Origin: Desulfobulbaceae bacterium
GTDB lineage: Bacteria > Desulfobacterota > Desulfobulbia > Desulfobulbales > VMSU01
DNA length: 64,000 nt
Direction of reading: 5' to 3'
Assembly: GCA_028718985.1 (NCBI GenBank)
Contig: JAQUKQ010000001.1
Coordinates: forward strand, 16,006-80,005
The position numbers and the translations under genes are program-made. The stretch's first letter is position 1. Each line of letters begins with the position of its first letter. Below the pieces are notes generated by a model. That model was not told where the DNA came from. It made no database searches and saw only the letters and a list, made by a program, of their open reading frames with translations. Positions 1 to 64,000 of the stretch are shown here, one piece after another.

Positions 1-2
1 TA

Positions 3-599
3 AGCCCGATCGCCCGCGGCGATTCTGCCGCACAAGTCTCTGAAACCGAAAAGCCAACGCCGCTGCCCCCCCAAGATCAAGGTGAAGCATTTACCTTGGC
101 CGTTAAACAGATGGCTCTCACCCTTTTTTCCAACATAGGCGATCCAGATCCAGAGGGGGGCACGCTTGCCGACGGCATTGCCGTCAGTTGTTTTGTTGAT
201 CTGAAGAAATTAACCCGCACCTCTTCCTTTGGTCGTTATCTTGCCGAACAGCTCATGACCGAATTTCAACAACAGGGATATCGTGTGCTTGAAATCCGCA
301 AAAGCACCTCGATTTTGATCCAAGAAAAACGCGGTGAATACGGGCTCTCTAGAGATCCAGACGAGATCAACCAAGAGGTTGCGGCACGCACCTTGATTAC
401 TGGCACCTACACCCTGACCGGCAGCCATATTCTGGTTAACGCCAAGGTTATCGACAACAAGAGCACAGCCCTTCTCTCCAGCGCCACCATGGTCTTTCCG
501 AGAACGCCGTTAACCGATCTTCTCTTGGCCGACAGTGCCTCCGCCAGGCACAGAAAACATGATGTTTCATTGACCGCTTTGAAAAAACTGGAAATGTAA
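3..599 (+). CDS. FlgO-domain outer-membrane/envelope protein, 5' end cut by window edge
   Basis: The frame is open from the first bases of the window, so the start codon and any signal peptide lie outside; 198 residues are visible. The visible part matches the FlgO domain. Hallmarks are an ALTLF segment, then GIAVSCFVDLKKL, a T-S-S-F-G-R-YLAEQL helix, a QQGYRVLEIR strand, a GEYGLSRD turn and a TGTYTLTG...VNAKVID strand pair. FlgO proteins are known from Vibrio as outer-membrane proteins needed for normal flagellar stability and motility. The stop lies 55 bases before a second FlgO-domain gene, so the two probably share a transcript. A TTG at 96 is in frame but falls inside the domain and is not a plausible start. 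Family assignment is confident; the link to flagella in this organism is inferred. Confidence 0.85.
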   Translation, partial: SPIARGDSAAQVSETEKPTPLPPQDQGEAFTLAVKQMALTLFSNIGDPDPEGGTLADGIAVSCFVDLKKLTRTSSFGRYLAEQLMTEFQQQGYRVLEIRKSTSILIQEKRGEYGLSRDPDEINQEVAARTLITGTYTLTGSHILVNAKVIDNKSTALLSSATMVFPRTPLTDLLLADSASARHRKHDVSLTALKKLEM

Positions 600-654
600 G
601 AGCCTTTCCCTCTATACTATACCTATCTCTCCCTCAATGATTCAGGAGGATCGC

Positions 655-1401
655 ATGAACAAACCGCTCCATCGTCTCTCTCTCCACACTACCACAATAG
701 CCCTCCTCTGCGTCGCCATTGTGGCCGGACTTCCCGCCTTTGCGGAAGCCGGATTTTGGTCAAGCGACCCACAACCAGTCGTCTCCCCTGAGAAAGGAGC
801 AATGCTGCAAAACGATCCCACGAAAACGGTTGAACCAAACGTCAAAACGCATCGTATTTATCAATATAAATCACCTGTCTCGCAGTCTTACAACACCGAA
901 AACGCCCTCTCGGATATGTCAAAAGAAGTGGCGGGCAAGATCTTTTATGAGATGAAAGATGAAGGTCAGCACACCATGAGCTCAAGGGTGGCTGTCGTTT
1001 GCGCGGTACCCCTTTCCGACCTGAAACGCGAAACCGAGTTTGGCAGAGTCGTGGCAGAGTACTATCTCACAGACCTTGCCGACCGCGGCCTGCAAGTCAA
1101 AGAACTCCGCCTTGGCAAAGATATCAGCATCTTACCGCAAACAGGCGAATTTATTTTATCACAAAATATCGGCGAACTCGCCAATGAATCTCCCGCCCTT
1201 GACTACGTGGTCGTATCAACCTTTACCAACACAAAGAAAACATTGATCCTGCAAGGGCGTATGATTTCTCTGCAAAGCGGCTTGATCAAGACCTCTTGGC
1301 GTTACACCATCCCACTAAACCGTGACCTAATAACCCTTCTTGATACCAATCAACAACCCTTCACCATTGCGGTCAGAGGAATGGGGGGCAACTACAAATG
1401 A
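655..1401 (+). CDS. Exported FlgO-domain protein
   Basis: This 248-residue protein starts at an ATG preceded by a strong AGGAGG-type site (CAGGAGGATCGC), which I prefer over an in-frame ATG 18 bases upstream. The N-terminus is a signal peptide with a hydrophobic core (TTTIALLCVAIVAGLPAF) and cleavage near AFAEAG. Residues about 110-245 form a divergent FlgO domain: SSRVAVVCAVPLSDL, then E-T-E-F-G-R-VVAEYYLTDL, RGLQVKELRLG, and a TNTKKTLILQGRMISL strand pair. It is the second of two adjacent FlgO-type genes, probably from an old duplication. It overlaps the next gene by four bases (ATGA), so translational coupling is likely. The role is inferred as an envelope component tied to the flagellum or to a related surface structure. 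Confidence 0.85.
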   Translation: MNKPLHRLSLHTTTIALLCVAIVAGLPAFAEAGFWSSDPQPVVSPEKGAMLQNDPTKTVEPNVKTHRIYQYKSPVSQSYNTENALSDMSKEVAGKIFYEMKDEGQHTMSSRVAVVCAVPLSDLKRETEFGRVVAEYYLTDLADRGLQVKELRLGKDISILPQTGEFILSQNIGELANESPALDYVVVSTFTNTKKTLILQGRMISLQSGLIKTSWRYTIPLNRDLITLLDTNQQPFTIAVRGMGGNYK

Positions 1402-1931
1402 AGCAAGCAATGAACCCCATCAAACGGACCATATTTACGGCAGGTGCGCTCTTTCTCTCAGTCATCGTGGTGCCGATTTGTTGTGCTGCCGATTCAGACT
1501 CGTCTCCCCCACAGCAGGTAAATGAAGAGGCAGCACCGACGACCAGCAGCCTCCAAAATTATTCCGGCTTAGCGGATCTCATTACCATGATCTGTGATGA
1601 CGCCCTTGAACGATTCCAAGGCTTTTATGGCTCCTCGGTCGTTAAGGTTGAACCCTTCACAACCATTGGCTATTACGAGCGGAATAAACAATCGGAACTT
1701 GGCATGACCCTCGCTGATCAGATGACCGCCACCATCAATAACGAGACACTCGCCAACCAAAACAATAACTCAGGATTGACCACCCAAAAACTCAATGGGG
1801 TGCTGCAAGAGGTTGATGGCTTCCTAAGAATCCACATAAGCGGCATCAATGCCGCTGGAGAAAGAACGTCCTATGTTGTCAGTGTTGAAATGTCCGAGCC
1901 TATCTACCGGGCACTGCACACCTATCTATAA
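1398..1931 (+). CDS. Small exported protein of unknown function in FlgO cluster
   Basis: This 177-residue protein is not recognised. The ATG overlaps the stop of the FlgO-domain gene by four bases; a second ATG four codons on (MNPIKRT) is also possible. The N-terminus is a signal sequence (ifTAGALFLSVIVVPICCAAD) with cleavage near CCA-AD; the two cysteines make a lipoprotein conceivable, although no textbook lipobox is present. After a Ser/Gln-rich linker, the mature part is a mixed alpha/beta domain containing VVKVEPFTTIGYYERNKQSE, TLADQMTATINNE, a QEVDGFLRIHISGINAAGE strand and a final VVSVEMSEPIYRAL. This layout loosely resembles the FlgO proteins before it, so it could be a much-diverged relative. 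Its job is likely linked to theirs. Confidence 0.75.
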   Translation: MKQAMNPIKRTIFTAGALFLSVIVVPICCAADSDSSPPQQVNEEAAPTTSSLQNYSGLADLITMICDDALERFQGFYGSSVVKVEPFTTIGYYERNKQSELGMTLADQMTATINNETLANQNNNSGLTTQKLNGVLQEVDGFLRIHISGINAAGERTSYVVSVEMSEPIYRALHTYL

Positions 1932-1945
1932 ACGGAAGGATAGAC

Positions 1946-3787
1946 ATGGCCGAAGCAGAAAAAGATGACTGGCTCGATGCCTTAGAGAGCCCAGAAGACA
2001 ACGCCTCTGTTCCTGATCAATCGGACATTGACGATCTCCTCTTTGATTTCGAAGCAGAAGAACAACCGATGGCCTCTTCTGCTTCTGAGGAAAAAAATGA
2101 ACTGGACCAATCGGCTATCGATGAACTCTTGCCTGTAGCAGAAGATACCGTTTCATCCGCCCCTCCCGATGTTGCAGCACCGGAGGCCATTGACAACCTC
2201 GATTTAGGCTCATCCGACATTGACGATCTCTTGGCCAGTCCGCAAAAAACAGCGCCAAAAGAAGAGACCGATCCCGACCAAGATGAAATAGACAAGCTCT
2301 TTTCAGAGATGGATTCCGGCGACGAGGAGGAAGAAAATCCTTTTTTGGCCGAAGAAATCAACTTCTCTGATGTGCTAGACACTGAGGATAGTGCCCCGCA
2401 GGGCACTGATTTGGATTTTGGTTCGGAAGAGTTTAAGATGGATGATGGCAGTGGCATCCCCGACTTCAGCCACACAGCAACAGTGGCACCATCGATAGAC
2501 GAACCTACCGCCAGAATCGACATTGAACCAGCAGTCGTTGCAGCTACAATAGGTGCTGCTATCCCAGGAGGTACATCCAAGTTTCAAAAACTCTTCGCCA
2601 ACAGAAAACTCTTGTTTGGTGTGGGGGGTAGTTTAGCGGCACTCCTTCTGCTTGGTGGTGTCTATTTGATGAAAGGGCATAGTCCAAATCCTCCCAAGGA
2701 GAACCCACCCGAAGTAACGAAAAAAGCACATCAAAAAGAGCAAGTGCCCGCTGAGGCACCTCCTGTTCCAGCGAAAGAGACCGTCGTCGTCGAGGCTAAC
2801 GCCATCCCAACCGTTGATAATTTAGAGCTCACAATGCCTGGCGAACAGAGTGAATTGTCGATAACTTTAACCGGACACGACCCAGAAGGTGAGCGGCTGG
2901 AGTACGTCTTCCAGTCCATGCCTGAACATGGTAAACTTTCAGGTCACCCCCCGACCCTCACTTACACCCCAAGGCCAGACTTTATTGGCCAAGATGTCTT
3001 TACCATTAAAGCAACTGATGGCAAAAACATCAGCCTACCAGCCTCGGTAACCATCACAAGACTGGCAGCCGTTGCCCCCGTAGAACCTGCCGCCGCGCCG
3101 GAACCAGCTAAACCAGAACCAACTGAGGCAAGCGTACCGGTATCGGACAAACCAAAAACACAAGAAATTATTTTAGCAAAAAGCAAATCGTACTCTTTGA
3201 CAAGCGCAAAGTCGCAGACAATCAACTGGAAAAAAATATGGAATGAAACCAACTTCGTACCATATAAGTCAGACGTACGGGTACGTATATTGACGGCTCC
3301 CAAACACGGCTCCCTGATTACCAATAAATCCCAATCAACCTACACCCCAGACCAAAGCTTTAGAGGTACAGACAGCTTAACCTACCAATTTAGTTTGGGG
3401 AAATTAACTTCGAAAAGCAAATCTATCTCAATTAGTGTTCATCGGCAGAATAACGCGCCCCAGCTCTTCCTCCGGCCCATAGCCCAAAGCTACACAACCG
3501 GTGACACGGTATTTCTCAGCGCCAGTCAAACAAAGGACGAAAACAGAGACACAGTAACCTTCACCTGGGAACAGCTTGCCGGTATTCCTGTTGTGCTCAA
3601 GACACTCAGTGGTGATGGCTCACAAGTCTCTTTTGTGGCACCATCAAACTTCAATACGGTCAACACCCCCTCTCTGTTGATCAGGGTAACCGCAACCGAT
3701 CAGGAAGGTGCCAGCGCCTCCAGGGAGATCACCATTACGACAAAGTCTCGCCGTAATTCCGCCATCTGGCTCGGGAATCAAGGTTAA
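1946..3787 (+). CDS. Single-pass membrane protein with repeated IDxLL motifs and Ig-like domains
   Basis: This 613-residue protein has a GGAAGGATAGAC ribosome site. Residues 1-215 are acidic and low-complexity, with four copies of a short motif: DQSDIDDLL (about 24-32), DQSAIDELL (54-62), SSDIDDLL (89-96) and DQDEIDKLF (111-119). These resemble the N-terminal CheY-binding peptide of FliM (consensus near LSQxEIDALL). A transmembrane helix lies at about 221-243. The rest is probably periplasmic. It contains a cadherin-like/Big_9-type Ig domain (about 285-375, with [15 protein letters not shown]), a second one (about 445-505, with [11 protein letters not shown]) and a PKD/REJ-like domain (about 510-600). 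The protein therefore joins a cytoplasmic peptide array to an exported adhesive or structural part. It closes the FlgO operon and overlaps the convergent rpe gene by four bases. Confidence 0.85.
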
Positions 3788-4446
3788 GCCTCGGCCCGTC
3801 TTTTTAACTCGGCAATCTCGAAGGCGTAGTTATCTTTGCCAAACACCGCAGAACCCGCCACAAAGATATTGGCCCCAGCCTTTGCAATCTCTCCAATAGT
3901 AAATGGGCTTACCCCCCCATCGATTTCGATGCCCACCTGCAAGCCGCGAGCATCGATCATCTCTTTGAGCTTTCTAGTTTTTTCGATAGCGCTACGAATA
4001 AACTTTTGACCACCAAAGCCAGGATTTACACTCATCAACATCACCAGATCCAACTCCTCAAGGATATAGTCTAACGAAGTTAATGGCGTTGCTGGATTGA
4101 GCACGGCACCAGCCTTCTTGCCTAATTGTTTGATGGCGTGAATGCTACGATGCAGATGGTGACACGTCTCAACATGCACCGTTATCCAATCAGCCCCGGC
4201 CTCGGCAAAGGCCTCTATGTACCTATCGGGGTCAGATATCATCAAGTGAACATCAAGAGGTGCCTTGGTGATTTTACGAACGGCAGCGACAACAAGCGGC
4301 CCGATGGTTATATTCGGCACAAAATGGCCATCCATAACATCAATATGAATTACATCTGCACCATCGGCGACAACTTGTGTTATCTCATCACCCAGTTTAG
4401 CAAAATCAGCCGACAGAATGGATGGAGCAATCATCAATCGTTGCAT
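3784..4446 (-). CDS. rpe: Ribulose-phosphate 3-epimerase
   Basis: This 220-residue enzyme of normal length interconverts ribulose 5-phosphate and xylulose 5-phosphate in the cytoplasmic pentose phosphate pathway. TIM-barrel signatures are all present: APSILSADF at the N-terminus, [14 protein letters not shown] (metal and catalytic Asp), DVHLMISDP, the [10 protein letters not shown] phosphate loop and the EIDGGVSP strand with the second catalytic Asp. The start at MQRLMIAPS is preceded by AGGAG; an internal Met four residues on would also serve. It is the last gene of a minus-strand group with an M16 peptidase and lgt, and its stop codon overlaps the convergent membrane-protein gene. Confidence 0.97.
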
Positions 4447-4489
4447 AGAAACTCCTTGCGAATTTTAGTTACCGTGTCAGTGTCATCGA

Positions 4490-7150
4490 TTATTCAACGC
4501 CAACCTTCACCTGGACATAGTGTTTGGGTTGGATATATTTGGCAGCAACTCTCATGACATCTTCGACCTTAATTTGCCTGATAGCTTTTGCATAATATGT
4601 CCCAAAATCAAGACCAAGCCCATAGGTCTCACTCAGGGCCAGATCCAAGGCTTGAGCACTATTTGTCTGCAAACTTAAATCATACTGCCCGAGAATGAGG
4701 TTTTTGGCCTTATCTAACTCATCCTGACGAATCGGCGTTGAACGAATTTTATCCAGCTCTTGCCAGACAGAGGCGACAGCCTCCTTTTCCTTGTCTGGAC
4801 TTGTACCGATATAGATACCAAAAGAACCGGTATCAAGCCCCAGCAAATTAAAAGAGGATAGACTATAGGCCAGACTCTGCTTATCCCGTAACTGCGTAAA
4901 CAACCTGCCACTTTGACCACTGAGCACCGTGTCTACAACCTCTAGGGCAAAACGATCCGGACTTTTTAATGTCGTTCCCAGAAAACCAATGATAAGATGA
5001 ACCTGCTCTTTATCACGAACCAACGTTGACAGGCTGGGGACAGGAGGAGCTGTTGGCACAACGATAGCTTTCTTTTCTAACGCGGCGCCACTCTTGTGCC
5101 AAGAACCGAACAAACTGTTCACCTTCTCAAAAACATCCTTGGCCTTCACGTCTCCTGTTATGGCAAGCACCAAAGAGTCAGGCTGGGCGTAGCGATTGTA
5201 TAGCTTATGCAAATCTGCCGCGTTAAGATTTTTGATCGCCTCTTCAGAGCCCAAGCTGTTTAAGGCATATGGGTGGGTTTGAAAAAGTTTTCGATTGAAC
5301 TCGTTAAACGCTGTTGCGGGCAACGAGTCCATCTGTTGTTTAATCGCAGCAAGCCGCTCCGGAAGAATTTTTTTTGCCTCTTCTGGGTCAAAGGCTGGGG
5401 TAACCAAGATATCTCGAAACAACTCCAAGCCCTCATCAAAAAACCTCGAGAGAAAGGCGGCTTTGAGACCAAAGGTGTTTTTGCCATTAAATCCTGAAAT
5501 ATCGGCGGCCATATCGGCAATAGCAAGCGATAACTCCCTGGAGTTCAGTCGCTCAGTACTCCTTGGGAGAAGATCGCTGATAAAGGCAAAAGCACCATTA
5601 GTCTCCACCGTTTCACCCATCAGACCGCCAGGAAATACGGCCTGAGCCGAAACTGTTGGCACCTGTGGCTCTTCGCGCACCAAAAGGGTAATCCCGTTAT
5701 CAAGCTTGAAACGATGAACATTGCCTAGATAGGACGATACAAGTGAACTTGGCATACTCTCTTTTGCAGCCTTTTCGGCCTGTTTACTAATCTCTACCAA
5801 CTCCTCGGTGGTTAATTTGACACCCGCTCCTTTAGGCGTGAGGTATCCAGCAATCAAGCGGTGGCTGTCACAATATTTTTGGGCAACTCTCTTGATATCA
5901 TCTAGACTGACCGCTCGTATTTTTTCAAGATACTTATCTTCCCTTGGGTCACCAGACAAGGCTTCAAACGAACCCAGCACCCTCGCCTGACCTTCAACTT
6001 TCTCCAGATTAAATACAAAATCACTCTCAAGACTATGCTTTATTCTTTCTAACTCCTGCTCATCAACGGCAACATATTTCAATTTGAATATCTCGGTCAA
6101 ACTAGCGAGCAATGCCTCTTTAATTGCCTTTTGATCTAAGGTGGCCGTTATTTCGAGAAGGCCAGGATATTTCGGGGTGAAAGCAGATGAGTTGATAGCG
6201 TAAACAATTCCTCTCCTATTCCTCAGTTCCTCATACAATCGAGAAGTATCTCCTTGACCTAAAATTCCCGACATAACATCCAACACCGGTGTATCAGGAT
6301 CATCAAAGGCTGGAATAGGAAAGACTACAGCCATTTGCGATTGATTGACCGACTCTTCCATACTGAAGAGCCTTGCCCCATTAACGGGTGGCTCTTCCGG
6401 CACCTCTTGCTCTTCAATACTCTGACTTGGCAAATCGTCAAAAATTTCTTTTACTTTGTTGATGACAGGCTCAAAACGGACATTGCCAACAATAACAACC
6501 GTAAAATTGTTTGGCTGATAATGCTTAGCCATATAATGCAAAATATCGTCCCGGGTGAATGAAGAAACGCTCTCTCTGGTGCCAATCACCGGTAACCGGT
6601 AGGGGTGAGTTGTGTAGGAGTTTTTCATCATTGATTCGAAAAACATGACCTCTGGTCGGTCGTTTCGCATACCAATCTCTTCCAGCACAACCTTTTTTTC
6701 ACGCTCCAACTCATCTTTATCAAAAATTGAATTACGCACCGCGTCTGTTAGCACCTCAAGAGCTGTAGACCAGTCTCGTGCGGGTAACGTGGCGTGATAA
6801 ACTGTGTACTCAAAAGAGGTGTAGGCATTGATCTGCCCACCCTTTTCCTCAATAGCAGCAGCAACTTCCCCTGGGCCCCTATTTTTGGTACCCTTAAAGA
6901 TCATGTGCTCTATTAAGTGGGTAATCCCACCCTCTTTTTCTCCCTCGTAGACACTGCCGGCTTTAACCCAAATTTGGACAGTAACCACCTTGGAGCCAGG
7001 CACCTCCTTGACAAGAAGGTTGAGGCCATTTTCCAGGGTATCTTTGTAGAGATGTGGTTTTAATAGTTTGGCGTACAATGCTGTCGGTGTCATAACAATC
7101 CATAAAAAGGTGATAAAAAAAGGAAAAAAGTGTATTGATGATTTATTCAT
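4490..7150 (-). CDS. Exported M16-family zinc metallopeptidase, two-repeat type
   Basis: This 886-residue insulinase/pitrilysin-family peptidase has two M16 repeats in one chain. A signal peptide ends near ALYA-K (residue 27), placing it in the periplasm. The inverted zinc motif HLIEH is at about 78-82 and the distal zinc ligand lies in the EREKKVVLEEIG helix near 157. The second half (from about 450) keeps the M16 fold, including the NPGF-like RFKLDNGITLLVREEP start and a C-terminal active-site-type region, but has no HxxEH, as is usual when two M16 units are fused and one is catalytically silent. The family degrades peptides or processes exported proteins; the substrate is unknown. I chose ATG 7150 over an in-frame GTG two codons upstream. 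Downstream of lgt by 19 bases, so probably cotranscribed. Confidence 0.95.
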   Translation of the reverse strand: MNKSSIHFFPFFITFLWIVMTPTALYAKLLKPHLYKDTLENGLNLLVKEVPGSKVVTVQIWVKAGSVYEGEKEGGITHLIEHMIFKGTKNRGPGEVAAAIEEKGGQINAYTSFEYTVYHATLPARDWSTALEVLTDAVRNSIFDKDELEREKKVVLEEIGMRNDRPEVMFFESMMKNSYTTHPYRLPVIGTRESVSSFTRDDILHYMAKHYQPNNFTVVIVGNVRFEPVINKVKEIFDDLPSQSIEEQEVPEEPPVNGARLFSMEESVNQSQMAVVFPIPAFDDPDTPVLDVMSGILGQGDTSRLYEELRNRRGIVYAINSSAFTPKYPGLLEITATLDQKAIKEALLASLTEIFKLKYVAVDEQELERIKHSLESDFVFNLEKVEGQARVLGSFEALSGDPREDKYLEKIRAVSLDDIKRVAQKYCDSHRLIAGYLTPKGAGVKLTTEELVEISKQAEKAAKESMPSSLVSSYLGNVHRFKLDNGITLLVREEPQVPTVSAQAVFPGGLMGETVETNGAFAFISDLLPRSTERLNSRELSLAIADMAADISGFNGKNTFGLKAAFLSRFFDEGLELFRDILVTPAFDPEEAKKILPERLAAIKQQMDSLPATAFNEFNRKLFQTHPYALNSLGSEEAIKNLNAADLHKLYNRYAQPDSLVLAITGDVKAKDVFEKVNSLFGSWHKSGAALEKKAIVVPTAPPVPSLSTLVRDKEQVHLIIGFLGTTLKSPDRFALEVVDTVLSGQSGRLFTQLRDKQSLAYSLSSFNLLGLDTGSFGIYIGTSPDKEKEAVASVWQELDKIRSTPIRQDELDKAKNLILGQYDLSLQTNSAQALDLALSETYGLGLDFGTYYAKAIRQIKVEDVMRVAAKYIQPKHYVQVKVGVE

Positions 7151-7169
7151 ATGCACTCACGTTTCGAGA

Positions 7170-7949
7170 TCATGAAATTGCCTGGTTTCTTCTCAAAGAG
7201 AAGATTATAATTCCAGCCACTATCATGGTCACGCTCAAAATTTGTCCCATGGTAAACACCCCTATAAACCCTATTTGAGCATCTGGTTCGCGAAAATTCT
7301 CTACGATGCTTCTCACTATGCCATACCCAATCAGAAAAAAACTCAACATAAATCCAGACGGATGGGGGCGATCCTTAGCCTTCCAAAGAATCATAAAAAG
7401 GAAAATCCCCTCCAAAAGAAACTCATAAAGCTGAGAAGGATGTCTGGGGTTCGGACCTCCTCCTGGGAATATCATCGCCCATGGCATATTGCTTTCCCTT
7501 CCATACAGCTCTCCATTAATGAAGTTTCCTATTCTCCCAAAACCCAACCCTAGAGGAATTGTCACCACATAAATGTCGGCTGTTTTCCAAAAATCAAGCT
7601 TTCTTGTACTGCAAAACCAAACTCCTCCACAAATAACCCCAAGCAAGGCACCGTGAAACGACATCCCTCCTTGCCAAGTTGCAAGGATCTCAGCAGGATT
7701 CTTCAGGTAGTAAGTGAGATTATAAAACAAAACATAACCAAGTCGACCACCTAAAATTAAACTAAGCATCAAAGTGACGTTGAGATTTTCTAGATGGTTT
7801 GCCAAATTGCTATCATGGTTTTTTTTTATCTGACGCTGAACCAAGACATAGGAAATAATAAAACCAACAACATACATTAGGCCATACCACCGAATTTGCA
7901 TAGGACCTATCTTCACAATCGCTGGATCAATCTGTGGAAAAGTTAACAT
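7170..7949 (-). CDS. lgt: Prolipoprotein diacylglyceryl transferase
   Basis: This 259-residue integral membrane enzyme transfers diacylglycerol from phosphatidylglycerol to the lipobox cysteine of prolipoproteins, the first step of lipoprotein maturation. The signature GRIGNFINGELYGR motif is present near residue 135, together with IRWYGLMYVVGF at the N-terminus, GGRLGYVLFYN, GMSFHGALLG and HPSQLYE. Seven hydrophobic segments are visible. It is first in a minus-strand group (lgt, M16 peptidase, rpe). Only 38 bases separate its start from the divergent radical SAM gene, so the two promoters must lie very close together or overlap the genes. A TTTTCCACA (DnaA-box-like) word occurs inside its first codons on the minus strand. 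Confidence 0.97.
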   Translation of the reverse strand: MLTFPQIDPAIVKIGPMQIRWYGLMYVVGFIISYVLVQRQIKKNHDSNLANHLENLNVTLMLSLILGGRLGYVLFYNLTYYLKNPAEILATWQGGMSFHGALLGVICGGVWFCSTRKLDFWKTADIYVVTIPLGLGFGRIGNFINGELYGRESNMPWAMIFPGGGPNPRHPSQLYEFLLEGIFLFMILWKAKDRPHPSGFMLSFFLIGYGIVRSIVENFREPDAQIGFIGVFTMGQILSVTMIVAGIIIFSLRRNQAIS

Positions 7950-7987
7950 ACTTTTATTTTTGAATAATTTAAGTTTTTACCAACACT

Positions 7988-9646
7988 ATGAAAATATCCT
8001 TAATAGCCTTTAACTGCCGCTATTCCCACTCTTGTTTAGCGCTTTTTTATGTAAGAAATGAGCTTGAAAAATTTCTCCCGGAAAGCTCTGTGTCAATAAA
8101 TCAGTTCACCATTAACGATCCTTACTACGAAGCCTTATTGAAGATTAAAGACTATCAAACTGAGGCCCTTTTTTTTTCTGTTTACATATGGAATGCCGTC
8201 TATCTCTGTCGCTTAATAAATGATTTACACTCTTGCTTACCTGACTTACCGATAGTTCTTGGTGGCCCCCAAGCTCCTTCACTCAGAGAAAAACTGAGCT
8301 TTGGACCAACGTTGGTTCACGGCCAAATTGAAGGTGTCAGCCAAAATTTTTACAAAGATTTAGCAAACAAGAATTTACAAAGCGACTATTTCGGATCTTC
8401 AATTACCACCTTTAGCTACCCATATAAACAAGAAGATTTTCAAGGCCAACTCAAAAATAGAAATATCTATTACGAATCTTCAAGGGGTTGCCCTTTTTTT
8501 TGTTCCTATTGTCTATCATCAATAAGTCATGGTGTTCTATCAAAGGATATAGAACAAGTAAAAAAAGAACTCTCAGCTATTTTAAAAGAGTCTCCTAAAA
8601 ATTTAAGATTTGTTGATCGTACTTTTAACGCTAATCCTGAGAGAGCTTTAGAAATATGGGATTTTTTACTAGAAAATGCGGATGATACCTGTTCCTTTCA
8701 TTTTGAAATAGCTCCCGATCTCTTTACAAAAGAGATGTTTTGTTTTTTAGAAAAGGTAAAGAGAAAAGTTTTCCAGTTTGAGATAGGAATACAATCAACG
8801 AATCAAAATACATTACTTACTGTAAACAGGAAAATGAATATAGGAAGATCGCTTGACACAATTAAACGCCTTATTTCATATAATAATATAAATATCCATC
8901 TTGATCTTATCCTTGGCCTCCCTTTAGAAGATTGCAAGAGCTTTTCTCAATCTGTTAGCGACACTTTAAGATTAAAGCCAGATTATTTACAAATTGGACT
9001 ACTTAAAATTCTACCAGATACTGAACTTTTTAGAAGTAAACAAATTTTTGAAATTATTTCATGCTCAGAACCACCATATCAAATATTATCAACAAAATGG
9101 ATGAACAGTGAAACTTTATCTAAATTATATTGGATTGGAGAGTGTATAGAATATTTTTATAATAAAAAATTTTTTAGTAATTTTTTTTCATATATAATTT
9201 CTATAGAAAAAGATATTTTTCTATTCTTCAAAGAATTAACTTTTTTTTGCAAAAAAAATAATTTTTTTAATGTATCAAAAACTCATGATATTATGATCAT
9301 AATTTTATTTAAATTTATTACTAATCACAAAGAAAGTAAAATACTTAAAGAATTCCTAATATTTGATTGGTTTTCTTGTGGTCATAAATATATTCATGAT
9401 ATTTTCAATATTGAAATTAATACCATTAAAAAAGAAATTTTTAATAAATTTCCATTAGAAATGGACAATATATATAAAGAAAAAGAGAGAAATACATTTT
9501 TAAAAAAATGTATTTTATTTAAATTTTCTGGTTTATTGTTAACACATATAAATTTAACTAATACAGATTATGATTTTTATGTAGGATTTATTGCTGAAAA
9601 TAAAATTAAAACCAATATAATTTTGATACCATTCCTTATTGAATGA
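7988..9646 (+). CDS. B12-binding domain/radical SAM protein with DUF4080-like C-terminus
   Basis: This 552-residue protein has a cobalamin-binding-like N-terminal domain (ISLIAFNCRYSHSCLALFYV, then LPIVLGGPQAPS), followed by a radical SAM core. The 4Fe-4S motif is CPFFCSYC (CxxxCxxC), near residue 170, inside an ESSRGCPFFCSYCLSS segment, and is followed by FVDRTFNANP and DLILGLPLE strands typical of the fold. The C-terminal third matches the DUF4080-type tail in placement. Such proteins are related to methylthiotransferases and B12-dependent radical SAM methyltransferases, but the substrate is unknown. Codon use becomes extremely AT-rich after about 9050, with runs of Lys, Asn, Phe and Ile, unlike the first half. 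It runs alone on its strand, divergent from lgt. Confidence 0.9.
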   Translation: MKISLIAFNCRYSHSCLALFYVRNELEKFLPESSVSINQFTINDPYYEALLKIKDYQTEALFFSVYIWNAVYLCRLINDLHSCLPDLPIVLGGPQAPSLREKLSFGPTLVHGQIEGVSQNFYKDLANKNLQSDYFGSSITTFSYPYKQEDFQGQLKNRNIYYESSRGCPFFCSYCLSSISHGVLSKDIEQVKKELSAILKESPKNLRFVDRTFNANPERALEIWDFLLENADDTCSFHFEIAPDLFTKEMFCFLEKVKRKVFQFEIGIQSTNQNTLLTVNRKMNIGRSLDTIKRLISYNNINIHLDLILGLPLEDCKSFSQSVSDTLRLKPDYLQIGLLKILPDTELFRSKQIFEIISCSEPPYQILSTKWMNSETLSKLYWIGECIEYFYNKKFFSNFFSYIISIEKDIFLFFKELTFFCKKNNFFNVSKTHDIMIIILFKFITNHKESKILKEFLIFDWFSCGHKYIHDIFNIEINTIKKEIFNKFPLEMDNIYKEKERNTFLKKCILFKFSGLLLTHINLTNTDYDFYVGFIAENKIKTNIILIPFLIE

Positions 9647-9739
9647 TATGTATAAAGAATAAGAGACCATAGCAATGTTGTATATTTACCTTTGAAAAAA
9701 ATAAATTTAAAAAATTCAAATATTTAAACTGATTGTCGC

Positions 9740-9767
9740 ACCAAAAAATAGTGTTGAATTTTTTGGT
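9740..9767. repeat. Inverted repeat 1 upstream of dnaN (9-base arms)
   Basis: ACCAAAAAA and TTTTTTGGT flank a 10-base loop (TAGTGTTGAA) and match perfectly. On the plus strand it follows the radical SAM gene and is itself followed by ATTTTTA, so it could act as a weak terminator, although the stem is mostly A/T. Confidence 0.55.
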
Positions 9768-9844
9768 ATTTTTACTAAGCTGTGAATGCTGTTTACTCTA
9801 AAAATATCTTATAGAGAGGCCTCCAACAAAATATAATGATTCTG

Positions 9845-9864
9845 TGTTTTTCCGGCGAAAAACA
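9845..9864. repeat. Inverted repeat 2 upstream of dnaN (8-base arms, CGGC loop)
   Basis: TGTTTTTC and GAAAAACA are perfect complements around a CGGC loop. The GC-rich loop stands out in a very AT-rich surrounding, which suggests it is kept by selection, either as a hairpin or as a protein-binding site. Confidence 0.5.
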
Positions 9865-9956
9865 AAACTTTCAGTGGTGTTGAATACAAATGAATTTCAT
9901 ATAATTCTTTTGTTTAAAACTTGTTCATAAAAAAATAATTGTGCTCCAAAACAATG

Positions 9957-9973
9957 AACCAACAAAGTTGGTT
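9957..9973. repeat. Inverted repeat 3 upstream of dnaN (7-base arms)
   Basis: AACCAAC and GTTGGTT are perfect complements around AAA. The layout (7-3-7) fits an operator for a dimeric regulator as well as a small hairpin. It lies 115 bases before the dnaN start. Confidence 0.45.
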
Positions 9974-10087
9974 TAAAAAAAATACCAATAAAAATATTAT
10001 GTTATACAACTTTTAAACTAATAATCCCTCTATATCAGTTTAATATAAAATATATATATAAATAAACTATTTATTATAAGGTGTACT

Positions 10088-11212
10088 ATGATAATAAACG
10101 TTTCAAGGAATGATTTATATACAACAATTTCAAGTTTACAAAATGTTACTTCAAAAAAAGGAACAATAGCTATATTAGCTAATATTCTAATAGAGACTTA
10201 TCAAGAATCAATTATATTAACAGCTACAGATTTAGAGGTTGGTATAAGAATAGAAATATCAGCTGAAATATTAGTACCTGGTTCAATAACATTACCTTCA
10301 AGAAAATTCTTTGAAATGATAAGAGAAATAAATGATGATCATATACATATAGAAGTTTTAGAAAATAAGTGGATAAAAATTTCTACTTCATCTGGCAATT
10401 ATAATTTATCAGGTACAGATAGCGAAGAATATCCTTCTCTTCCAGAATTTAAAAAAGATATATTATCATCAATATCATGCGATATTCTTTCAGAGGCAAT
10501 AGATAAAACACTATTTTCAATAGCACAAGAAAATGATAATCAATTTAATTTAATGGGAGTTCTTTTTGAAAAAGAAATAAGAGATGAAAAAAATTATCTT
10601 AGACTTGTTTCTTCTGATGGACACAGGTTATCTCTTTTTGAAAAAGAATTTGATACTGATTTAAGTAAATTGATAGTAGAAAATATTATTTTAATACCAA
10701 AAAAAGGGATGTTAGAAGTAAAAAAATTATGTGAACAAAATGATTTTATAGAAATTGGATTTGAAAATAAACAGGCTATATTTAAATCAGATAAAACAAT
10801 TATTATTATTCGTTTGTTAAATGGAGAATTTCCTAATTATAGAAATATTTTTAAATCTATTAATAAAAAATTTTCTATAGAAATAGATAGAAATATTTTC
10901 ATTTCTTCAATGAAGAGAATAAATCTCTTTACAGAAGACCTTTATAATTCTGTACATTTTTGTTTTTCAAACAATAAATTAACTTTGACGTCACAGAATA
11001 TGGATATAGGAAATGCAAAAGAAGAAATTAATATAAAATACGATGGAGAAGACTTAAATCTTGGATTCAATGGAAAATATTTTGTTGAATCACTACAAGT
11101 GATGAATAGTTCAAAAATAAAAGCATATATAAATACTGAAAAAAGTCCTTGTTTAATTGAAGGAGATGATGATCCAGGTTTTATGAGTATAATCATGCCA
11201 ATGAAAATATAA
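10088..11212 (+). CDS. dnaN: DNA polymerase III beta subunit (sliding clamp)
   Basis: This 374-residue protein is the ring-shaped processivity clamp of the replicative polymerase, made of three similar domains per monomer. It begins MIINVSRNDLYTTISSLQNV and carries the typical ILANILIE, TATDLEVGIR, SGTDSEEYPSLPEF and LVSSDGHRLSLFE segments. The C-terminal MPMKI matches the MPMR-like end of the family. The gene is very AT-rich, much more than gyrA. It is followed by gyrB without an intervening recF, and no dnaA precedes it in this window, which differs from the common dnaA-dnaN-recF-gyrB order. Confidence 0.97.
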   Translation: MIINVSRNDLYTTISSLQNVTSKKGTIAILANILIETYQESIILTATDLEVGIRIEISAEILVPGSITLPSRKFFEMIREINDDHIHIEVLENKWIKISTSSGNYNLSGTDSEEYPSLPEFKKDILSSISCDILSEAIDKTLFSIAQENDNQFNLMGVLFEKEIRDEKNYLRLVSSDGHRLSLFEKEFDTDLSKLIVENIILIPKKGMLEVKKLCEQNDFIEIGFENKQAIFKSDKTIIIIRLLNGEFPNYRNIFKSINKKFSIEIDRNIFISSMKRINLFTEDLYNSVHFCFSNNKLTLTSQNMDIGNAKEEINIKYDGEDLNLGFNGKYFVESLQVMNSSKIKAYINTEKSPCLIEGDDDPGFMSIIMPMKI

Positions 11213-11228
11213 AATTAATAATTATTAA

Positions 11229-13670
<2,442 letters not shown>

Positions 13671-13717
13671 TACTATTTGGCCACATTCCCATAGGCCTTT
13701 ACCTTAGGTAATAACGA

Positions 13718-16219
13718 GTGGAAGAACAAAAAAACATCATAAAGCCATCTATCTCCATTGAGGCCGAGCTAAAAAAATCATACCTTGATTATGCCATGAG
13801 CGTCATCATTGGTCGCGCTCTACCCGATGTTAGAGATGGTTTAAAACCTGTCCATAGGCGTGCCTTGTTCGCGATGCGCGAATTAAATAATGTGCACAAC
13901 CGGCCTCACCTCAAATCGGCCCGTATTGTCGGTGATATGCTTGGTAAGTACCATCCTCATGGAGACACTGCGGCATATGATACCATTGTTCGCATGGCAC
14001 AAAATTTTTCTATGCGATATCCGTTGGTCGATGGTCAAGGGAACTTTGGTTCTATCGACGGAGACTCGCCTGCAGCCATGCGATACACCGAAGCACGAAT
14101 GACCAAATTAGACCAGGAGATCATTGGTGATCTAGAGAAGGAAACTGTCGATTTTGTTCCTAATTATGATAATAGCTTAACAGAACCAGTTGTTTTTCCG
14201 ACGAAAATACCAACTCTTCTCGTTAATGGGTCGTCAGGTATTGCTGTTGGGATGGCTACCAATATTCCCCCGCATAATTTGACAGAGGTAATGGATGGGT
14301 TGATTGCACTTATTGATAATCCTGACATCACCATTACAGAACTTTCTCAGATCATAACGGGGCCAGACTTCCCAACCGGTGCCTATATTTGTGGGCGGAA
14401 TGGGATCCGTGAGGCCTATGAAACGGGTCGTGGTTCAATCGTCATACGTTCAAAAACGCATATTGAAAAGCAAGATAAATCGAGCCGAGAATCAATCGTC
14501 ATTGATGAGATTCCTTACCAGCAAAACAAGGCAAGTCTGGTCGAGAAGATTGCTATTTTGATTAAAGAAAAAAGAATTGAGTCTATTTCAACGGTTAGGG
14601 ATGAATCTGATCGTGAAGGGATGCGTATTGTTGTTGAACTCAAGCGAGATGAAACCGCCGAAGTTGTGTTGAATCAACTCTATCAGATGACCCCTCTGCA
14701 GAGAAGCTTTGGCGTCATCATGTTGAGCATCGTTAACAACAAGCCTGAAGTACTTAACCTTAAGCAAACATTAGAATATTTTGTTTTACATCGGAAGACC
14801 ATCGTCTACCGACGTACGGCGTATGATCTCAAAAAAGCAGAGGAGCGAGCTCATATCCTGGAAGGATTAAAGATTGCCATCAGTAACCTTGACGAAACAG
14901 TCGAGTTGATCAAAAAAGCAGCAAATCCTGCCGAGGCCGCTACGGCTCTGATGGAACGCTTTAGCCTTTCCGAAGTTCAAGCCAAATCTATTTTAGAGAT
15001 GCGTTTACAGCGCTTAACCGGTTTGGAACGCGATAAGATCATCAGCGAGTATAATGATTTGCTCGAAAAAATAGCCTATTACAAACAGATCTTGCGGGAC
15101 GAGGCCTTGGTCTTATCGATTATCAGAGACGAGTTTTTGGAAATAAAAGAACTCTATGGTGATGGAAGACGGACAGAAATTATCGACGCACCAGATGAAA
15201 TTTTACCGGAGGACTTGATTGTTCAAGAGGACATGGTGGTTACCATTACCCATAAAGGGTACATAAAGCGTAACCCTGTCGAAATGTATCGAGCTCAAAG
15301 GAGAGGGGGAAAGGGTATTACCGGCACCAATACCGGTGAAGAAGATTTTGTCTGCCATCTGTTTCTGCCTTCCACCCATGATACATTCCTCTTTTTCACT
15401 AATCATGGCAAAGTGTTCTGGCGTAAGGTCTACGAAATCCCCCTGGCTGGTCGTACCGCTAAAGGGAAAGCTATCGTTAACTTTCTTGAGTTGTCAGAAG
15501 ATGAGAAAGTGGCCGCTATCCTACCCGTCAAGAGTTTTGATACCGAGGACGGGGAGCGTTACATCATGATGGTCACCAAGCACGGTATTGTTAAAAAGAC
15601 CTCCATCACCGAATTTAATAGACCGATTAGACGTGGGAAAATTGCCCTAACCATTCGGGAGGATGATGAAATCGTTTCAGCAGTCTTGACCGATGGTAAT
15701 ACTGATATCTTGCTTGTGTCACGAGACGGGAAGGCTGCCCGCTTTAATGAGAAAGATGTTCGCCCCATGGGTCGAACAGCTAGTGGTGTTCGAGGCATTA
15801 ACCTTGAAGAGGGTAATATTGTTGTTGGGGTGGTAGTTATTGCGTCCGACTCATCAATTCTAACTGTCACCGAAAATGGTTACGGCAAGCGCAGTTCTGC
15901 CGAGGAGTATCCGGCCCGTCGTCGGGGTAGCAAGGGGGTGTTTGCTATCAAGACGAGTGAGCGAAACGGCAGTGTCATTGGAGCCATGCAAGTGAGCGAT
16001 AGTGATGAAATCATGATGATAACCAACGCCGGCAAGATTATCCGCATTACTATGGAACAGATGCGGGTTATTGGGCGAAACACACAAGGTGTTCGCATGT
16101 TTAATCTGGCAGCGGAAGAAAAGGTCGTGGCGATGGATATCGTGGCCGAAAAAGATGATGCCGAGGACGAGGAGTTAGTAGAGCAAGAGGTGCCAGGCGA
16201 AACGGATGAGGATGTTTGA
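13718..16219 (+). CDS. gyrA: DNA gyrase subunit A
   Basis: This 833-residue subunit performs DNA breakage and rejoining. The start is GTG behind AGGT, 47 bases after gyrB. The catalytic tyrosine lies in the MRYTEARM motif near residue 122. The quinolone-region residues appear as [16 protein letters not shown], with Thr and Tyr rather than the Ser and Asp of E. coli. The C-terminal DNA-wrapping domain carries the GyrA box QRRGGKG near 527 and repeated beta-pinwheel blades (for example [15 protein letters not shown]). The tail is strongly acidic, as is common. It probably shares a transcript with gyrB. Confidence 0.98.
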
Positions 16220-16241
16220 TCGTATTTTTTAGCAGGGTTTG

Positions 16242-17243
16242 ATGAATAAAAATAATATCGCCATCATCGGGGCAGGGAGTTGGGGTACTGCCTTGGCACT
16301 TCTTTTAGCCCGAAAAGGTCTTGCGGTTACCCTTTGGGCCCATCGCCCAGAACATGTCGATCAAATACGCTCATGTCGTGAAAATCGATTATATTTACCT
16401 GGGTTTTCTCTACCGGAAACTATTACCCTAACGGCAGATATTGACGAGGCTGTGCTTGGCACAAGCACTATTGTGATGGTCGTTCCGTCTCATGTGTTCC
16501 GGTCTGTTTTTGTCAGGATGAAGGGCTCTATTTCACAGGATCAAGTAATTGTTTCAGCAACCAAGGGTATCGAAAATGATACCTTGATGACCATGACCCA
16601 GGTCATGAGCGATGAATTTGTCAGTGATCGTTATGCGGTGTTGAGTGGGCCAAGTTTTGCCAAAGAGGTGGCTGCAGAGAAACCGACGGCGGTTACCGTT
16701 GCCGCTAAAGACATTAGGATTGCCGAGTCTGTCCAAGAGGTGTTTTTCACAGAAAGGTTTCGAGTGTACACCAGCACTGACGTGATAGGTGTTGAGCTTG
16801 GCGGACCTTTGAAAAATATCGTAGCGATTGCCTCTGGCATTTGTGACGGACTTGGTTATGGAACAAATACCCGTGCCGCGTTGATAACTAGAGGACTTGC
16901 TGAAATCACGCGCTTGGCTGTTACCATGGGCGCCAGCCCTTTGACCTTGTCTGGGTTGGCAGGACTAGGAGACCTCGTTTTAACCTGCACCGGGGATCTC
17001 TCCAGAAACAGATCTGTCGGTTTAAAGCTTGGCCAAGGTATGACAATAGAGGCTATTCAGGATGAAATGCAGATGGTGGCAGAAGGGGTGAAAACCACTC
17101 GTTCTGCCTGGTTTTTGGCCCAAAAAATGGGTGTTGAGATGCCGATTTTAGAGCAGGTCTATCAGGTTTTGTATGCTGGAAAGTCGTGCAAAGCTGCCAC
17201 TCGCGATCTTCTAGTGCGGGGCGGGCGGAATGAGATCGGCTAA
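16242..17243 (+). CDS. gpsA: Glycerol-3-phosphate dehydrogenase [NAD(P)+]
   Basis: This 333-residue cytoplasmic enzyme reduces dihydroxyacetone phosphate to sn-glycerol 3-phosphate for phospholipid synthesis. The Rossmann motif GAGSWGTALA lies at residues 8-17. SGPSFAKEVA and GGPLKNIVAIASG carry substrate-binding and catalytic lysines, and NTRAALITRGLAEI and GLAGLGDLVLTC are also diagnostic. I place the start at the ATG just after an in-frame TTG, with AGGG 9 bases upstream. It lies 22 bases after gyrA and 27 before waaF, so it seems to link the gyrase group to the LPS core operon. Confidence 0.97.
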   Translation: MNKNNIAIIGAGSWGTALALLLARKGLAVTLWAHRPEHVDQIRSCRENRLYLPGFSLPETITLTADIDEAVLGTSTIVMVVPSHVFRSVFVRMKGSISQDQVIVSATKGIENDTLMTMTQVMSDEFVSDRYAVLSGPSFAKEVAAEKPTAVTVAAKDIRIAESVQEVFFTERFRVYTSTDVIGVELGGPLKNIVAIASGICDGLGYGTNTRAALITRGLAEITRLAVTMGASPLTLSGLAGLGDLVLTCTGDLSRNRSVGLKLGQGMTIEAIQDEMQMVAEGVKTTRSAWFLAQKMGVEMPILEQVYQVLYAGKSCKAATRDLLVRGGRNEIG

Positions 17244-17270
17244 ACCTCTCCCCCCAATCGTTTTTTATTA

Positions 17271-18350
17271 ATGCCGTCTTTTACTCTCCCTTCGCAATTC
17301 GCTGGACAACACCTCTCCATCCTCGTTCGGGCCACAAACTGGATTGGTGATGCGATCATGACCTTGCCAGCGGTAAAGACCATTCGTGCAAATTTCCCCA
17401 AGGCCAAAATAACGGTACTCGCTCAACCGTGGGTGGCAGATATCTTTACCGCTAACCCCCATGTTGACCGGGTCATACTGTATCATAAAAAAAGCAGTCA
17501 TGCCGGCGTGATTGGCATGTGGCGGCTCTCTCAAGAGTTAGCAGCTGAAAAATTTGATCTAGCTATCCTTTTGCAAAATGCCTTTGAAGCGGCATTGATT
17601 GCCAAACTTTCTCGTATTCCGGTGATTGCCGGTTTTAATCGAGATGCTAGACGATTGTTGCTCACACATCCAGTTACGATTAGTAAGGAGATAAGGAGAA
17701 AGCATCAGGTTTTTTATTATCAACACTTAATGGAGGAACTTGGTCTCACTCCCTCCGAAAATACCCTTCATTTACATCTGGATGAAGCGGATAGACGATG
17801 GGCCAAGGAGTTTGTTGATACTCTTCCTAGGCCGATTATTGGGTTAAATCCTGGTGCTGCTTATGGACCAGCTAAGTGTTGGCCGGCAGAACGTTATGGA
17901 GAGGTTGCTCATAACGTGCTCTCTTCGTGTGGTGGCAGTGTGCTTGTTTTTGGGACAAGAGACGATACTCAAGCAGCAGAGAAGATAGGTCAACAGGTTG
18001 GAAGTATTACCGATCTCACAGGCAAAACGACTTTGGCCAAGGCCATGGCGCTTATTGATTTGTGTAACACTTTTATCACCAACGATTCCGGCTTGATGCA
18101 CGTTGCCGCTGCACTCACAACCCCATTGGTTGCAATTTTTGGCTCTACCGATTCAGTGGCCACCGGGCCTTTTTCTAATAATGCAATCATTGTCAAAAAC
18201 ACTTTACCGTGCAGTCCATGCCTTAAAACACATTGCCCCACCAATTTTGAATGTATGAAAGGAATTTCGGTGACTGAGGTGGAGAATGCAGTTTTGACTT
18301 TGTTGAAAAGAGGTGAAGCGGGCCGCAGGTTGGAAATGGAAGGGAATTGA
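17271..18350 (+). CDS. waaF: LPS heptosyltransferase II (GT9)
   Basis: This 359-residue cytoplasmic-face glycosyltransferase adds the second L-glycero-D-manno-heptose to the LPS inner core. The N-terminal ILVRATNWIGDAIMTLPAVK matches the heptosyltransferase II signature (RxxNWxGDxxM). Later segments are GLNPGAAYGPAKCWPAERYG, NDSGLMHVAAALTTPLVAIFGSTD and CSPCLKTHCP. No clear Shine-Dalgarno site precedes the ATG, which may be translated by coupling or reinitiation from gpsA. It is followed immediately by waaC; the order waaF-waaC-GT2-GT4 is a typical core operon. Confidence 0.93.
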   Translation: MPSFTLPSQFAGQHLSILVRATNWIGDAIMTLPAVKTIRANFPKAKITVLAQPWVADIFTANPHVDRVILYHKKSSHAGVIGMWRLSQELAAEKFDLAILLQNAFEAALIAKLSRIPVIAGFNRDARRLLLTHPVTISKEIRRKHQVFYYQHLMEELGLTPSENTLHLHLDEADRRWAKEFVDTLPRPIIGLNPGAAYGPAKCWPAERYGEVAHNVLSSCGGSVLVFGTRDDTQAAEKIGQQVGSITDLTGKTTLAKAMALIDLCNTFITNDSGLMHVAAALTTPLVAIFGSTDSVATGPFSNNAIIVKNTLPCSPCLKTHCPTNFECMKGISVTEVENAVLTLLKRGEAGRRLEMEGN

Positions 18351-18354
18351 TTGG

Positions 18355-19410
18355 GTGAAGATATTACTCGTCAAAACGAGTGCCATTGGAGACGTTCTAC
18401 ATACGTTACCTGCTTTGGCCGTTCTCCGTAACTATTATCCTAAAGCCAAAATATCTTGGTTGGTAGAAGAGGAAGCCGCAGGGATTGTCTTAGGACATCC
18501 GGATATAGATAATATCCTGATTTCAAAAAGAAAAAAATGGTTGCGTGATTTTCGTTCCGGAGATAGATCGAAAGCCTTGAAAGAATTTTTTTCTTTCATC
18601 AAGTTGGTGCGGAATGAAGACTATGACCTTCTTATTGATTTCCAGGGTCTCCTTAAAAGTAGTTTGTTTATCGCTTGTTGTCGGGCCAAGCGTAAAGTTG
18701 GATTTGGAAGAGGTATGGCCCACGCCGAAGGAAGCTATTTGTTTTTGAATGAGCATATTCCCCCGGTACCTATGGATATTCATGCTGTTACACGTGATCT
18801 ACTCCTGCTTGAAGCTATCGGGATTAAGTCCGAGAAAATCCGATACACCTTTCCTGTGGACCATGAACACTTGGATAAAGCCAAAAAACTTCTTTCTACG
18901 GTCGGAGTTGATAGCAGTAAGCCACTCATTGCTATCAATCCAATGACCACTTGGCCAACAAAACATTGGTCTAGCAAAGGATTTGCTAGTGTGGCCGACC
19001 ATTTAATTATGACTGGTATAGAAGTAATCTTTACTGGGGGGGCGAGCGATAAGGGAGCAATTCAAAAAACAATCGCGCTTATGAATAGAGGGCAAGCTTA
19101 TAATGTTGCTGGGGAAACAGACCTCAAAACACTAGCTGCCCTTTTTTCCTTTAGTCAAATTGTGATTAGCACCGATACCGGGCCGATGCATCTTGCCGCT
19201 GCTGTGAACACGCCGGTTGTTGCTCTTTTTGGGCCTACCGCTCCTTGGCGGACAGGGCCTTATGGCAAACACCATCAGGTTGTGAGAAAGGATCTTCCAT
19301 GTAGCCCTTGTTTGAAGAAGACTTGTCAATTTGGTAGCACCTTGTGTATGCAGAAAATATCTGTGAATGATGTCATGTTAGCTGTAAAAAGTGCTTTGAG
19401 GAAGAGGTGA
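18355..19410 (+). CDS. waaC: LPS heptosyltransferase I (GT9)
   Basis: This 351-residue enzyme adds the first heptose to Kdo of the LPS inner core. I start it at the GTG giving VKILLVKTSAIGDVLHTLPAL, which aligns with the family and has AAGGGA upstream; an ATG 42 bases earlier would lie inside waaF and add a non-homologous tail. Motifs include KTSAIGDVLHTLP, LLIDFQGLLKSSLF, NPMTTWPTKHWSSKGF and STDTGPMHLAAAVNTPVVALFGPT. It is paralogous to waaF. Assignment to heptosyltransferase I rather than another GT9 rests on the SAIGDVLHTLPAL signature and on the operon position. Confidence 0.9.
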   Translation: MKILLVKTSAIGDVLHTLPALAVLRNYYPKAKISWLVEEEAAGIVLGHPDIDNILISKRKKWLRDFRSGDRSKALKEFFSFIKLVRNEDYDLLIDFQGLLKSSLFIACCRAKRKVGFGRGMAHAEGSYLFLNEHIPPVPMDIHAVTRDLLLLEAIGIKSEKIRYTFPVDHEHLDKAKKLLSTVGVDSSKPLIAINPMTTWPTKHWSSKGFASVADHLIMTGIEVIFTGGASDKGAIQKTIALMNRGQAYNVAGETDLKTLAALFSFSQIVISTDTGPMHLAAAVNTPVVALFGPTAPWRTGPYGKHHQVVRKDLPCSPCLKKTCQFGSTLCMQKISVNDVMLAVKSALRKR

Positions 19411-19414
19411 GCAT

Positions 19415-20212
19415 GTGACACCCAATACAGATAAAAAAAAACGTCAGTGCCTTTCTGTCGCCATTATTACCTATAACGAGCAGGAACGTATCGGCAATAC
19501 TTTAAAAAGTGTCATGTTTGCAGATGAAATAGTTGTTGTTGACAGTGGGAGTACTGACGACACCTGTGCTATAGCCAGAAGCTTTGGAGCTCGAATTTTG
19601 TTCCAGGAGATGAGAGGTTTTGGTGCCCAAAAACAGCATGCTGTAGATCGATGTACCCATGACTGGGTATTTATCGTTGATGCGGATGAGGTGATTCCGA
19701 ACGAGACTGCCGTGGAGATTCAGGATGTTCTGCTCAACCCAACCGGACATGCTTATAGGTTATCTCGAAAAAACTTTTTTCATGATAAAGAGATAAAACA
19801 CGGGAGTTGGGGTAAAGATTCTGTAGTTCGTCTCTTTGATAAACGTAAGTGTCATGTTTCCGAACGCCAAGTCCATGAGCAGGTTGTTGTCAATGGTCTA
19901 ACTCTTTCATTGGTTTATCCGATTCACCACTTCCCTCGCCGAAATCTCGCCACTTTTTTAGAAAAAGCCAATCGTTACTCATCCTTGGGAGCGATTGTTT
20001 CTTCCTCTCGTAAAGTTTCTATGGCTGAATCCTTTGGACACGGTGTTTGGACTTTTGTCTTCAATTATATCATAAGATTGGGTTTCCTTGATGGAAGCGA
20101 AGGCTTTCTTATTGCCTTCGGAGACATGGTAGAAACTTTTTTCAAATATGCCAAAAGGTGGGAGTTGCAGTACAAGTCTGTTCCTTGCGATTCGCCGGCT
20201 GGCTCTCAGTGA
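19415..20212 (+). CDS. Family 2 glycosyltransferase, WaaE/KdtX-like
   Basis: This 265-residue GT-A fold enzyme starts at GTG behind GAGG. The N-terminal VAIITYNEQERIGNTLKSV and EIVVVDSGSTDDT match the WaaE/KdtX group, which adds glucose to the heptose of the LPS inner core. The DxD-like metal site is VDADEVI. A histidine-rich segment (VYPIHHFPRRNLATFLEK) and a hydrophobic C-terminal region (FVFNYIIRLGFLDGSEGFLIAFG) complete the family pattern. Its stop overlaps the start of the next gene (TGATG), showing translational coupling. The sugar donor and acceptor cannot be read from sequence. Confidence 0.88.
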   Translation: MTPNTDKKKRQCLSVAIITYNEQERIGNTLKSVMFADEIVVVDSGSTDDTCAIARSFGARILFQEMRGFGAQKQHAVDRCTHDWVFIVDADEVIPNETAVEIQDVLLNPTGHAYRLSRKNFFHDKEIKHGSWGKDSVVRLFDKRKCHVSERQVHEQVVVNGLTLSLVYPIHHFPRRNLATFLEKANRYSSLGAIVSSSRKVSMAESFGHGVWTFVFNYIIRLGFLDGSEGFLIAFGDMVETFFKYAKRWELQYKSVPCDSPAGSQ

Positions 20213-21381
20213 TGTCCTCTGTTAACCCCTTAAAAATTGCCTTTATTCGCGCTGACTACGACCCATACGGGGGGGCCGAGAAATTCACCAATGTTTTGAT
20301 GGAGGAATTAGCAGCCAAGGGAATCGAAATTCACCTTTTTACCCGTTCCTGGGTTAATCCACAAGGAAGCAACTTTTCTATTCATCATGTTGGGGGGTTC
20401 CGAAATCCATCCTTGATCCGGCATGCAAGCTTTGTCTATTTTGTGAATAGGGCTCTTTCTAAGTATCATTTTGATTTGATTCATTCAAATGAGCGGACCC
20501 TGTCGCAGACAATTTATCGAGCTGGAGATGGGGTTCACGCTAGGTGGCTTGAATTGAGAAAGAAGCGGGTCGGAGTTTGGAAAAGGTTCTCTTTACGGGT
20601 CAATCCGTTTCATCTTTACCTGTGTTGGCTTGAGCGTAAGATGTTTGAGAGTCAGAAACTAGCCGCTATTATTGTCAATTCGAAGATGGTCGGGAAAGAG
20701 ATAACAGCGCGGTTTTCGGTACCCGACGAAAAAATTCATACAATATATAACGGGGTGGATCTGCAGAAGTTTAACCCCGCCCATAAGATTGGGCTGGGTA
20801 CTGACTTTCGTAAGGCGGCAGGTGTTGAAATGGAGATCCCTGTTGCTTTGATGGTTGGTTCAGGATATGAGAGGAAAGGGGTTCATCAGCTTCTCAAAGC
20901 TATGAAGCACACCCCCATTCCCCTTCAACTCTGGATCGTAGGCAAGGATTCTCTTGGTCCTTATCAAGAAAAAGCGCGTCGTTTAGGGTTAGGAGAGCGG
21001 GTTAAATTTTGGGGAAAACAGGATGATGTTCAGCCGTTCTATGCTGCTGCAAATTTTTTCGTTTTACCCACTCTCTATGACCCTTTTCCCTCTGTGGCAC
21101 TTGAAGCCATGGCTTCTGGACTTCCGATTATTGTCAGCAAACAGTGCGGTGCCGCGGAAGTCATCCGACAAGGTCGGGAGGGCTTTGTGGTAGATACTCC
21201 TGATGATGAGCATTTAATCTATTATATGCAGGTCATGGTTGATAAATATCATGAGATGTCTGGCGCTGCCCGCCTCTGTGCGGAACAATTTCCTATCACC
21301 AGAACTGTACAGGAACTGATCAGCCTCTACAGCCACCTTTTAAGGAAAGAGAAAAGGGGAATGATTGGTTATAATAACTGA
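20212..21381 (+). CDS. Family 4 glycosyltransferase, WaaG-like
   Basis: This 389-residue GT-B enzyme starts at the ATG overlapping the previous stop. An N-terminal DYDPYGGAEKFTNVL loop, RLGLGERVKFWGKQDDV and the EX7E region PTLYDPFPSVALEAMASG are typical of RfaG/WaaG-type enzymes that glucosylate the core heptose. A GSGYERKGVHQLLKAM strand starts the nucleotide-binding half. It follows the WaaE-like gene, fitting an LPS core role. The acceptor is inferred from neighbours only. Confidence 0.88.
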   Translation: MSSVNPLKIAFIRADYDPYGGAEKFTNVLMEELAAKGIEIHLFTRSWVNPQGSNFSIHHVGGFRNPSLIRHASFVYFVNRALSKYHFDLIHSNERTLSQTIYRAGDGVHARWLELRKKRVGVWKRFSLRVNPFHLYLCWLERKMFESQKLAAIIVNSKMVGKEITARFSVPDEKIHTIYNGVDLQKFNPAHKIGLGTDFRKAAGVEMEIPVALMVGSGYERKGVHQLLKAMKHTPIPLQLWIVGKDSLGPYQEKARRLGLGERVKFWGKQDDVQPFYAAANFFVLPTLYDPFPSVALEAMASGLPIIVSKQCGAAEVIRQGREGFVVDTPDDEHLIYYMQVMVDKYHEMSGAARLCAEQFPITRTVQELISLYSHLLRKEKRGMIGYNN

Positions 21382-21403
21382 AATACGATTTCAAGGTAAC
21401 AGA

Positions 21404-22057
21404 ATGATTTTATTGAACCACATAGAAGAATTTTTAGTAAAAAGGCAGTCTCGTCTACAAAAAAAAGCGATGTTAAAACAATGGTGGACTGATGGTGGTG
21501 ATTATGAATTACGATTCAACTATGAACTGGATGAGAATTCAGTAGTTTTAGATTTGGGTGGATACGAAGGACAGTGGGCAAGCGACCTCTTCTCCAGATA
21601 TGGGTGCCGTATTTTTATATTTGAACCTGTGCGCGCATTTGCAGAACGAATTTCGAAACGATTTAAAAATAACAATAAAATTGAAGTGTTTCAATGTGGA
21701 TTGGGCGGCTCATCAAGAACGGAATCGATTGGCGTATCTGCGAACAGTAGTTCTATTTTTAGGAAATCAGAAAATTATGAAACAATAAATATTGTTGAAG
21801 TAACTGATTGGCTTAATAATAAAAATATTAACAATATAGACTTAATTAAAATTAATATTGAGGGAGGAGAATACGAACTCCTTGAGACGTTAATAGAAAA
21901 AAAAATGATTAACAAAATTAAAAACATTCAAATACAATTTCATAATATTTCCATTGATTCAAGATGTCGGATGGAGACAATTCAGAATAAACTTTCTGAT
22001 ACTCACATGGCAACATATCAGTATACATTTGTTTGGGAGAATTGGACGCGTATTTAG
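21404..22057 (+). CDS. FkbM-family methyltransferase
   Basis: This 217-residue SAM-dependent methyltransferase has the FkbM pattern: VVLDLGGYEGQWASDLFSRY (SAM site, residues about 43-62), IFIFEPVRAFAERI, and the closing KINIEGGEYELLETL. I use the ATG with CAAGG upstream instead of a TTG 13 codons earlier. Members O-methylate sugars of polysaccharides or natural products; here a sugar of the LPS or O-antigen is the likely target. From this point the DNA becomes clearly more AT-rich than the preceding core genes, suggesting a separate origin. Confidence 0.87.
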   Translation: MILLNHIEEFLVKRQSRLQKKAMLKQWWTDGGDYELRFNYELDENSVVLDLGGYEGQWASDLFSRYGCRIFIFEPVRAFAERISKRFKNNNKIEVFQCGLGGSSRTESIGVSANSSSIFRKSENYETINIVEVTDWLNNKNINNIDLIKINIEGGEYELLETLIEKKMINKIKNIQIQFHNISIDSRCRMETIQNKLSDTHMATYQYTFVWENWTRI

Positions 22058-22070
22058 TGCTTCCATGTAA

Positions 22071-23306
22071 ATGTCAATGCTTGAGAGAATAAAAAGGTAC
22101 AATATTTTATCTGTGTATTATTTTTCTTTGTTTTTGATTGGTATTTCATTACCAATTTCAGAAACAGCCAAGCAAATTGCCATAATTTTAATTTTTGTTT
22201 CTGGTTTTTGTTATTTTTTAAGAAATTATGAAGTAAAAATTGTAGGAAGTTTTATCAATTTTTCAGTATTGATGGTTTTTATATCGAACATAATATCTGC
22301 TTTTTTTGCAAAATATTATTATGATAGTCTTGGTATTTATTATGATTACAGCAGAGAGTTTCATGCAGTTTATGCAATTTGTAGAGTTTTGTTTATCTTT
22401 ATAATAATAAGATACCTACCGATAGATGAAATTATTAAAAAAAATTTTTTATTATTATTAATAATATCTTATTTGTTATCTATGATAATAGGAGAGTATA
22501 ATATTATTTTCGGATTAAAAAAATTTATTGAACTTAAAGGTATTGGTCATGTTAATCATAGCGCAATATATAGCTGTATGATTTTTTTTGTATCACTTAA
22601 TTTAATATTTTTTTATGAAAAGAAATATTTGTTTTTAATTTCTTTGGCTGGATCATTTTTTTCTATAGTTCAATCTGGAAGTAGATCTACAGCGATATCA
22701 TGTTTTGTTACTTTATTGTTCTACCTTTTTTATAGGAGAATAAAAATTAGACATTGCTTTTATGTAATTTCATTATTTGTATTTTCTTTTTTGCTGATTG
22801 TAGTAAACAATAATTATTCACTACAAAAAATGAAATTATTATTTCATGATCCAGCACGTATTTTTATATGGAGAATTTCAGTTATTGAGTGGTTTAAACA
22901 TAATATAATTTTTGGGATTGGACCTAATAACTCTTATTATATTAACCCACTTGAATATGGAAAGATATTGGGATTGCAATGGAAAAGTTTAGGACATTCT
23001 CATAATACTTTTTTAACTGTTTTGCTTGAAACAGGATTATTTGGATTATTTTCTTATCTAGTGTTTACTGGATCAGTTTTTTTAAAATTAATCCAAAATA
23101 AGGAAATTAATTGTTTCGTTTTAATTGCATTGTGTGTAGCGATATTGAACTTCGTTAATTCTTTTGCCAATACTACATTCGATAGTTCAAATGCTGAATT
23201 GATGGTAATTTTGTGGGCAATGGCCTTAAATGAACCCAAAAATACCATTAATGGTGATCGGGTACGAGGTAAAGAATTGTGCGCTGTCACAGCTTCATCT
23301 TTATAA
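22071..23306 (+). CDS. O-antigen ligase/polymerase family membrane protein
   Basis: This 411-residue protein has about ten to twelve hydrophobic helices. The Wzy_C/WaaL-type loop contains GIGPNNSYYINP and the conserved GHSHNTFLTVLLETGLFG motif, where the His is the key ligase residue. WaaL attaches O-antigen to lipid A-core at the periplasmic face; Wzy polymerises repeats. Location beside core genes favours a ligase, but the two cannot be separated by sequence reading. It is strongly AT-rich. Its 3' end overlaps the convergent fucosyltransferase-like gene by 20 bases. Confidence 0.85.
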   Translation: MSMLERIKRYNILSVYYFSLFLIGISLPISETAKQIAIILIFVSGFCYFLRNYEVKIVGSFINFSVLMVFISNIISAFFAKYYYDSLGIYYDYSREFHAVYAICRVLFIFIIIRYLPIDEIIKKNFLLLLIISYLLSMIIGEYNIIFGLKKFIELKGIGHVNHSAIYSCMIFFVSLNLIFFYEKKYLFLISLAGSFFSIVQSGSRSTAISCFVTLLFYLFYRRIKIRHCFYVISLFVFSFLLIVVNNNYSLQKMKLLFHDPARIFIWRISVIEWFKHNIIFGIGPNNSYYINPLEYGKILGLQWKSLGHSHNTFLTVLLETGLFGLFSYLVFTGSVFLKLIQNKEINCFVLIALCVAILNFVNSFANTTFDSSNAELMVILWAMALNEPKNTINGDRVRGKELCAVTASSL

Positions 23307-24240
23307 TCCAGTCGATATTTGGAGGGGAAGGAGTTGGGAGTTCATAGGACTTTCGGTGTGATGTGGCGGTGCGGCAGGATTCATTCCATCGCCGAAGGCG
23401 TTTGTATCGCAAGTTGAGCATTGCGTAGGAACAAGCATCGCTGCATGCCCCTGCTACTGGAACAAGTGCCGTTGCCGGAGGACCAAGTACGTTTATGGCA
23501 ATATGAGAAAAACTTGAAACCGGTGTGGCAAGCACGACGCTACAGCAGGCCAATGCGAATAAATCAGCTACTGCATGAACATCAGATGCGTGTTGATTTG
23601 GTAACTTAGGGTCAGAAGGCGCCAAATTGAGTGTGAACACATCTTTCTGCGTGGCAAGTTCGGGAAAATTCGCGAGAGGCCCGTTCAATGAAGCAAAAAA
23701 AAGCACACCTGGATACTGACGGCGGTATTCATCCATCAGACCCAAATACCACCAAGTTGGCACAGCCACATGGCGATGGCAGTTAGGGTTGAAAATCGTG
23801 GCGTTATCACCTAAAAAATCCCCTCGTCGAAGATGGATTCCAACAACCGGTTGCCCGGCGGCGCGGTCGGTGAACTTGTGCCGGATTGTTTCTGCTGCCC
23901 AAGGCTCAATGGCAAGTCGTTTTGCTAGACTCGGATAGTTTGTATCCAGGAGTTCGGCGGAGCCATAAAATATGCGCAGATCAATGGTTTGATGTAGGGA
24001 AGTTGTTTCCAGGTCGTGATTGCTTTCGATTTTTACGGGCTTGTAACGGACAAGACGACGTAGCCAAGACATGGTGCCTTTTTTTGTGTCTTCCACTCTC
24101 AAAAGATCGAGCTCTGGCCAGTCGAGCACAATCTGATGCTTGCCCATCTGCTGTATTGCAAAGGCAATATTCAATGCCTCAAGGCGATTGGCCAAGCCAG
24201 CAAAATTTCGAATGTAGATTTTTGGTAGAGGGAGTGACAT
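23287..24240 (-). CDS. Putative glycosyltransferase, fucosyltransferase-like (HxRRGD motif)
   Basis: This 317-residue protein opens with IYIRNFAGLANRLEALNIAFAIQQ, the G-x-x-NR-x-x-x-L start shared by NodZ, GT11 and related sugar transferases. It carries GIHLRRGDF (HxRRGD motif, near residue 178), which binds the GDP-sugar in alpha-1,2/1,6-fucosyltransferases. A later segment, DVHAVADLFALACCSVVLATPVSSFSHIA, matches the third fucosyltransferase motif in layout. It faces against the surrounding core genes and has higher GC than its left neighbours. I infer transfer of fucose or a similar sugar to LPS; the donor is unknown. Confidence 0.7.
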   Translation of the reverse strand: MSLPLPKIYIRNFAGLANRLEALNIAFAIQQMGKHQIVLDWPELDLLRVEDTKKGTMSWLRRLVRYKPVKIESNHDLETTSLHQTIDLRIFYGSAELLDTNYPSLAKRLAIEPWAAETIRHKFTDRAAGQPVVGIHLRRGDFLGDNATIFNPNCHRHVAVPTWWYLGLMDEYRRQYPGVLFFASLNGPLANFPELATQKDVFTLNLAPSDPKLPNQHASDVHAVADLFALACCSVVLATPVSSFSHIAINVLGPPATALVPVAGACSDACSYAMLNLRYKRLRRWNESCRTATSHRKSYELPTPSPPNIDWIIKMKL

Positions 24241-24408
24241 ATGATTTTGGTAAAAAATAACATTTTTGGCAGTGGGGGGACATTGTTTTTTTGTATTTTT
24301 ACAATTTCATAACCGGCACTATGTTTCATAGTTTTATTGTACTACTTATTTGTCAGCCCTTACAGGATTCATTCTATCCCGAAAATACTTGCTCAGAGGA
24401 GGGGCGAA

Positions 24409-25515
24409 ATGATCCCTTACGGCGACTACCCTGATCACACCGCAATCAATCGTGTTTTGGTCATTAAGCTTCGCCACCATGGAGATGTCTTACTCGCGAC
24501 TCCTGTCTTTTCGTGCCTCAGGACCGCTTTGCCTGGAGTTGTAATAGATGCCTTGATTTATGCCGAGACAAAGCCCATGCTGGTCGGCAATCCATGGCTA
24601 GAGACTATCCATCTCTATGATAGCGCCTGGAAAAGTGCCACCTTTAGTGAGCGTATTTGCAGGGAAATCGGTCTGATAACACGGCTGAGGGCCTGTCGGT
24701 ATGATATGGTGATCAACCTGACAGAGGGGGATCGCGGGGCAATCGTAGCTATGTTATCTGGGGCGCGCATCCGGGTAGGGTGGAATCCTGAAAAGCAAGG
24801 ATTTTATGGGCGGAGATGGTGCTATACACATCTTATCAAACACTGCCGAAAACCAAGGCATATGGTTGAGCAAAATTTGGATTGCTTGAGGCGAATCGGG
24901 ATCTTTCCTGTTGAGAATGCGCGCAATCTTCATCTGTCTATCCCTGAAGAATCAAAACGGGCAGTGGCGCAAAGACTCCATCAGGCTGGTATCAAGCCAG
25001 GACAGGCAGTTGTCATTCATCCTACGTCCCGGTGGCTGTTTAAGTGTTGGCCACTGGAGAACACAATCGAGCTAATCAGGAAAATTCTGGCACATGGCTA
25101 TCCGATTGTCTTGACGGCTGCACCTGATGCTGCTGAGCTCGCCTTGATTACGAGGATTGTAGCTGCCTGTGGCTCGGATGGGATTGATAATTGGGCTGGA
25201 AGCCTGTCTCTGAAGGAGTTAGCGGCTTTGATCCAGCAAGCACGCTGCTTGTTGACCATTGATTCGGTCCCTATGCATATTGCCAGCTGTCTCAAGAAGC
25301 CGACTTTGGCCCTGTTTGGCCCTTCTTCCGAGCTAATTTGGGGTCCATGGAAAAACCCGGAGGCGCACTGCTTGGTTTCCCCGTATCATTGTCGCCCATG
25401 TGGGTTGGATGGCTGTGGAGGGGGAAAGGTAAGTGATTGCCTTGCCGCTCTTTCTGTAGATCAGGTTTGGAGGCGGTTTATAGAGATGGTAGCCATTGGC
25501 GATAGAGGGCATTGA
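24409..25515 (+). CDS. waaQ: Putative LPS heptosyltransferase III (GT9)
   Basis: This 368-residue GT9 enzyme starts at an ATG with a near-perfect AGAGGAGGGG site 4-13 bases upstream; an ATG 24 codons earlier lacks one. RVLVIKLRHHGDVLLATPVFS matches the WaaQ signature KLRHHGDxLLxTP, which separates the third heptosyltransferase from WaaC and WaaF. HPTSRWLFKCWPLENTIELI and TIDSVPMHIASCLKKPTLALFGPS are the sugar-nucleotide site. WaaQ adds a side-chain heptose to the inner core. The 3' end overlaps the convergent GT4 gene by 38 bases. Confidence 0.88.
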   Translation: MIPYGDYPDHTAINRVLVIKLRHHGDVLLATPVFSCLRTALPGVVIDALIYAETKPMLVGNPWLETIHLYDSAWKSATFSERICREIGLITRLRACRYDMVINLTEGDRGAIVAMLSGARIRVGWNPEKQGFYGRRWCYTHLIKHCRKPRHMVEQNLDCLRRIGIFPVENARNLHLSIPEESKRAVAQRLHQAGIKPGQAVVIHPTSRWLFKCWPLENTIELIRKILAHGYPIVLTAAPDAAELALITRIVAACGSDGIDNWAGSLSLKELAALIQQARCLLTIDSVPMHIASCLKKPTLALFGPSSELIWGPWKNPEAHCLVSPYHCRPCGLDGCGGGKVSDCLAALSVDQVWRRFIEMVAIGDRGH

Positions 25516-26554
25516 TTTTTGCCAACATGCCTGTTTGGCTGTATCGTTCACGCCATCCGGGTGGAGGGGGATCACGGGGCAGGGCAACCAGTGCTCTGGC
25601 TTGATGAATAGTTGTTGTGGCTTGATCTACTTTTCCGTATTCAATCCAATGGACCTTGTCAACTCCCTGGAGGGTTTCGACTAGAGATGGTATCTTAACC
25701 GCGACCACGGGAAGTCCGTTGCATACAGCTTGCAGAAGGGATTGGGGCACTCCTTCTGATGCATATGATGTATAAAGCAAGATGTCTAACGCGCTGAAAT
25801 AGTGCTCAACTTGTTCTTGATACCCGGCAAAAATTAAACGGTTTCCCAAATTGTAGTGGGCCGCTGCCTCTTGTAAATTTTGTTGCTGCGGGCCATTACC
25901 AACTAGGATAAATCGAAAGGAACTTGGCATGTTAGCGGCAGTCTCCACAAAGAAATCCAACCCCTTCCAGCTTCGTAAGACACATATGTTTCCCACCAAA
26001 ATCTGGTCGTTTTCAATGCCAAGCTGCTTACGGATGGACGCCCGGGAATAAGATGAAAATTGGTATCGTGTTGTATCAATACCCGTGGGCATTGTAATTA
26101 CTGTCTTGATGGCAAAACCCCTGGCGATAAATTCATCAGTAATACTTTGGCTGGTGGTTAGAATTAGATGAGGAAATGTTCGATAGCTAAACAGCGAACT
26201 GATCGGGGTGCTCACGTGCCGGGTGCGAATTACCAAACTGGTGCCCAACATGCGTGCTATCGCGCCAACGATCCAACTATCCTCGGAAGAGTGGGTGTTG
26301 ACTACGGCTGGTTTAAGGTGACGCAGGTGTTTGTACACCGAAAGCCATGCCCATGGGTTGAGTTTGGCAAAGCCATTTACAGGATAGACGGCAATGTTGT
26401 ACTCGCGGGCACGTCGATATAGGATACTGTCTACTGGTGCCAGTAAGGCAGTGGAAAAGCCGTGGGTCTGCATTCCCAGGAGTTCGTGCAGAACTCTGAT
26501 CTCTTGGCCGCCCCAACCCATGGAACTCTCGGAATGGACAATTAGTGGCTTCAT
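25478..26554 (-). CDS. Family 4 glycosyltransferase
   Basis: This 358-residue GT-B protein begins MKPLIVHSESSMGWGGQEIR, with the GGQE loop of GT4 enzymes. VGNICVLRSWKGLDFFVETA starts the donor domain, followed by GNGPQQQNLQEAAAHY, NRLIFAGYQEQVEHYF and the catalytic-type YTSYASEGVPQSLLQAVCNG. Its start overlaps the msbA stop by one base, so the two are cotranscribed. A role in LPS core or O-antigen synthesis is inferred from position; donor and acceptor are unknown. Confidence 0.88.
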   Translation of the reverse strand: MKPLIVHSESSMGWGGQEIRVLHELLGMQTHGFSTALLAPVDSILYRRAREYNIAVYPVNGFAKLNPWAWLSVYKHLRHLKPAVVNTHSSEDSWIVGAIARMLGTSLVIRTRHVSTPISSLFSYRTFPHLILTTSQSITDEFIARGFAIKTVITMPTGIDTTRYQFSSYSRASIRKQLGIENDQILVGNICVLRSWKGLDFFVETAANMPSSFRFILVGNGPQQQNLQEAAAHYNLGNRLIFAGYQEQVEHYFSALDILLYTSYASEGVPQSLLQAVCNGLPVVAVKIPSLVETLQGVDKVHWIEYGKVDQATTTIHQARALVALPRDPPPPGWRERYSQTGMLAKINALYRQWLPSL

Positions 26555-28284
26555 TATGAATTGAACTGCATCTTATAGAGGGTGGTATAAAATTTGTTGG
26601 CAGTTAGTAACTGCTCGTGGCTACCTTCTTCAGCAATGCGACCTTGGTTAATAACCAAGATGCGGTGGGCGTTTTTTATAGTTGATAGCCGATGGGCGAT
26701 AACAAACGTGGTTCGATTTTGCATCAGGTTTTCTAGTGCCTTCTGTACCTCACGTTCTGATTCGGTGTCAAGAGCCGAGGTCGCCTCGTCCAGTATTAAA
26801 ATAGGTGCGTTTTTCAATAAAGCGCGGGCGATGGAGATTCGTTGCTGCTGGCCCCCGGAGAGTCGGGACCCGGATTCGCCGATAATGGTCTCAAACTGAT
26901 CTGGAAGCTGCATAATAAAGTCATAGGCGTGGGCGGCCTTAGCAGCGGCGATGATCTCTTCTTCCGGCCTGTTTGGGTCACCGTAGGCAATGTTGTTGCG
27001 GACGGTGTCGTTGAAGAGGATGGTCTGCTGGGAGACGATGGCAATCTGCGCCCGCAACGATTTTATTCTAATCTCCCTGACATCAGAGCCGTCGATAAGC
27101 AGTTTTCCTGACGATACATCAAAGAAGCGGGGCAGCAGGTTTACCAGGCTGGTCTTGCCTCCTCCGCTCGTCCCGACCAGTGCCAAAACCTCGCCCGCTT
27201 TCACTATCAGGTCGATCCCTTTTAACACCAACTCTCCCCCGCCATACCCGAAGGAGACAGACTGGAAGGCAATTTCACGGTGAAAGGGAGGCATGTCCTG
27301 CGCATTAGGATTATCTACAATGGCCGGTTTTATCTCCAACAGCCCAAAGACTCGCGCAGCTGCCGCTAAGCCTTGCTGGACAGGGCTATTGATGTTGCTC
27401 ACACCCTTAATCGGTTCGTAGATCATCACCATGGCGGTGAGGAAGGCCAGGAAGGCACCAGGTGTCGACTGGTCAGCTATGACCTGATGCCCGCCATACC
27501 AAATCACTGCTCCAATGCCTATCCCCCCTAGGAACTCCATGATCGGGTGCTGGAGGCTGTTAATCTTGATGTCCTTGACGATAATCGCAAAGAGCCGATC
27601 TATCATCAAGGAGAAGCGATTGGTTTCGTACTCTTCCATGCCAAAGGCTTTGACGATGCGGTGACCGGTGATGGTTTCGTGTAGGATATTAGAGACCTGG
27701 GCGACTGTTTGCTGGTTGTTGGTGCTGAGTTGTCGGAATTTTTTACCAAACTTCACGACTGGTACTACAGCCAGTGGCAGGAAAATCATGGAGATGGCGG
27801 CTAAGCGCCAATTGAGATAAAACACTACACCCAGCAGACCGAAGATTTGGAAGAGATCCTTCATCACACCGATTAGTGAGCGCGAGACGGCGGTCTGGAT
27901 CAGGGTTGCATCGTTGATGATGCGGGAAATCAACTCGCCGGTAGGTGTGTTGTGAAAAAAAGAGATCGGCAGGTCGTGGATATGGGCAAACAGCCTTTTG
28001 CGCAAGTCGCTGATGATACGCTGTCCCGTGGTGTCCATCAAAGAGGTGTAGGTGTAGTAAAAAACGCCCTTAATCAAAAATACCCCAATCAGGGCAAAAG
28101 GCAGTAAATTCAACATTCTTTCATCCTTAGTGATGAAGATTTTGTCGATCAAAGGCTTGATGATATAGGCTTGTGCTGAGCCCATAGCTGAAACGATTAC
28201 CATGCTGACCATGGCAATCATTAAGGTCTTCCGATAGGGTTTAACGAGGACAAATATGCGCTTGATCAGTTCTTTGTTTGACAT
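26554..28284 (-). CDS. msbA: Lipid A export ABC transporter, ATP-binding/permease
   Basis: This 576-residue half-transporter has six transmembrane helices (about 20-305) fused to one ABC domain. The Walker A is GTSGGGKTS (near 372), the signature LSGGQQQR (near 475) and the Walker B ILILDEATSALD, followed by the H-loop IAHRLSTI. MsbA flips lipid A-core from the inner to the outer leaflet of the inner membrane, in line with the core-synthesis genes around it. It leads a two-gene minus-strand unit with a GT4. A MsbA-like multidrug exporter is the only real alternative. Confidence 0.93.
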   Translation of the reverse strand: MSNKELIKRIFVLVKPYRKTLMIAMVSMVIVSAMGSAQAYIIKPLIDKIFITKDERMLNLLPFALIGVFLIKGVFYYTYTSLMDTTGQRIISDLRKRLFAHIHDLPISFFHNTPTGELISRIINDATLIQTAVSRSLIGVMKDLFQIFGLLGVVFYLNWRLAAISMIFLPLAVVPVVKFGKKFRQLSTNNQQTVAQVSNILHETITGHRIVKAFGMEEYETNRFSLMIDRLFAIIVKDIKINSLQHPIMEFLGGIGIGAVIWYGGHQVIADQSTPGAFLAFLTAMVMIYEPIKGVSNINSPVQQGLAAAARVFGLLEIKPAIVDNPNAQDMPPFHREIAFQSVSFGYGGGELVLKGIDLIVKAGEVLALVGTSGGGKTSLVNLLPRFFDVSSGKLLIDGSDVREIRIKSLRAQIAIVSQQTILFNDTVRNNIAYGDPNRPEEEIIAAAKAAHAYDFIMQLPDQFETIIGESGSRLSGGQQQRISIARALLKNAPILILDEATSALDTESEREVQKALENLMQNRTTFVIAHRLSTIKNAHRILVINQGRIAEEGSHEQLLTANKFYTTLYKMQFNS

Positions 28285-28403
28285 TTGGTAGGCAAGGAAG
28301 GTTCCTCGTCCAAGGTGATATGTGATGGGTTATTTTCAGCGGAAGAATGATGTTGTCTTTACGTGAGATTCATACCCGGTATGGCACCAGAAATCAACAC
28401 GTA

Positions 28404-28465
28404 AGCGGGTTTTGCTAATACGGGTGAACGTATCAGGCCAAGATTTGCAGAGATGGAAACCCGCT
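28404..28465. repeat. Long-range inverted repeat between dikinase-like gene and msbA
   Basis: AGCGGGTTT (28404-28412) and AAACCCGCT (28457-28465) are perfect 9-base complements with a 44-base loop. It lies in the 249-base gap after the dikinase-like gene and upstream of msbA, so it could be a leader structure or a rho-dependent processing site. No other feature is evident in this gap. Confidence 0.35.
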
Positions 28466-28533
28466 GCGATTTAAGAATCGGTAAAAGAGACAGGCCAATG
28501 GACTTTTGTCTGCGCTACCCTGCATTAACCAAA

Positions 28534-31500
28534 TCAAATCGGTAGGATATGTACCTCTTTTTTCAACGGATGAATCCCTCGTAAAAATAGCCCCTTCCTG
28601 CCATCGATACTGATCTGGTCACCAAAACGGATGGTATGTCCGCCGATTTCGCAGCGTTCCTCGGTTTCATACACCTTCAGGTTTTTACAGCCGACGATGC
28701 AGGTTTTGTCTAAGCGCAGTGCAACCAAAGAGGCGTGGGAGGTCTGGCCGCCTCTGGCCGTGAGGAGGCCATCGGCCTGCGAGATCTCCTTGATATCTTC
28801 CGGCACAGTATCTTGACGGATAAGGATCAAGGGTGTGCCTGGGTCCTCCTGGCGTAAGCGGTTGATGTGGGCCACGGTGAACACGGCGCGACCGGCCAGT
28901 GCACTGCCACTGACTCCGATCCCTTTGCCGAGAATGGCCTTGGTCAACTCCAGACTGTCGACAAAGGCGTCGAAGTTCTCTTTTTTCTTAATCGTTATCA
29001 TATCCCTGCTTTGCAGGATAAAGAGATCGTCCGCCTCAGGTCCCTCGAAGGTGAATTCGATATCCTGCGGGTTCCACTGCTTTTCATAGACCAAGTCCCG
29101 GGCAATGTCGCGCAGGCGCTGGTAGATTTGAGGGAAGCGTTTTTCAAGAGATAACTCCTTGGATCGTCCATCAAGTTCGGCCTGTTCGATCGAAACCGGA
29201 TAAGAGGTGACCAAGCCGGAGACAATATCCTCGCCTTGATCGGCAGTGGCGTAATCCCCCCAGAGGGCGACACGGCGCACCTTGCGGTAAGGGTGGGCGG
29301 TAAACAGAACGCCGCTACCGGATTCGGTGCTGATATTGCCAAAGACCATGGCTTGAATAATCACCGCCGTTCCCCAGGAATCGGAAACGTCCATTAAGGT
29401 CCGATACTCCCTGGTTTTTGGGGTGTCCCAGGAGTCAAGCACCATCTCGATCGCACCGGTGAGCTGCAGCCAAGGGTCGTCAGGGATGCCGATGCCGATG
29501 CCGCGAATTGTTTTTTGATAGTTTAAGGCCAATTCTCGCATTTGCTCCGCGGAAAATTGGCGTTTGACCTGCACATCATGCTTGGCCTTGGCCTGGTTCA
29601 TGAGAACTTGAAATATTTCACGTTCCACTCCCTTAGCCATAGCCCAAGACTGCAGGAAGCGCCGGTAGTTGTCCCAGGCAAGGTATTCTTTGCCGGTGGC
29701 CTTGGCAAACTCTGCTGAAATTTCTTCATTCAAGCCGACATTGTGCAGGGTGGCCATCATGCCTGGCATGGAGACGGCTGCTCCGCTGCGCACCGAAACT
29801 AAGAGAGGGTTGCTAGGGTCGCCAAATTTACGACCGGTCATGCCCTCCATTTCGCTGAGCGATTGGCGGATCTGGCTCATGAATTCGTTCTTGGCCTTGA
29901 AAAAATCTTTAACTACCGGCCAGCAGCGGAAGATCTCGGTCGTGATGATGAAGCCGGGCGGTACTGGTTTTTTGTCTGCGGCAAGCAGGCTCAAGTTGAA
30001 GCCTTTATTACCCAGCATGATGACGTTATTTGTCTGTTGATTGCCACGATGCAGGAAACTGATGACGTTTTCCGGGTTATAGGTCATCAGCAGATCGAGG
30101 TTACTTTCACTCAGCAACTCCTTCTGGTTCTCCAGGGTTTGGTAAATTTTGGTAATGAAATTATCCAGGTGTTGCAGGCCAAAGGTGCCGGCGATAAGGT
30201 CGCGCAGGAAGGACTCGTTTAAGCGATGCACAGAGCCGGTCAGGTCGTCTTCATGCCACAGGATGCGGTAGCGCGGCAGCAGGTTTCCAGCACCGATCTG
30301 CGGGGCAATGATCGCCAGGTTGTTCTCATGCAGGTTAGTGTAATAGGCGTAGATGATGTCTTTGACACCCTCAGACAGGCCGCGGAAGATGTCTAGGTAT
30401 TGGGTGTAGGAAAAACGTTTCTGTTTGACCGAGCTCGAGAGCAGTGCCACATAGGTTTCCAGATAACGACTGGTGATGCCGTCAATTTTTAAGGCGCGCA
30501 GATAGATGGTCAGGCAATTGATGATGCGGATAAAGGTAGCCTCGGTGATAAAGGCGGTGTTGACCGTTTCCGGGATCTTTTCCAGGTAGACAGTGGCCAG
30601 GTTCTCCAGACGGAAGGTGAGCCCCATCGCGTCGAATTTTCGCTCCCGATAGCGGCCATAAACCGATGGGATATCGACGGCGATGTGGCGTTTGTAGTAA
30701 ATGTCCTCTCTGGCCTCGAAGGTTTCGGGGCTTAAGATGATTTTCTGCAGATTTTCAAGATGGTCGAGGATGGCGTCCAGGCATTCAAAGGTGTCACCGG
30801 ATTCAAGGGCCTCGATCAGCTCTTGCAGTTCTGGAAAGCCGGAGTTGACGGCGATCTCCAGTTGTTGACGCAGATCTTGGAGACCTAAATTGTATTTCTC
30901 GTGGAGCAGGGTGTACATGTGAACCAGGAGGGCGAAACGGCGCATCTCAACCGGGTTCAGATCGGCCTGTTGGGCCAGAAAATTGTCACGTCTTGTGGCG
31001 TCCCAAGCTAATAAGTCTTCTACCCGTTTGATGTCCGGTAGCTCGAAAACCCGTTTCATCAGGATATGCAGGTCATCAATGAAAGGGCCGGTGCTCTGGA
31101 TGCCATAGAGAACTTCAGGCGGCAGAAATTGGTCGAGCACGGTTTTGTCACCGCTGTGCCAGAAGGCAAAGATGGCGCGGATAAAGTTGACGATCAGGTT
31201 GCTCGACTCGACATGACTCTGCTTGCGCAGGAAGTGAATGAGGACGTCCTTTCGGCGGTGGGTCTCATCAAGCTCGGTTGAGACCTCGCGCAATTCACCT
31301 TCAGCACCGATCTCGTTGAAAAAGACCGGTAGCAGTTTGGCAAATTGCTTGGCCAGGTTGTAGATAGGGCCAATGGGGTGGTTCAGCAGTTCGGTGATAT
31401 CCCGCTGAAAAAGATCGGTATCCTTGATGCAGGTCCCGGAGAGGTGCAGGTTGATGATCAGGGCCGAAAACAGGGTCGAGCACCACTTGGGCTCCTGCAC

Positions 31501-32934
31501 GATCAGACTGATCCAGACACGGATATTGACCAGGTGGGCAGGGTTGGCGATCGGCTGCCAGTCCTGATCGACGCCGGTGACATTGGCATATTGAAAACCG
31601 AAGCGTACCACTTCCCACAGAAAGCTTTCCACTAGGCCGCCGCTGCCTTTTTTGAAGATCTCGGTGCCCAGTACTTGGATACATTGCAGCGAGGTGTGGG
31701 GAAACTTGATGACGTTGGCCTTCAACAGTTGGAAGGTGGTAAGCAGAAACTGCTCGATCTCCTCGAAGGCCTGTTCATGGATGAGGAGAACCAGGCTGCG
31801 GTTAATTTCACGAAGCGTCTCCTCATGGATCAAAAAGAGTCCCGGGGTATCCATAATCCGGAACAGAAAGAGGAGCTTGCGGTTTTCGGCAAAGCGGTCA
31901 ATGGTTGAATCAAGATAGCAGAAGGTCGGGTCCGGCGATGGCAGTTGTTTCTCTCCTGCACCGGGATAGGAGGCGTTGGGGAAGGGGATGGTCAATAACT
32001 TGGCCGGGATATCTTTGTAGATCCGAACAAGGTCAAGGTGGGCCGGCAGCGTTAGTAACTGTTGCAAGCGCTCGGTATTGGCTTGGCTAGATTTTTTCTT
32101 TGGCTCTAGGGCCGCCAGGTTTTTCTGCATGGCCTCATGGGAAATAGCGGCAAAAAGGCTGGTCACATCCCAGTCGTCGTGGTTATGGCCGCAAGCAGTC
32201 GTAAACCAGGGCAACGGGTCTTCTTCTCGTAGCCAGTAGTGGTAATCGATGGCCAGGAGCTTGGCATAGAGCGTGGTGAAGGGGCCGCAGTCAAAACAGG
32301 CTTTGCGCTTTATGGAGGACACGGCTGAATTTTCAACAGATTGACTGACAGCAAGGAGGGCTGCGGCAATTTTTTTGATGGGGTGGTAGCCCTGTCCGAG
32401 AAGGATCAACACCTGATCATCGAGAGCGGCGATTTTGTTGATGGCAGTATTGAAGGCCTTTTGATGACCGAGAAGGGTCTGCTCATCCAGATCTTGAATG
32501 AATTTTTCGAGATAGGCCAGGAGCGACTCCATGGCGAGTGCGATAATGGTGTCCCAGCTCTTTGGCGACTTGCTATGGAAGATGGCGGGGGCGTTTTTCT
32601 TGTGCTTTAAGTTCTCCCAGGCTTGCTCAATGGCCATGAGATGAATGTTGATGAATTGGCTGAAGGCCTCTGGCCCCTGCTGGTGGCGGGCGTACTGGTG
32701 GTTATGCTTCAGGATAAAGGCACGAAATTTCGGTAAAATCTGGCTCCAGTTGCGAAAAGGATGATTGATTTCGATCAGCAGGTCACTGATTGAATGATGG
32801 ATGCCCTTGTACTCCCGCACGATGTCGGCCAAAACTTGATGGTCTGGGGCAATGGTAACTTCTGGAACGGCAGTTTCCTGGAGATTAGCCTTTAAGGCGT
32901 CTGATTCAATCACAGGGTCGGCAGATTTGGGCAT
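28534..32934 (-). CDS. Large PEP/pyruvate dikinase-like protein without PEP-binding domain
   Basis: This 1466-residue protein starts at an ATG with AAAGGTG upstream. A further ATG 120 bases upstream would read through a strong hairpin and adds no recognisable sequence. Residues 1 to about 960 are mostly helical and not recognised. From about 970 there is a PPDK/PEP-synthase-type ATP-grasp domain (GNKGFNLSLLA, LLVSVRSGAAVSMPGMMATL, EFTFEGPEADDLFILQSRD), then a swivelling phospho-His domain with the catalytic GGQTSHASLVAL motif near 1398. The protein ends about 70 residues later, so the C-terminal TIM-barrel PEP/pyruvate domain of true PPDK is absent. It may phosphorylate an unknown acceptor, as in other ATP-grasp/phospho-His enzymes. 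It follows gapA on the same strand. Confidence 0.85.
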   Translation of the reverse strand: MPKSADPVIESDALKANLQETAVPEVTIAPDHQVLADIVREYKGIHHSISDLLIEINHPFRNWSQILPKFRAFILKHNHQYARHQQGPEAFSQFINIHLMAIEQAWENLKHKKNAPAIFHSKSPKSWDTIIALAMESLLAYLEKFIQDLDEQTLLGHQKAFNTAINKIAALDDQVLILLGQGYHPIKKIAAALLAVSQSVENSAVSSIKRKACFDCGPFTTLYAKLLAIDYHYWLREEDPLPWFTTACGHNHDDWDVTSLFAAISHEAMQKNLAALEPKKKSSQANTERLQQLLTLPAHLDLVRIYKDIPAKLLTIPFPNASYPGAGEKQLPSPDPTFCYLDSTIDRFAENRKLLFLFRIMDTPGLFLIHEETLREINRSLVLLIHEQAFEEIEQFLLTTFQLLKANVIKFPHTSLQCIQVLGTEIFKKGSGGLVESFLWEVVRFGFQYANVTGVDQDWQPIANPAHLVNIRVWISLIVQEPKWCSTLFSALIINLHLSGTCIKDTDLFQRDITELLNHPIGPIYNLAKQFAKLLPVFFNEIGAEGELREVSTELDETHRRKDVLIHFLRKQSHVESSNLIVNFIRAIFAFWHSGDKTVLDQFLPPEVLYGIQSTGPFIDDLHILMKRVFELPDIKRVEDLLAWDATRRDNFLAQQADLNPVEMRRFALLVHMYTLLHEKYNLGLQDLRQQLEIAVNSGFPELQELIEALESGDTFECLDAILDHLENLQKIILSPETFEAREDIYYKRHIAVDIPSVYGRYRERKFDAMGLTFRLENLATVYLEKIPETVNTAFITEATFIRIINCLTIYLRALKIDGITSRYLETYVALLSSSVKQKRFSYTQYLDIFRGLSEGVKDIIYAYYTNLHENNLAIIAPQIGAGNLLPRYRILWHEDDLTGSVHRLNESFLRDLIAGTFGLQHLDNFITKIYQTLENQKELLSESNLDLLMTYNPENVISFLHRGNQQTNNVIMLGNKGFNLSLLAADKKPVPPGFIITTEIFRCWPVVKDFFKAKNEFMSQIRQSLSEMEGMTGRKFGDPSNPLLVSVRSGAAVSMPGMMATLHNVGLNEEISAEFAKATGKEYLAWDNYRRFLQSWAMAKGVEREIFQVLMNQAKAKHDVQVKRQFSAEQMRELALNYQKTIRGIGIGIPDDPWLQLTGAIEMVLDSWDTPKTREYRTLMDVSDSWGTAVIIQAMVFGNISTESGSGVLFTAHPYRKVRRVALWGDYATADQGEDIVSGLVTSYPVSIEQAELDGRSKELSLEKRFPQIYQRLRDIARDLVYEKQWNPQDIEFTFEGPEADDLFILQSRDMITIKKKENFDAFVDSLELTKAILGKGIGVSGSALAGRAVFTVAHINRLRQEDPGTPLILIRQDTVPEDIKEISQADGLLTARGGQTSHASLVALRLDKTCIVGCKNLKVYETEERCEIGGHTIRFGDQISIDGRKGLFLRGIHPLKKEVHILPI

Positions 32935-32970
32935 TCGGGGCACCTTTGATAACGGAAGGGAAAACGCATG

Positions 32971-33006
32971 AAGGCAGAAGGACGAGAACCATCCTTCTGC
33001 CTTTTT
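32971..33006. terminator. Strong hairpin between gapA and the dikinase-like gene
   Basis: The 12-base arms AAGGCAGAAGGA (32971-32982) and TCCTTCTGCCTT (32992-33003) match perfectly. A T-run follows on the plus strand, whereas on the minus strand, the coding direction, only a broken T stretch follows. It may end gapA transcripts incompletely or act as an mRNA processing/stability site between the two genes. Confidence 0.55.
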
Positions 33007-33101
33007 GTTGCAACAACCTTGAAATATGGGGAAATAACTCCCTATTGACAGCAAAGGGTTTGTTGTGGGGGGAGCATGCTAACGAGTCGTAGTCAATTGC
33101 G

Positions 33102-34106
33102 TTACAACGGTCTTTTGCTGTCCATCAGCACGATGAGATCGAGTACTCGGTTGGAATATCCCCACTCGTTGTCGTACCAGGAGAGGATCTTGACCATTTT
33201 GCCGATCGCCTTGGTAGACATCGCATCAACCACAGATGAGTGCGGGTTGCCTTGATAGTCTATGGAGACCAGCGGTTCCTCGGAGTAGCCTAAAAAGCGG
33301 TTGGCCCCTTCTTTGAGGGCCTGGTTGATTTCGGCCGTGGTGGCTTCCCGCTCAAGTTCCATGACGACATCGACCAGGGAGACATTGGGCGTTGGCACCC
33401 GGACCGCCAAGCCATCAAACTTTCCCTTCAGTTCGGGCAAGACGAGAGAGACAGCGGCGGCGGCACCGGTCTTGGTCGGGATCATCGAGAGGGCGGCGGC
33501 CCTCGCCCGGCGCAAGTCGGAGTGGGGGAAATCGAGGATCGATTGATCGTTGGTGTAGGAGTGTATGGTGGTCATCAGACCTTTGGCAATACCAAAACGA
33601 TCGAGGATGACCTTGGCGACCGGAGCTAAACAGTTGGTGGTGCAGGAGGCGTTGGAGACGATGTTGTGCTCGAGCGGATCGTACTCATCTTCATTGACAC
33701 CCATGACCAAGGTCTTCACCTTGCCCTTGGCTGGGGCCGAGATGATAACCTTCTTAGCCCCAGCCTCCAGGTGGGCTCCTGCCGTCTCATCATTGGTGAA
33801 GAAGCCGGTGGATTCGACCACGTATTCAACGCCGATGGCACCCCAAGGGATTTCTGCCGGGTTACGGTGGTTGTAGATATTGATTTGACGGCCATCGACG
33901 GTGATCCCTTTGTCGTTGGCGACGACCTCTTTGTTGTAAACCCCCATGATGGAGTCGTATTTCAATAGATGGGCGGTGGTAACATTATTGGTTAGATCGT
34001 TGATGGCAACGACTTCAATGTCTTTGAAGAGCGGATCCTTGTCGATGGCCCGAAAGATGTTTCTGCCGATACGTCCAAAACCGTTGATTCCTATCCTGAT
34101 AGGCAT
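33102..34106 (-). CDS. gapA: Glyceraldehyde-3-phosphate dehydrogenase, type I
   Basis: This 334-residue glycolytic/gluconeogenic enzyme begins MPIRIGINGFGRIGRNIFRA, with a GGGAGA ribosome site; longer in-frame starts upstream add non-family sequence. The active-site SNASCTTNCLAP places the catalytic Cys near residue 152. HSYTNDQ, RRARAAALSMIPTKTGAAAA and SWYDNEWGYSNRV complete the family. Downstream lies a dikinase-like gene, perhaps connecting central carbon metabolism to that enzyme. Confidence 0.97.
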   Translation of the reverse strand: MPIRIGINGFGRIGRNIFRAIDKDPLFKDIEVVAINDLTNNVTTAHLLKYDSIMGVYNKEVVANDKGITVDGRQINIYNHRNPAEIPWGAIGVEYVVESTGFFTNDETAGAHLEAGAKKVIISAPAKGKVKTLVMGVNEDEYDPLEHNIVSNASCTTNCLAPVAKVILDRFGIAKGLMTTIHSYTNDQSILDFPHSDLRRARAAALSMIPTKTGAAAAVSLVLPELKGKFDGLAVRVPTPNVSLVDVVMELEREATTAEINQALKEGANRFLGYSEEPLVSIDYQGNPHSSVVDAMSTKAIGKMVKILSWYDNEWGYSNRVLDLIVLMDSKRPL

Positions 34107-34391
34107 TGTTCTCTCCCTTGTACTGTTAGTGGAATGCAGTGTTTTCCGGGTCAGGAAATTGCGTGGTGGCAACCCTCAGTCCCCATTTCGGTAAAAGGGG
34201 TTTGCAAGGCATAAGGAGGCACATGACTTAGACAAAGGGGAATTTCCTGAGTAACATCACCACAGCAAGTTTCACGCAAAATCATAACCGGACAACAGCG
34301 AGTCGTGTCTGCAATCAGTATCTGAAAAGCGGTGATAATAGGCAAGAAATATTTTAGGAGGGGGCGCTTTTTTGAGCTGTTGCGGCGCAAG
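34107..34391. other. Upstream region of gapA, no gene seen
   Basis: No convincing coding sequence is present. On the minus strand TTGCCT and GATACT are separated by 17 bases and could be a sigma-70 promoter for gapA. It is bounded on the right by the terminator of the tetrahaem cytochrome gene. Confidence 0.35.
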
Positions 34392-34436
34392 GCATAAAAA
34401 AAAGGGGAGCCAAAATGGCTCCCCTTTTTTTTATGC
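34392..34436. terminator. Bidirectional rho-independent terminator with 21-base arms
   Basis: Perfect 21-base arms (34392-34412 and 34416-34436) surround an AAA loop. The stem core is GGGGAGCCA/TGGCTCCCC, flanked by eight A on one side and eight T on the other, so it works as a terminator in both directions. It ends the tetrahaem cytochrome transcript just after the stop codon. Confidence 0.9.
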
Positions 34437-34452
34437 TATGACAAGATAAGGC

Positions 34453-35220
34453 TTACTTCAAGTGACAGGTCAAGCAGAAGTTAGACTTATTGTTTGTTCT
34501 CCACAAGAATCTCTCAGCGTTAGCCTGGTTAGCGGTGTTATGAACATCATGGCAGGTTACACACTCCATTTTGCCACCGTTGAGCAAAGAACCGATGGTA
34601 ACCGTGGTGTTAGGAACCATGATAGTGTTAGGAGAGGCAATCTCGTTATCAGCGCTCTGGACAGTAGCGTAAACAAAGCCCATTGGGTGATGGTTGCTCA
34701 TGTCGCCAGTGCCGCCACCGAAGGCTGCGCTGCCGGTGATGTTACCGTTGGCGGTATTAGCACCTTTGTTAAGGGTAGAGCCGGAGTGCTGAGAGTAAGC
34801 ATCCAAGGCGACAACGCCGTCATGACAGCTCATGCAGAGGAGGGATACGCCGCTCAAGGCATTGCTGCCAGCATTCAGGGTGTGCTGTGAGGTAGAGGCG
34901 TTGCCCATCATGTTGCCGTTGTTGTAAGCGGTAAAGGTCAGGGTGCTCATGTTACGATTCCACAGAGGGCTGTAAGCGCCAACAGCGGTAACGCCGGAAC
35001 CCTGATTGGCCTTCAAGGCGTTATGTGGGTGGTGGCAGAATACGCAGATTCTGGATTGAGCATCACCGGTAGCACCCAGGTCATGCTTGGTGCCAACGAT
35101 ACCAGTGCCGCCAGTACCAGTGCCGGTGACGAGACCGCCATCAGATGATTTTGCGAATGCAGAGGAAGCTGCCAAGGAAACAACACCAATTGCCAATCCA
35201 ACTAATAATGTCTTCTTCAT
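34453..35220 (-). CDS. Exported tetrahaem c-type cytochrome
   Basis: This 255-residue protein has a clear signal peptide (MKKTLLVGLAIGVVSLAASS, cleavage near AFA-KSS) and an AAAGGAGA ribosome site. Four CXXCH haem motifs are present: CVFCH (59-63), CMSCH, CVTCH and CLTCH (249-253), several followed by HDVHN or HPHN patterns typical of doubled-CXXCH domains. It is probably periplasmic or surface-located and carries electrons, with extra His residues as axial ligands. It sits alone between a strong terminator and an upstream sigma-54-like promoter, so it is regulated separately from the other cytochromes. The partner proteins are unknown. Confidence 0.93.
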   Translation of the reverse strand: MKKTLLVGLAIGVVSLAASSAFAKSSDGGLVTGTGTGGTGIVGTKHDLGATGDAQSRICVFCHHPHNALKANQGSGVTAVGAYSPLWNRNMSTLTFTAYNNGNMMGNASTSQHTLNAGSNALSGVSLLCMSCHDGVVALDAYSQHSGSTLNKGANTANGNITGSAAFGGGTGDMSNHHPMGFVYATVQSADNEIASPNTIMVPNTTVTIGSLLNGGKMECVTCHDVHNTANQANAERFLWRTNNKSNFCLTCHLK

Positions 35221-35303
35221 TTTCGTTCTCCTTTGTTAAAATGGGGTTATGTGGATTACTAAAGTTATTGACTCTAACTCATTGCCTGTTGTCTTGTTCT
35301 ATA

Positions 35304-35319
35304 TGCAGACGGTGTGCCA
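35304..35319 (-). promoter_or_regulatory. Sigma-54-like promoter of the tetrahaem cytochrome gene
   Basis: Reading on the minus strand, TGGCACACCGTCTGCA matches the -24/-12 consensus TGGCACGNNNNTTGCA at 10 of the 12 specified positions and keeps the invariant GG-N10-GC spacing. Transcription would begin about 75 bases before the start codon. This implies activation by a bacterial enhancer-binding protein; none is encoded nearby. Confidence 0.6.
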
Positions 35320-35462
35320 TGTTTTTCTTTCACACATTTTTTTTTGTTGATATCCCACTGTAGCAAGGGTTTTACGCGGTTTGCGGTTTTAGGCAGATGT
35401 TAAGAAAAGGTGGTCATTTCATTGATGGGGGTGAATTTACCACCATCATGGGTGTTTTTTGC

Positions 35463-37217
35463 CTAAGTCGTGGGGTGATCTGACGACAACGCGCGCCCAT
35501 GTTGTGTTTTTTCCCACTTTTGCCAGGCCCCCTTATAGGCAGATTCTACACCTTCGGCAAAGCGTCTTGTTGCACAGAGGGGCGAGGTGAGGAGCTGGCC
35601 GCGCAGGGAGGCTCCTCGCGGGGCGAGGGCCAAGGGGTCAGAGGCTAAGCGAATGGCGGCATCGATATAGGACTGCTGGGTGTCGGTGATCAGCTCTGGT
35701 CGCCCAAGGGCCTGGAGGATACTGGCGCCAACCCGGCTGGCATGACGATCTCCCCGCAGGGTGAGTACCGGAACGCCCATCCACAGGGCCTCTAAGGTGG
35801 TGGTGGTGCCATTGTAGGGAAAGGTGTCGAGACAGAGATCGATACCATTATATAGGGTAAGGTGCTCTCTTCTGGAGGGGAGGTGGGGAGAAAAACAGAT
35901 TCGTGTCGTATCGATGCCCAGGCGTGTGAAGGTGTTCAGCAGGGAGTTCTGCACCCCGCAGTCGTTAAGGTGTTTGCCTTTCAGCAGCAGGTGAGAGTTG
36001 GGAAGTTTGCGCAAGATCGTGGCCCAGGTGGTCAGCAGGGTGGGGTTCATCTTGGCGGGGTTGTTGAATGAGCCGAAGGTGAACGTTCCGGTGCGTAAGC
36101 TGGGAGGAGGCCCAGGATCGATATCTTCTGCCGGGGGCTGATAGCAGAGAAAACATCCTGGCAGGCGTATGAGTTCTTCGCTATGGCCCTGATCTGCCTC
36201 GCCCGGGGGATCAGTTACCGTGTCAACCAAGCGGTAATCGATGGTGGGCAGGCCGGTGGTGCCAGGGTAGCCCAGCCAGCTGATCTGCACCGGGGCCGGT
36301 TTTTGGGCGAAAACACACAGACGGTTGCCGGTCATGTGACCGGCGAGGTCAATGAGCAGGTCAATGCCATCGCGCTCGATGTTGAGGGCGACGGCCTCGT
36401 CGGAGGCGTGGGTGATATCACGCCAATGATCGCTCAGGCCTTTGATCTCCTCTGTTGCCCAGTCAGGGCGATTGATATCGGCATAGCAGAAGATGTCAAA
36501 TCGCGAGCGGTCGTGGGCCTTGAGCAGCGGGGTAATGAAGTAATAGATGGAGTGCTCACGAAAATCTGGCGAGATATACCCAACTTTCAATTTTCTGGTT
36601 GGATTGACAGCGTTGCGGTGCAGAATTTTTCGATAGAGAGGACGGCCATGGGCTAGCCACCACTGTTTGGCGCTTTGCAGGATCTCTGCAGACGTCGCCG
36701 TGTCAAGATAATGGAGTGCCGAGACAGAGATGCTGTGCAGATGGGAGGAGTCAGGATTGATGGCCAGGGCTTTTTGGAAGTATTCGATGGCCGAGGCCAT
36801 TTGGCCCAATTCGTAGAAGGCCACGCCGATATTGCTCAGGGCATCGACATTCTCGGGCTCGAGCTGCACGGCTCTCTGGTAGCAGGCCAAAGATTCAACG
36901 ATTTTTCCCTGGCTGACCAGGAGGTTACCGAGGTTATAGTGGGCGCTTGCCATCTCTGGGTCAAGAGAGGAGGCCAAGCGGTAATATGATTCGGCCTTGG
37001 CCAGCTCACCCTTGAGGTTGTAGGTCAAACCTAGCTCATGGAGGGCAAAGGCATTGTTTGGGCTAAGACGAAGAACGCTAGTGTAGCAGCTGATCGCCTG
37101 ATCAAGGTCACCACGCCTTTGGGCCTTACCGCCCTTGTCGAGCAGGGAGGCAAGGGCGGAAGCTGCACTGCCGGCCGAGGCCTGCGGACGGTTTTTTTTG
37201 ATTTTTCGCAAACGCAT
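35463..37217 (-). CDS. TPR-containing O-GlcNAc transferase-like protein (GT41/SPINDLY type)
   Basis: This 584-residue protein has about four to five tetratricopeptide repeats (residues about 30-165; for example NPDSSHL-type helices) followed by a GT41 catalytic region. Landmarks are KVGYISPDFREHSIYYFITPLL, LIDLAGHMTGNRLCVFAQKP, PVQISWLGYPGTTGLPTIDY, TFGSFNNPAKMNP and DTFPYNGTTTTLEALWMGVPV. Such enzymes glycosylate Ser/Thr of proteins, including flagellins and adhesins in some bacteria. There is no signal peptide, so it acts in the cytoplasm. It lies downstream of the NosL-like gene and the 24-haem cytochrome gene on the same strand, which may place it in that transcript. The target is unknown. 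Confidence 0.9.
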   Translation of the reverse strand: MRLRKIKKNRPQASAGSAASALASLLDKGGKAQRRGDLDQAISCYTSVLRLSPNNAFALHELGLTYNLKGELAKAESYYRLASSLDPEMASAHYNLGNLLVSQGKIVESLACYQRAVQLEPENVDALSNIGVAFYELGQMASAIEYFQKALAINPDSSHLHSISVSALHYLDTATSAEILQSAKQWWLAHGRPLYRKILHRNAVNPTRKLKVGYISPDFREHSIYYFITPLLKAHDRSRFDIFCYADINRPDWATEEIKGLSDHWRDITHASDEAVALNIERDGIDLLIDLAGHMTGNRLCVFAQKPAPVQISWLGYPGTTGLPTIDYRLVDTVTDPPGEADQGHSEELIRLPGCFLCYQPPAEDIDPGPPPSLRTGTFTFGSFNNPAKMNPTLLTTWATILRKLPNSHLLLKGKHLNDCGVQNSLLNTFTRLGIDTTRICFSPHLPSRREHLTLYNGIDLCLDTFPYNGTTTTLEALWMGVPVLTLRGDRHASRVGASILQALGRPELITDTQQSYIDAAIRLASDPLALAPRGASLRGQLLTSPLCATRRFAEGVESAYKGAWQKWEKTQHGRALSSDHPTT

Positions 37218-37255
37218 GATGCCCTGGGTGAGTGTGCTGGAGCGATCTGTACGGG

Positions 37256-37711
37256 CTATTTTACCTTCAGGCGCAGCACTTCCTGATAGGTGAATTTTTT
37301 GCCGGGTCCTTTTTCGGCAAGAAATTGGTCGGCGTCGGCGGCAGAGGTGAAGGCTATCAGGCCAGAGCCCATTGGTGATGTGATGGCAGGCGACTGGACA
37401 AAGGTAGCTTTGCTGATTGGAATGGCCGTTAAGGTTTTATAATCGTAAACACGGGCTGCGGCGTCAAATGCCCCTTGCCCGGAAGAGCACTGTTTGTCTC
37501 GCCACTTAAGGCCGCAGATGATGTCGTCGAACAATATCTTTTTCGACTGTGGCCGGTGGGTAACCGAAAAAGGAGTGACGGTCTTGACCTCTTTGAAGGA
37601 GCGCTTTGCGCAAGGGGCCACTCCCTGTGCATCTTCGGCGCAAAGGCCAGTGGAGGAGAAAACAAGAATGAGCAGCAGGGAGGCAGCAAGGGGTATTTTT
37701 TGTTTATTCAT
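37256..37711 (-). CDS. Exported NosL-like protein
   Basis: This 151-residue protein starts at an ATG with CAGGAAA upstream; longer forms would run into the cytochrome gene. A signal peptide (IPLAASLLLILVFSSTGLCA) is followed by a domain with the NosL pattern: DAAARVYDYKTLTAIPISKATFV, then SPAITSPMGSGLIAFTSAADADQFLAEKG and a final FTYQEVL. NosL proteins are copper-binding accessory proteins of nitrous oxide reductase, but relatives without nosZ exist. Cysteines and methionine (IICGL, SPMG) could bind a metal. It lies 28 bases after the 24-haem cytochrome gene and probably shares its transcript, suggesting a role in metal or haem handling for that system. That role is inferred. Confidence 0.8.
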   Translation of the reverse strand: MNKQKIPLAASLLLILVFSSTGLCAEDAQGVAPCAKRSFKEVKTVTPFSVTHRPQSKKILFDDIICGLKWRDKQCSSGQGAFDAAARVYDYKTLTAIPISKATFVQSPAITSPMGSGLIAFTSAADADQFLAEKGPGKKFTYQEVLRLKVK

Positions 37712-37739
37712 GGGAATTTCCTGTTGGTTTATTTTGAAA

Positions 37740-40700
37740 TTATGGGCACCAAATGGCGTTGTTACCACCGCCATAGTCATCGTTGCCCATTTTTGCACCG
37801 TGGGCGTGACAGGTAAGGCAAGAATTGTAGCCAGATCCGATCAAATGCGCTCCTGAGGAGGTGGCCTTGGCCCAATTCACATGGCATTTGCTGCAAAAAC
37901 TCGTCCATCCGCTAAATTGTTGGGGATCGCCATTATGGCTAGGTCCATCAATGATGACCGGGCCCCTGCTGCCGTGGGTACAGTCAGGAGGTGAGGCGGC
38001 TGGATCAGAGCAACCTAATACTTGGTCTGACCATCGCCGACTACCATCATCGACAAACGGGGTGCCGTCAACAAAATCTCTGATCATGTAGGGGTTACCG
38101 ATGGGATTGTCTAGCGTATAGGAACCATGAGGGTCGTGGCAGACAATACAATCCAGTTCGTATGAAGGTATCTGCGGGGTCTGCACGTATCCTGGCCAAG
38201 TTCTTTTTGTTCCTCCTCCATGTGGGGAATTGCTCCAAGACATATCGACATGCCAAGGCGCCTGAGAGTAAGAGGTGCATTGATCGATGCCGGCAAGGAT
38301 AGAATAGCCGCTGTTTAAAACAAGTGTTCCGCACTTATTATTATCGTTGTCAAAGGCATCGCACCGTAAATCCATAGGGACATAAGGTCCATAGGCATAG
38401 CCATCGTCGCAGTAGTTGTCTACTTTAAATGAGTCTGCTAGATCTTTTGAAACACATTTATCCATGCAATCATAGACATCGATAGTTGTAGGGTTATTGT
38501 CTGCATCACAATTGGAGCCCGGAGGATGAATCCAATTTTTTTGTGGCCCAGTTACGCCGACCGGGAAGTTAGGGTGTCGCGGGTCATCGCCACCGGCGTG
38601 GCAGGAGAGGCAGAAATTGTTTATGGTTCCGGTCCAGGCAGAGCTTGTGTTGTGCGGATTGGCGAGTTTTTGCGAAGCCGAGGCGCTATGGGCGCCATGG
38701 CAATTGGTGCATTCAAGCTTGGCTCCGGTTTTATTTTGATCATCTCGACTCAAAGGGTGATGGCTTAAGACCATTCTCTTCGTACCTTCCGATCCCATAC
38801 CCATATCACCATATTTTTCGGCGACATTAAGAGAGCCTTTAAATCGGGTCGCCACATCCGGCGGTGCATTGCCGTTGGCGAAAGGGTCTTTAGGATTGGG
38901 TAGGCGGGTCGCCCCATCGGCGTCATGGCAGGACATGCAGAAATCCGAGATGTCGTCAAATTGATGTTCATTGGTGTTGATGGCCTCCAGGTCGTTGACC
39001 TTGGCACCACGATAGAGGACATTCCAGTCGCCATCGATCAAGACGATCTGGCCGCTCATGTGGTCGGTAACGTCGTGGCAGACGCGGCAGTCAATGAAGT
39101 CGAGGTCTTTGCCGAAATGACCATGGGCGCTGCCATTGGTCTCGGTCTGGGCTGGGAACTCGGGAGAAATGGCGCGGCGAGGGGTAGCATGGGTACTTGC
39201 TTGGCTGGTGTTGTGACAGTTCAGGCAAGTGCCTTCCGAGAAGGCGGCTTTTTCGTTCACAGCACCACTTTGCTGGTCGAGGACGCTGGTATGGGTATGG
39301 CAGTCGGTGCACTTGCGTCCTTCTGGGTCATTTTTGCCGTGCTCATCACCTGAGGTGTTGGTGTAGTGGAAGGGGTGTCCGTAGCGCAGTTGAACAGAGT
39401 GACAGACGTTGCAGATGCCAGTAAAGGGGGCACTCGTCGATGCGTAGCCGTTGTTGCCGTTTCCTCGGTCGGTAAAGACAACGGGAGGGCTGAGTTCCAA
39501 GGTCTTACCGGTGTTGATGTCGGATTTTTTCGCAACCTTGTCATGCACCATCTTCAAGTTCGAGTCGCCATGCGGGTCATGGCAGTCCCAGCAGAATTGA
39601 CCCCCGGCACCTGGGAGAAACTCATGGTAGCTGTCAACTTTGTCGGCTGCCAAGCTGTTGATTGAAGGCAAGGATCCAGCAGCATCGGGGTCATAGCCTG
39701 TCGAGCCAGTTTTGTGGCAGACCCAGCACACATTGTTTGGTGTTGCTGTGCTGAAATTTGCCAGGCGCATGGGATTTGCCTCATTGTAATGCCCGACGTT
39801 TTTATCGTGGCAGTACTCGCAGGACAGCCCGGCACCTGGATTGCCAAGACCATCACCGGTTGTCAATTCATCGTACGGCGTTGGTTCCGTAGCGGGGCGA
39901 CCATGGCCGGTTGTCATCCATTGTGTTGAACTCACTTTGGCAAGCGTTTGGTTGGTGGAGAAATCATCCAAATCGGCAGTTGCAAGGTGACAATCACTAC
40001 ACCCCAGCTTTGTTCCCCAGGTGGCGTTTGAGCCACCGTGGCAGCCAACAGAAATGTTGGAGCAGGTATGTGTCTCCGGATCATAACTAAGGCTCAGGCC
40101 TGGTTTTGGGGAGATATCGTAGCTGTTATTGGTGTGCGCACCGCTTCCGGGTGCGGGACCAGCGCCAATTAGCGAGATGCCGTCAGTAGTGGTGGCATAG
40201 TGGCAGTTGTCGCAGGTATAGCCGCTGTTTTTATGGGTTTGGTGGCTATTGGCCTTTGGTGATCCGCTTTCATAGGTCGGAGGGACATTATGGCAGCCAT
40301 CACAACCAATTGGATAGGGCTGTGCTCCTTGCCAACCAGCCTTTAATGCTTGCAGGGTTAGGTCAGGGAGGTTGTTGCCGACATTTGGCGGGTTATTGCC
40401 GTCGGCTGGGGAGAGATCGGTGCCGTCATGGTGACAGTTGGCGCAGACCACAGTCGTTGCGACATGCTCGCCATCTTTCAGGACAACATTGCCGGCGGTG
40501 TCGCGGATATTGATTGGATCATGGCAGGCAGAGCACTTGATCTCCAAGGCAAGGTGTTCTTCGTGCTTGGAGTAGGTGAAGGTGCCATTACCGTTATCTC
40601 TTTGGTTTGTATGGCATTCTGCGCAGCCGGAACCGCCATCGCTACCGTGGCCAAAGGCAACCTTGTGGCTATGACAGATGGTGCACTGCAGGGTTGTGGC

Positions 40701-41669
40701 ATTGGCAGCACCATAGACATCGATATGGGGGTCAGGGGTCACATCAGAGACAAAGTGCAGGGTTTGGCTGTGGCAGACCTGGCAAACACCGTTGATGCCG
40801 TCGGCGGCATCGTTGTCAATAAAGCCCCCTTTGCCATCGAAGAATTTTACATCGACCGGTGTAAAGACACCATCCCGATCGGGATCTACGGCAACCTGCT
40901 TCTTAATCAGTTGGCCGTAGATCAGACCAAAACCCTTGTCGACGAAGGACGCTGCAATCGTCCCTTGCACTGAAATAGTTCCGGTGCCGGGGGTTTGGCT
41001 GTTTTCAATGGCGGCGGTGATTTTGTAGGTGTTTTCAAGACCGTTGGTGCTAACCACTAATAGAAGCCCTCGTCCTGGGGCGGTTTTGTTGGTCCAGCCG
41101 GCAGGGTTAGACCAGGCGGCTTTGGTTTTGGATTGATTCAAGGTGTACTGGATTGTACTCCCGTTGTTGGTAATGGCGCTGATTGTTCCTTGGGCCAGGT
41201 ATAATTCTGTATCGGGAACGGTCGGATCATTAACCCACTCCCTGAGTTGCAGTTGAAAATGGGGGTCGTGGCAGTCAAGGCAGCTACGACCCCAGGGCGA
41301 GATATCAGCTCGATGTAAACTGCCAAGGGCACCGCTTGAGTGGGTGACCGCCCGGGGGGCAGTCCCGTTGGCGCCGTGGCATGCGGCGCAAAGCAACTCG
41401 ATGAGATTTGCTCTGTCTGGCGCAGAGTTTGAAGGGGAATAGCGCCACCAGAGGGAGTAGGAGTGGCAGCTCTGGCAGAAAACGCCACCGGCCGTGTTGT
41501 GGGGCGCATCAAGAACTTCGGCATGACTCTTTCCCGAGAGAGGCAGGAAGAAAAGACAGGCCAAAAAAACAACCGCTAGCTGCCGCATGACTCTTTTGGG
41601 TAGATTTTTGCCGTTTGCTAAACCGTTGCCTGTAGAGCGTGCTGCTATCGGGAGGGTTGGATTGGCCAT
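37740..41669 (-). CDS. Giant multihaem c-type cytochrome with 24 CXXCH motifs
   Basis: This 1309-residue exported protein starts behind CAGGAAA, with a long n-region before the hydrophobic core (LAVVFLACLFFLPLSG); an internal ATG at 41588 (MRQLAVV) would give a shorter signal peptide. I count 24 CXXCH motifs from CQSCH (65-69) to CLTCH (1284-1288), plus one CX6CH (CSNISVGCH, near 535). A haem-poor beta-rich insert sits at about 150-300, between the third and fourth motifs. Residues about 1053-1113 form a Cys- and Asp-rich module resembling a Notch LNR repeat. The first 330 residues are clearly paralogous to the 808-residue cytochrome at 52178. Such proteins typically conduct electrons across or outside the outer membrane. 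A strong promoter and long leader precede it; NosL-like and OGT-like genes follow. Confidence 0.94.
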   Translation of the reverse strand: MANPTLPIAARSTGNGLANGKNLPKRVMRQLAVVFLACLFFLPLSGKSHAEVLDAPHNTAGGVFCQSCHSYSLWWRYSPSNSAPDRANLIELLCAACHGANGTAPRAVTHSSGALGSLHRADISPWGRSCLDCHDPHFQLQLREWVNDPTVPDTELYLAQGTISAITNNGSTIQYTLNQSKTKAAWSNPAGWTNKTAPGRGLLLVVSTNGLENTYKITAAIENSQTPGTGTISVQGTIAASFVDKGFGLIYGQLIKKQVAVDPDRDGVFTPVDVKFFDGKGGFIDNDAADGINGVCQVCHSQTLHFVSDVTPDPHIDVYGAANATTLQCTICHSHKVAFGHGSDGGSGCAECHTNQRDNGNGTFTYSKHEEHLALEIKCSACHDPINIRDTAGNVVLKDGEHVATTVVCANCHHDGTDLSPADGNNPPNVGNNLPDLTLQALKAGWQGAQPYPIGCDGCHNVPPTYESGSPKANSHQTHKNSGYTCDNCHYATTTDGISLIGAGPAPGSGAHTNNSYDISPKPGLSLSYDPETHTCSNISVGCHGGSNATWGTKLGCSDCHLATADLDDFSTNQTLAKVSSTQWMTTGHGRPATEPTPYDELTTGDGLGNPGAGLSCEYCHDKNVGHYNEANPMRLANFSTATPNNVCWVCHKTGSTGYDPDAAGSLPSINSLAADKVDSYHEFLPGAGGQFCWDCHDPHGDSNLKMVHDKVAKKSDINTGKTLELSPPVVFTDRGNGNNGYASTSAPFTGICNVCHSVQLRYGHPFHYTNTSGDEHGKNDPEGRKCTDCHTHTSVLDQQSGAVNEKAAFSEGTCLNCHNTSQASTHATPRRAISPEFPAQTETNGSAHGHFGKDLDFIDCRVCHDVTDHMSGQIVLIDGDWNVLYRGAKVNDLEAINTNEHQFDDISDFCMSCHDADGATRLPNPKDPFANGNAPPDVATRFKGSLNVAEKYGDMGMGSEGTKRMVLSHHPLSRDDQNKTGAKLECTNCHGAHSASASQKLANPHNTSSAWTGTINNFCLSCHAGGDDPRHPNFPVGVTGPQKNWIHPPGSNCDADNNPTTIDVYDCMDKCVSKDLADSFKVDNYCDDGYAYGPYVPMDLRCDAFDNDNNKCGTLVLNSGYSILAGIDQCTSYSQAPWHVDMSWSNSPHGGGTKRTWPGYVQTPQIPSYELDCIVCHDPHGSYTLDNPIGNPYMIRDFVDGTPFVDDGSRRWSDQVLGCSDPAASPPDCTHGSRGPVIIDGPSHNGDPQQFSGWTSFCSKCHVNWAKATSSGAHLIGSGYNSCLTCHAHGAKMGNDDYGGGNNAIWCP

Positions 41670-41888
41670 AGAAATTTCCTGCGCGAAGAATTAGCACAAC
41701 TATATTTGTAGCCGTTTAGGAAACCACATCGTGCGGTGATCGAGGCGGCACACGGAGACGGGCGGCTACACATCGCTTTCTCGCTCACCCCAATCTGCGG
41801 CACCACGGAATGATTACTGTTTTCCAAGCTAATGTGGCCAGGCGAGGAAGAACCCTTGCCCTTGTCAAGAACGCTGGCAGCAACTAGT
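41670..41888 (-). promoter_or_regulatory. About 220-base structured leader of the 24-haem cytochrome gene
   Basis: Between the promoter and the start codon lies an unusually long leader with no gene on it. The heptamers GTAGCCG and CGGCTAC (41708-41714 and 41763-41769) are perfect complements enclosing a GC-rich 48-base segment, so the region can fold into a long-range stem. I compared it with the c-di-GMP-I consensus and saw no clear match. Confidence 0.4.
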
Positions 41889-41893
41889 TAAGG

Positions 41894-41921
41894 ATAATAA
41901 TAGATCTGTAGGTCATGTCAA
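41894..41921 (-). promoter_or_regulatory. Sigma-70 promoter of the 24-haem cytochrome gene
   Basis: On the minus strand TTGACA (41916-41921) and TATTAT (41894-41899) are separated by 16 bases. The -35 matches consensus fully and the -10 is one base off, an unusually strong promoter compared with the rest of the window. Confidence 0.65.
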
Positions 41922-42045
41922 TAAGTTGTTGATTTTGTAGGCGGTAGCAAGATTTCGGCGTGCTGTTCCTCTCATTTGCTGTCACGAATACTTGCTTGGG
42001 CTATCAACATATTGACAGACCTTACCGAAACAGCGTAAATGCATC

Positions 42046-42573
42046 ATGCAAAAACAAATCATTCTTATCGGCTACCGGGCTACTGGTAAAACCAGCGTTG
42101 GCAAGTGCTTGGCCGCGGCGCTTGGAATCCCATTTTTCGACATGGATAGGGAGTTGGAGAAACGGTGCGGGCAGAGCATAGCAGAACTTGTCGCTTCGCA
42201 GGGCTGGCCCTATTTTCGGGCCCTCGAGAAGGAGCTATTGGTTGAAATCATTGGTAAAAACGATCAGGTGGTCAGTACGGGCGGCGGGGCAATTTTGCAT
42301 CAGGATATCTGGCAGCAACTCAAAGAGTCCAGTTTTGTGGTCTGGTTGACTGCAGATCATGAAACCATCTATCGACGCCTGATGGGAGATTCGCAAACCA
42401 GCAGTCAGCGGCCAGCCTTGACCGAGGGCAATGCCTATAGTGAAATCGTTTCGGTTTTGCAGGAGAGGGAGCCGCTCTATCGAACAGGAGCGCATTTTAC
42501 GGTGGATACCGGGGTACGAGGGATAGATGAGGTTGTGGAGGCAGTCCTTGCCGAAGTGCGGCCGTCTGCTTAG
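42046..42573 (+). CDS. aroK: Shikimate kinase
   Basis: This 175-residue enzyme phosphorylates shikimate in chorismate synthesis. The Walker A is GYRATGKTS (residues 9-17), followed by DMDRELEKRCGQSIAELV (substrate Asp), STGGGAIL, and the lid region SQRPALTEGN. It is of normal length for AroK/AroL. It starts at ATG after GCATC without a strong Shine-Dalgarno site. It stands alone, divergent from the cytochrome gene; the next gene is 250 bases downstream with no obvious feature between. Confidence 0.95.
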   Translation: MQKQIILIGYRATGKTSVGKCLAAALGIPFFDMDRELEKRCGQSIAELVASQGWPYFRALEKELLVEIIGKNDQVVSTGGGAILHQDIWQQLKESSFVVWLTADHETIYRRLMGDSQTSSQRPALTEGNAYSEIVSVLQEREPLYRTGAHFTVDTGVRGIDEVVEAVLAEVRPSA

Positions 42574-42823
42574 CTCCACCTTTTACACAATCGTCTAATC
42601 GTTCAGCAGGACCTCATCTGCTTTGTCATCGGCCAGCTCATGTGCCACTGGTGCACTTCGCAGGCCTCTTTCGCGCACCTATGGCACTGCCGGACGGTTA
42701 CAATTCTGAAGGTTTGCCACGTTTTCCGTTCCTGGTGAACGATTACCAAATAATAGTCTGATTACTAACGCTTAGTACCAATCTGTCTTCCGGTTTGTAC
42801 TTGGCACAGAGAAGGAGTGTGAA

Positions 42824-43273
42824 ATGAAGGTAAAAAACGGGGATACCGTTGTGGTTATTTATGATGGCCTATTGGATAACGGTGAGGTGTTTGAATCGTC
42901 AGAGAGTAGTGGCCCGCTGGAGTTCACGGTGGGAGATGGCAGTGTCATGCCGGCCTTTGCCGAACAACTTCTTGGGTTGCAGGAAGGTGAGCAAAAGACA
43001 TTTCAACTGGCTCCGACCGAGGCCCATGGCGAGAGTAACCCTGAGCTGATTCATACGGTTGAGCGTTCGATTCTGCCAAACCCAGATCAGCTGACGGTGG
43101 GGCAGGTGCTGGGCTTGACCATCGATCATGAAGGGAAAAAAGAGAAGGTGCCGGCCATGATTACGGCACTGGATGCCAATCAGGTTACGGTTGATTTCAA
43201 TCACCCCCTGGCCGGCAAAACCCTGACCTATCGCGTCACTGTTCAGTCGATTAAGGCCGCTGACGAAAAGTGA
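42824..43273 (+). CDS. FKBP-type peptidyl-prolyl isomerase, SlyD-like
   Basis: This 149-residue protein starts behind GAAGGAG. VKNGDTVVVIYDGLLDNGEVFESS and GPLEFTVGDGSVMPAFAEQLLGL form the FKBP half; an insert-in-flap domain follows (EAHGESNPELIH to VPAMITALD), then VTVDFNHPLAGKTLTYRV closes the fold. It lacks the His-rich metal-binding tail of E. coli SlyD. It speeds prolyl isomerisation and has chaperone activity in the cytoplasm. Overlaps thiD by four bases. Confidence 0.94.
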   Translation: MKVKNGDTVVVIYDGLLDNGEVFESSESSGPLEFTVGDGSVMPAFAEQLLGLQEGEQKTFQLAPTEAHGESNPELIHTVERSILPNPDQLTVGQVLGLTIDHEGKKEKVPAMITALDANQVTVDFNHPLAGKTLTYRVTVQSIKAADEK

Positions 43274-44091
43274 GCGGTCAGGCGCAGGCGATCTTGACCA
43301 TTGCCGGCTCCGATCCGTCCGGAGGGGCTGGTATTCAGGCCGATCTCAAGACCTTGACGGTGCTTGGGGTATACGGTTGCGCCGCGGTGACCAGTCTTAC
43401 CGTTCAAAATACCTTAGGGGTTCAATCGTGTCATCCGGTGGTGCCGGAAGTGGTGGCTCAACAGGTAGCCGCTGTTCTTGCCGACATGTGCGTGACCCAT
43501 ATCAAGATTGGCATGATCGGTTCAAGCGCCATCGCACAAGGTATTGTGCAGGCTCTCAGCGGTTTTGCGGGGGAGATCATCTACGACCCGATCGTCTTCT
43601 CCAGTGTTGGTCAAGCAGTGCGGACAACCGATAGTTTGGACGGGGTGCGCCAAATTGCGGCTATGGCCACTGTCCTCACGCCTAATCTGCAGGAATTACA
43701 ACTGTTGAGCAGCACTCCGTGCAGCAGTATTTTCGAGGTGTTGGCGGCGGGAGAAGGGCTTCTTCGCTCCTTCCCGAATTTGAAGGCGTTGGTGATCAAA
43801 GGAGGGCATCTGCAGGAGAAAGAGGCTGAAGTTACCGATTTTCTGCTCATTGCAGGCCAAACTCAGCATGAATCCCGCCGTCATCGTCGCATTGTCTCCC
43901 CCAACACCCATGGCACCGGCTGCACCTTTGCCTCGGCCTTTGCTGCTTACCACCAGCAGACTGGAGAGTATCGGCAGGCCTTTCATCTCGCCATCGATTT
44001 CCTTGATTCACTCCTCTGCGTCAGTGCAGAGTGGCGACTGGGGCAGGGCAATGGCGGTCTTTGCCACCATCTTTTCGCTAAGGGCGCCTAA
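43270..44091 (+). CDS. thiD: Hydroxymethylpyrimidine/phosphomethylpyrimidine kinase
   Basis: This 273-residue ribokinase-fold enzyme makes HMP pyrophosphate for thiamine synthesis. ILTIAGSDPSGGAGIQADLKT, GVYGCAAVTSLTVQNTLGV, the QLLSS/VIKGGHL region and the anion-hole NTHGTGCTFASAFAAY are diagnostic. It starts at GTG in a GTGA overlap with the FKBP gene, so translation is coupled. It is convergent with phoU, only 14 bases apart. Confidence 0.96.
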   Translation: MSGQAQAILTIAGSDPSGGAGIQADLKTLTVLGVYGCAAVTSLTVQNTLGVQSCHPVVPEVVAQQVAAVLADMCVTHIKIGMIGSSAIAQGIVQALSGFAGEIIYDPIVFSSVGQAVRTTDSLDGVRQIAAMATVLTPNLQELQLLSSTPCSSIFEVLAAGEGLLRSFPNLKALVIKGGHLQEKEAEVTDFLLIAGQTQHESRRHRRIVSPNTHGTGCTFASAFAAYHQQTGEYRQAFHLAIDFLDSLLCVSAEWRLGQGNGGLCHHLFAKGA

Positions 44092-44105
44092 GCAGGGAGT
44101 CTCCC

Positions 44106-44774
44106 CTATTCGACATAAACCTCTGGGGTGTGTCGAACGATCTCGGCATTGACCAAGTAGACCACATCCTCGGCGATATTGCTGGCGTGATCGGCAATTC
44201 TTTCGAGGTGCCTGCAGATGGAGATGGCGTGCAACAGTGAGTTGATGCGCTCCGGTTGGGCCAGAAACAGGGCCTTGACCTGGGTGTACATATTACGGTT
44301 GATGGTGTCGATCTCTTCATCTTGTGAACGAACCTTCAATGCCAGGCGAACATCCATGTTAACCAGAGAATCAATGCTCTTGGTCAGCATCTTTTCAACT
44401 TTGGTTGACATATCAACCACATCAAATGGCATATCGAGTGGTTTTTTGCCTGCCAGATAGATGCTCCGTTCGGCAATATTAACGGCCAGATCTCCAACCC
44501 GTTCCAGATCGCTGTTGATTTTCAAGGCGGCGATGATAAAGCGCAGGTCGATGGCGACTGGCTGATGAAGTGCCAAAATCTTTAAGCAATCCTCTTCAAT
44601 TTCCACCTCCATATTATCGATGTCTCGGTCAGCGGCAATTACCGCTTCAGCCAGGGACATATCTCGCTTGATAATCGACAGCGTTGCCTTATAGACTCGA
44701 TCTTCAACTTCGCCGCCCATGGTGACGATTTTGTTCTTTAGATTTTCGATTTCTCGTTGCAGGTGTTTTGGCAT
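44106..44774 (-). CDS. phoU: Phosphate signalling regulator PhoU
   Basis: This 222-residue all-helical protein has two PhoU repeats, each with the E-x3-D-x3-D-type metal pattern: EEDCLKILALHQPVAIDLRFIIAALKINSDLERVGDLAVNIAER in the first and LLHAISICRHLERIADHASNIAEDVVYL in the second (patterns shown in fragments here: INSDLERVGD, RHLERIADHA). PhoU links the Pst transporter to the PhoR/PhoB system and limits phosphate uptake. It follows pstB on the same strand with an 84-base gap. Confidence 0.96.
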   Translation of the reverse strand: MPKHLQREIENLKNKIVTMGGEVEDRVYKATLSIIKRDMSLAEAVIAADRDIDNMEVEIEEDCLKILALHQPVAIDLRFIIAALKINSDLERVGDLAVNIAERSIYLAGKKPLDMPFDVVDMSTKVEKMLTKSIDSLVNMDVRLALKVRSQDEEIDTINRNMYTQVKALFLAQPERINSLLHAISICRHLERIADHASNIAEDVVYLVNAEIVRHTPEVYVE

Positions 44775-44858
44775 GGGGGTTATCCCTCCGCTTAGAATCG
44801 GTTGAGTGATGAAGATGAGGTTTGTGATTGCTGGGTGGCGTGTGTTCTTGTTCTATTC

Positions 44859-45644
44859 TTATCCGAAACGGCCGGTAATGTAGTCTTCTGTCTGCTTGGA
44901 GACGGGTTTGGTAAAGAGCCGGTTGGTGTTGTTAAATTCGATCAGGTGGCCTTCGTAGAAAAAAGCGGTAAAGTCGGAGACGCGGGCCGCCTGCTGCATA
45001 TTGTGGGTGACGATGACGATGGTGTATTCACTGCGCAACTCACCGATCAGGTCTTCAATGCGGCCGGTGGATTTGGGGTCGAGGGCGGAGGCGGGCTCAT
45101 CCATCAGCAGAATTTCCGGGTCAACCGCCAAGGCACGGGCGATACAGAGCCGTTGTTGTTGCCCCCCGGAAAGGCCCATGGCGTTGTTGTGTAGACGGTC
45201 TTTGACCTCGGCAAAGAGACCTGCTCTTATCAGGCTTTTCTCGACAACTTCGTTGAGAGCGGCCTTGTCATTTTGCCCATGAATCCTGGGGCCGTAGGCA
45301 ATATTTTCAAAAATAGATTTCGGGAATGGATTTGATTTTTGGAAGACCATGCCCACTTTTTTGCGTAAGCTAACGACATTGGTGCTTGGAAGGTAAATGT
45401 TTTCATTATCGATCAAAATCTCCCCTTCCACACGTGTGCCGGGGATAATATCGTTCATGCGATTCAAGGTGCGGAGGAAGGTTGATTTGCCGCAGCCGGA
45501 GGGGCCGATGAAGGCGGTGACCCGCTGCCTCTGAACGCTGATATTGATATCAAAGAGGGCCTGGCTCTGGCCGTAGAAAAAATTGAGAGCAGTGGCCTTG
45601 ATCGGGATCTGGACATCTGCTGGGCTTGCGTTGAGATCTATCAT
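44859..45644 (-). CDS. pstB: Phosphate ABC transporter ATP-binding protein
   Basis: This 261-residue protein energises phosphate import. The start MIDLNASP has AGGGGAAG upstream, preferred to a TTG six codons earlier. Walker [10 protein letters not shown], the PstB-type [18 protein letters not shown] segment, signature [15 protein letters not shown], Walker [14 protein letters not shown] and the H-loop VTHNMQQA are all present. The membrane subunits pstC and pstA and the binding protein pstS are not next to it, so they must lie elsewhere if the system is complete. Confidence 0.96.
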
Positions 45645-45920
45645 CGACACTTCCCCTCGCAATATTTTTTACACCGATGGGGGGCAATATTTCGTGGTTG
45701 CTCTGGCTGATAAGCTGACAGCGAAAGAAAAGGTGGAAGATCCATACGGTCAGGATGGCGGTGTCATCAGGCGGCGAGATGGATTTATCTCGGTAAAATA
45801 AAGTGTTATGTGTCTTGAGTGGGACTATACTGGCTAATTTGCTTTAACTTGTCAAATAAATAATCGAGGAAATACGTAACGGTCCGACAGCTGCGCTCGG
45901 CAGGTTAAGGTTCCTGATTC

Positions 45921-47522
45921 TTACGCCCTGGCAGCCTCTGCATCTTCCAAATAATCGTCATAGGTTCCCATACGGTCGATGATGCCGGTTGGGGTGATTT
46001 CGACGATGCGGTTGGCGATGGTGGCGACAAATTCGTGATCGTGGGAGGCGAAGAGGATGACCTCTGGGAAGGCGATGAGGCCATTGTTTAAGGCGGTGAT
46101 CGATTCCAGGTCGAGATGGTTGGTCGGTTCGTCGAGGATCAGGGCGTTGGCACCGACGAGCATCATGCGGGCCAGCATGCAGCGGACCCGCTCGCCGCCG
46201 GAGAGCAGGGTCGTTTTCTTCAAGGCCTCTTCCCCGGAAAAGAGCATCCGGCCCAGGAAGCCGCGGACAAAGGTCTCGTCTTCCGAGCCTGGAGGCGCGA
46301 AGCGCCGCAGCCAGTCGATCAGGTTCTGGTCGGCGACGAAATAGTCGTTGTTGTCCTTGGGGAAATAGGCATGGGTCATGGTGACACCCCAACGGAAAGA
46401 GCCGGCGTCAGGGGCGATCTCGCCTACCAGAATTTGAAAAAGCGTGGTGCGGGCCAGGCTGTTTTCCCCGACAAAGGCGATCTTGTCACCCTTATTGACG
46501 GTCAGCGAGAAGTCGTGCAGGACTTCGGCGCCGTCTATGGTCTTACAGAGGCCGTCGATTTTCAAGATAATATCGCCGCACGGGCGTTCGGGCTTGAAAA
46601 AGACGTAGGGGTATTTGCGGGAGGAGATCGGCATGTCCTCGATGCTCAGTTTGTCGAGCAACTTTTTGCGGGAGGTGGCCTGTTTTGATTTGGAGGCGTT
46701 GGCCGAGAAGCGTTGGATGAACTCTTTCAGGTCATTGGCCTTTTCGGTCAGTTTGCGATTTTCGTTCTGGCGTTGCTTGAGGTTGAGCTGACTGGCCTGA
46801 TACCAGAAATCGTAGTTGCCGACATAGACTTGGACACGACCAAAATCGATATCGGCGATATGGGTGCAGACCTGATTCAAGAAATGCCGGTCATGCGAGA
46901 CGATGATCACCGTGTTCTGGAAGCGGAACAGAAACTCAGACAGCCAGTTGATGGTCTTGACGTCCAGGTGGTTGGTAGGCTCGTCAAGCAGCAGGATGTC
47001 CGGGTTGCCGAACAGGGCCTGGGCCAGCAGCACCCGCACCTTGTCGGTGTCTTCCAGTTCCTTCATCTTTTTTTCCCGAAGTTCCTCCGGGATGCCAAGG
47101 CCGGAGAGCAGCGTTGCCGCATCACTTTCGACATCGTAGCCGTTCATCTCACCGAACTCGATCTCCAGATCACCAACCCGGATACCATCTGCCTCCGAGA
47201 GGTCGCCCTTGGCATAGAGTGCTTCGCGTTCCTGCATGACCTGGAAGAGTCTTTTGTGGCCCATGACCACGGTGTTGAACACCGTCTCCTCGTCAAAGGC
47301 AAAGTGATCCTGGCGCAGGGTGGCGATACGTTCACCGGCGCCGATAGCGATATCACCGTGATCCGCCTCTTTTTCACCGGAGAGGATTTGCAAGAATGTT
47401 GACTTGCCGGCCCCATTGGCACCGATGAGGCCGTAACAATTACCAGGGGCGAACTTGATGTTGACGTCTTTGAAGATGACTCGCTTACCGTAGGAGAGCG
47501 AGATATTAATGGCACTGATCAT
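45921..47522 (-). CDS. ABC-F family ATPase, YbiT-like
   Basis: This 533-residue soluble protein has two ABC domains and no membrane segment. It starts at MISAINISLSYGK with a strong AAGGAG site. The first domain has a normal Walker A (GANGAGKST, 34-42). In the second the Walker A reads GENSLARTT, with Arg358 in place of the usual Lys and a missing Gly. Both Walker B motifs (ILLLDEPTNHLD, LILDEPTNHLD) and the second-domain LSGGERVRCMLAR are intact; the first-domain signature is diverged (LEDTDKVRVLLAQ). ABC-F proteins bind the ribosomal E site and relieve or modulate stalled translation. Family certain, subgroup inferred. Confidence 0.94.
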   Translation of the reverse strand: MISAINISLSYGKRVIFKDVNIKFAPGNCYGLIGANGAGKSTFLQILSGEKEADHGDIAIGAGERIATLRQDHFAFDEETVFNTVVMGHKRLFQVMQEREALYAKGDLSEADGIRVGDLEIEFGEMNGYDVESDAATLLSGLGIPEELREKKMKELEDTDKVRVLLAQALFGNPDILLLDEPTNHLDVKTINWLSEFLFRFQNTVIIVSHDRHFLNQVCTHIADIDFGRVQVYVGNYDFWYQASQLNLKQRQNENRKLTEKANDLKEFIQRFSANASKSKQATSRKKLLDKLSIEDMPISSRKYPYVFFKPERPCGDIILKIDGLCKTIDGAEVLHDFSLTVNKGDKIAFVGENSLARTTLFQILVGEIAPDAGSFRWGVTMTHAYFPKDNNDYFVADQNLIDWLRRFAPPGSEDETFVRGFLGRMLFSGEEALKKTTLLSGGERVRCMLARMMLVGANALILDEPTNHLDLESITALNNGLIAFPEVILFASHDHEFVATIANRIVEITPTGIIDRMGTYDDYLEDAEAARA

Positions 47523-47584
47523 GGGAAACAACTCCTTAATAATTGTGAACTGCATCCCCTCCCCTTAAAAGGAGGGCAAGTCAA

Positions 47585-47619
47585 ATAAAAAAACCACAGG
47601 GGATCTCATCCTGTGGTTT
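47585..47619 (-). terminator. Rho-independent terminator of msrAB
   Basis: Perfect 10-base arms AAACCACAGG (47591-47600) and CCTGTGGTTT (47610-47619). On the minus strand the stem is followed by a T-run, so it ends the msrAB transcript before the ABC-F gene. Confidence 0.8.
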
Positions 47620-47704
47620 CTTAAGAAGTGCAATTTATAGCATTATTAGTGAGTTCAGGCAATCATTTTTGGCTGTCCTCTCTTTGCCATGGTTCTGGAG
47701 GGAG

Positions 47705-48730
47705 TTATTTGAAATAGCGTCTTAAGTCACCAAACCCTTCCTCTTCCAGACGTTCCAGCGGCACAAAGCGCAGGGCGGCGGAGTTCATGCAGTAACGCTT
47801 CCCGCTGGGAGGGGGGCCGTCGTCGAAGACGTGACCAAGGTGGGAGTTGGCCTTGGCGCTGCGGATTTCGGTGCGTACCGTAAAGAATTTTCGATCTTCG
47901 CGTTCGATCACCGCTTCCGGGGAGATGGGTTTGGTGAAACTTGGCCAGCCGGTGCCGGATTTGTATTTGTCGGTCGAGAGAAAAAGCGGCTCTCCTGAGA
48001 CGATATCAACATAGACCCCGGCCGCTTTGTTGTCCCAGTATTCGTTGTTGAAGGCAGGTTCTGTGCCCTCTTCCTGCGTCACGTGATATTGCAGCGGGGT
48101 CAGCCGGGCTTTGAGATCGTTTGGGTTGGCAGAAACATCGGGCGTTGCCCACACCTTTTCCAAAAATTGATCCCGGCCCGATCCGTGCCGATAGTAGCGA
48201 TAGCGCAGTGGATTTTTCTTGTAGTAGTCCTGGTGATACTCTTCTGCCGGGTAGAAGGTCATTACCGGCCTTATCGGCGTCACGATCGGCTTGGCAAAAC
48301 GATGGCTCATACTTAGTGCCGTGCGGGAACGCTCGGCCTCTTGCTGTTGCGCTTTATCATGGTAGAAGATGGCGCTGGTGTAGGCCGCGCCCCGATCGGC
48401 AAACTGGCCGTCGGCATCAGTGGGGTCGATCTGCCGCCAAAAGACCGCAAGCAGGCGCGGATAGCTGATGATCGCAGGATCATAGACAACCTGCACCACC
48501 TCCAAATGCCCACCGGCGCTGTAGTTCTCATAGGTTGGCGCCGCTGTTGTGCCGCCCATGTATCCAGAGGTCACTGAGATAACCCCTGGCAAAGCCTCAA
48601 AGGGTTTTTCCATACACCAGAAGCAGCCGCCGGCAAAGGTTGCCGTCTCGCGGCCACCGCCTGCTACAGAGTTTGTTACGCCAAAGAGTAAGCTTGCAAC
48701 CACTCCCAGCCAAAGAATATTTGGTATCAT
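47705..48730 (-). CDS. msrAB: Exported bifunctional methionine sulfoxide reductase MsrA/MsrB
   Basis: This 341-residue fusion repairs both S- and R-methionine sulfoxide. A signal peptide ([19 protein letters not shown]) sends it to the periplasm. MsrA occupies about 28-185, with the catalytic [11 protein letters not shown]. MsrB occupies about 200-335, with [25 protein letters not shown] and the catalytic CMNSAALRF. The usual zinc-binding CxxC pairs of many MsrB domains are missing ([10 protein letters not shown] where CxxC is common), so it is the zinc-free kind. It starts behind AAGGAGAG. A periplasmic oxidative repair role suits a cell with many exposed redox proteins. Confidence 0.95.
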
Positions 48731-48893
48731 TTTGCTCTCCTTGTATTGGGTTATCTTCAGGTACGAGAGGGTGTAATCTTGGCACAGCTAGACGACTGCG
48801 CCCCATAATCCCCCAGCAAAGTTTTCGAAACACCCCTCATAAGAGTGTGAAATCAATTTTTTTTATGAAAAAATTTGACACCGATTTTTCTTT

Positions 48894-48929
48894 CTGCGTA
48901 TCCTGTACCTGATACGTGTAAGTACGCAG
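48894..48929. repeat. Alternative hairpins in the MCP gene leader
   Basis: CTGCGTA (48894-48900) pairs perfectly with TACGCAG (48923-48929), while CGTATC (48897-48902) can instead pair with GATACG (48911-48916). The two stems share bases and cannot form together. It lies 35-70 bases before the chemoreceptor start. Confidence 0.4.
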
Positions 48930-48964
48930 GCGGCAATTGACAATGATACAGCAGAGGAGTTTTT

Positions 48965-51172
48965 ATGAAGAAGTTCAAGCTCAGCAGTAAAATTATCGGT
49001 GGATTTGGCATTGTCATTCTTTTGATGATCGGCGTCATCGGCGTCTATCAGTTCTCCTCAATCCGGACCACGGACGGTTTCGAGAACCTTTTGAGCGGAG
49101 ATATCACCCTGGAGATGAAGGCCAACCACGCAGAAGTCCTGATGGAGAGGGCTCTGCGGGCTAAGAGTAACTTCATGCTGACCTCAGACCTGAAGTACAT
49201 GGACGAGCATACGAAGAGTGTCGATGCCCTGATTGAAAATCTTACCGCCATCCAGACCATGGAGCAAGACGAAGACCCTGCACAGGCCAAGGTAGCGGCC
49301 GAGATGATCACCCTGGCAGGGGAGTACCGGGGTCATATCGACAACCTGGTCAAGGCCTACCAGGCTATCGGTCTAGCCGCTGATCAAGGCCTGCAGGGAG
49401 CATTCAGGGATGCGGCCCACGCCATGCAAAAAGCCATGCCAGAGCATGAGCAGGAGGATTTGTTGGTCGCGCTCCTCATGATGCGGCGTTATGAGAAAGA
49501 CTATATGCTCGCTCCTGAGGTCTATCATGATAAGTATCAGGCCGCTGTCAAGTATTATGGTGCTTTCATCAAAGACCACGAGAACGACATGAACCCGCAA
49601 GTGAAGACGATCCTGCAGGAGAACTTTACCAAATACCAAGCCGCAGCCGACAAACTCCTGGCTGACCCGACTCAGGAGATTGAGGCCAATGCCCAAGTGT
49701 TAAAGGATGCCTGCCATGCCAGTGAGGCTGCCATCAAGACCGTCAATGTGCCGGGCGTGATGGCCATGGTGTATGACATCAGGAAGAACGAAAAAGACTA
49801 TATGCTGCGCTTTGATGACAAATACATCACCGCGACCAACGACAAAGTGGCCAAGCTCAAGGAGACTCTTAACACGAGTGGGATTGCCCAGGAGCATATC
49901 GATGAGTTCATTGGCCACCTTGACACCTACCAGAAGGCCTTTAACGGCATGGTGGACCAGTACAAAGCCCTGGCGACGACCAAGGGCGAGATGCAGGGGG
50001 TTGTTGACCGCCTGCTGCCGATGATCGAAGGGATCGCCACTGAAAGCAAGACGGCAGGCGACGCCATTACCGAGCAAATTATTGGTCAGGCGAAATCCCT
50101 GGCCGGCATCGCCATCGCCGCCAGCCTGATCACCATTGGCTTGGCCTTGGTCTTGGCCTTTGCCTTGGCCCGCTCTATCTGTCGTCCCATCGATAACGCG
50201 GTGAAGAATATGATGGCAGGTGCCGAACAGGTCTCCGCCGCGGCCGGCCAGGTATCGGCATCGAGCCAGAGTTTGGCCGAAGGAGCTACCGAACAGGCCG
50301 CTTCGCTTGAGGAGACCTCGGCCTCCATGGAAGAGATGTCCTCCATGACCCGCCAGAACGCCGACAACGCCAGCCAGGCCGATAGCTTGATGCGCGAGTC
50401 CCTTGCCACCATCCAACAGGCCGATGATTCGATGACCGAGATGGATAGTTCAATGAATGATATTGCCGAGGCCAGCGCCGCTACCTCAAAGATCATCAAG
50501 ACTATCGACGAAATTGCCTTCCAGACCAATCTCCTGGCCTTGAATGCGGCGGTGGAAGCGGCTCGGGCAGGGGAAGCCGGTGCCGGATTCGCGGTGGTGG
50601 CTGAAGAGGTGAGAAATCTTGCCATGCGCTCTACCGAGGCTGCCAAGAACACTGCCGCCTTGATCGAGGGGACGGTAAGCAAAGTGACCAGAGGCAAAGA
50701 GATTGTCAGCAAGGCAACGGAGGCCTTCCACGGGGTGGCGGAGAGCAGCGCCAAGGTCGCAAGTCTCATCGGTGAGATCGCTACCGCTTCACGCGAGCAG
50801 TCGCAGGGCTTTGGTCAGATCAATCAGGCGATTACCCAGATGGATACCGTTACCCAGCAGAACTCAGCCACAGCCGAAGAGTCGGCAGCGGCCGCCACCG
50901 AACTGAGCAGTCAGTCGGCCAGTATGATGGAGGTTGTCAAGGAGATGCAGAGTCTGGTCAATGGTGCGGCAACGACCAAAAAAGCGGCCGCACCTCCAGC
51001 CAAAACAGAGAAGATCATTGCCGTGCCGACAAAAAGCCGGCAGACAGCCTTACCTGCACCTGCCCTCAGGCGGCCCCCTGTTGCGGCTAAGGCAGCTGCG
51101 GCGCCTCCTAAAAGCCCTCGACCGGAAGATGTAATTCCAATGGACAATGACGACTCGTTTGAGGATTTTTAA
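48965..51172 (+). CDS. Methyl-accepting chemotaxis protein with HBM-like sensor
   Basis: This 735-residue chemoreceptor starts behind CAGAGGAG. It has a transmembrane helix near 10-30, a large periplasmic helical domain (31-370), a second helix near 375-397, a short HAMP region, and a methyl-accepting domain whose tip contains [20 protein letters not shown] (near 515-535). The sensor has two similar segments, [18 protein letters not shown] and [20 protein letters not shown], the paired pattern of helical bimodular (HBM) domains that sense organic acids. The C-terminus is a Pro/Ala linker ending DDSFEDF, with no NWETF-type CheR tether. The ligand is unknown. Confidence 0.95.
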
Positions 51173-51246
51173 GCGGCTTTAGTTTGCAGCGCTATGATAG
51201 ATCTTTGTAACTTCCAGTTCCACGCACAAAGAGCAGCAACCCTTTG

Positions 51247-51283
51247 ATCGTTCCCATGCCTCGGTGTGGGAACGATATTTTTT
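51247..51283 (+). terminator. Rho-independent terminator of the chemoreceptor gene
   Basis: Perfect 10-base arms ATCGTTCCCA (51247-51256) and TGGGAACGAT (51267-51276) are followed by ATTTTTT. It lies 75 bases after the MCP stop. Confidence 0.85.
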
Positions 51284-51354
51284 GGACGCTCCAGTGTCCG
51301 TGTCCTGTTAACCGTACTCATCGCTGAGTGGTGTCTTTTTGTTTGCAGGGGTGT

Positions 51355-52032
51355 ATGGAAACGTTGAGTCGACAGATATGGCCAGCAGACGCAAAAGAGA
51401 TTTCGGATCTTATTCATGCCCTCATTGATGGCCAATTTTTGGTCACTCTGCACCGGCAGGGCGCCCATTCCTTAAGGAGTCGCATTTTAGCGATCCATAC
51501 CCATCGGCATGTTCCTTATCTTCTCCTCTCCCGACCAACAGAGCTTGATAACGTCTATCAGATCAGTGACCTGCTGTTTAAGCTTAGCGGCCTCCCAATT
51601 TTAGGATTTTCCTGTCCTGTCACCCGCGATAGTGAGTTGATTTTGGCAACCATGTTGCCGACGACGCTCTTCTCTGTGGAACTGCGCCACGACCCACGGC
51701 TTAGCGCTTTACCGGGGGCCATGGCTACCTTTTTCGTTCCTGGTCGCTCGCAGGTGAATGTCTGTCAGCTGCAAAATATCAGCGGGGGCGGGGTGAAACT
51801 CCTTGGCCGGTTAGCTCATAGTCTTGGCAAAAACGACATGATTGGCCCTTGCACCTTGTCGTTAAGCCGGAAAGGAGCGGCCTTTCGCCGTGAGGTGACG
51901 ATCAATGCCGCAGAGGTCATTAGGGTAGTACAGCAGGGGAAAGACCAAGGACTTGGCCTTAAATTTGCCTTGACTGAGAGTGAGGAGCAGCAATTGCAGG
52001 AGCAGCTGGCGTTTTTGCGCCAGAGGAAATAA
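51355..52032 (+). CDS. PilZ-like domain protein
   Basis: This 225-residue protein starts at an ATG behind GCAGGGG; a GTG nine codons upstream is possible. The C-terminal half has features of a PilZ fold: VPGRSQVNVCQLQNISGGGVKLL contains the (D/N)-x-S-x-x-G core as NISGGG, and a GLGLKFAL strand closes it. The Arg-rich entry motif is only partly present. The N-terminal half (SRILAIHTHRHVPYLLLSRP and following) resembles the YcgR-N type layout of flagellar brakes. c-di-GMP binding is therefore plausible but not certain. It lies between a chemoreceptor and a giant cytochrome, convergent with the latter. Confidence 0.7.
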   Translation: METLSRQIWPADAKEISDLIHALIDGQFLVTLHRQGAHSLRSRILAIHTHRHVPYLLLSRPTELDNVYQISDLLFKLSGLPILGFSCPVTRDSELILATMLPTTLFSVELRHDPRLSALPGAMATFFVPGRSQVNVCQLQNISGGGVKLLGRLAHSLGKNDMIGPCTLSLSRKGAAFRREVTINAAEVIRVVQQGKDQGLGLKFALTESEEQQLQEQLAFLRQRK

Positions 52033-52072
52033 GAGCGTAGGAGGTTTTCAGCCGGTTTTGCATCGAGACAAT

Positions 52073-52133
52073 AGGACATAAAAAAAGCCCCCGGACTCGT
52101 TCGATAGAGTGCCGGGGGCTTTTTTTATGTCCT
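52073..52133. terminator. Bidirectional terminator with 22-base arms between convergent genes
   Basis: Perfect 22-base arms (52073-52094 and 52112-52133) carry a GCCCCCGG/CCGGGGGC core flanked by seven A or T, with an inner ACTC/GAGT extension broken by a single G bulge. It serves both the PilZ-like gene and the convergent 22-haem cytochrome gene. Confidence 0.9.
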
Positions 52134-52177
52134 TCTCATCAGGAGCCCCTCCGTAGGAAGAACTCCTGATGATGCCG

Positions 52178-54604
52178 TTAATGATTCAGAGCGCCTGGGG
52201 GTGGAGCGACGTTGTATTTTGGATCTGCGTGGCAGGCGCTGCAGTTGTTACCTGTGGTAGGAGGTTTGCCGGTACCCTTGCCCGCTGCGTTGCCGATCAA
52301 CCTTCCATCTTCGGCATGGCAAAGGTCACATCTCATTTTGTGGGTATTCCAAATTGGGTCGTAGCCGGTATGGCAGGTATAGCAATTGGTGCCTGCAGCT
52401 GTAACTTGCAGATCGTGGTTAATTGCATTTTTATGCGCATTGAAGGTTCCGGCAATGGTTGTGTGACACTCTGTACAGGTGTTTGTAGTATGGCCTTCAT
52501 GGCCGGCAGCGCTGCCTTTCAAGGTGTGAATCAAATCGGTGCTCAAGCCGACGTGACAGGCAAGGCAGTTGCCATTATGCACCACGTCAACCGTCTCTCC
52601 GGTGTGGCAGGAGGTGCAGTTGCCCTCGGCATTAGCGGTGACATAGCTGGTACCCATGGCAGAGTGGTTGACCTGTGGGTGCGGTCCCGCCGCTTGGCTG
52701 GTGTGACAGACTGTGCAGTCACCGCCGCCTGTGTGACCCGCGGCGCTGTTTACAAGGGTGCCATATTGGTCATGGCAGGTGGCGCAACCGAGTCTGCCGT
52801 GCATGCCATTGATCAGATCAGAATCGGCATGGCATACGACGCAGGTGGCGGTTGGAGTCACTTCCGTGGTGTGCGGGGTGTTGGTTTTGTGGACATAAAA
52901 ATTCGTGTGACAATTCATGCAATCGCCAGGGCCATGGGCGAGGGCAGAACCCTTGAGAAGACCGGTAGGCGAGGTGTGGCAGATGCCGCAACTCCAGTTG
53001 TGGGTATCAGAAACTGGGTCACCAGCATGACAGGCTGTGGTGCACTGTGGTGTAGCCACGACCTGTCCGGTGTGGTCATTTGACTTGGGGTGGACAAAGA
53101 AGTTGGCCGCGATCTCAGTATGGCAGTGTTTGCAGTCGCCTTTGCCATGAAGCGCCGCTCGACCGATCAAAGCGCCGCTACCTGAGTAGGTGCCATCTCC
53201 GGCATTATAGGTCAGGCTGTGACAGGTGTCGCAAGGGCTGCCATCGACGCCATGAATGTCGTTGATAAGATTCTTGTTGCTGTGGAAGTGGCAGCTAACG
53301 CAGTCGGGCGATGCATCCACCTGGCCAGTATGGTCGTTGGCCTTGGGGTGAGCGGTAAAGGCTGCGGCAATCGTGCTGTGGCAATCGTAACAGGTGCCAG
53401 TGGCCCGAGATTGACCTGAAGCGGTAGGCCATTTTGTACTCGGGAAGGGTGTTTTCAGCTCTGGCGGCGAGAGGTGACAGTCGGTACAGTTGCCGTTATG
53501 TGTTCCGGAGATAATGTCGGCTTGGTTATGGCAGTTGGCACAGGTGGTGCCGAGATTAGAGATAAAGGTGTGATCGGCGTTGGTTGGTCGGAAACCAAGG
53601 GAGGTCGAGTGACAGGGTATGCAAGACACCGAACGGTTGTGGGGAATGGCCGCGATCCTTGGTGTGGGGACTACTTGCGAAGCGCGATCGGGCTGCATGC
53701 CGTCTTCGTTATAGTACTTGGTCTTAGTGTGGCAGACCTGGCAGATGCCTTGAGCCGGGGTTGTGACGGGATCGGCGGCGCCGCCGATGATGTTGTCGTC
53801 GTAGGCAATTGACGCGTCAAAAAACTTGACGTCTTTGTTGCCGGAGTTTGGAGTGGCGATAGTTTTCTTAATCAATTGCCCATAGATAATGGCAAAGTTG
53901 GTATCCGCGGTGTTATAGCTTACGGGAAGTTGGCCCTGCAGAGTGATTGAGCCTGTTCCGTTAGCGGTACCGGCAATGATGGCTGTTGTCTCACTTGTTG
54001 CGTTGATTTCGAAGGTGCTTTGCGTGTTATCCAGGATGACCAAGATAAGACCGCGTCCAGGGGTACTCTTTTCTGCCCAGAGGGCCGGGTTGATCCAGTT
54101 GAGGTGAGCATCGGCATTTTTGTACGAGAGGGTCGTTGTGTTCGTGCTGCTGTTTGGCAAAACAGAACCGGCACTGATGGTACCTGTCGCCAGGTAGAGA
54201 TTGCTGCTCAGGGCAGGCTGGGTGTCGAGCCAGGTGAGTTGTTGTTGATAATGCGGGTTGTGGCAGTCAACGCACTTTGTACTCCAGGTGCCGAGATAGC
54301 CGTCATGGATATCAGCCATTGACTCCCAGTTGTGACCAATCTTGTTTGGGGCATAGCCGCCCGGGGCATGACACTTGTTGCAGACGCCATCGGTAATCTG
54401 ATTGTACGGCGTGCTGCTGTTGATAGCAGGGGAGAACTTCCACCAGAGAGAGTAAGCGTGGCAGTCTGAGCATTTTATGCCGTTGGTGTCATTGTGCGGG
54501 GCATCAATGACCGAGGCCCCGGCCGAGGTGCAAAGCCATAAGCCAAAGACCAATGCCCCTTGTAGAACGACAAGTTTTTTTAAAAATTTTAGTTGCTTAC
54601 TCAT
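52178..54604 (-). CDS. Giant multihaem c-type cytochrome with 22 CXXCH and one CX3CH
   Basis: This 808-residue exported protein has a signal peptide (LKKLVVLQGALVFGLWLCTS, cleavage near SAGA) and a strong AGGAGGGG site. I count 22 CXXCH motifs from CSDCH to CSACH and one CX3CH (CTTACH, near 521-526). The N-terminal 300 residues match the 1309-residue cytochrome at 37740 (VIDAPHN, CHAYSLWW, STPGRGLILVI, IYGQLIKK, VKFFD, GICQVCH). The rest is a chain of short repeated modules; GTCYDCHSTIAAAFTAHPKA and GDCKHCHTEIAANFFVHPKS (each followed by NDHTGQV) are two copies. It likely works as a periplasmic or extracellular electron conduit. A Cys-rich HTH regulator gene lies directly upstream. Confidence 0.94.
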   Translation of the reverse strand: MSKQLKFLKKLVVLQGALVFGLWLCTSAGASVIDAPHNDTNGIKCSDCHAYSLWWKFSPAINSSTPYNQITDGVCNKCHAPGGYAPNKIGHNWESMADIHDGYLGTWSTKCVDCHNPHYQQQLTWLDTQPALSSNLYLATGTISAGSVLPNSSTNTTTLSYKNADAHLNWINPALWAEKSTPGRGLILVILDNTQSTFEINATSETTAIIAGTANGTGSITLQGQLPVSYNTADTNFAIIYGQLIKKTIATPNSGNKDVKFFDASIAYDDNIIGGAADPVTTPAQGICQVCHTKTKYYNEDGMQPDRASQVVPTPRIAAIPHNRSVSCIPCHSTSLGFRPTNADHTFISNLGTTCANCHNQADIISGTHNGNCTDCHLSPPELKTPFPSTKWPTASGQSRATGTCYDCHSTIAAAFTAHPKANDHTGQVDASPDCVSCHFHSNKNLINDIHGVDGSPCDTCHSLTYNAGDGTYSGSGALIGRAALHGKGDCKHCHTEIAANFFVHPKSNDHTGQVVATPQCTTACHAGDPVSDTHNWSCGICHTSPTGLLKGSALAHGPGDCMNCHTNFYVHKTNTPHTTEVTPTATCVVCHADSDLINGMHGRLGCATCHDQYGTLVNSAAGHTGGGDCTVCHTSQAAGPHPQVNHSAMGTSYVTANAEGNCTSCHTGETVDVVHNGNCLACHVGLSTDLIHTLKGSAAGHEGHTTNTCTECHTTIAGTFNAHKNAINHDLQVTAAGTNCYTCHTGYDPIWNTHKMRCDLCHAEDGRLIGNAAGKGTGKPPTTGNNCSACHADPKYNVAPPPGALNH

Positions 54605-54687
54605 TTTTTCCCCTCCAGGAATGTGTAGTGTGGTGAAAGTTTGTTCCTTGAATTTATTTTTCTATCTTATGGGGTGCAAAATGTAAC

Positions 54688-54716
54688 AGTATAATCCTAA
54701 ACCATGGGTTTAAAAA
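54688..54716 (-). promoter_or_regulatory. Promoter of the 22-haem cytochrome gene with palindromic operator candidate
   Basis: On the minus strand TATACT (54688-54693) lies 17 bases from an AT-rich -35-like hexamer (54711-54716). Between and overlapping them is a perfect interrupted palindrome, TAAACC-ATG-GGTTTA (54698-54712), placed where a bound dimer would block RNA polymerase. It is the likely binding site for the HTH regulator encoded upstream, but this is inference. Confidence 0.45.
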
Positions 54717-54775
54717 AAAAGCAAGTGTGCGGTCCTTAAATCTCTATCGGCGAAGAGCTGAAAAAACTTGAGCCA

Positions 54776-55171
54776 TCACTCTCTGCCGTCAGTTTCTGGG
54801 AGAAATGATTGCAACACATCACAACTCTTACAGATGACCATTTTTTTCTTCCAACTCGTCTGGGCGCTGCACTCACAGATTGTGCCGTTGATGAACCAGC
54901 AGAGCTTTCCCGCTTGAAATTCCCATGCAGGACAGGATTTACGGCGCTTGGGCGGGCAACTTTTGACGATCCAGCAGGGTTTGACCTCACCTTCACGATC
55001 GCGCATTCTTGAGAGGAGGAACAAGATTTGCCGTTCAGCGTGAGCAGGAATCTGACGCCAACCTTGTTCGTAACTGTGCAGGGTTTTCAGTGAGATGCCA
55101 AGGAGCTCCGCGAGCTCTTTTTGGGTCTTGCCCAGTTTTTTTCTCAGTAAACAAAAATATTCTTTATCCAC
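54776..55171 (-). CDS. Cys-rich XRE-type HTH transcriptional regulator
   Basis: This 131-residue protein starts at GTG behind GGGAG. Residues 1-60 are an XRE-like helix-turn-helix (LRKKLGKTQKELAELLGISLKTLHSYEQGWRQIP region: fragments GKTQKELAELLGIS and LKTLHSYEQGW). The C-terminal 65 residues contain eight cysteines, in CWIVKSCPPKRRKSCPAWE, LCWFINGTICECS and ICKSCDVL, a pattern that could bind zinc, an Fe-S cluster or haem. It lies immediately upstream of the 22-haem cytochrome gene on the same strand, so control of that gene by metal, redox or haem status is plausible. The signal and site are not known. Confidence 0.85.
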   Translation of the reverse strand: MDKEYFCLLRKKLGKTQKELAELLGISLKTLHSYEQGWRQIPAHAERQILFLLSRMRDREGEVKPCWIVKSCPPKRRKSCPAWEFQAGKLCWFINGTICECSAQTSWKKKMVICKSCDVLQSFLPETDGRE

Positions 55172-55227
55172 GTGTGCTCCCACTCAGTCAAAACATAATC
55201 TTAAAGTAACTACTGGGCCTAGGCCAG

Positions 55228-56391
55228 TCAATGATAATTTCTACTAACAGGGGGGCTGCAACCAGCCATCGGATCTATCTTCTTGGCATGAATCATTTCC
55301 ACCAACTCTTGTGGGTTCGTTGCAAATTCTTCGGCAAGCGTTTGTGGGTGGTAGAAGGATTCGTTGAATGAAGAGATCAAATTCAGGTGTTCCCATCGGG
55401 TGAGATAGTATTCAATAATTGACGGGAGTTCTGTGAAAATGGTCACCTCAGGCTGCGGGATGCCATAGCTCGAGCGGGCCAATTTTGCCGAGGACAGGGT
55501 TTGGCTGCGATAGAAATTCTCCAGAAACATCAATTCGGCAGGCATGCGCGCCTCGATGCTGATCAGACTCAATTTTTTCATGATCCATTTGAGGATGCTT
55601 TTGAAAAAATTGGCAATAGAGTAAGGGATATAGATCTCTTTTGGCAGACTGAGCTGCAGGTAACGTTTGATGGTGAGGATGATGTCGGCAAGTGCGACGG
55701 GTTCGGGATCAACAAAATTATACGTTTGACCTGAAAATTCGGCTCGGTTGTTTAAGATGTAGTGGATAAATGGCGCAATTTTCTTGGTGTTGGTATAGGA
55801 GTGTCGGACACCGGGTTTGGTCAGCATGAAGGGGATTGCCTGGTCGACAATCGAGAAAAACAGTCGATGAAACCCTTGAATTTTATGGTCGTGTTTGCCG
55901 TAGACTACGGCCAGACGGATATTTGTGTAGTCCAAGCCCTCGGTTTCGTGCAGATGCTGGAGGGTCATTTCCGCCATCAATTTTGACTTGGCATAATTCG
56001 TCAGGCCGGGGGTTAGGGCGATCCTGTCCTCTTCGCTCAGGTCGAGACCTGACGGCATGGTGGCGGACGAACTGAAGTGGATGTAGGGAATTTTTAATTG
56101 AAGCGCAAGTTTCGCCAGATTGATGGCGCCGATGTAGTTTGTTTCAAAGGAGAGCAGTGGGTCGGAATCAATAGCGGTGATAGCGGCATTGATGATAAAA
56201 TCCGGTTTGATTTTTTTGAAATATTGCTTAATGTCGTTGGGTACCCGCAGGCTCAGTTTCTTGCTGTTTGGGGCCACCACGGAGATAGTGTCATCGGCAT
56301 GGGTCTTGAAATAGTACGTGATAGCGCCGCCGATCAGGCCAGAGCCGCCGACAAGTAACCCCGTTTTTTTCGATTCTGTTTCGATGGCCAT
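55228..56391 (-). CDS. NAD-dependent epimerase/dehydratase-family (extended SDR) protein
   Basis: This 387-residue protein has the nucleotide-binding GGSGLIGGAITYYF (GxxGxxG, near 16-22), an INAAITAIDSDPL stretch, HFSSSATMPSG (catalytic Ser), and the NYAKSKLMAEM motif holding the catalytic Tyr-x3-Lys. A PYSIANFFKSILKWIM segment lies near residue 270. Relatives reduce, epimerise or dehydrate nucleotide sugars or polyketide-like substrates. The substrate is unknown and no sugar operon adjoins it. It starts at MAIETESK, with a weak ribosome site. Confidence 0.88.
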   Translation of the reverse strand: MAIETESKKTGLLVGGSGLIGGAITYYFKTHADDTISVVAPNSKKLSLRVPNDIKQYFKKIKPDFIINAAITAIDSDPLLSFETNYIGAINLAKLALQLKIPYIHFSSSATMPSGLDLSEEDRIALTPGLTNYAKSKLMAEMTLQHLHETEGLDYTNIRLAVVYGKHDHKIQGFHRLFFSIVDQAIPFMLTKPGVRHSYTNTKKIAPFIHYILNNRAEFSGQTYNFVDPEPVALADIILTIKRYLQLSLPKEIYIPYSIANFFKSILKWIMKKLSLISIEARMPAELMFLENFYRSQTLSSAKLARSSYGIPQPEVTIFTELPSIIEYYLTRWEHLNLISSFNESFYHPQTLAEEFATNPQELVEMIHAKKIDPMAGCSPPVSRNYH

Positions 56392-56944
56392 GCGCTCTGT
56401 CAGTCGGGCAATTGACTCACACCATGAAAGTTGTCAATTCCCTGGTGGGAATTGCGGAGAGTGATGAAGAGACGAGAAGGTCCGCAATCGTGCAAAAAAT
56501 ATTTTTTGAAAAATCGACAGAGCCCTTTCATGCCGGGGGAAAGGGAAATGCTACGAAAAAATATCATCTGCCACTTTGTCGTACCAGGTGCTCCCAAAAA
56601 TTTTAATGAAGCAACCATTAATTGTGCTAAATGTAAATGATTACGAGGAAAAGGTCAAAGAGTAAAAATATGTTTTTGTGTTGTTTTCTCACCTGAACTG
56701 TAGGAAGAATATAATAATCAACGTAACTTCCCAGCGTCACCACAGTGGCCTTGTCAGCGGCCTGCTTATGGGCAGGAGGGAAACATCACAGGCCGTCACC
56801 GGTAAGCCTAGCTTTTTAAGCAGTGCTGCAGATTGGGCTGTGCAAGGAGGCGATGCCCAGCCCTCTCCCATGAGCCGACTTGATCTCCGCAATCTGTAGT
56901 ATTAATGGATAGTTACCAATCAACAGGGATGAAATCACACTGGC
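56392..56944. other. Intergenic region of 553 bases between divergent SDR and holA genes
   Basis: No gene can be supported. It holds a perfect 16-base A/T palindrome, CAAAAAATATTTTTTG (56493-56508), and, on the minus strand, a 44-codon open frame (56737-56871) with no known relative. Part of it (56720-56800) contains short complementary words and a CACTG...GGGAAG pattern seen in cobalamin riboswitches, but not in the required order. Promoters for both flanking genes probably lie here. Confidence 0.5.
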
Positions 56945-58324
56945 ATGGCAGTTTATCAAAGAGATGATCTTGGCAAAGTACTGACGGCCATCAAGCAAGG
57001 GAAACCCTGTTCGGTTTATCTGGTGATTGGCGATAGCTATCTTTGCCTGCAGGTGGCGGAACAGTTGGCCGTGGCCCTGATACCGGATCCAAAGGATCGG
57101 GGGCAGGGCGTGAACCTGATCGATGGCGATCAGGAAGATCCTCTTAACACTTTGGGATTGCTCAAAACCTATAGCCTGTTTGCCGGGAGGCAGATCTTCA
57201 GGGTTTCCGGTTCCAAGCTGTTTGACTCTAAAGAAGTTGCCAAAACAATTTGGGATAAGGCAAAGAGTGCTTATGGTAAGGGCGATTTGCGCCAGGCCGC
57301 ACGTCATCTGGCGCGGTTGGCTGCTATCGGACAGGTAGAGGTCGCAGAGTTGGCCGGGTTGTCTGAGGGGGAGTGGCAGGCGGCCTTTTCCTTTGCCAAA
57401 GCAGACGCCACTTGGTGTCTCGAGGTGGCGGGGGCCATGGGTGACAGCACCAAGAGCCCTAGCAGTGGCAGCAAGGATCCGGCCGAGCAGTATGTGGCCG
57501 CGATTGAGGATGGACTGCCGGAAGATAATCTTCTCATCTTGCTGGTTGAGAGCGCGGATAAGCGCAAAAAACTGTACAAGAGCATTGTCAAGAGCGGGAC
57601 GGTAATTGATCTCGCCGTCGCCGAAGGAAGCTCCAAAGGCGCTCGTACCGAACAGGACACCGTGCTTACCGATTTGGTTCGGCAGACGCTTGCCGAATTT
57701 GGCAAGAGCATGGAGCCCAAGGCCGTGCCAGCTCTTCTCGAACGGGTGGGGTTTCATCCCGTGGCGGTGGTGCGAGAAACGGAGAAATTGGCTCTTTATG
57801 TGGGAGATGCTCCGCAGATCACTTTCAATGATCTTATGGCGGTGGTTGGTCGCACCCGGGAAGATGCGCTGTTTGAGTTGACCGAGGCTTTCACCGAGCA
57901 GGATCTCTCGCAAACCTTGTTGGTCGCCGGGCGTCTCTTTGAGAGTGGTGTGCATCCCCTGGTCATGGTTGCGGGCTTACGCAATCAACTTCGGAAACTC
58001 CTGCTGGTCGCTTCATTTCGGAGTGGAGGGTCGCCGGATTATGTTGAGGGCATGACCTTTGCCGTGTTTCAAAAAGGGTATTTGCCGGATTTGAAACACG
58101 GTCGAGAGCAGTGGCTCAGCCAATTGCCGACACACCCGTATGCCCTGTATATGATGTTTGCCAAGGCAGGAAAGTACTCTGTCCGCCAGTTGGGAGGGCT
58201 GTTGGCCACGCTGCTGCAAGCCGAGTTCGCCTTGAAAAGCTCGGGACTCCCTCCATTATTGATTCTTGAGCGTTTTTTCTGGCAGGCACTTGCTGGGGAG
58301 GCGCAACAAGTGTTACGGAGATGA
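56945..58324 (+). CDS. holA: DNA polymerase III delta subunit
   Basis: This 459-residue clamp-loader subunit opens the beta clamp during loading. The AAA-like start (GKPCSVYLVIGDSYLCLQVAEQL), LPEDNLLILLVESADKRKKLYK, GFHPVAVVRETEKLALYVG and the RTREDALFELTEAFTEQDL region are typical. It is about 100 residues longer than common HolA because of an insert at about 100-185, rich in Ala, Gly and Ser, before the nucleotide-binding core resumes. It starts at ATG after CTGGC and is divergent from the SDR gene. clpS follows after 149 bases. Confidence 0.9.
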   Translation: MAVYQRDDLGKVLTAIKQGKPCSVYLVIGDSYLCLQVAEQLAVALIPDPKDRGQGVNLIDGDQEDPLNTLGLLKTYSLFAGRQIFRVSGSKLFDSKEVAKTIWDKAKSAYGKGDLRQAARHLARLAAIGQVEVAELAGLSEGEWQAAFSFAKADATWCLEVAGAMGDSTKSPSSGSKDPAEQYVAAIEDGLPEDNLLILLVESADKRKKLYKSIVKSGTVIDLAVAEGSSKGARTEQDTVLTDLVRQTLAEFGKSMEPKAVPALLERVGFHPVAVVRETEKLALYVGDAPQITFNDLMAVVGRTREDALFELTEAFTEQDLSQTLLVAGRLFESGVHPLVMVAGLRNQLRKLLLVASFRSGGSPDYVEGMTFAVFQKGYLPDLKHGREQWLSQLPTHPYALYMMFAKAGKYSVRQLGGLLATLLQAEFALKSSGLPPLLILERFFWQALAGEAQQVLRR

Positions 58325-58473
58325 GCTTGACAAGCCTTTTTTAGTAATTATTACTCTAATTGGTTTCCCCAAAAGTGCCGGGTTCGGATCAAGGCACAAT
58401 GCTGGTAAATCGGACAAGAGATCAAAACATCTATTGCGGTACTGCAGGTGCTGGGCAGAGGGAAAAGAGAGCG

Positions 58474-58788
58474 ATGGGCAATACGTTGACCAAACAGAAA
58501 CAGGGTGTCGAGAATCAGGAACGCGAAGACGTGCATGAGCCATCTCGGTTCAAGGTGTTACTGCATAACGATGACTACACCACCATGGACTTTGTGGTGT
58601 TGATCCTGCAATCCGTCTTCAACAAGGACATGGAGACGGCAACCGAGATTATGCTCAATGTCCATAAAAAGGGCATTGGGGTGGCGGGGATTTATTCCAG
58701 GGATGTGGCGGAAACCAAGGTGGCGGTTGTGCAGGAGTTGTCCCGCAAGAATGAGCATCCGCTCAAGTGTACGATGGAAGAGGTATGA
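58474..58788 (+). CDS. clpS: ATP-dependent Clp protease adaptor ClpS
   Basis: This 104-residue adaptor delivers N-degron substrates to ClpA. I place the start at MGNTLTKQKQ, with GAGGGAAAAGAG upstream; longer in-frame starts add unrelated sequence. The core has KVLLHNDDYTTMDFVVLILQ, VFNKDMETATEIMLNVHKKG and AVVQELSRKNEHPLKC, holding the residues that contact ClpA and the N-degron. It overlaps clpA by four bases (ATGA). Confidence 0.96.
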   Translation: MGNTLTKQKQGVENQEREDVHEPSRFKVLLHNDDYTTMDFVVLILQSVFNKDMETATEIMLNVHKKGIGVAGIYSRDVAETKVAVVQELSRKNEHPLKCTMEEV

Positions 58789-61016
58789 CGATGATCAGCA
58801 CAAAACTTGAGATTGCCTTGGTAATGGCGATCCGCGAAGCCAAGGCCCGCCAGCATGAGCATGTGGCGGTGGAGCATATCCTCTTTGGCCTGCTACATGA
58901 TGAGACGGCGGTACGGGTGATTCAGGGCTGCGGCGGCAAGATTGATTCGTTGAAAGAGAAGCTCCGTCAATTTTTTGATACCGAGCTGCTCGGCGGGCGT
59001 CTCAAAGAGAATCAGGAGCCAATGCAGACCATCGGCTTTAATCGAGTGCTGCAACGGGCTGTCGCTCACGTCCAGAGTTGCGGAAAAAAAGAGGTGGACT
59101 CGGGTGATGTCTTGGTTTCCATCTTCGCCGAACGCGACTCCTACGCCGTCTATTTCATGCGTGGAGAGGGACTCTCTCGACTCGACGTTTTACAATATCT
59201 CTCTCATGATCCAGAGGCTGATCGACCACACTCCCCTGAGACGCAGGAAGAGGTCGCACCACCGGAGAAAAAAGAGACGGCGCTGGATAAATTCACCATT
59301 AATTTTGCAGCATTAGCGGCTGAAGGTAAGATCGATCCTCTGATCGGTCGTGCTTCGGAATTGCAGCGTATGATGCAGATCCTCTGCCGTCGCCGCAAGA
59401 ATAATCCGCTATTGGTGGGTGAGCCCGGTGTCGGAAAGACGGCAATTGCCGAGGGCTTGGCGTTGCAGATTCACCACGACAAGGTCCCGGAAGTTTTAAA
59501 AAATGCCGAGATCAGGCTGCTAGATATGGGTTCGCTTCTCTCGGGCACGAAATACCGTGGCGATTTCGAAGAACGGTTGAAATCAGTGTTGAAGGAGGTC
59601 AAGGCGGCGGGCAACATCATCTTGTTCATCGATGAGATTCACACCATTGTTGGGGCCGGGGCCACCAGCGGGGGTAGCATGGATGCCTCGAACCTGTTGA
59701 AGCCCTCCCTGCAGGACGGCTCACTGAAATGTATTGGTTCGACCACCTACGAAGAGTATAAGCAGTATATCGAGAAGGATCGCGCCCTATCACGGCGTTT
59801 TCAGAAGGTTGATATCGATGAGCCCTCCGAGGCCGAGACGGTTGAGATCCTGAAGGGTTTGAAATCGCGCTATGAGGCGCATCATGCTGTGAAGTACACC
59901 GTTACAGCCCTGCAGGCGGCGGCAGAACTGGCGAAGCGCTATCTCAACGATCGTTTTCTGCCGGACAAGGCGATCGATATCGTCGATGAGGTTGGTGCCA
60001 TCTATCGTCTGGAGGGCAAAGGCAAGCGGCGATTGATCACCCGCCATGACATCGAAACCGTGGTTTCCCGTATGGCCAAGATTCCCGTACAGAGCGCTTC
60101 GAGCTCTGATTGCGAGGTGTTGCGTAATCTGGAAACGGTGCTCAAGGGGCAGATTTTTGGCCAGGATCAAGCCATTTCGGCGATGGTTACCTCGGTCAAG
60201 CGTTCGCGGGCTGGCTTAAACGATGTTCGCAGACCGACGGCGGCCTTTGTCTTTGCAGGTCCTACAGGTGTTGGTAAGACCGAGGCGGCGCGCCAATTGG
60301 CCTCTGCCCTGACGGTGCATTTTGAACGGATCGACATGAGTGAGTACATGGAGAAACACGCAGTCGCCCGTTTGATAGGGGCGCCTCCTGGTTATGTTGG
60401 TTTCGATCAGGGGGGGCTGTTGACCGATGCCATTCGCAGGCACCCCTACTGTGTTCTGTTGCTGGACGAGATCGAAAAGGCTCATCCCGATGTGTTCAAT
60501 ATCCTTCTGCAGGTTATGGATAGTGCCACCTTGACTGACAACGCTGGGCGGCGGGCTGATTTCCGCAACGTGATTCTGATCATGACCACCAACGCCGGGG
60601 CACGTGAAATGGCAGGTCACGTCATTGGCTTCACCGGGACAAAGAGTGGGCGTGATCAACAGGCGTTGCAGAGTCTCTTTGCCCCGGAGTTTCGCAATCG
60701 CCTTGATGCCATTATCAGCTTCCAGCCTTTGGCCACAAATGTAGTCGAACTGGTGGTCGATAAGTTGATCAACGAGCTACAGGCTCAACTTGCCGATAAG
60801 AAAATAACCATAACCCTATCAGACGCTGCCCGGAGCTGGCTGGCGGAGCAGGGGTATGAGCCGGACTACGGCGCACGGCCACTGCGGCGTTTGATTATGA
60901 AGGAAATTGGCGATGTTTTGGCCGAAGAAATTTTATTTGGCAGCTTGACGAAGGGGGGGGCAGTTTCTATAGGGTTGAAAAAGAAAAAGTTGACCTTTGC
61001 CTTTCTGAAAAAATAG
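58785..61016 (+). CDS. clpA: ATP-dependent Clp protease ATP-binding subunit ClpA
   Basis: This 743-residue AAA+ unfoldase works with ClpP. It has a Clp-N domain (ALVMAIREAKARQHEHVAVE and following), a first ATPase with Walker A GEPGVGKTA (near 212) and IDEIHTIVGAG, and a second with GPTGVGKTE (near 492) and LLLDEIEKAHPDVFN. The arginine finger region (FAPEFRNRLD) and sensor motifs are intact. The ClpS partner is next door and its stop overlaps this start. No clpP lies in the window. Confidence 0.97.
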   Translation: MTMISTKLEIALVMAIREAKARQHEHVAVEHILFGLLHDETAVRVIQGCGGKIDSLKEKLRQFFDTELLGGRLKENQEPMQTIGFNRVLQRAVAHVQSCGKKEVDSGDVLVSIFAERDSYAVYFMRGEGLSRLDVLQYLSHDPEADRPHSPETQEEVAPPEKKETALDKFTINFAALAAEGKIDPLIGRASELQRMMQILCRRRKNNPLLVGEPGVGKTAIAEGLALQIHHDKVPEVLKNAEIRLLDMGSLLSGTKYRGDFEERLKSVLKEVKAAGNIILFIDEIHTIVGAGATSGGSMDASNLLKPSLQDGSLKCIGSTTYEEYKQYIEKDRALSRRFQKVDIDEPSEAETVEILKGLKSRYEAHHAVKYTVTALQAAAELAKRYLNDRFLPDKAIDIVDEVGAIYRLEGKGKRRLITRHDIETVVSRMAKIPVQSASSSDCEVLRNLETVLKGQIFGQDQAISAMVTSVKRSRAGLNDVRRPTAAFVFAGPTGVGKTEAARQLASALTVHFERIDMSEYMEKHAVARLIGAPPGYVGFDQGGLLTDAIRRHPYCVLLLDEIEKAHPDVFNILLQVMDSATLTDNAGRRADFRNVILIMTTNAGAREMAGHVIGFTGTKSGRDQQALQSLFAPEFRNRLDAIISFQPLATNVVELVVDKLINELQAQLADKKITITLSDAARSWLAEQGYEPDYGARPLRRLIMKEIGDVLAEEILFGSLTKGGAVSIGLKKKKLTFAFLKK

Positions 61017-61227
61017 TGGTATACAAAACACATTTTTGTGTGCTTTTCGGGATGATGCTGGGGAGGGCGGTCTGCCAAGTTGCAGGGCGTTTAGTAGTCT
61101 GAAAGTCGACCCTGGCGGTTATTTACTGTTGCGAACGGAGTTTAAAATATCGGGCTATCGCCCAGAAGTCGTTATCCTTTCGTGTCATTGACCCATAACA
61201 AGTTGTTAACTGTAAGGAGATGGTATC

Positions 61228-62097
61228 ATGAAGAAGATTTATTGTTGTTTGACGTGTGTTGCATTGGCTGTATCTTTGGTTGCCTGTGGCAAGGGTGAGT
61301 CGGACTCTGCGAAAGAGAATAAAGCCGCAGTAGTAGCCCCTGCCGGACAGGTTGCACCTGGCACGGAAGCGGCGCAGAGTGCTGATGCGCCTAAAGAGGC
61401 GGCAGCCCCCTCCGCCATTAAGGGGAAGGTTGCTGAGACCATGGATGCCAGCGGGTACACCTATGTGCGTCTTGATGATGGTTCCGGCAAGGAGATTTGG
61501 GCCGCGGTTCCTAAAGCTGAGTTGAAAGTAGGTGAGGAGGTTACCCTGCAAGGCGGTTCGGTGATGGAGAATTTCAACAGTAAGACGCTGAACAAGACCT
61601 TTGAGAAGATCATTTTCGCGACCGGTGTGAGCAGAGGCGATGGCAAAGAGGTTGCTGCCCCTGCTGGTGGTGCAGCAGGAAGCTTTGATGCGGCGGTAAA
61701 GAAAGATGGTGCCGAGGCGTCAGGAGGCAGTGCTGGGAATGTGGTTCCTTTTGCTGACTTGAAGGTTGCAAAGGCTTCTGGACCTGATGGTCATGCCGTG
61801 AGTGAAGTTTTTGAAAAAGCGGCCTCTCTTGATAAGAAGAATGTGGCCGTTAAGGGACAGGTGGTTAAGGTCTCCAAGAATATCATGGGTAAGAACTGGC
61901 TGCATATCCAGGATGGTACCGGTGATCCAAACAAGAACACTCATGACTTAGTCATCACCACCATGGATGTGGCTGAAAAAGGTGATATCGTGACGGTAGA
62001 AGGTGGCGCTGTTGCAAACAAGGATTTTGGCTCAGGCTATAAGTATGACATCATTATTGAGGACGCCAAGGTAACCAAGGAAGAGGCCGCCAAGTAA
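61228..62097 (+). CDS. Lipoprotein with two OB-fold-like domains, NrfJ-like
   Basis: This 289-residue protein starts behind AAGGAGA. The signal peptide ends in a lipobox (VSLVAC-GKG), so it is lipid-anchored in the envelope. Two beta-rich units follow: IKGKVAETMDASGYTYVRLD to LQGGSVMENFNSKTLNK, which resembles NrfJ-type OB domains, and VAVKGQVVKVSKNIMGKNWL to IVTVEGGAVANKDFGSGYKY, an OB-fold of the tRNA-anticodon-like kind. The linker is Ala-, Glu- and Lys-rich. NrfJ-type proteins are found with c-type cytochrome systems, so a link to the cytochromes is possible but only inferred. A terminator follows. Confidence 0.8.
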   Translation: MKKIYCCLTCVALAVSLVACGKGESDSAKENKAAVVAPAGQVAPGTEAAQSADAPKEAAAPSAIKGKVAETMDASGYTYVRLDDGSGKEIWAAVPKAELKVGEEVTLQGGSVMENFNSKTLNKTFEKIIFATGVSRGDGKEVAAPAGGAAGSFDAAVKKDGAEASGGSAGNVVPFADLKVAKASGPDGHAVSEVFEKAASLDKKNVAVKGQVVKVSKNIMGKNWLHIQDGTGDPNKNTHDLVITTMDVAEKGDIVTVEGGAVANKDFGSGYKYDIIIEDAKVTKEEAAK

Positions 62098-62129
62098 CGT
62101 TTTTTCTTCGTAGCTCCAGTTCATTGTTC

Positions 62130-62175
62130 ACAACAATACTCCCCGTCTTCGGCGTTGGGAGTATTGTTGTTTCTT
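62130..62175 (+). terminator. Rho-independent terminator after the OB-fold lipoprotein gene
   Basis: Perfect 14-base arms ACAACAATACTCCC (62130-62143) and GGGAGTATTGTTGT (62157-62170) are followed by TTCTT. It ends the lipoprotein transcript. Confidence 0.8.
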
Positions 62176-62293
62176 GGTAATTGCACGGCGAGCCTCTCTC
62201 TTGATGTGGGGTTGTGTGAATGACGGGGCATTGCTTCGGTCTCTCCCCCCGGGTGTGCGATTACGATTTCTCTAATAGACGAAGTGGCGTGGA

Positions 62294-63211
62294 GTGAAGA
62301 TTTGTGTTGCAGGTCCTGGGGCGCTTGGGTCTCTGTTTGCGGCTCTTTTGGCGAATGCCGGGCATGAGGTCTGGCTCTTGGATCATCGGGTTGAGCGGGC
62401 CCGTTTCGTAGCGTCGCAAGGGATAATCTTGCACGAGGCGCAGGGGCAGAGGGTAGTTTCTGTGCGGGCCACGGCCGATCCTGCTCAGCTTGGTTTGATC
62501 AAGCTTATCTTTCTCTGTGTTAAATCCGCTGCCGCCGCCGGAGCGGTGCGCCGTCTTCTGCCCCTCCTCGGTCCAGATAGTCTTGTTGTCGCCTTGCAAA
62601 ATGGCATCGCCCATCATCGCCTGCTGGCAGAGATTCTTCCACTTTGGGCCTTGGGGGTCACGGCACAGGGTGCAACGATGCTTGCCCCAGGGGTGGTCAG
62701 GCATGGTGGCTGTGGTCCAACGTCAGTTGGCTTTCTCTCGGAGGTGGGTGCGTCGGCCCAGCGTCGTTTACAAGAGACGGTTGAACTGATGAATTCCGCT
62801 GGGATTGCGACGACATCCCGCTCCGATATTCTGGCAGTTGCTTGGCATAAGTTAATCGTCAATGCCGGGATCAACGCCTTAACAGCGCTGGAAAATTGCG
62901 CTAACGGTGATTTGTTGGTCCGCCCCGCAGCGCTTGCCTCTCTGAAAGAGGCGGTACAAGAGGCGGCTCAGGTGGCGAAGGCCTCTGGTGTTCAAATCGC
63001 ACCAGACCCTGTCGGGATGACAATCGAGGTCTGTCGGAATACGGCGGCAAATATCTCGTCGATGCTGCAGGATGTCCGGAGGCGACGCCAGACAGAGGTC
63101 GAGGCGATCAACGGCATGATTGTCAGGCAGGCGGCTCTCTTCGGGATTCAGGTCCCTGTCAATCAGGCGCTTTTGACTGGAGTGCAAACGCTGGAGGCAA
63201 AATTTACGTAA
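62294..63211 (+). CDS. panE: 2-dehydropantoate 2-reductase (ketopantoate reductase)
   Basis: This 305-residue NADPH-dependent enzyme makes pantoate for coenzyme A synthesis. The Rossmann motif [10 protein letters not shown] is at residues 7-16. [45 protein letters not shown] (catalytic Lys) and [20 protein letters not shown] are typical. It starts at GTG with a weak ribosome site. Other PanE-fold reductases with different substrates exist, so the exact reaction is probable, not certain. Confidence 0.88.
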
Positions 63212-63315
63212 GCCGCCTCTCGCACGGCAGCCTGAGCCAGGGCACGAGTCCAAAAATTCAAATAGCCACTTTTTTACTCTCTCTAATCGTTTACGAACAT
63301 CAAACAGGAGGATCA

Positions 63316-64000
63316 ATGTCAAATTATTTCTTTACCTCAGAGTCCGTCTCCGAGGGCCATCCGGATAAGGTAGCGGATCAGATCTCCGATGCCATCCTCG
63401 ACAGTATTTTGGAGCAGGACACCAAGGCCAGGGTTGCCTGTGAGACCCTGGTAACGACCGGCATGGCCCTGATAGCCGGCGAAATCACCACCTCCGCTTG
63501 GGTGGATATGCCAAAGATCGTGCGCGAGACGATCAAGGAGATTGGCTATAATTCGTCGGACATGGGTTTTGACTACCAGTCTTGCGCGGTGTTGACCAGC
63601 ATTGACAAGCAGTCGGTCGATATCGCCCAAGGGGTTGATGAGGGTACCGGTGTTGATCTTGATCAGGGGGCTGGCGATCAAGGCTTGATGTTTGGGTACG
63701 CGGTCAACGAGACTGAGGTCTTGATGCCCATGACTCTCTATTATGCTCATCGCTTGATGAAGAGACAGGCTGAGGTGCGGAAGACTGGCCGTTTGCCTTG
63801 GTTGAGGCCGGACGCTAAGAGTCAGGTCACGATCGAGTACGAAAATCGGATGCCGAAAAGGATTGAGGCGGTCGTGGTCTCTTCCCAGCACTCCCCAGAG
63901 GTGGATTATGAAGACCTGAAACAGGGAATCATGGAGGAGATTATCAAGCCGATCCTACCTGCGGGGATGCTTGACAGTGAGACAAAATTTTATATCAACC
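63316..64000 (+). CDS. metK: S-adenosylmethionine synthetase, 3' end cut by window edge
   Basis: The visible 228 codons start behind AGGAGG. The N-terminal [39 protein letters not shown], the [12 protein letters not shown] motif and [13 protein letters not shown] match MetK, which makes SAM from methionine and ATP. The C-terminal third lies beyond the window. No riboswitch-like structure was recognised in the 104 bases before it. Confidence 0.97.

Follow-up and report, generated by a model that had tools for sequence, protein, structure and literature searches.

A giant exported multihaem cytochrome with a probable CX6CH haem site, encoded near an OmcE-type gene in an uncultured Desulfobulbaceae bacterium

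The cytochromes OmcE, OmcS and OmcZ have plain signal peptides, and OmcZ, which carries 8 haems, polymerises. Haem 1 of OmcZ is attached via cysteines that are separated by a loop of 14 residues (PMC9473688). An 86-motif cytochrome has been reported as expressed in Desulfuromonas acetexigens (PMC12133095), and the periplasmic PCC3 cytochromes, with 21-27 haems, may according to a published description span the periplasm (PMC10734462). Here, we analysed a giant multihaem cytochrome gene of an uncultured Desulfobulbaceae bacterium, found at 37740-41669 in a 64,000-nucleotide stretch of contig JAQUKQ010000001.1 (hereafter the window, in which all features described lie on the minus strand). Taking all our observations together, we favour a Sec-exported c-type cytochrome whose conserved core lies between an N-terminal module and a C-terminal one that is lineage-specific; a CX6CH motif would hold a 25th haem, and the protein would most likely act at the cell's outer face, as a multi-haem wire or capacitor. 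We put the probability of this reading as a whole at about two in three.

The 1309-aa chain that the gene encodes has exactly 24 CXXCH motifs plus a single CX6CH motif (CSNISVGCH, aa 536-544, positions 40038-40064), as the initial annotation had counted. Given the 61 Cys and 69 His of the chain, only ~0.15 CXXCH would be expected (1309 x 0.0466^2 x 0.0527), so that the 24 motifs are not due to chance. The expectation for CX6CH is likewise 0.15; a lone CX6CH is thus unremarkable by itself, and its meaning rests on homology and on its position within a conserved domain. The export proposed earlier is borne out by a predicted Sec signal peptide (aa 1-50, 41520-41669), read directly from the sequence as a hydrophobic core followed by SHA and a Glu at aa 50/51, with cleavage expected after SHA; an alternative start is possible at Met28. 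A lipoprotein reading at Cys38 was rejected, because this residue lies inside the hydrophobic core, which runs on past it, and has no convincing lipobox. About 225 bases ahead of the start codon lies a sigma-70-type promoter-like site (TTGACA-16-TATTAT, 41894-41921), a consensus match only, with 11/12 positions matching. PF14522, PF14537 and PF09699 scored over their Pfam cut-offs, and the haem regions fall into Cytochrome_C7, Cytochrom_c3_2 and Paired_CXXCH_1; a Bacteriocin_II match stayed below its cut-off and was dismissed as chance. The CXXCH count, the signal peptide and the Pfam matches together identify the product as a predicted multihaem c-type cytochrome.

A haem number of 24 or 25 had been placed at the upper end for cytochromes, which is wrong. 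Single chains encoded in the same genome carry 65 (L106, 2151-10973), at least 45 (L105, 1-4512), 42 (L111, 2520-5555), 31 (L104) and 31 (L107) CXXCH motifs, and the published 86-haem cytochrome exceeds them all. Our protein is of ordinary size for its family of giant cytochromes, and such haem richness is ordinary in this organism. The 42-haem protein starts like a lipoprotein (LAAC). The window also holds a second giant at 52178-54604, with 808 aa, 22 CXXCH and one CX3CH (CTTACH), which has the N-terminal module too.

This N-terminal module (aa 50-357, 40599-41522) contains haems 1-6 and an inserted beta-rich domain and is common to more than 35 giant cytochromes; there are ten related matches in the genome itself. 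Foldseek searches with it returned only generic small beta-barrels (e.g. ribosomal L35Ae), with no functional hint. The core module (aa 370-830, 39180-40562) is common to giant cytochromes of Geobacterales and Nitrospirota; of 297 genomes from the phylum, 47 gave matches to it, weaker, partial ones included. An AlphaFold model of the core (pLDDT 39) was set aside. By searching the PDB, we found no chain matching the giant at E 0.01, and profile searches gave weak generic haem-motif hits only; weak matches of the core-module profile to reaction-centre cytochromes were rejected because they were driven by CXXCH spacing, and none of the structures searched covers the CX6CH-bearing domain. The C-terminal module (aa 1030-1309, 37743-38582) was confidently found in 2 of the 146 genomes of the order, namely this one and G006, with marginal matches (E 3e-4 to 9e-4) in another two genomes and in an additional G006 frame. 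Within its limits lies a Cys-rich insert (aa 1068-1113, 38331-38468), set in a cytochrome and reading CMDKC...DNYCDDG...LRCDAFDNDNNKC; it has no Pfam match, and its resemblance to a Lin-12/Notch-repeat-like disulfide domain is visual only. The G006 version, GDTYCDAGFYGLDLTCSTFNYDDGDC, is closer to the Notch/LNR type.

The genes downstream of the giant suggest where it may work. Directly downstream is an exported NosL-family protein (37256-37711; PF05573, E 5e-6), followed by a TPR protein with a GT41 (O-GlcNAc-transferase-type) domain (35463-37217) and, 2.5 kb from the giant and on the same strand, by a homologue of OmcE, a candidate nanowire subunit (34453-35220). The latter matches OmcE (7TFS, E 3.9e-16, aa 30-255) over nearly its full length and has 4 haem motifs. 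In G006, which belongs to another genus, the orthologue of the giant (G006a) is 54% identical by the genome search, retains all 24 CXXCH motifs and sits in a series of cytochromes with 4, 4, 7, 7, 5 and 13 haems (the last with a SPOR domain), then GT41, a 12-haem cytochrome and an OmcE homologue; the TPR-GT41 homologue of that cluster is 38.5% identical to ours. The same cluster is present in our genome on contig C34, without a giant. There (L112 826-13306, G000), cytochromes of 4, 4, 7, 7, 5, 13 (SPOR) and 12 haems are accompanied by a class A penicillin-binding protein, a GT41 glycosyltransferase and a HAMP-like protein, a content that suggests peptidoglycan anchoring and glycosylated cytochromes.

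Related giants adjoin OmcE-like genes as well. Three Nitrospirota loci (L007, L015 and L020) have core-module giants placed after OmcE-like genes and NHL or FG-GAP propellers; a PpiC-type isomerase is also encoded at L007 and L020. In G011 (L162), core-module giants adjoin an OmcE-like protein. This last protein (L162 9972-11729, minus strand) has 11 haem motifs where 4 are usual and lies beside two core-module cytochromes and upstream lipoprotein genes. An OmcE-like gene was found near only 5 of 24 core-module loci, G006 being a sixth case over a greater distance, so that the association does not hold for all of them. Even so, the OmcE homologue and GT41 gene downstream, the orthologue inside a cytochrome cluster and the related giants next to OmcE-like genes favour a putative electron wire, in the envelope or outside the cell, that would work together with OmcE-type nanowires. 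Electrons would then pass between a cytochrome cluster of the outer membrane or periplasm on one side and, on the other, OmcE-type nanowires outside the cell or other acceptors.

The gene context also has to be weighed against a periplasmic role, in which the giant would store electrons or span the periplasm in the manner of the 21-27-haem PCC3 proteins and would not be extracellular. Neither a lipobox nor an outer-membrane anchor was seen in its sequence, and the neighbouring cluster in G006 includes a SPOR-domain cytochrome and a peptidoglycan synthase. Arguing for the outside are the OmcE-type nanowire genes, the NHL propellers and the GT41 glycosyltransferase, which are its nearest neighbours by function, and plain signal peptides are also those of OmcE, OmcS and OmcZ. 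An adjacent porin and extracellular cytochrome would be expected of a PCC3-type protein; general annotation of the window recognised no porin gene next to the giant, which weighs against both readings. We regard a periplasmic protein as the less likely of the two. Somewhat less plausible still is that the giant comes from a redundant pool of paralogues, has no specific role and adjoins the OmcE gene incidentally. The ten related matches in the genome, the lack of an orthologue in three congeners and the fast diversification of cytochromes (PMC12977616) are in line with such a pool, but an orthologue with all 24 motifs conserved in another genus and a co-location with OmcE repeated in two phyla argue against it.

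Then, we examined the CX6CH motif. First, it occupies the CX4CH site of a TIGR01904-type CxxxxCH/CxxCH domain (aa 512-569, 39963-40136). The profile match reached 30.5 bits in the local frame and 23.3 bits in a whole-protein scan, for a curated cut-off of 27 bits; the local frame thus passes the cut-off while its first motif is CX6CH and not CxxxxCH, and we consider that the domain works like TIGR01904 without being a textbook member. Position within this domain excludes chance as the origin of the motif. Second, since orthologue G006a reads CSNISCH at this site (a second G006 relative, G006b, reads CGSVSCH), two extra residues, VG, stand inserted ahead of the second Cys in the window protein. 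A sequencing error is unlikely because the difference amounts to 6 bases, in frame, within a long open frame. Third, in an alignment of 22 homologues drawn from Geobacterales, Nitrospirota and Desulfobacterota, only the window sequence spaced the two cysteines by six residues; Cys536, Cys543, His544, the following W-G and the preceding His512 (40134-40136; column H143 of alignment A1) were invariant. We infer that Cys536 and Cys543 are most likely thioether-linked to haem, with His544 as the proximal and probably His512 as the distal axial ligand, the CX4CH site having been enlarged by VG. Co-loss of His512 with a broken motif gave a Fisher p of 0.10, with few broken cases.

Widened motifs are not confined to this protein. 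Among all TIGR01904-like instances that we collected, X was 4 in 191, 3 in 18 and 2 in 19, with rarer spacings of 6 (4 instances), 5 (2), 7 (1) and 9 (1), some of the longer ones belonging to a second site of the core module. Clear variants at the same site, preceded by H-x-N and followed by W, are CSGLGSQCH (L045), CSNTAGPGCH (L043), CNTAANGCH (L127) and CSNVTGCH (L015). A CX9CH motif (CSGAGVSAAGCH) stands at a TIGR01904-like position in L139 (aa 514). The second core-module site lies between GHG...CxxCHD...NP[FY]RL and CxDCHDPHG, in register with these flanking motifs; it reads CXXCH in 40 proteins, CX6CH in 4, CX7CH in 1 and CX4CH in 1. The four proteins with CX6CH where their homologues have canonical CXXCH (L131 aa 703, L133 aa 712, L135 aa 1091 and L139 aa 150) represent three families.

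Histidine numbers are consistent with these variants binding haem. Across 92 cytochromes, there were 1.37 (0.95-1.76) non-motif His per CX3-7CH and 1.30 (1.22-1.37) per CXXCH; with a chain-length term the figures became 0.70 (0.27-1.22), a less tight estimate, and 1.00, respectively. About one extra His per CX3-7CH, as per CXXCH, is what bis-His haems would be expected to bring. The 14-residue loop at haem 1 of OmcZ shows that long Cys spacing is compatible with haem. Four CcsA-type haem-handling genes (PF01578) were found in the genome.

The homology to CX4CH, the invariant cysteines and histidines, the recurrence of CX6CH, its replacement of CXXCH elsewhere and the His-per-motif figures thus make 25 haems considerably likelier than 24 on sequence grounds, and the initial suggestion that the CX6CH binds haem very probably holds. 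That the insertion abolished attachment, leaving the cysteines free or disulfide-bonded and the protein with 24 haems, would fit the absence of VG from every other aligned core-module homologue and the disulfides that ten other non-haem Cys of the C-terminal module make available, but we find it improbable given that both Cys, His544, His512 and the W-G are all retained, that CX5, CX6 and CX7 variants occur in the same surroundings in other proteins and that CX6CH takes the place of CXXCH at the second haem site in four proteins.

We conclude that CX6CH is a real and recurrent motif, probably haem-bearing, which current counting rules miss; no use of CX5CH or CX6CH as a cytochrome motif was found in the literature searched. 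If it binds haem, the rule for counting haems in genomes needs widening. In addition, the core module offers a way to recognise, by sequence, a family of giant cytochromes found beside nanowire genes in two phyla, and this family bears on how electrons are transferred from the outer membrane to nanowires. A broader proposal would have CX6CH as a genuine haem c motif that arose repeatedly in giant envelope cytochromes, so that CX2-4CH counts are too low, and the core-module giants as a conserved partner passing electrons between the cytochrome conduit of the cell and OmcE-type nanowires. This is tentative, and we would not expect both of its parts to hold together.

In comparison to known systems, the giant scored 46.6 bits against the DmsE/MtrA family TIGR03508, for a cut-off of 192.2 bits, and the OmcA/MtrC family TIGR03507 was not among its NCBIfam matches. 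Nor does it show the sequence homology to OmcE, OmcS or OmcZ expected of a nanowire subunit: OmcE (PDB 7TFS) is matched by the product of the nearby gene and not by the giant itself. With OmcZ haem 1 the likeness would be functional, in a haem c on widely spaced cysteines (PMC9473688), with no sequence match found and a loop of 14 residues against 6. The 86-haem cytochrome of Desulfuromonas acetexigens resembles it in general description, being of high molecular weight, from a member of the Desulfobacterota and expressed during extracellular electron transfer (PMC12133095), with 86 motifs against 24-25. The TIGR01904 cytochromes of Geobacter have in common with the giant the site and the residues around it (H-x-N, C-Xn-CH, W-G, CXXCH), matched above the cut-off; most homologues have CX4CH, whereas the giant has CX6CH, and its chain has one such domain where theirs form long tandem series. 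Finally, the core-module giants of Geomonas, Geobacter, Citrifermentans and Nitrospirota MAGs (L001-L025) differ by the C-terminal module, which is confined to the window protein and its G006 orthologue, but over aa 370-830 they are 35-45% identical to the giant, and the haem and His positions there are invariant.
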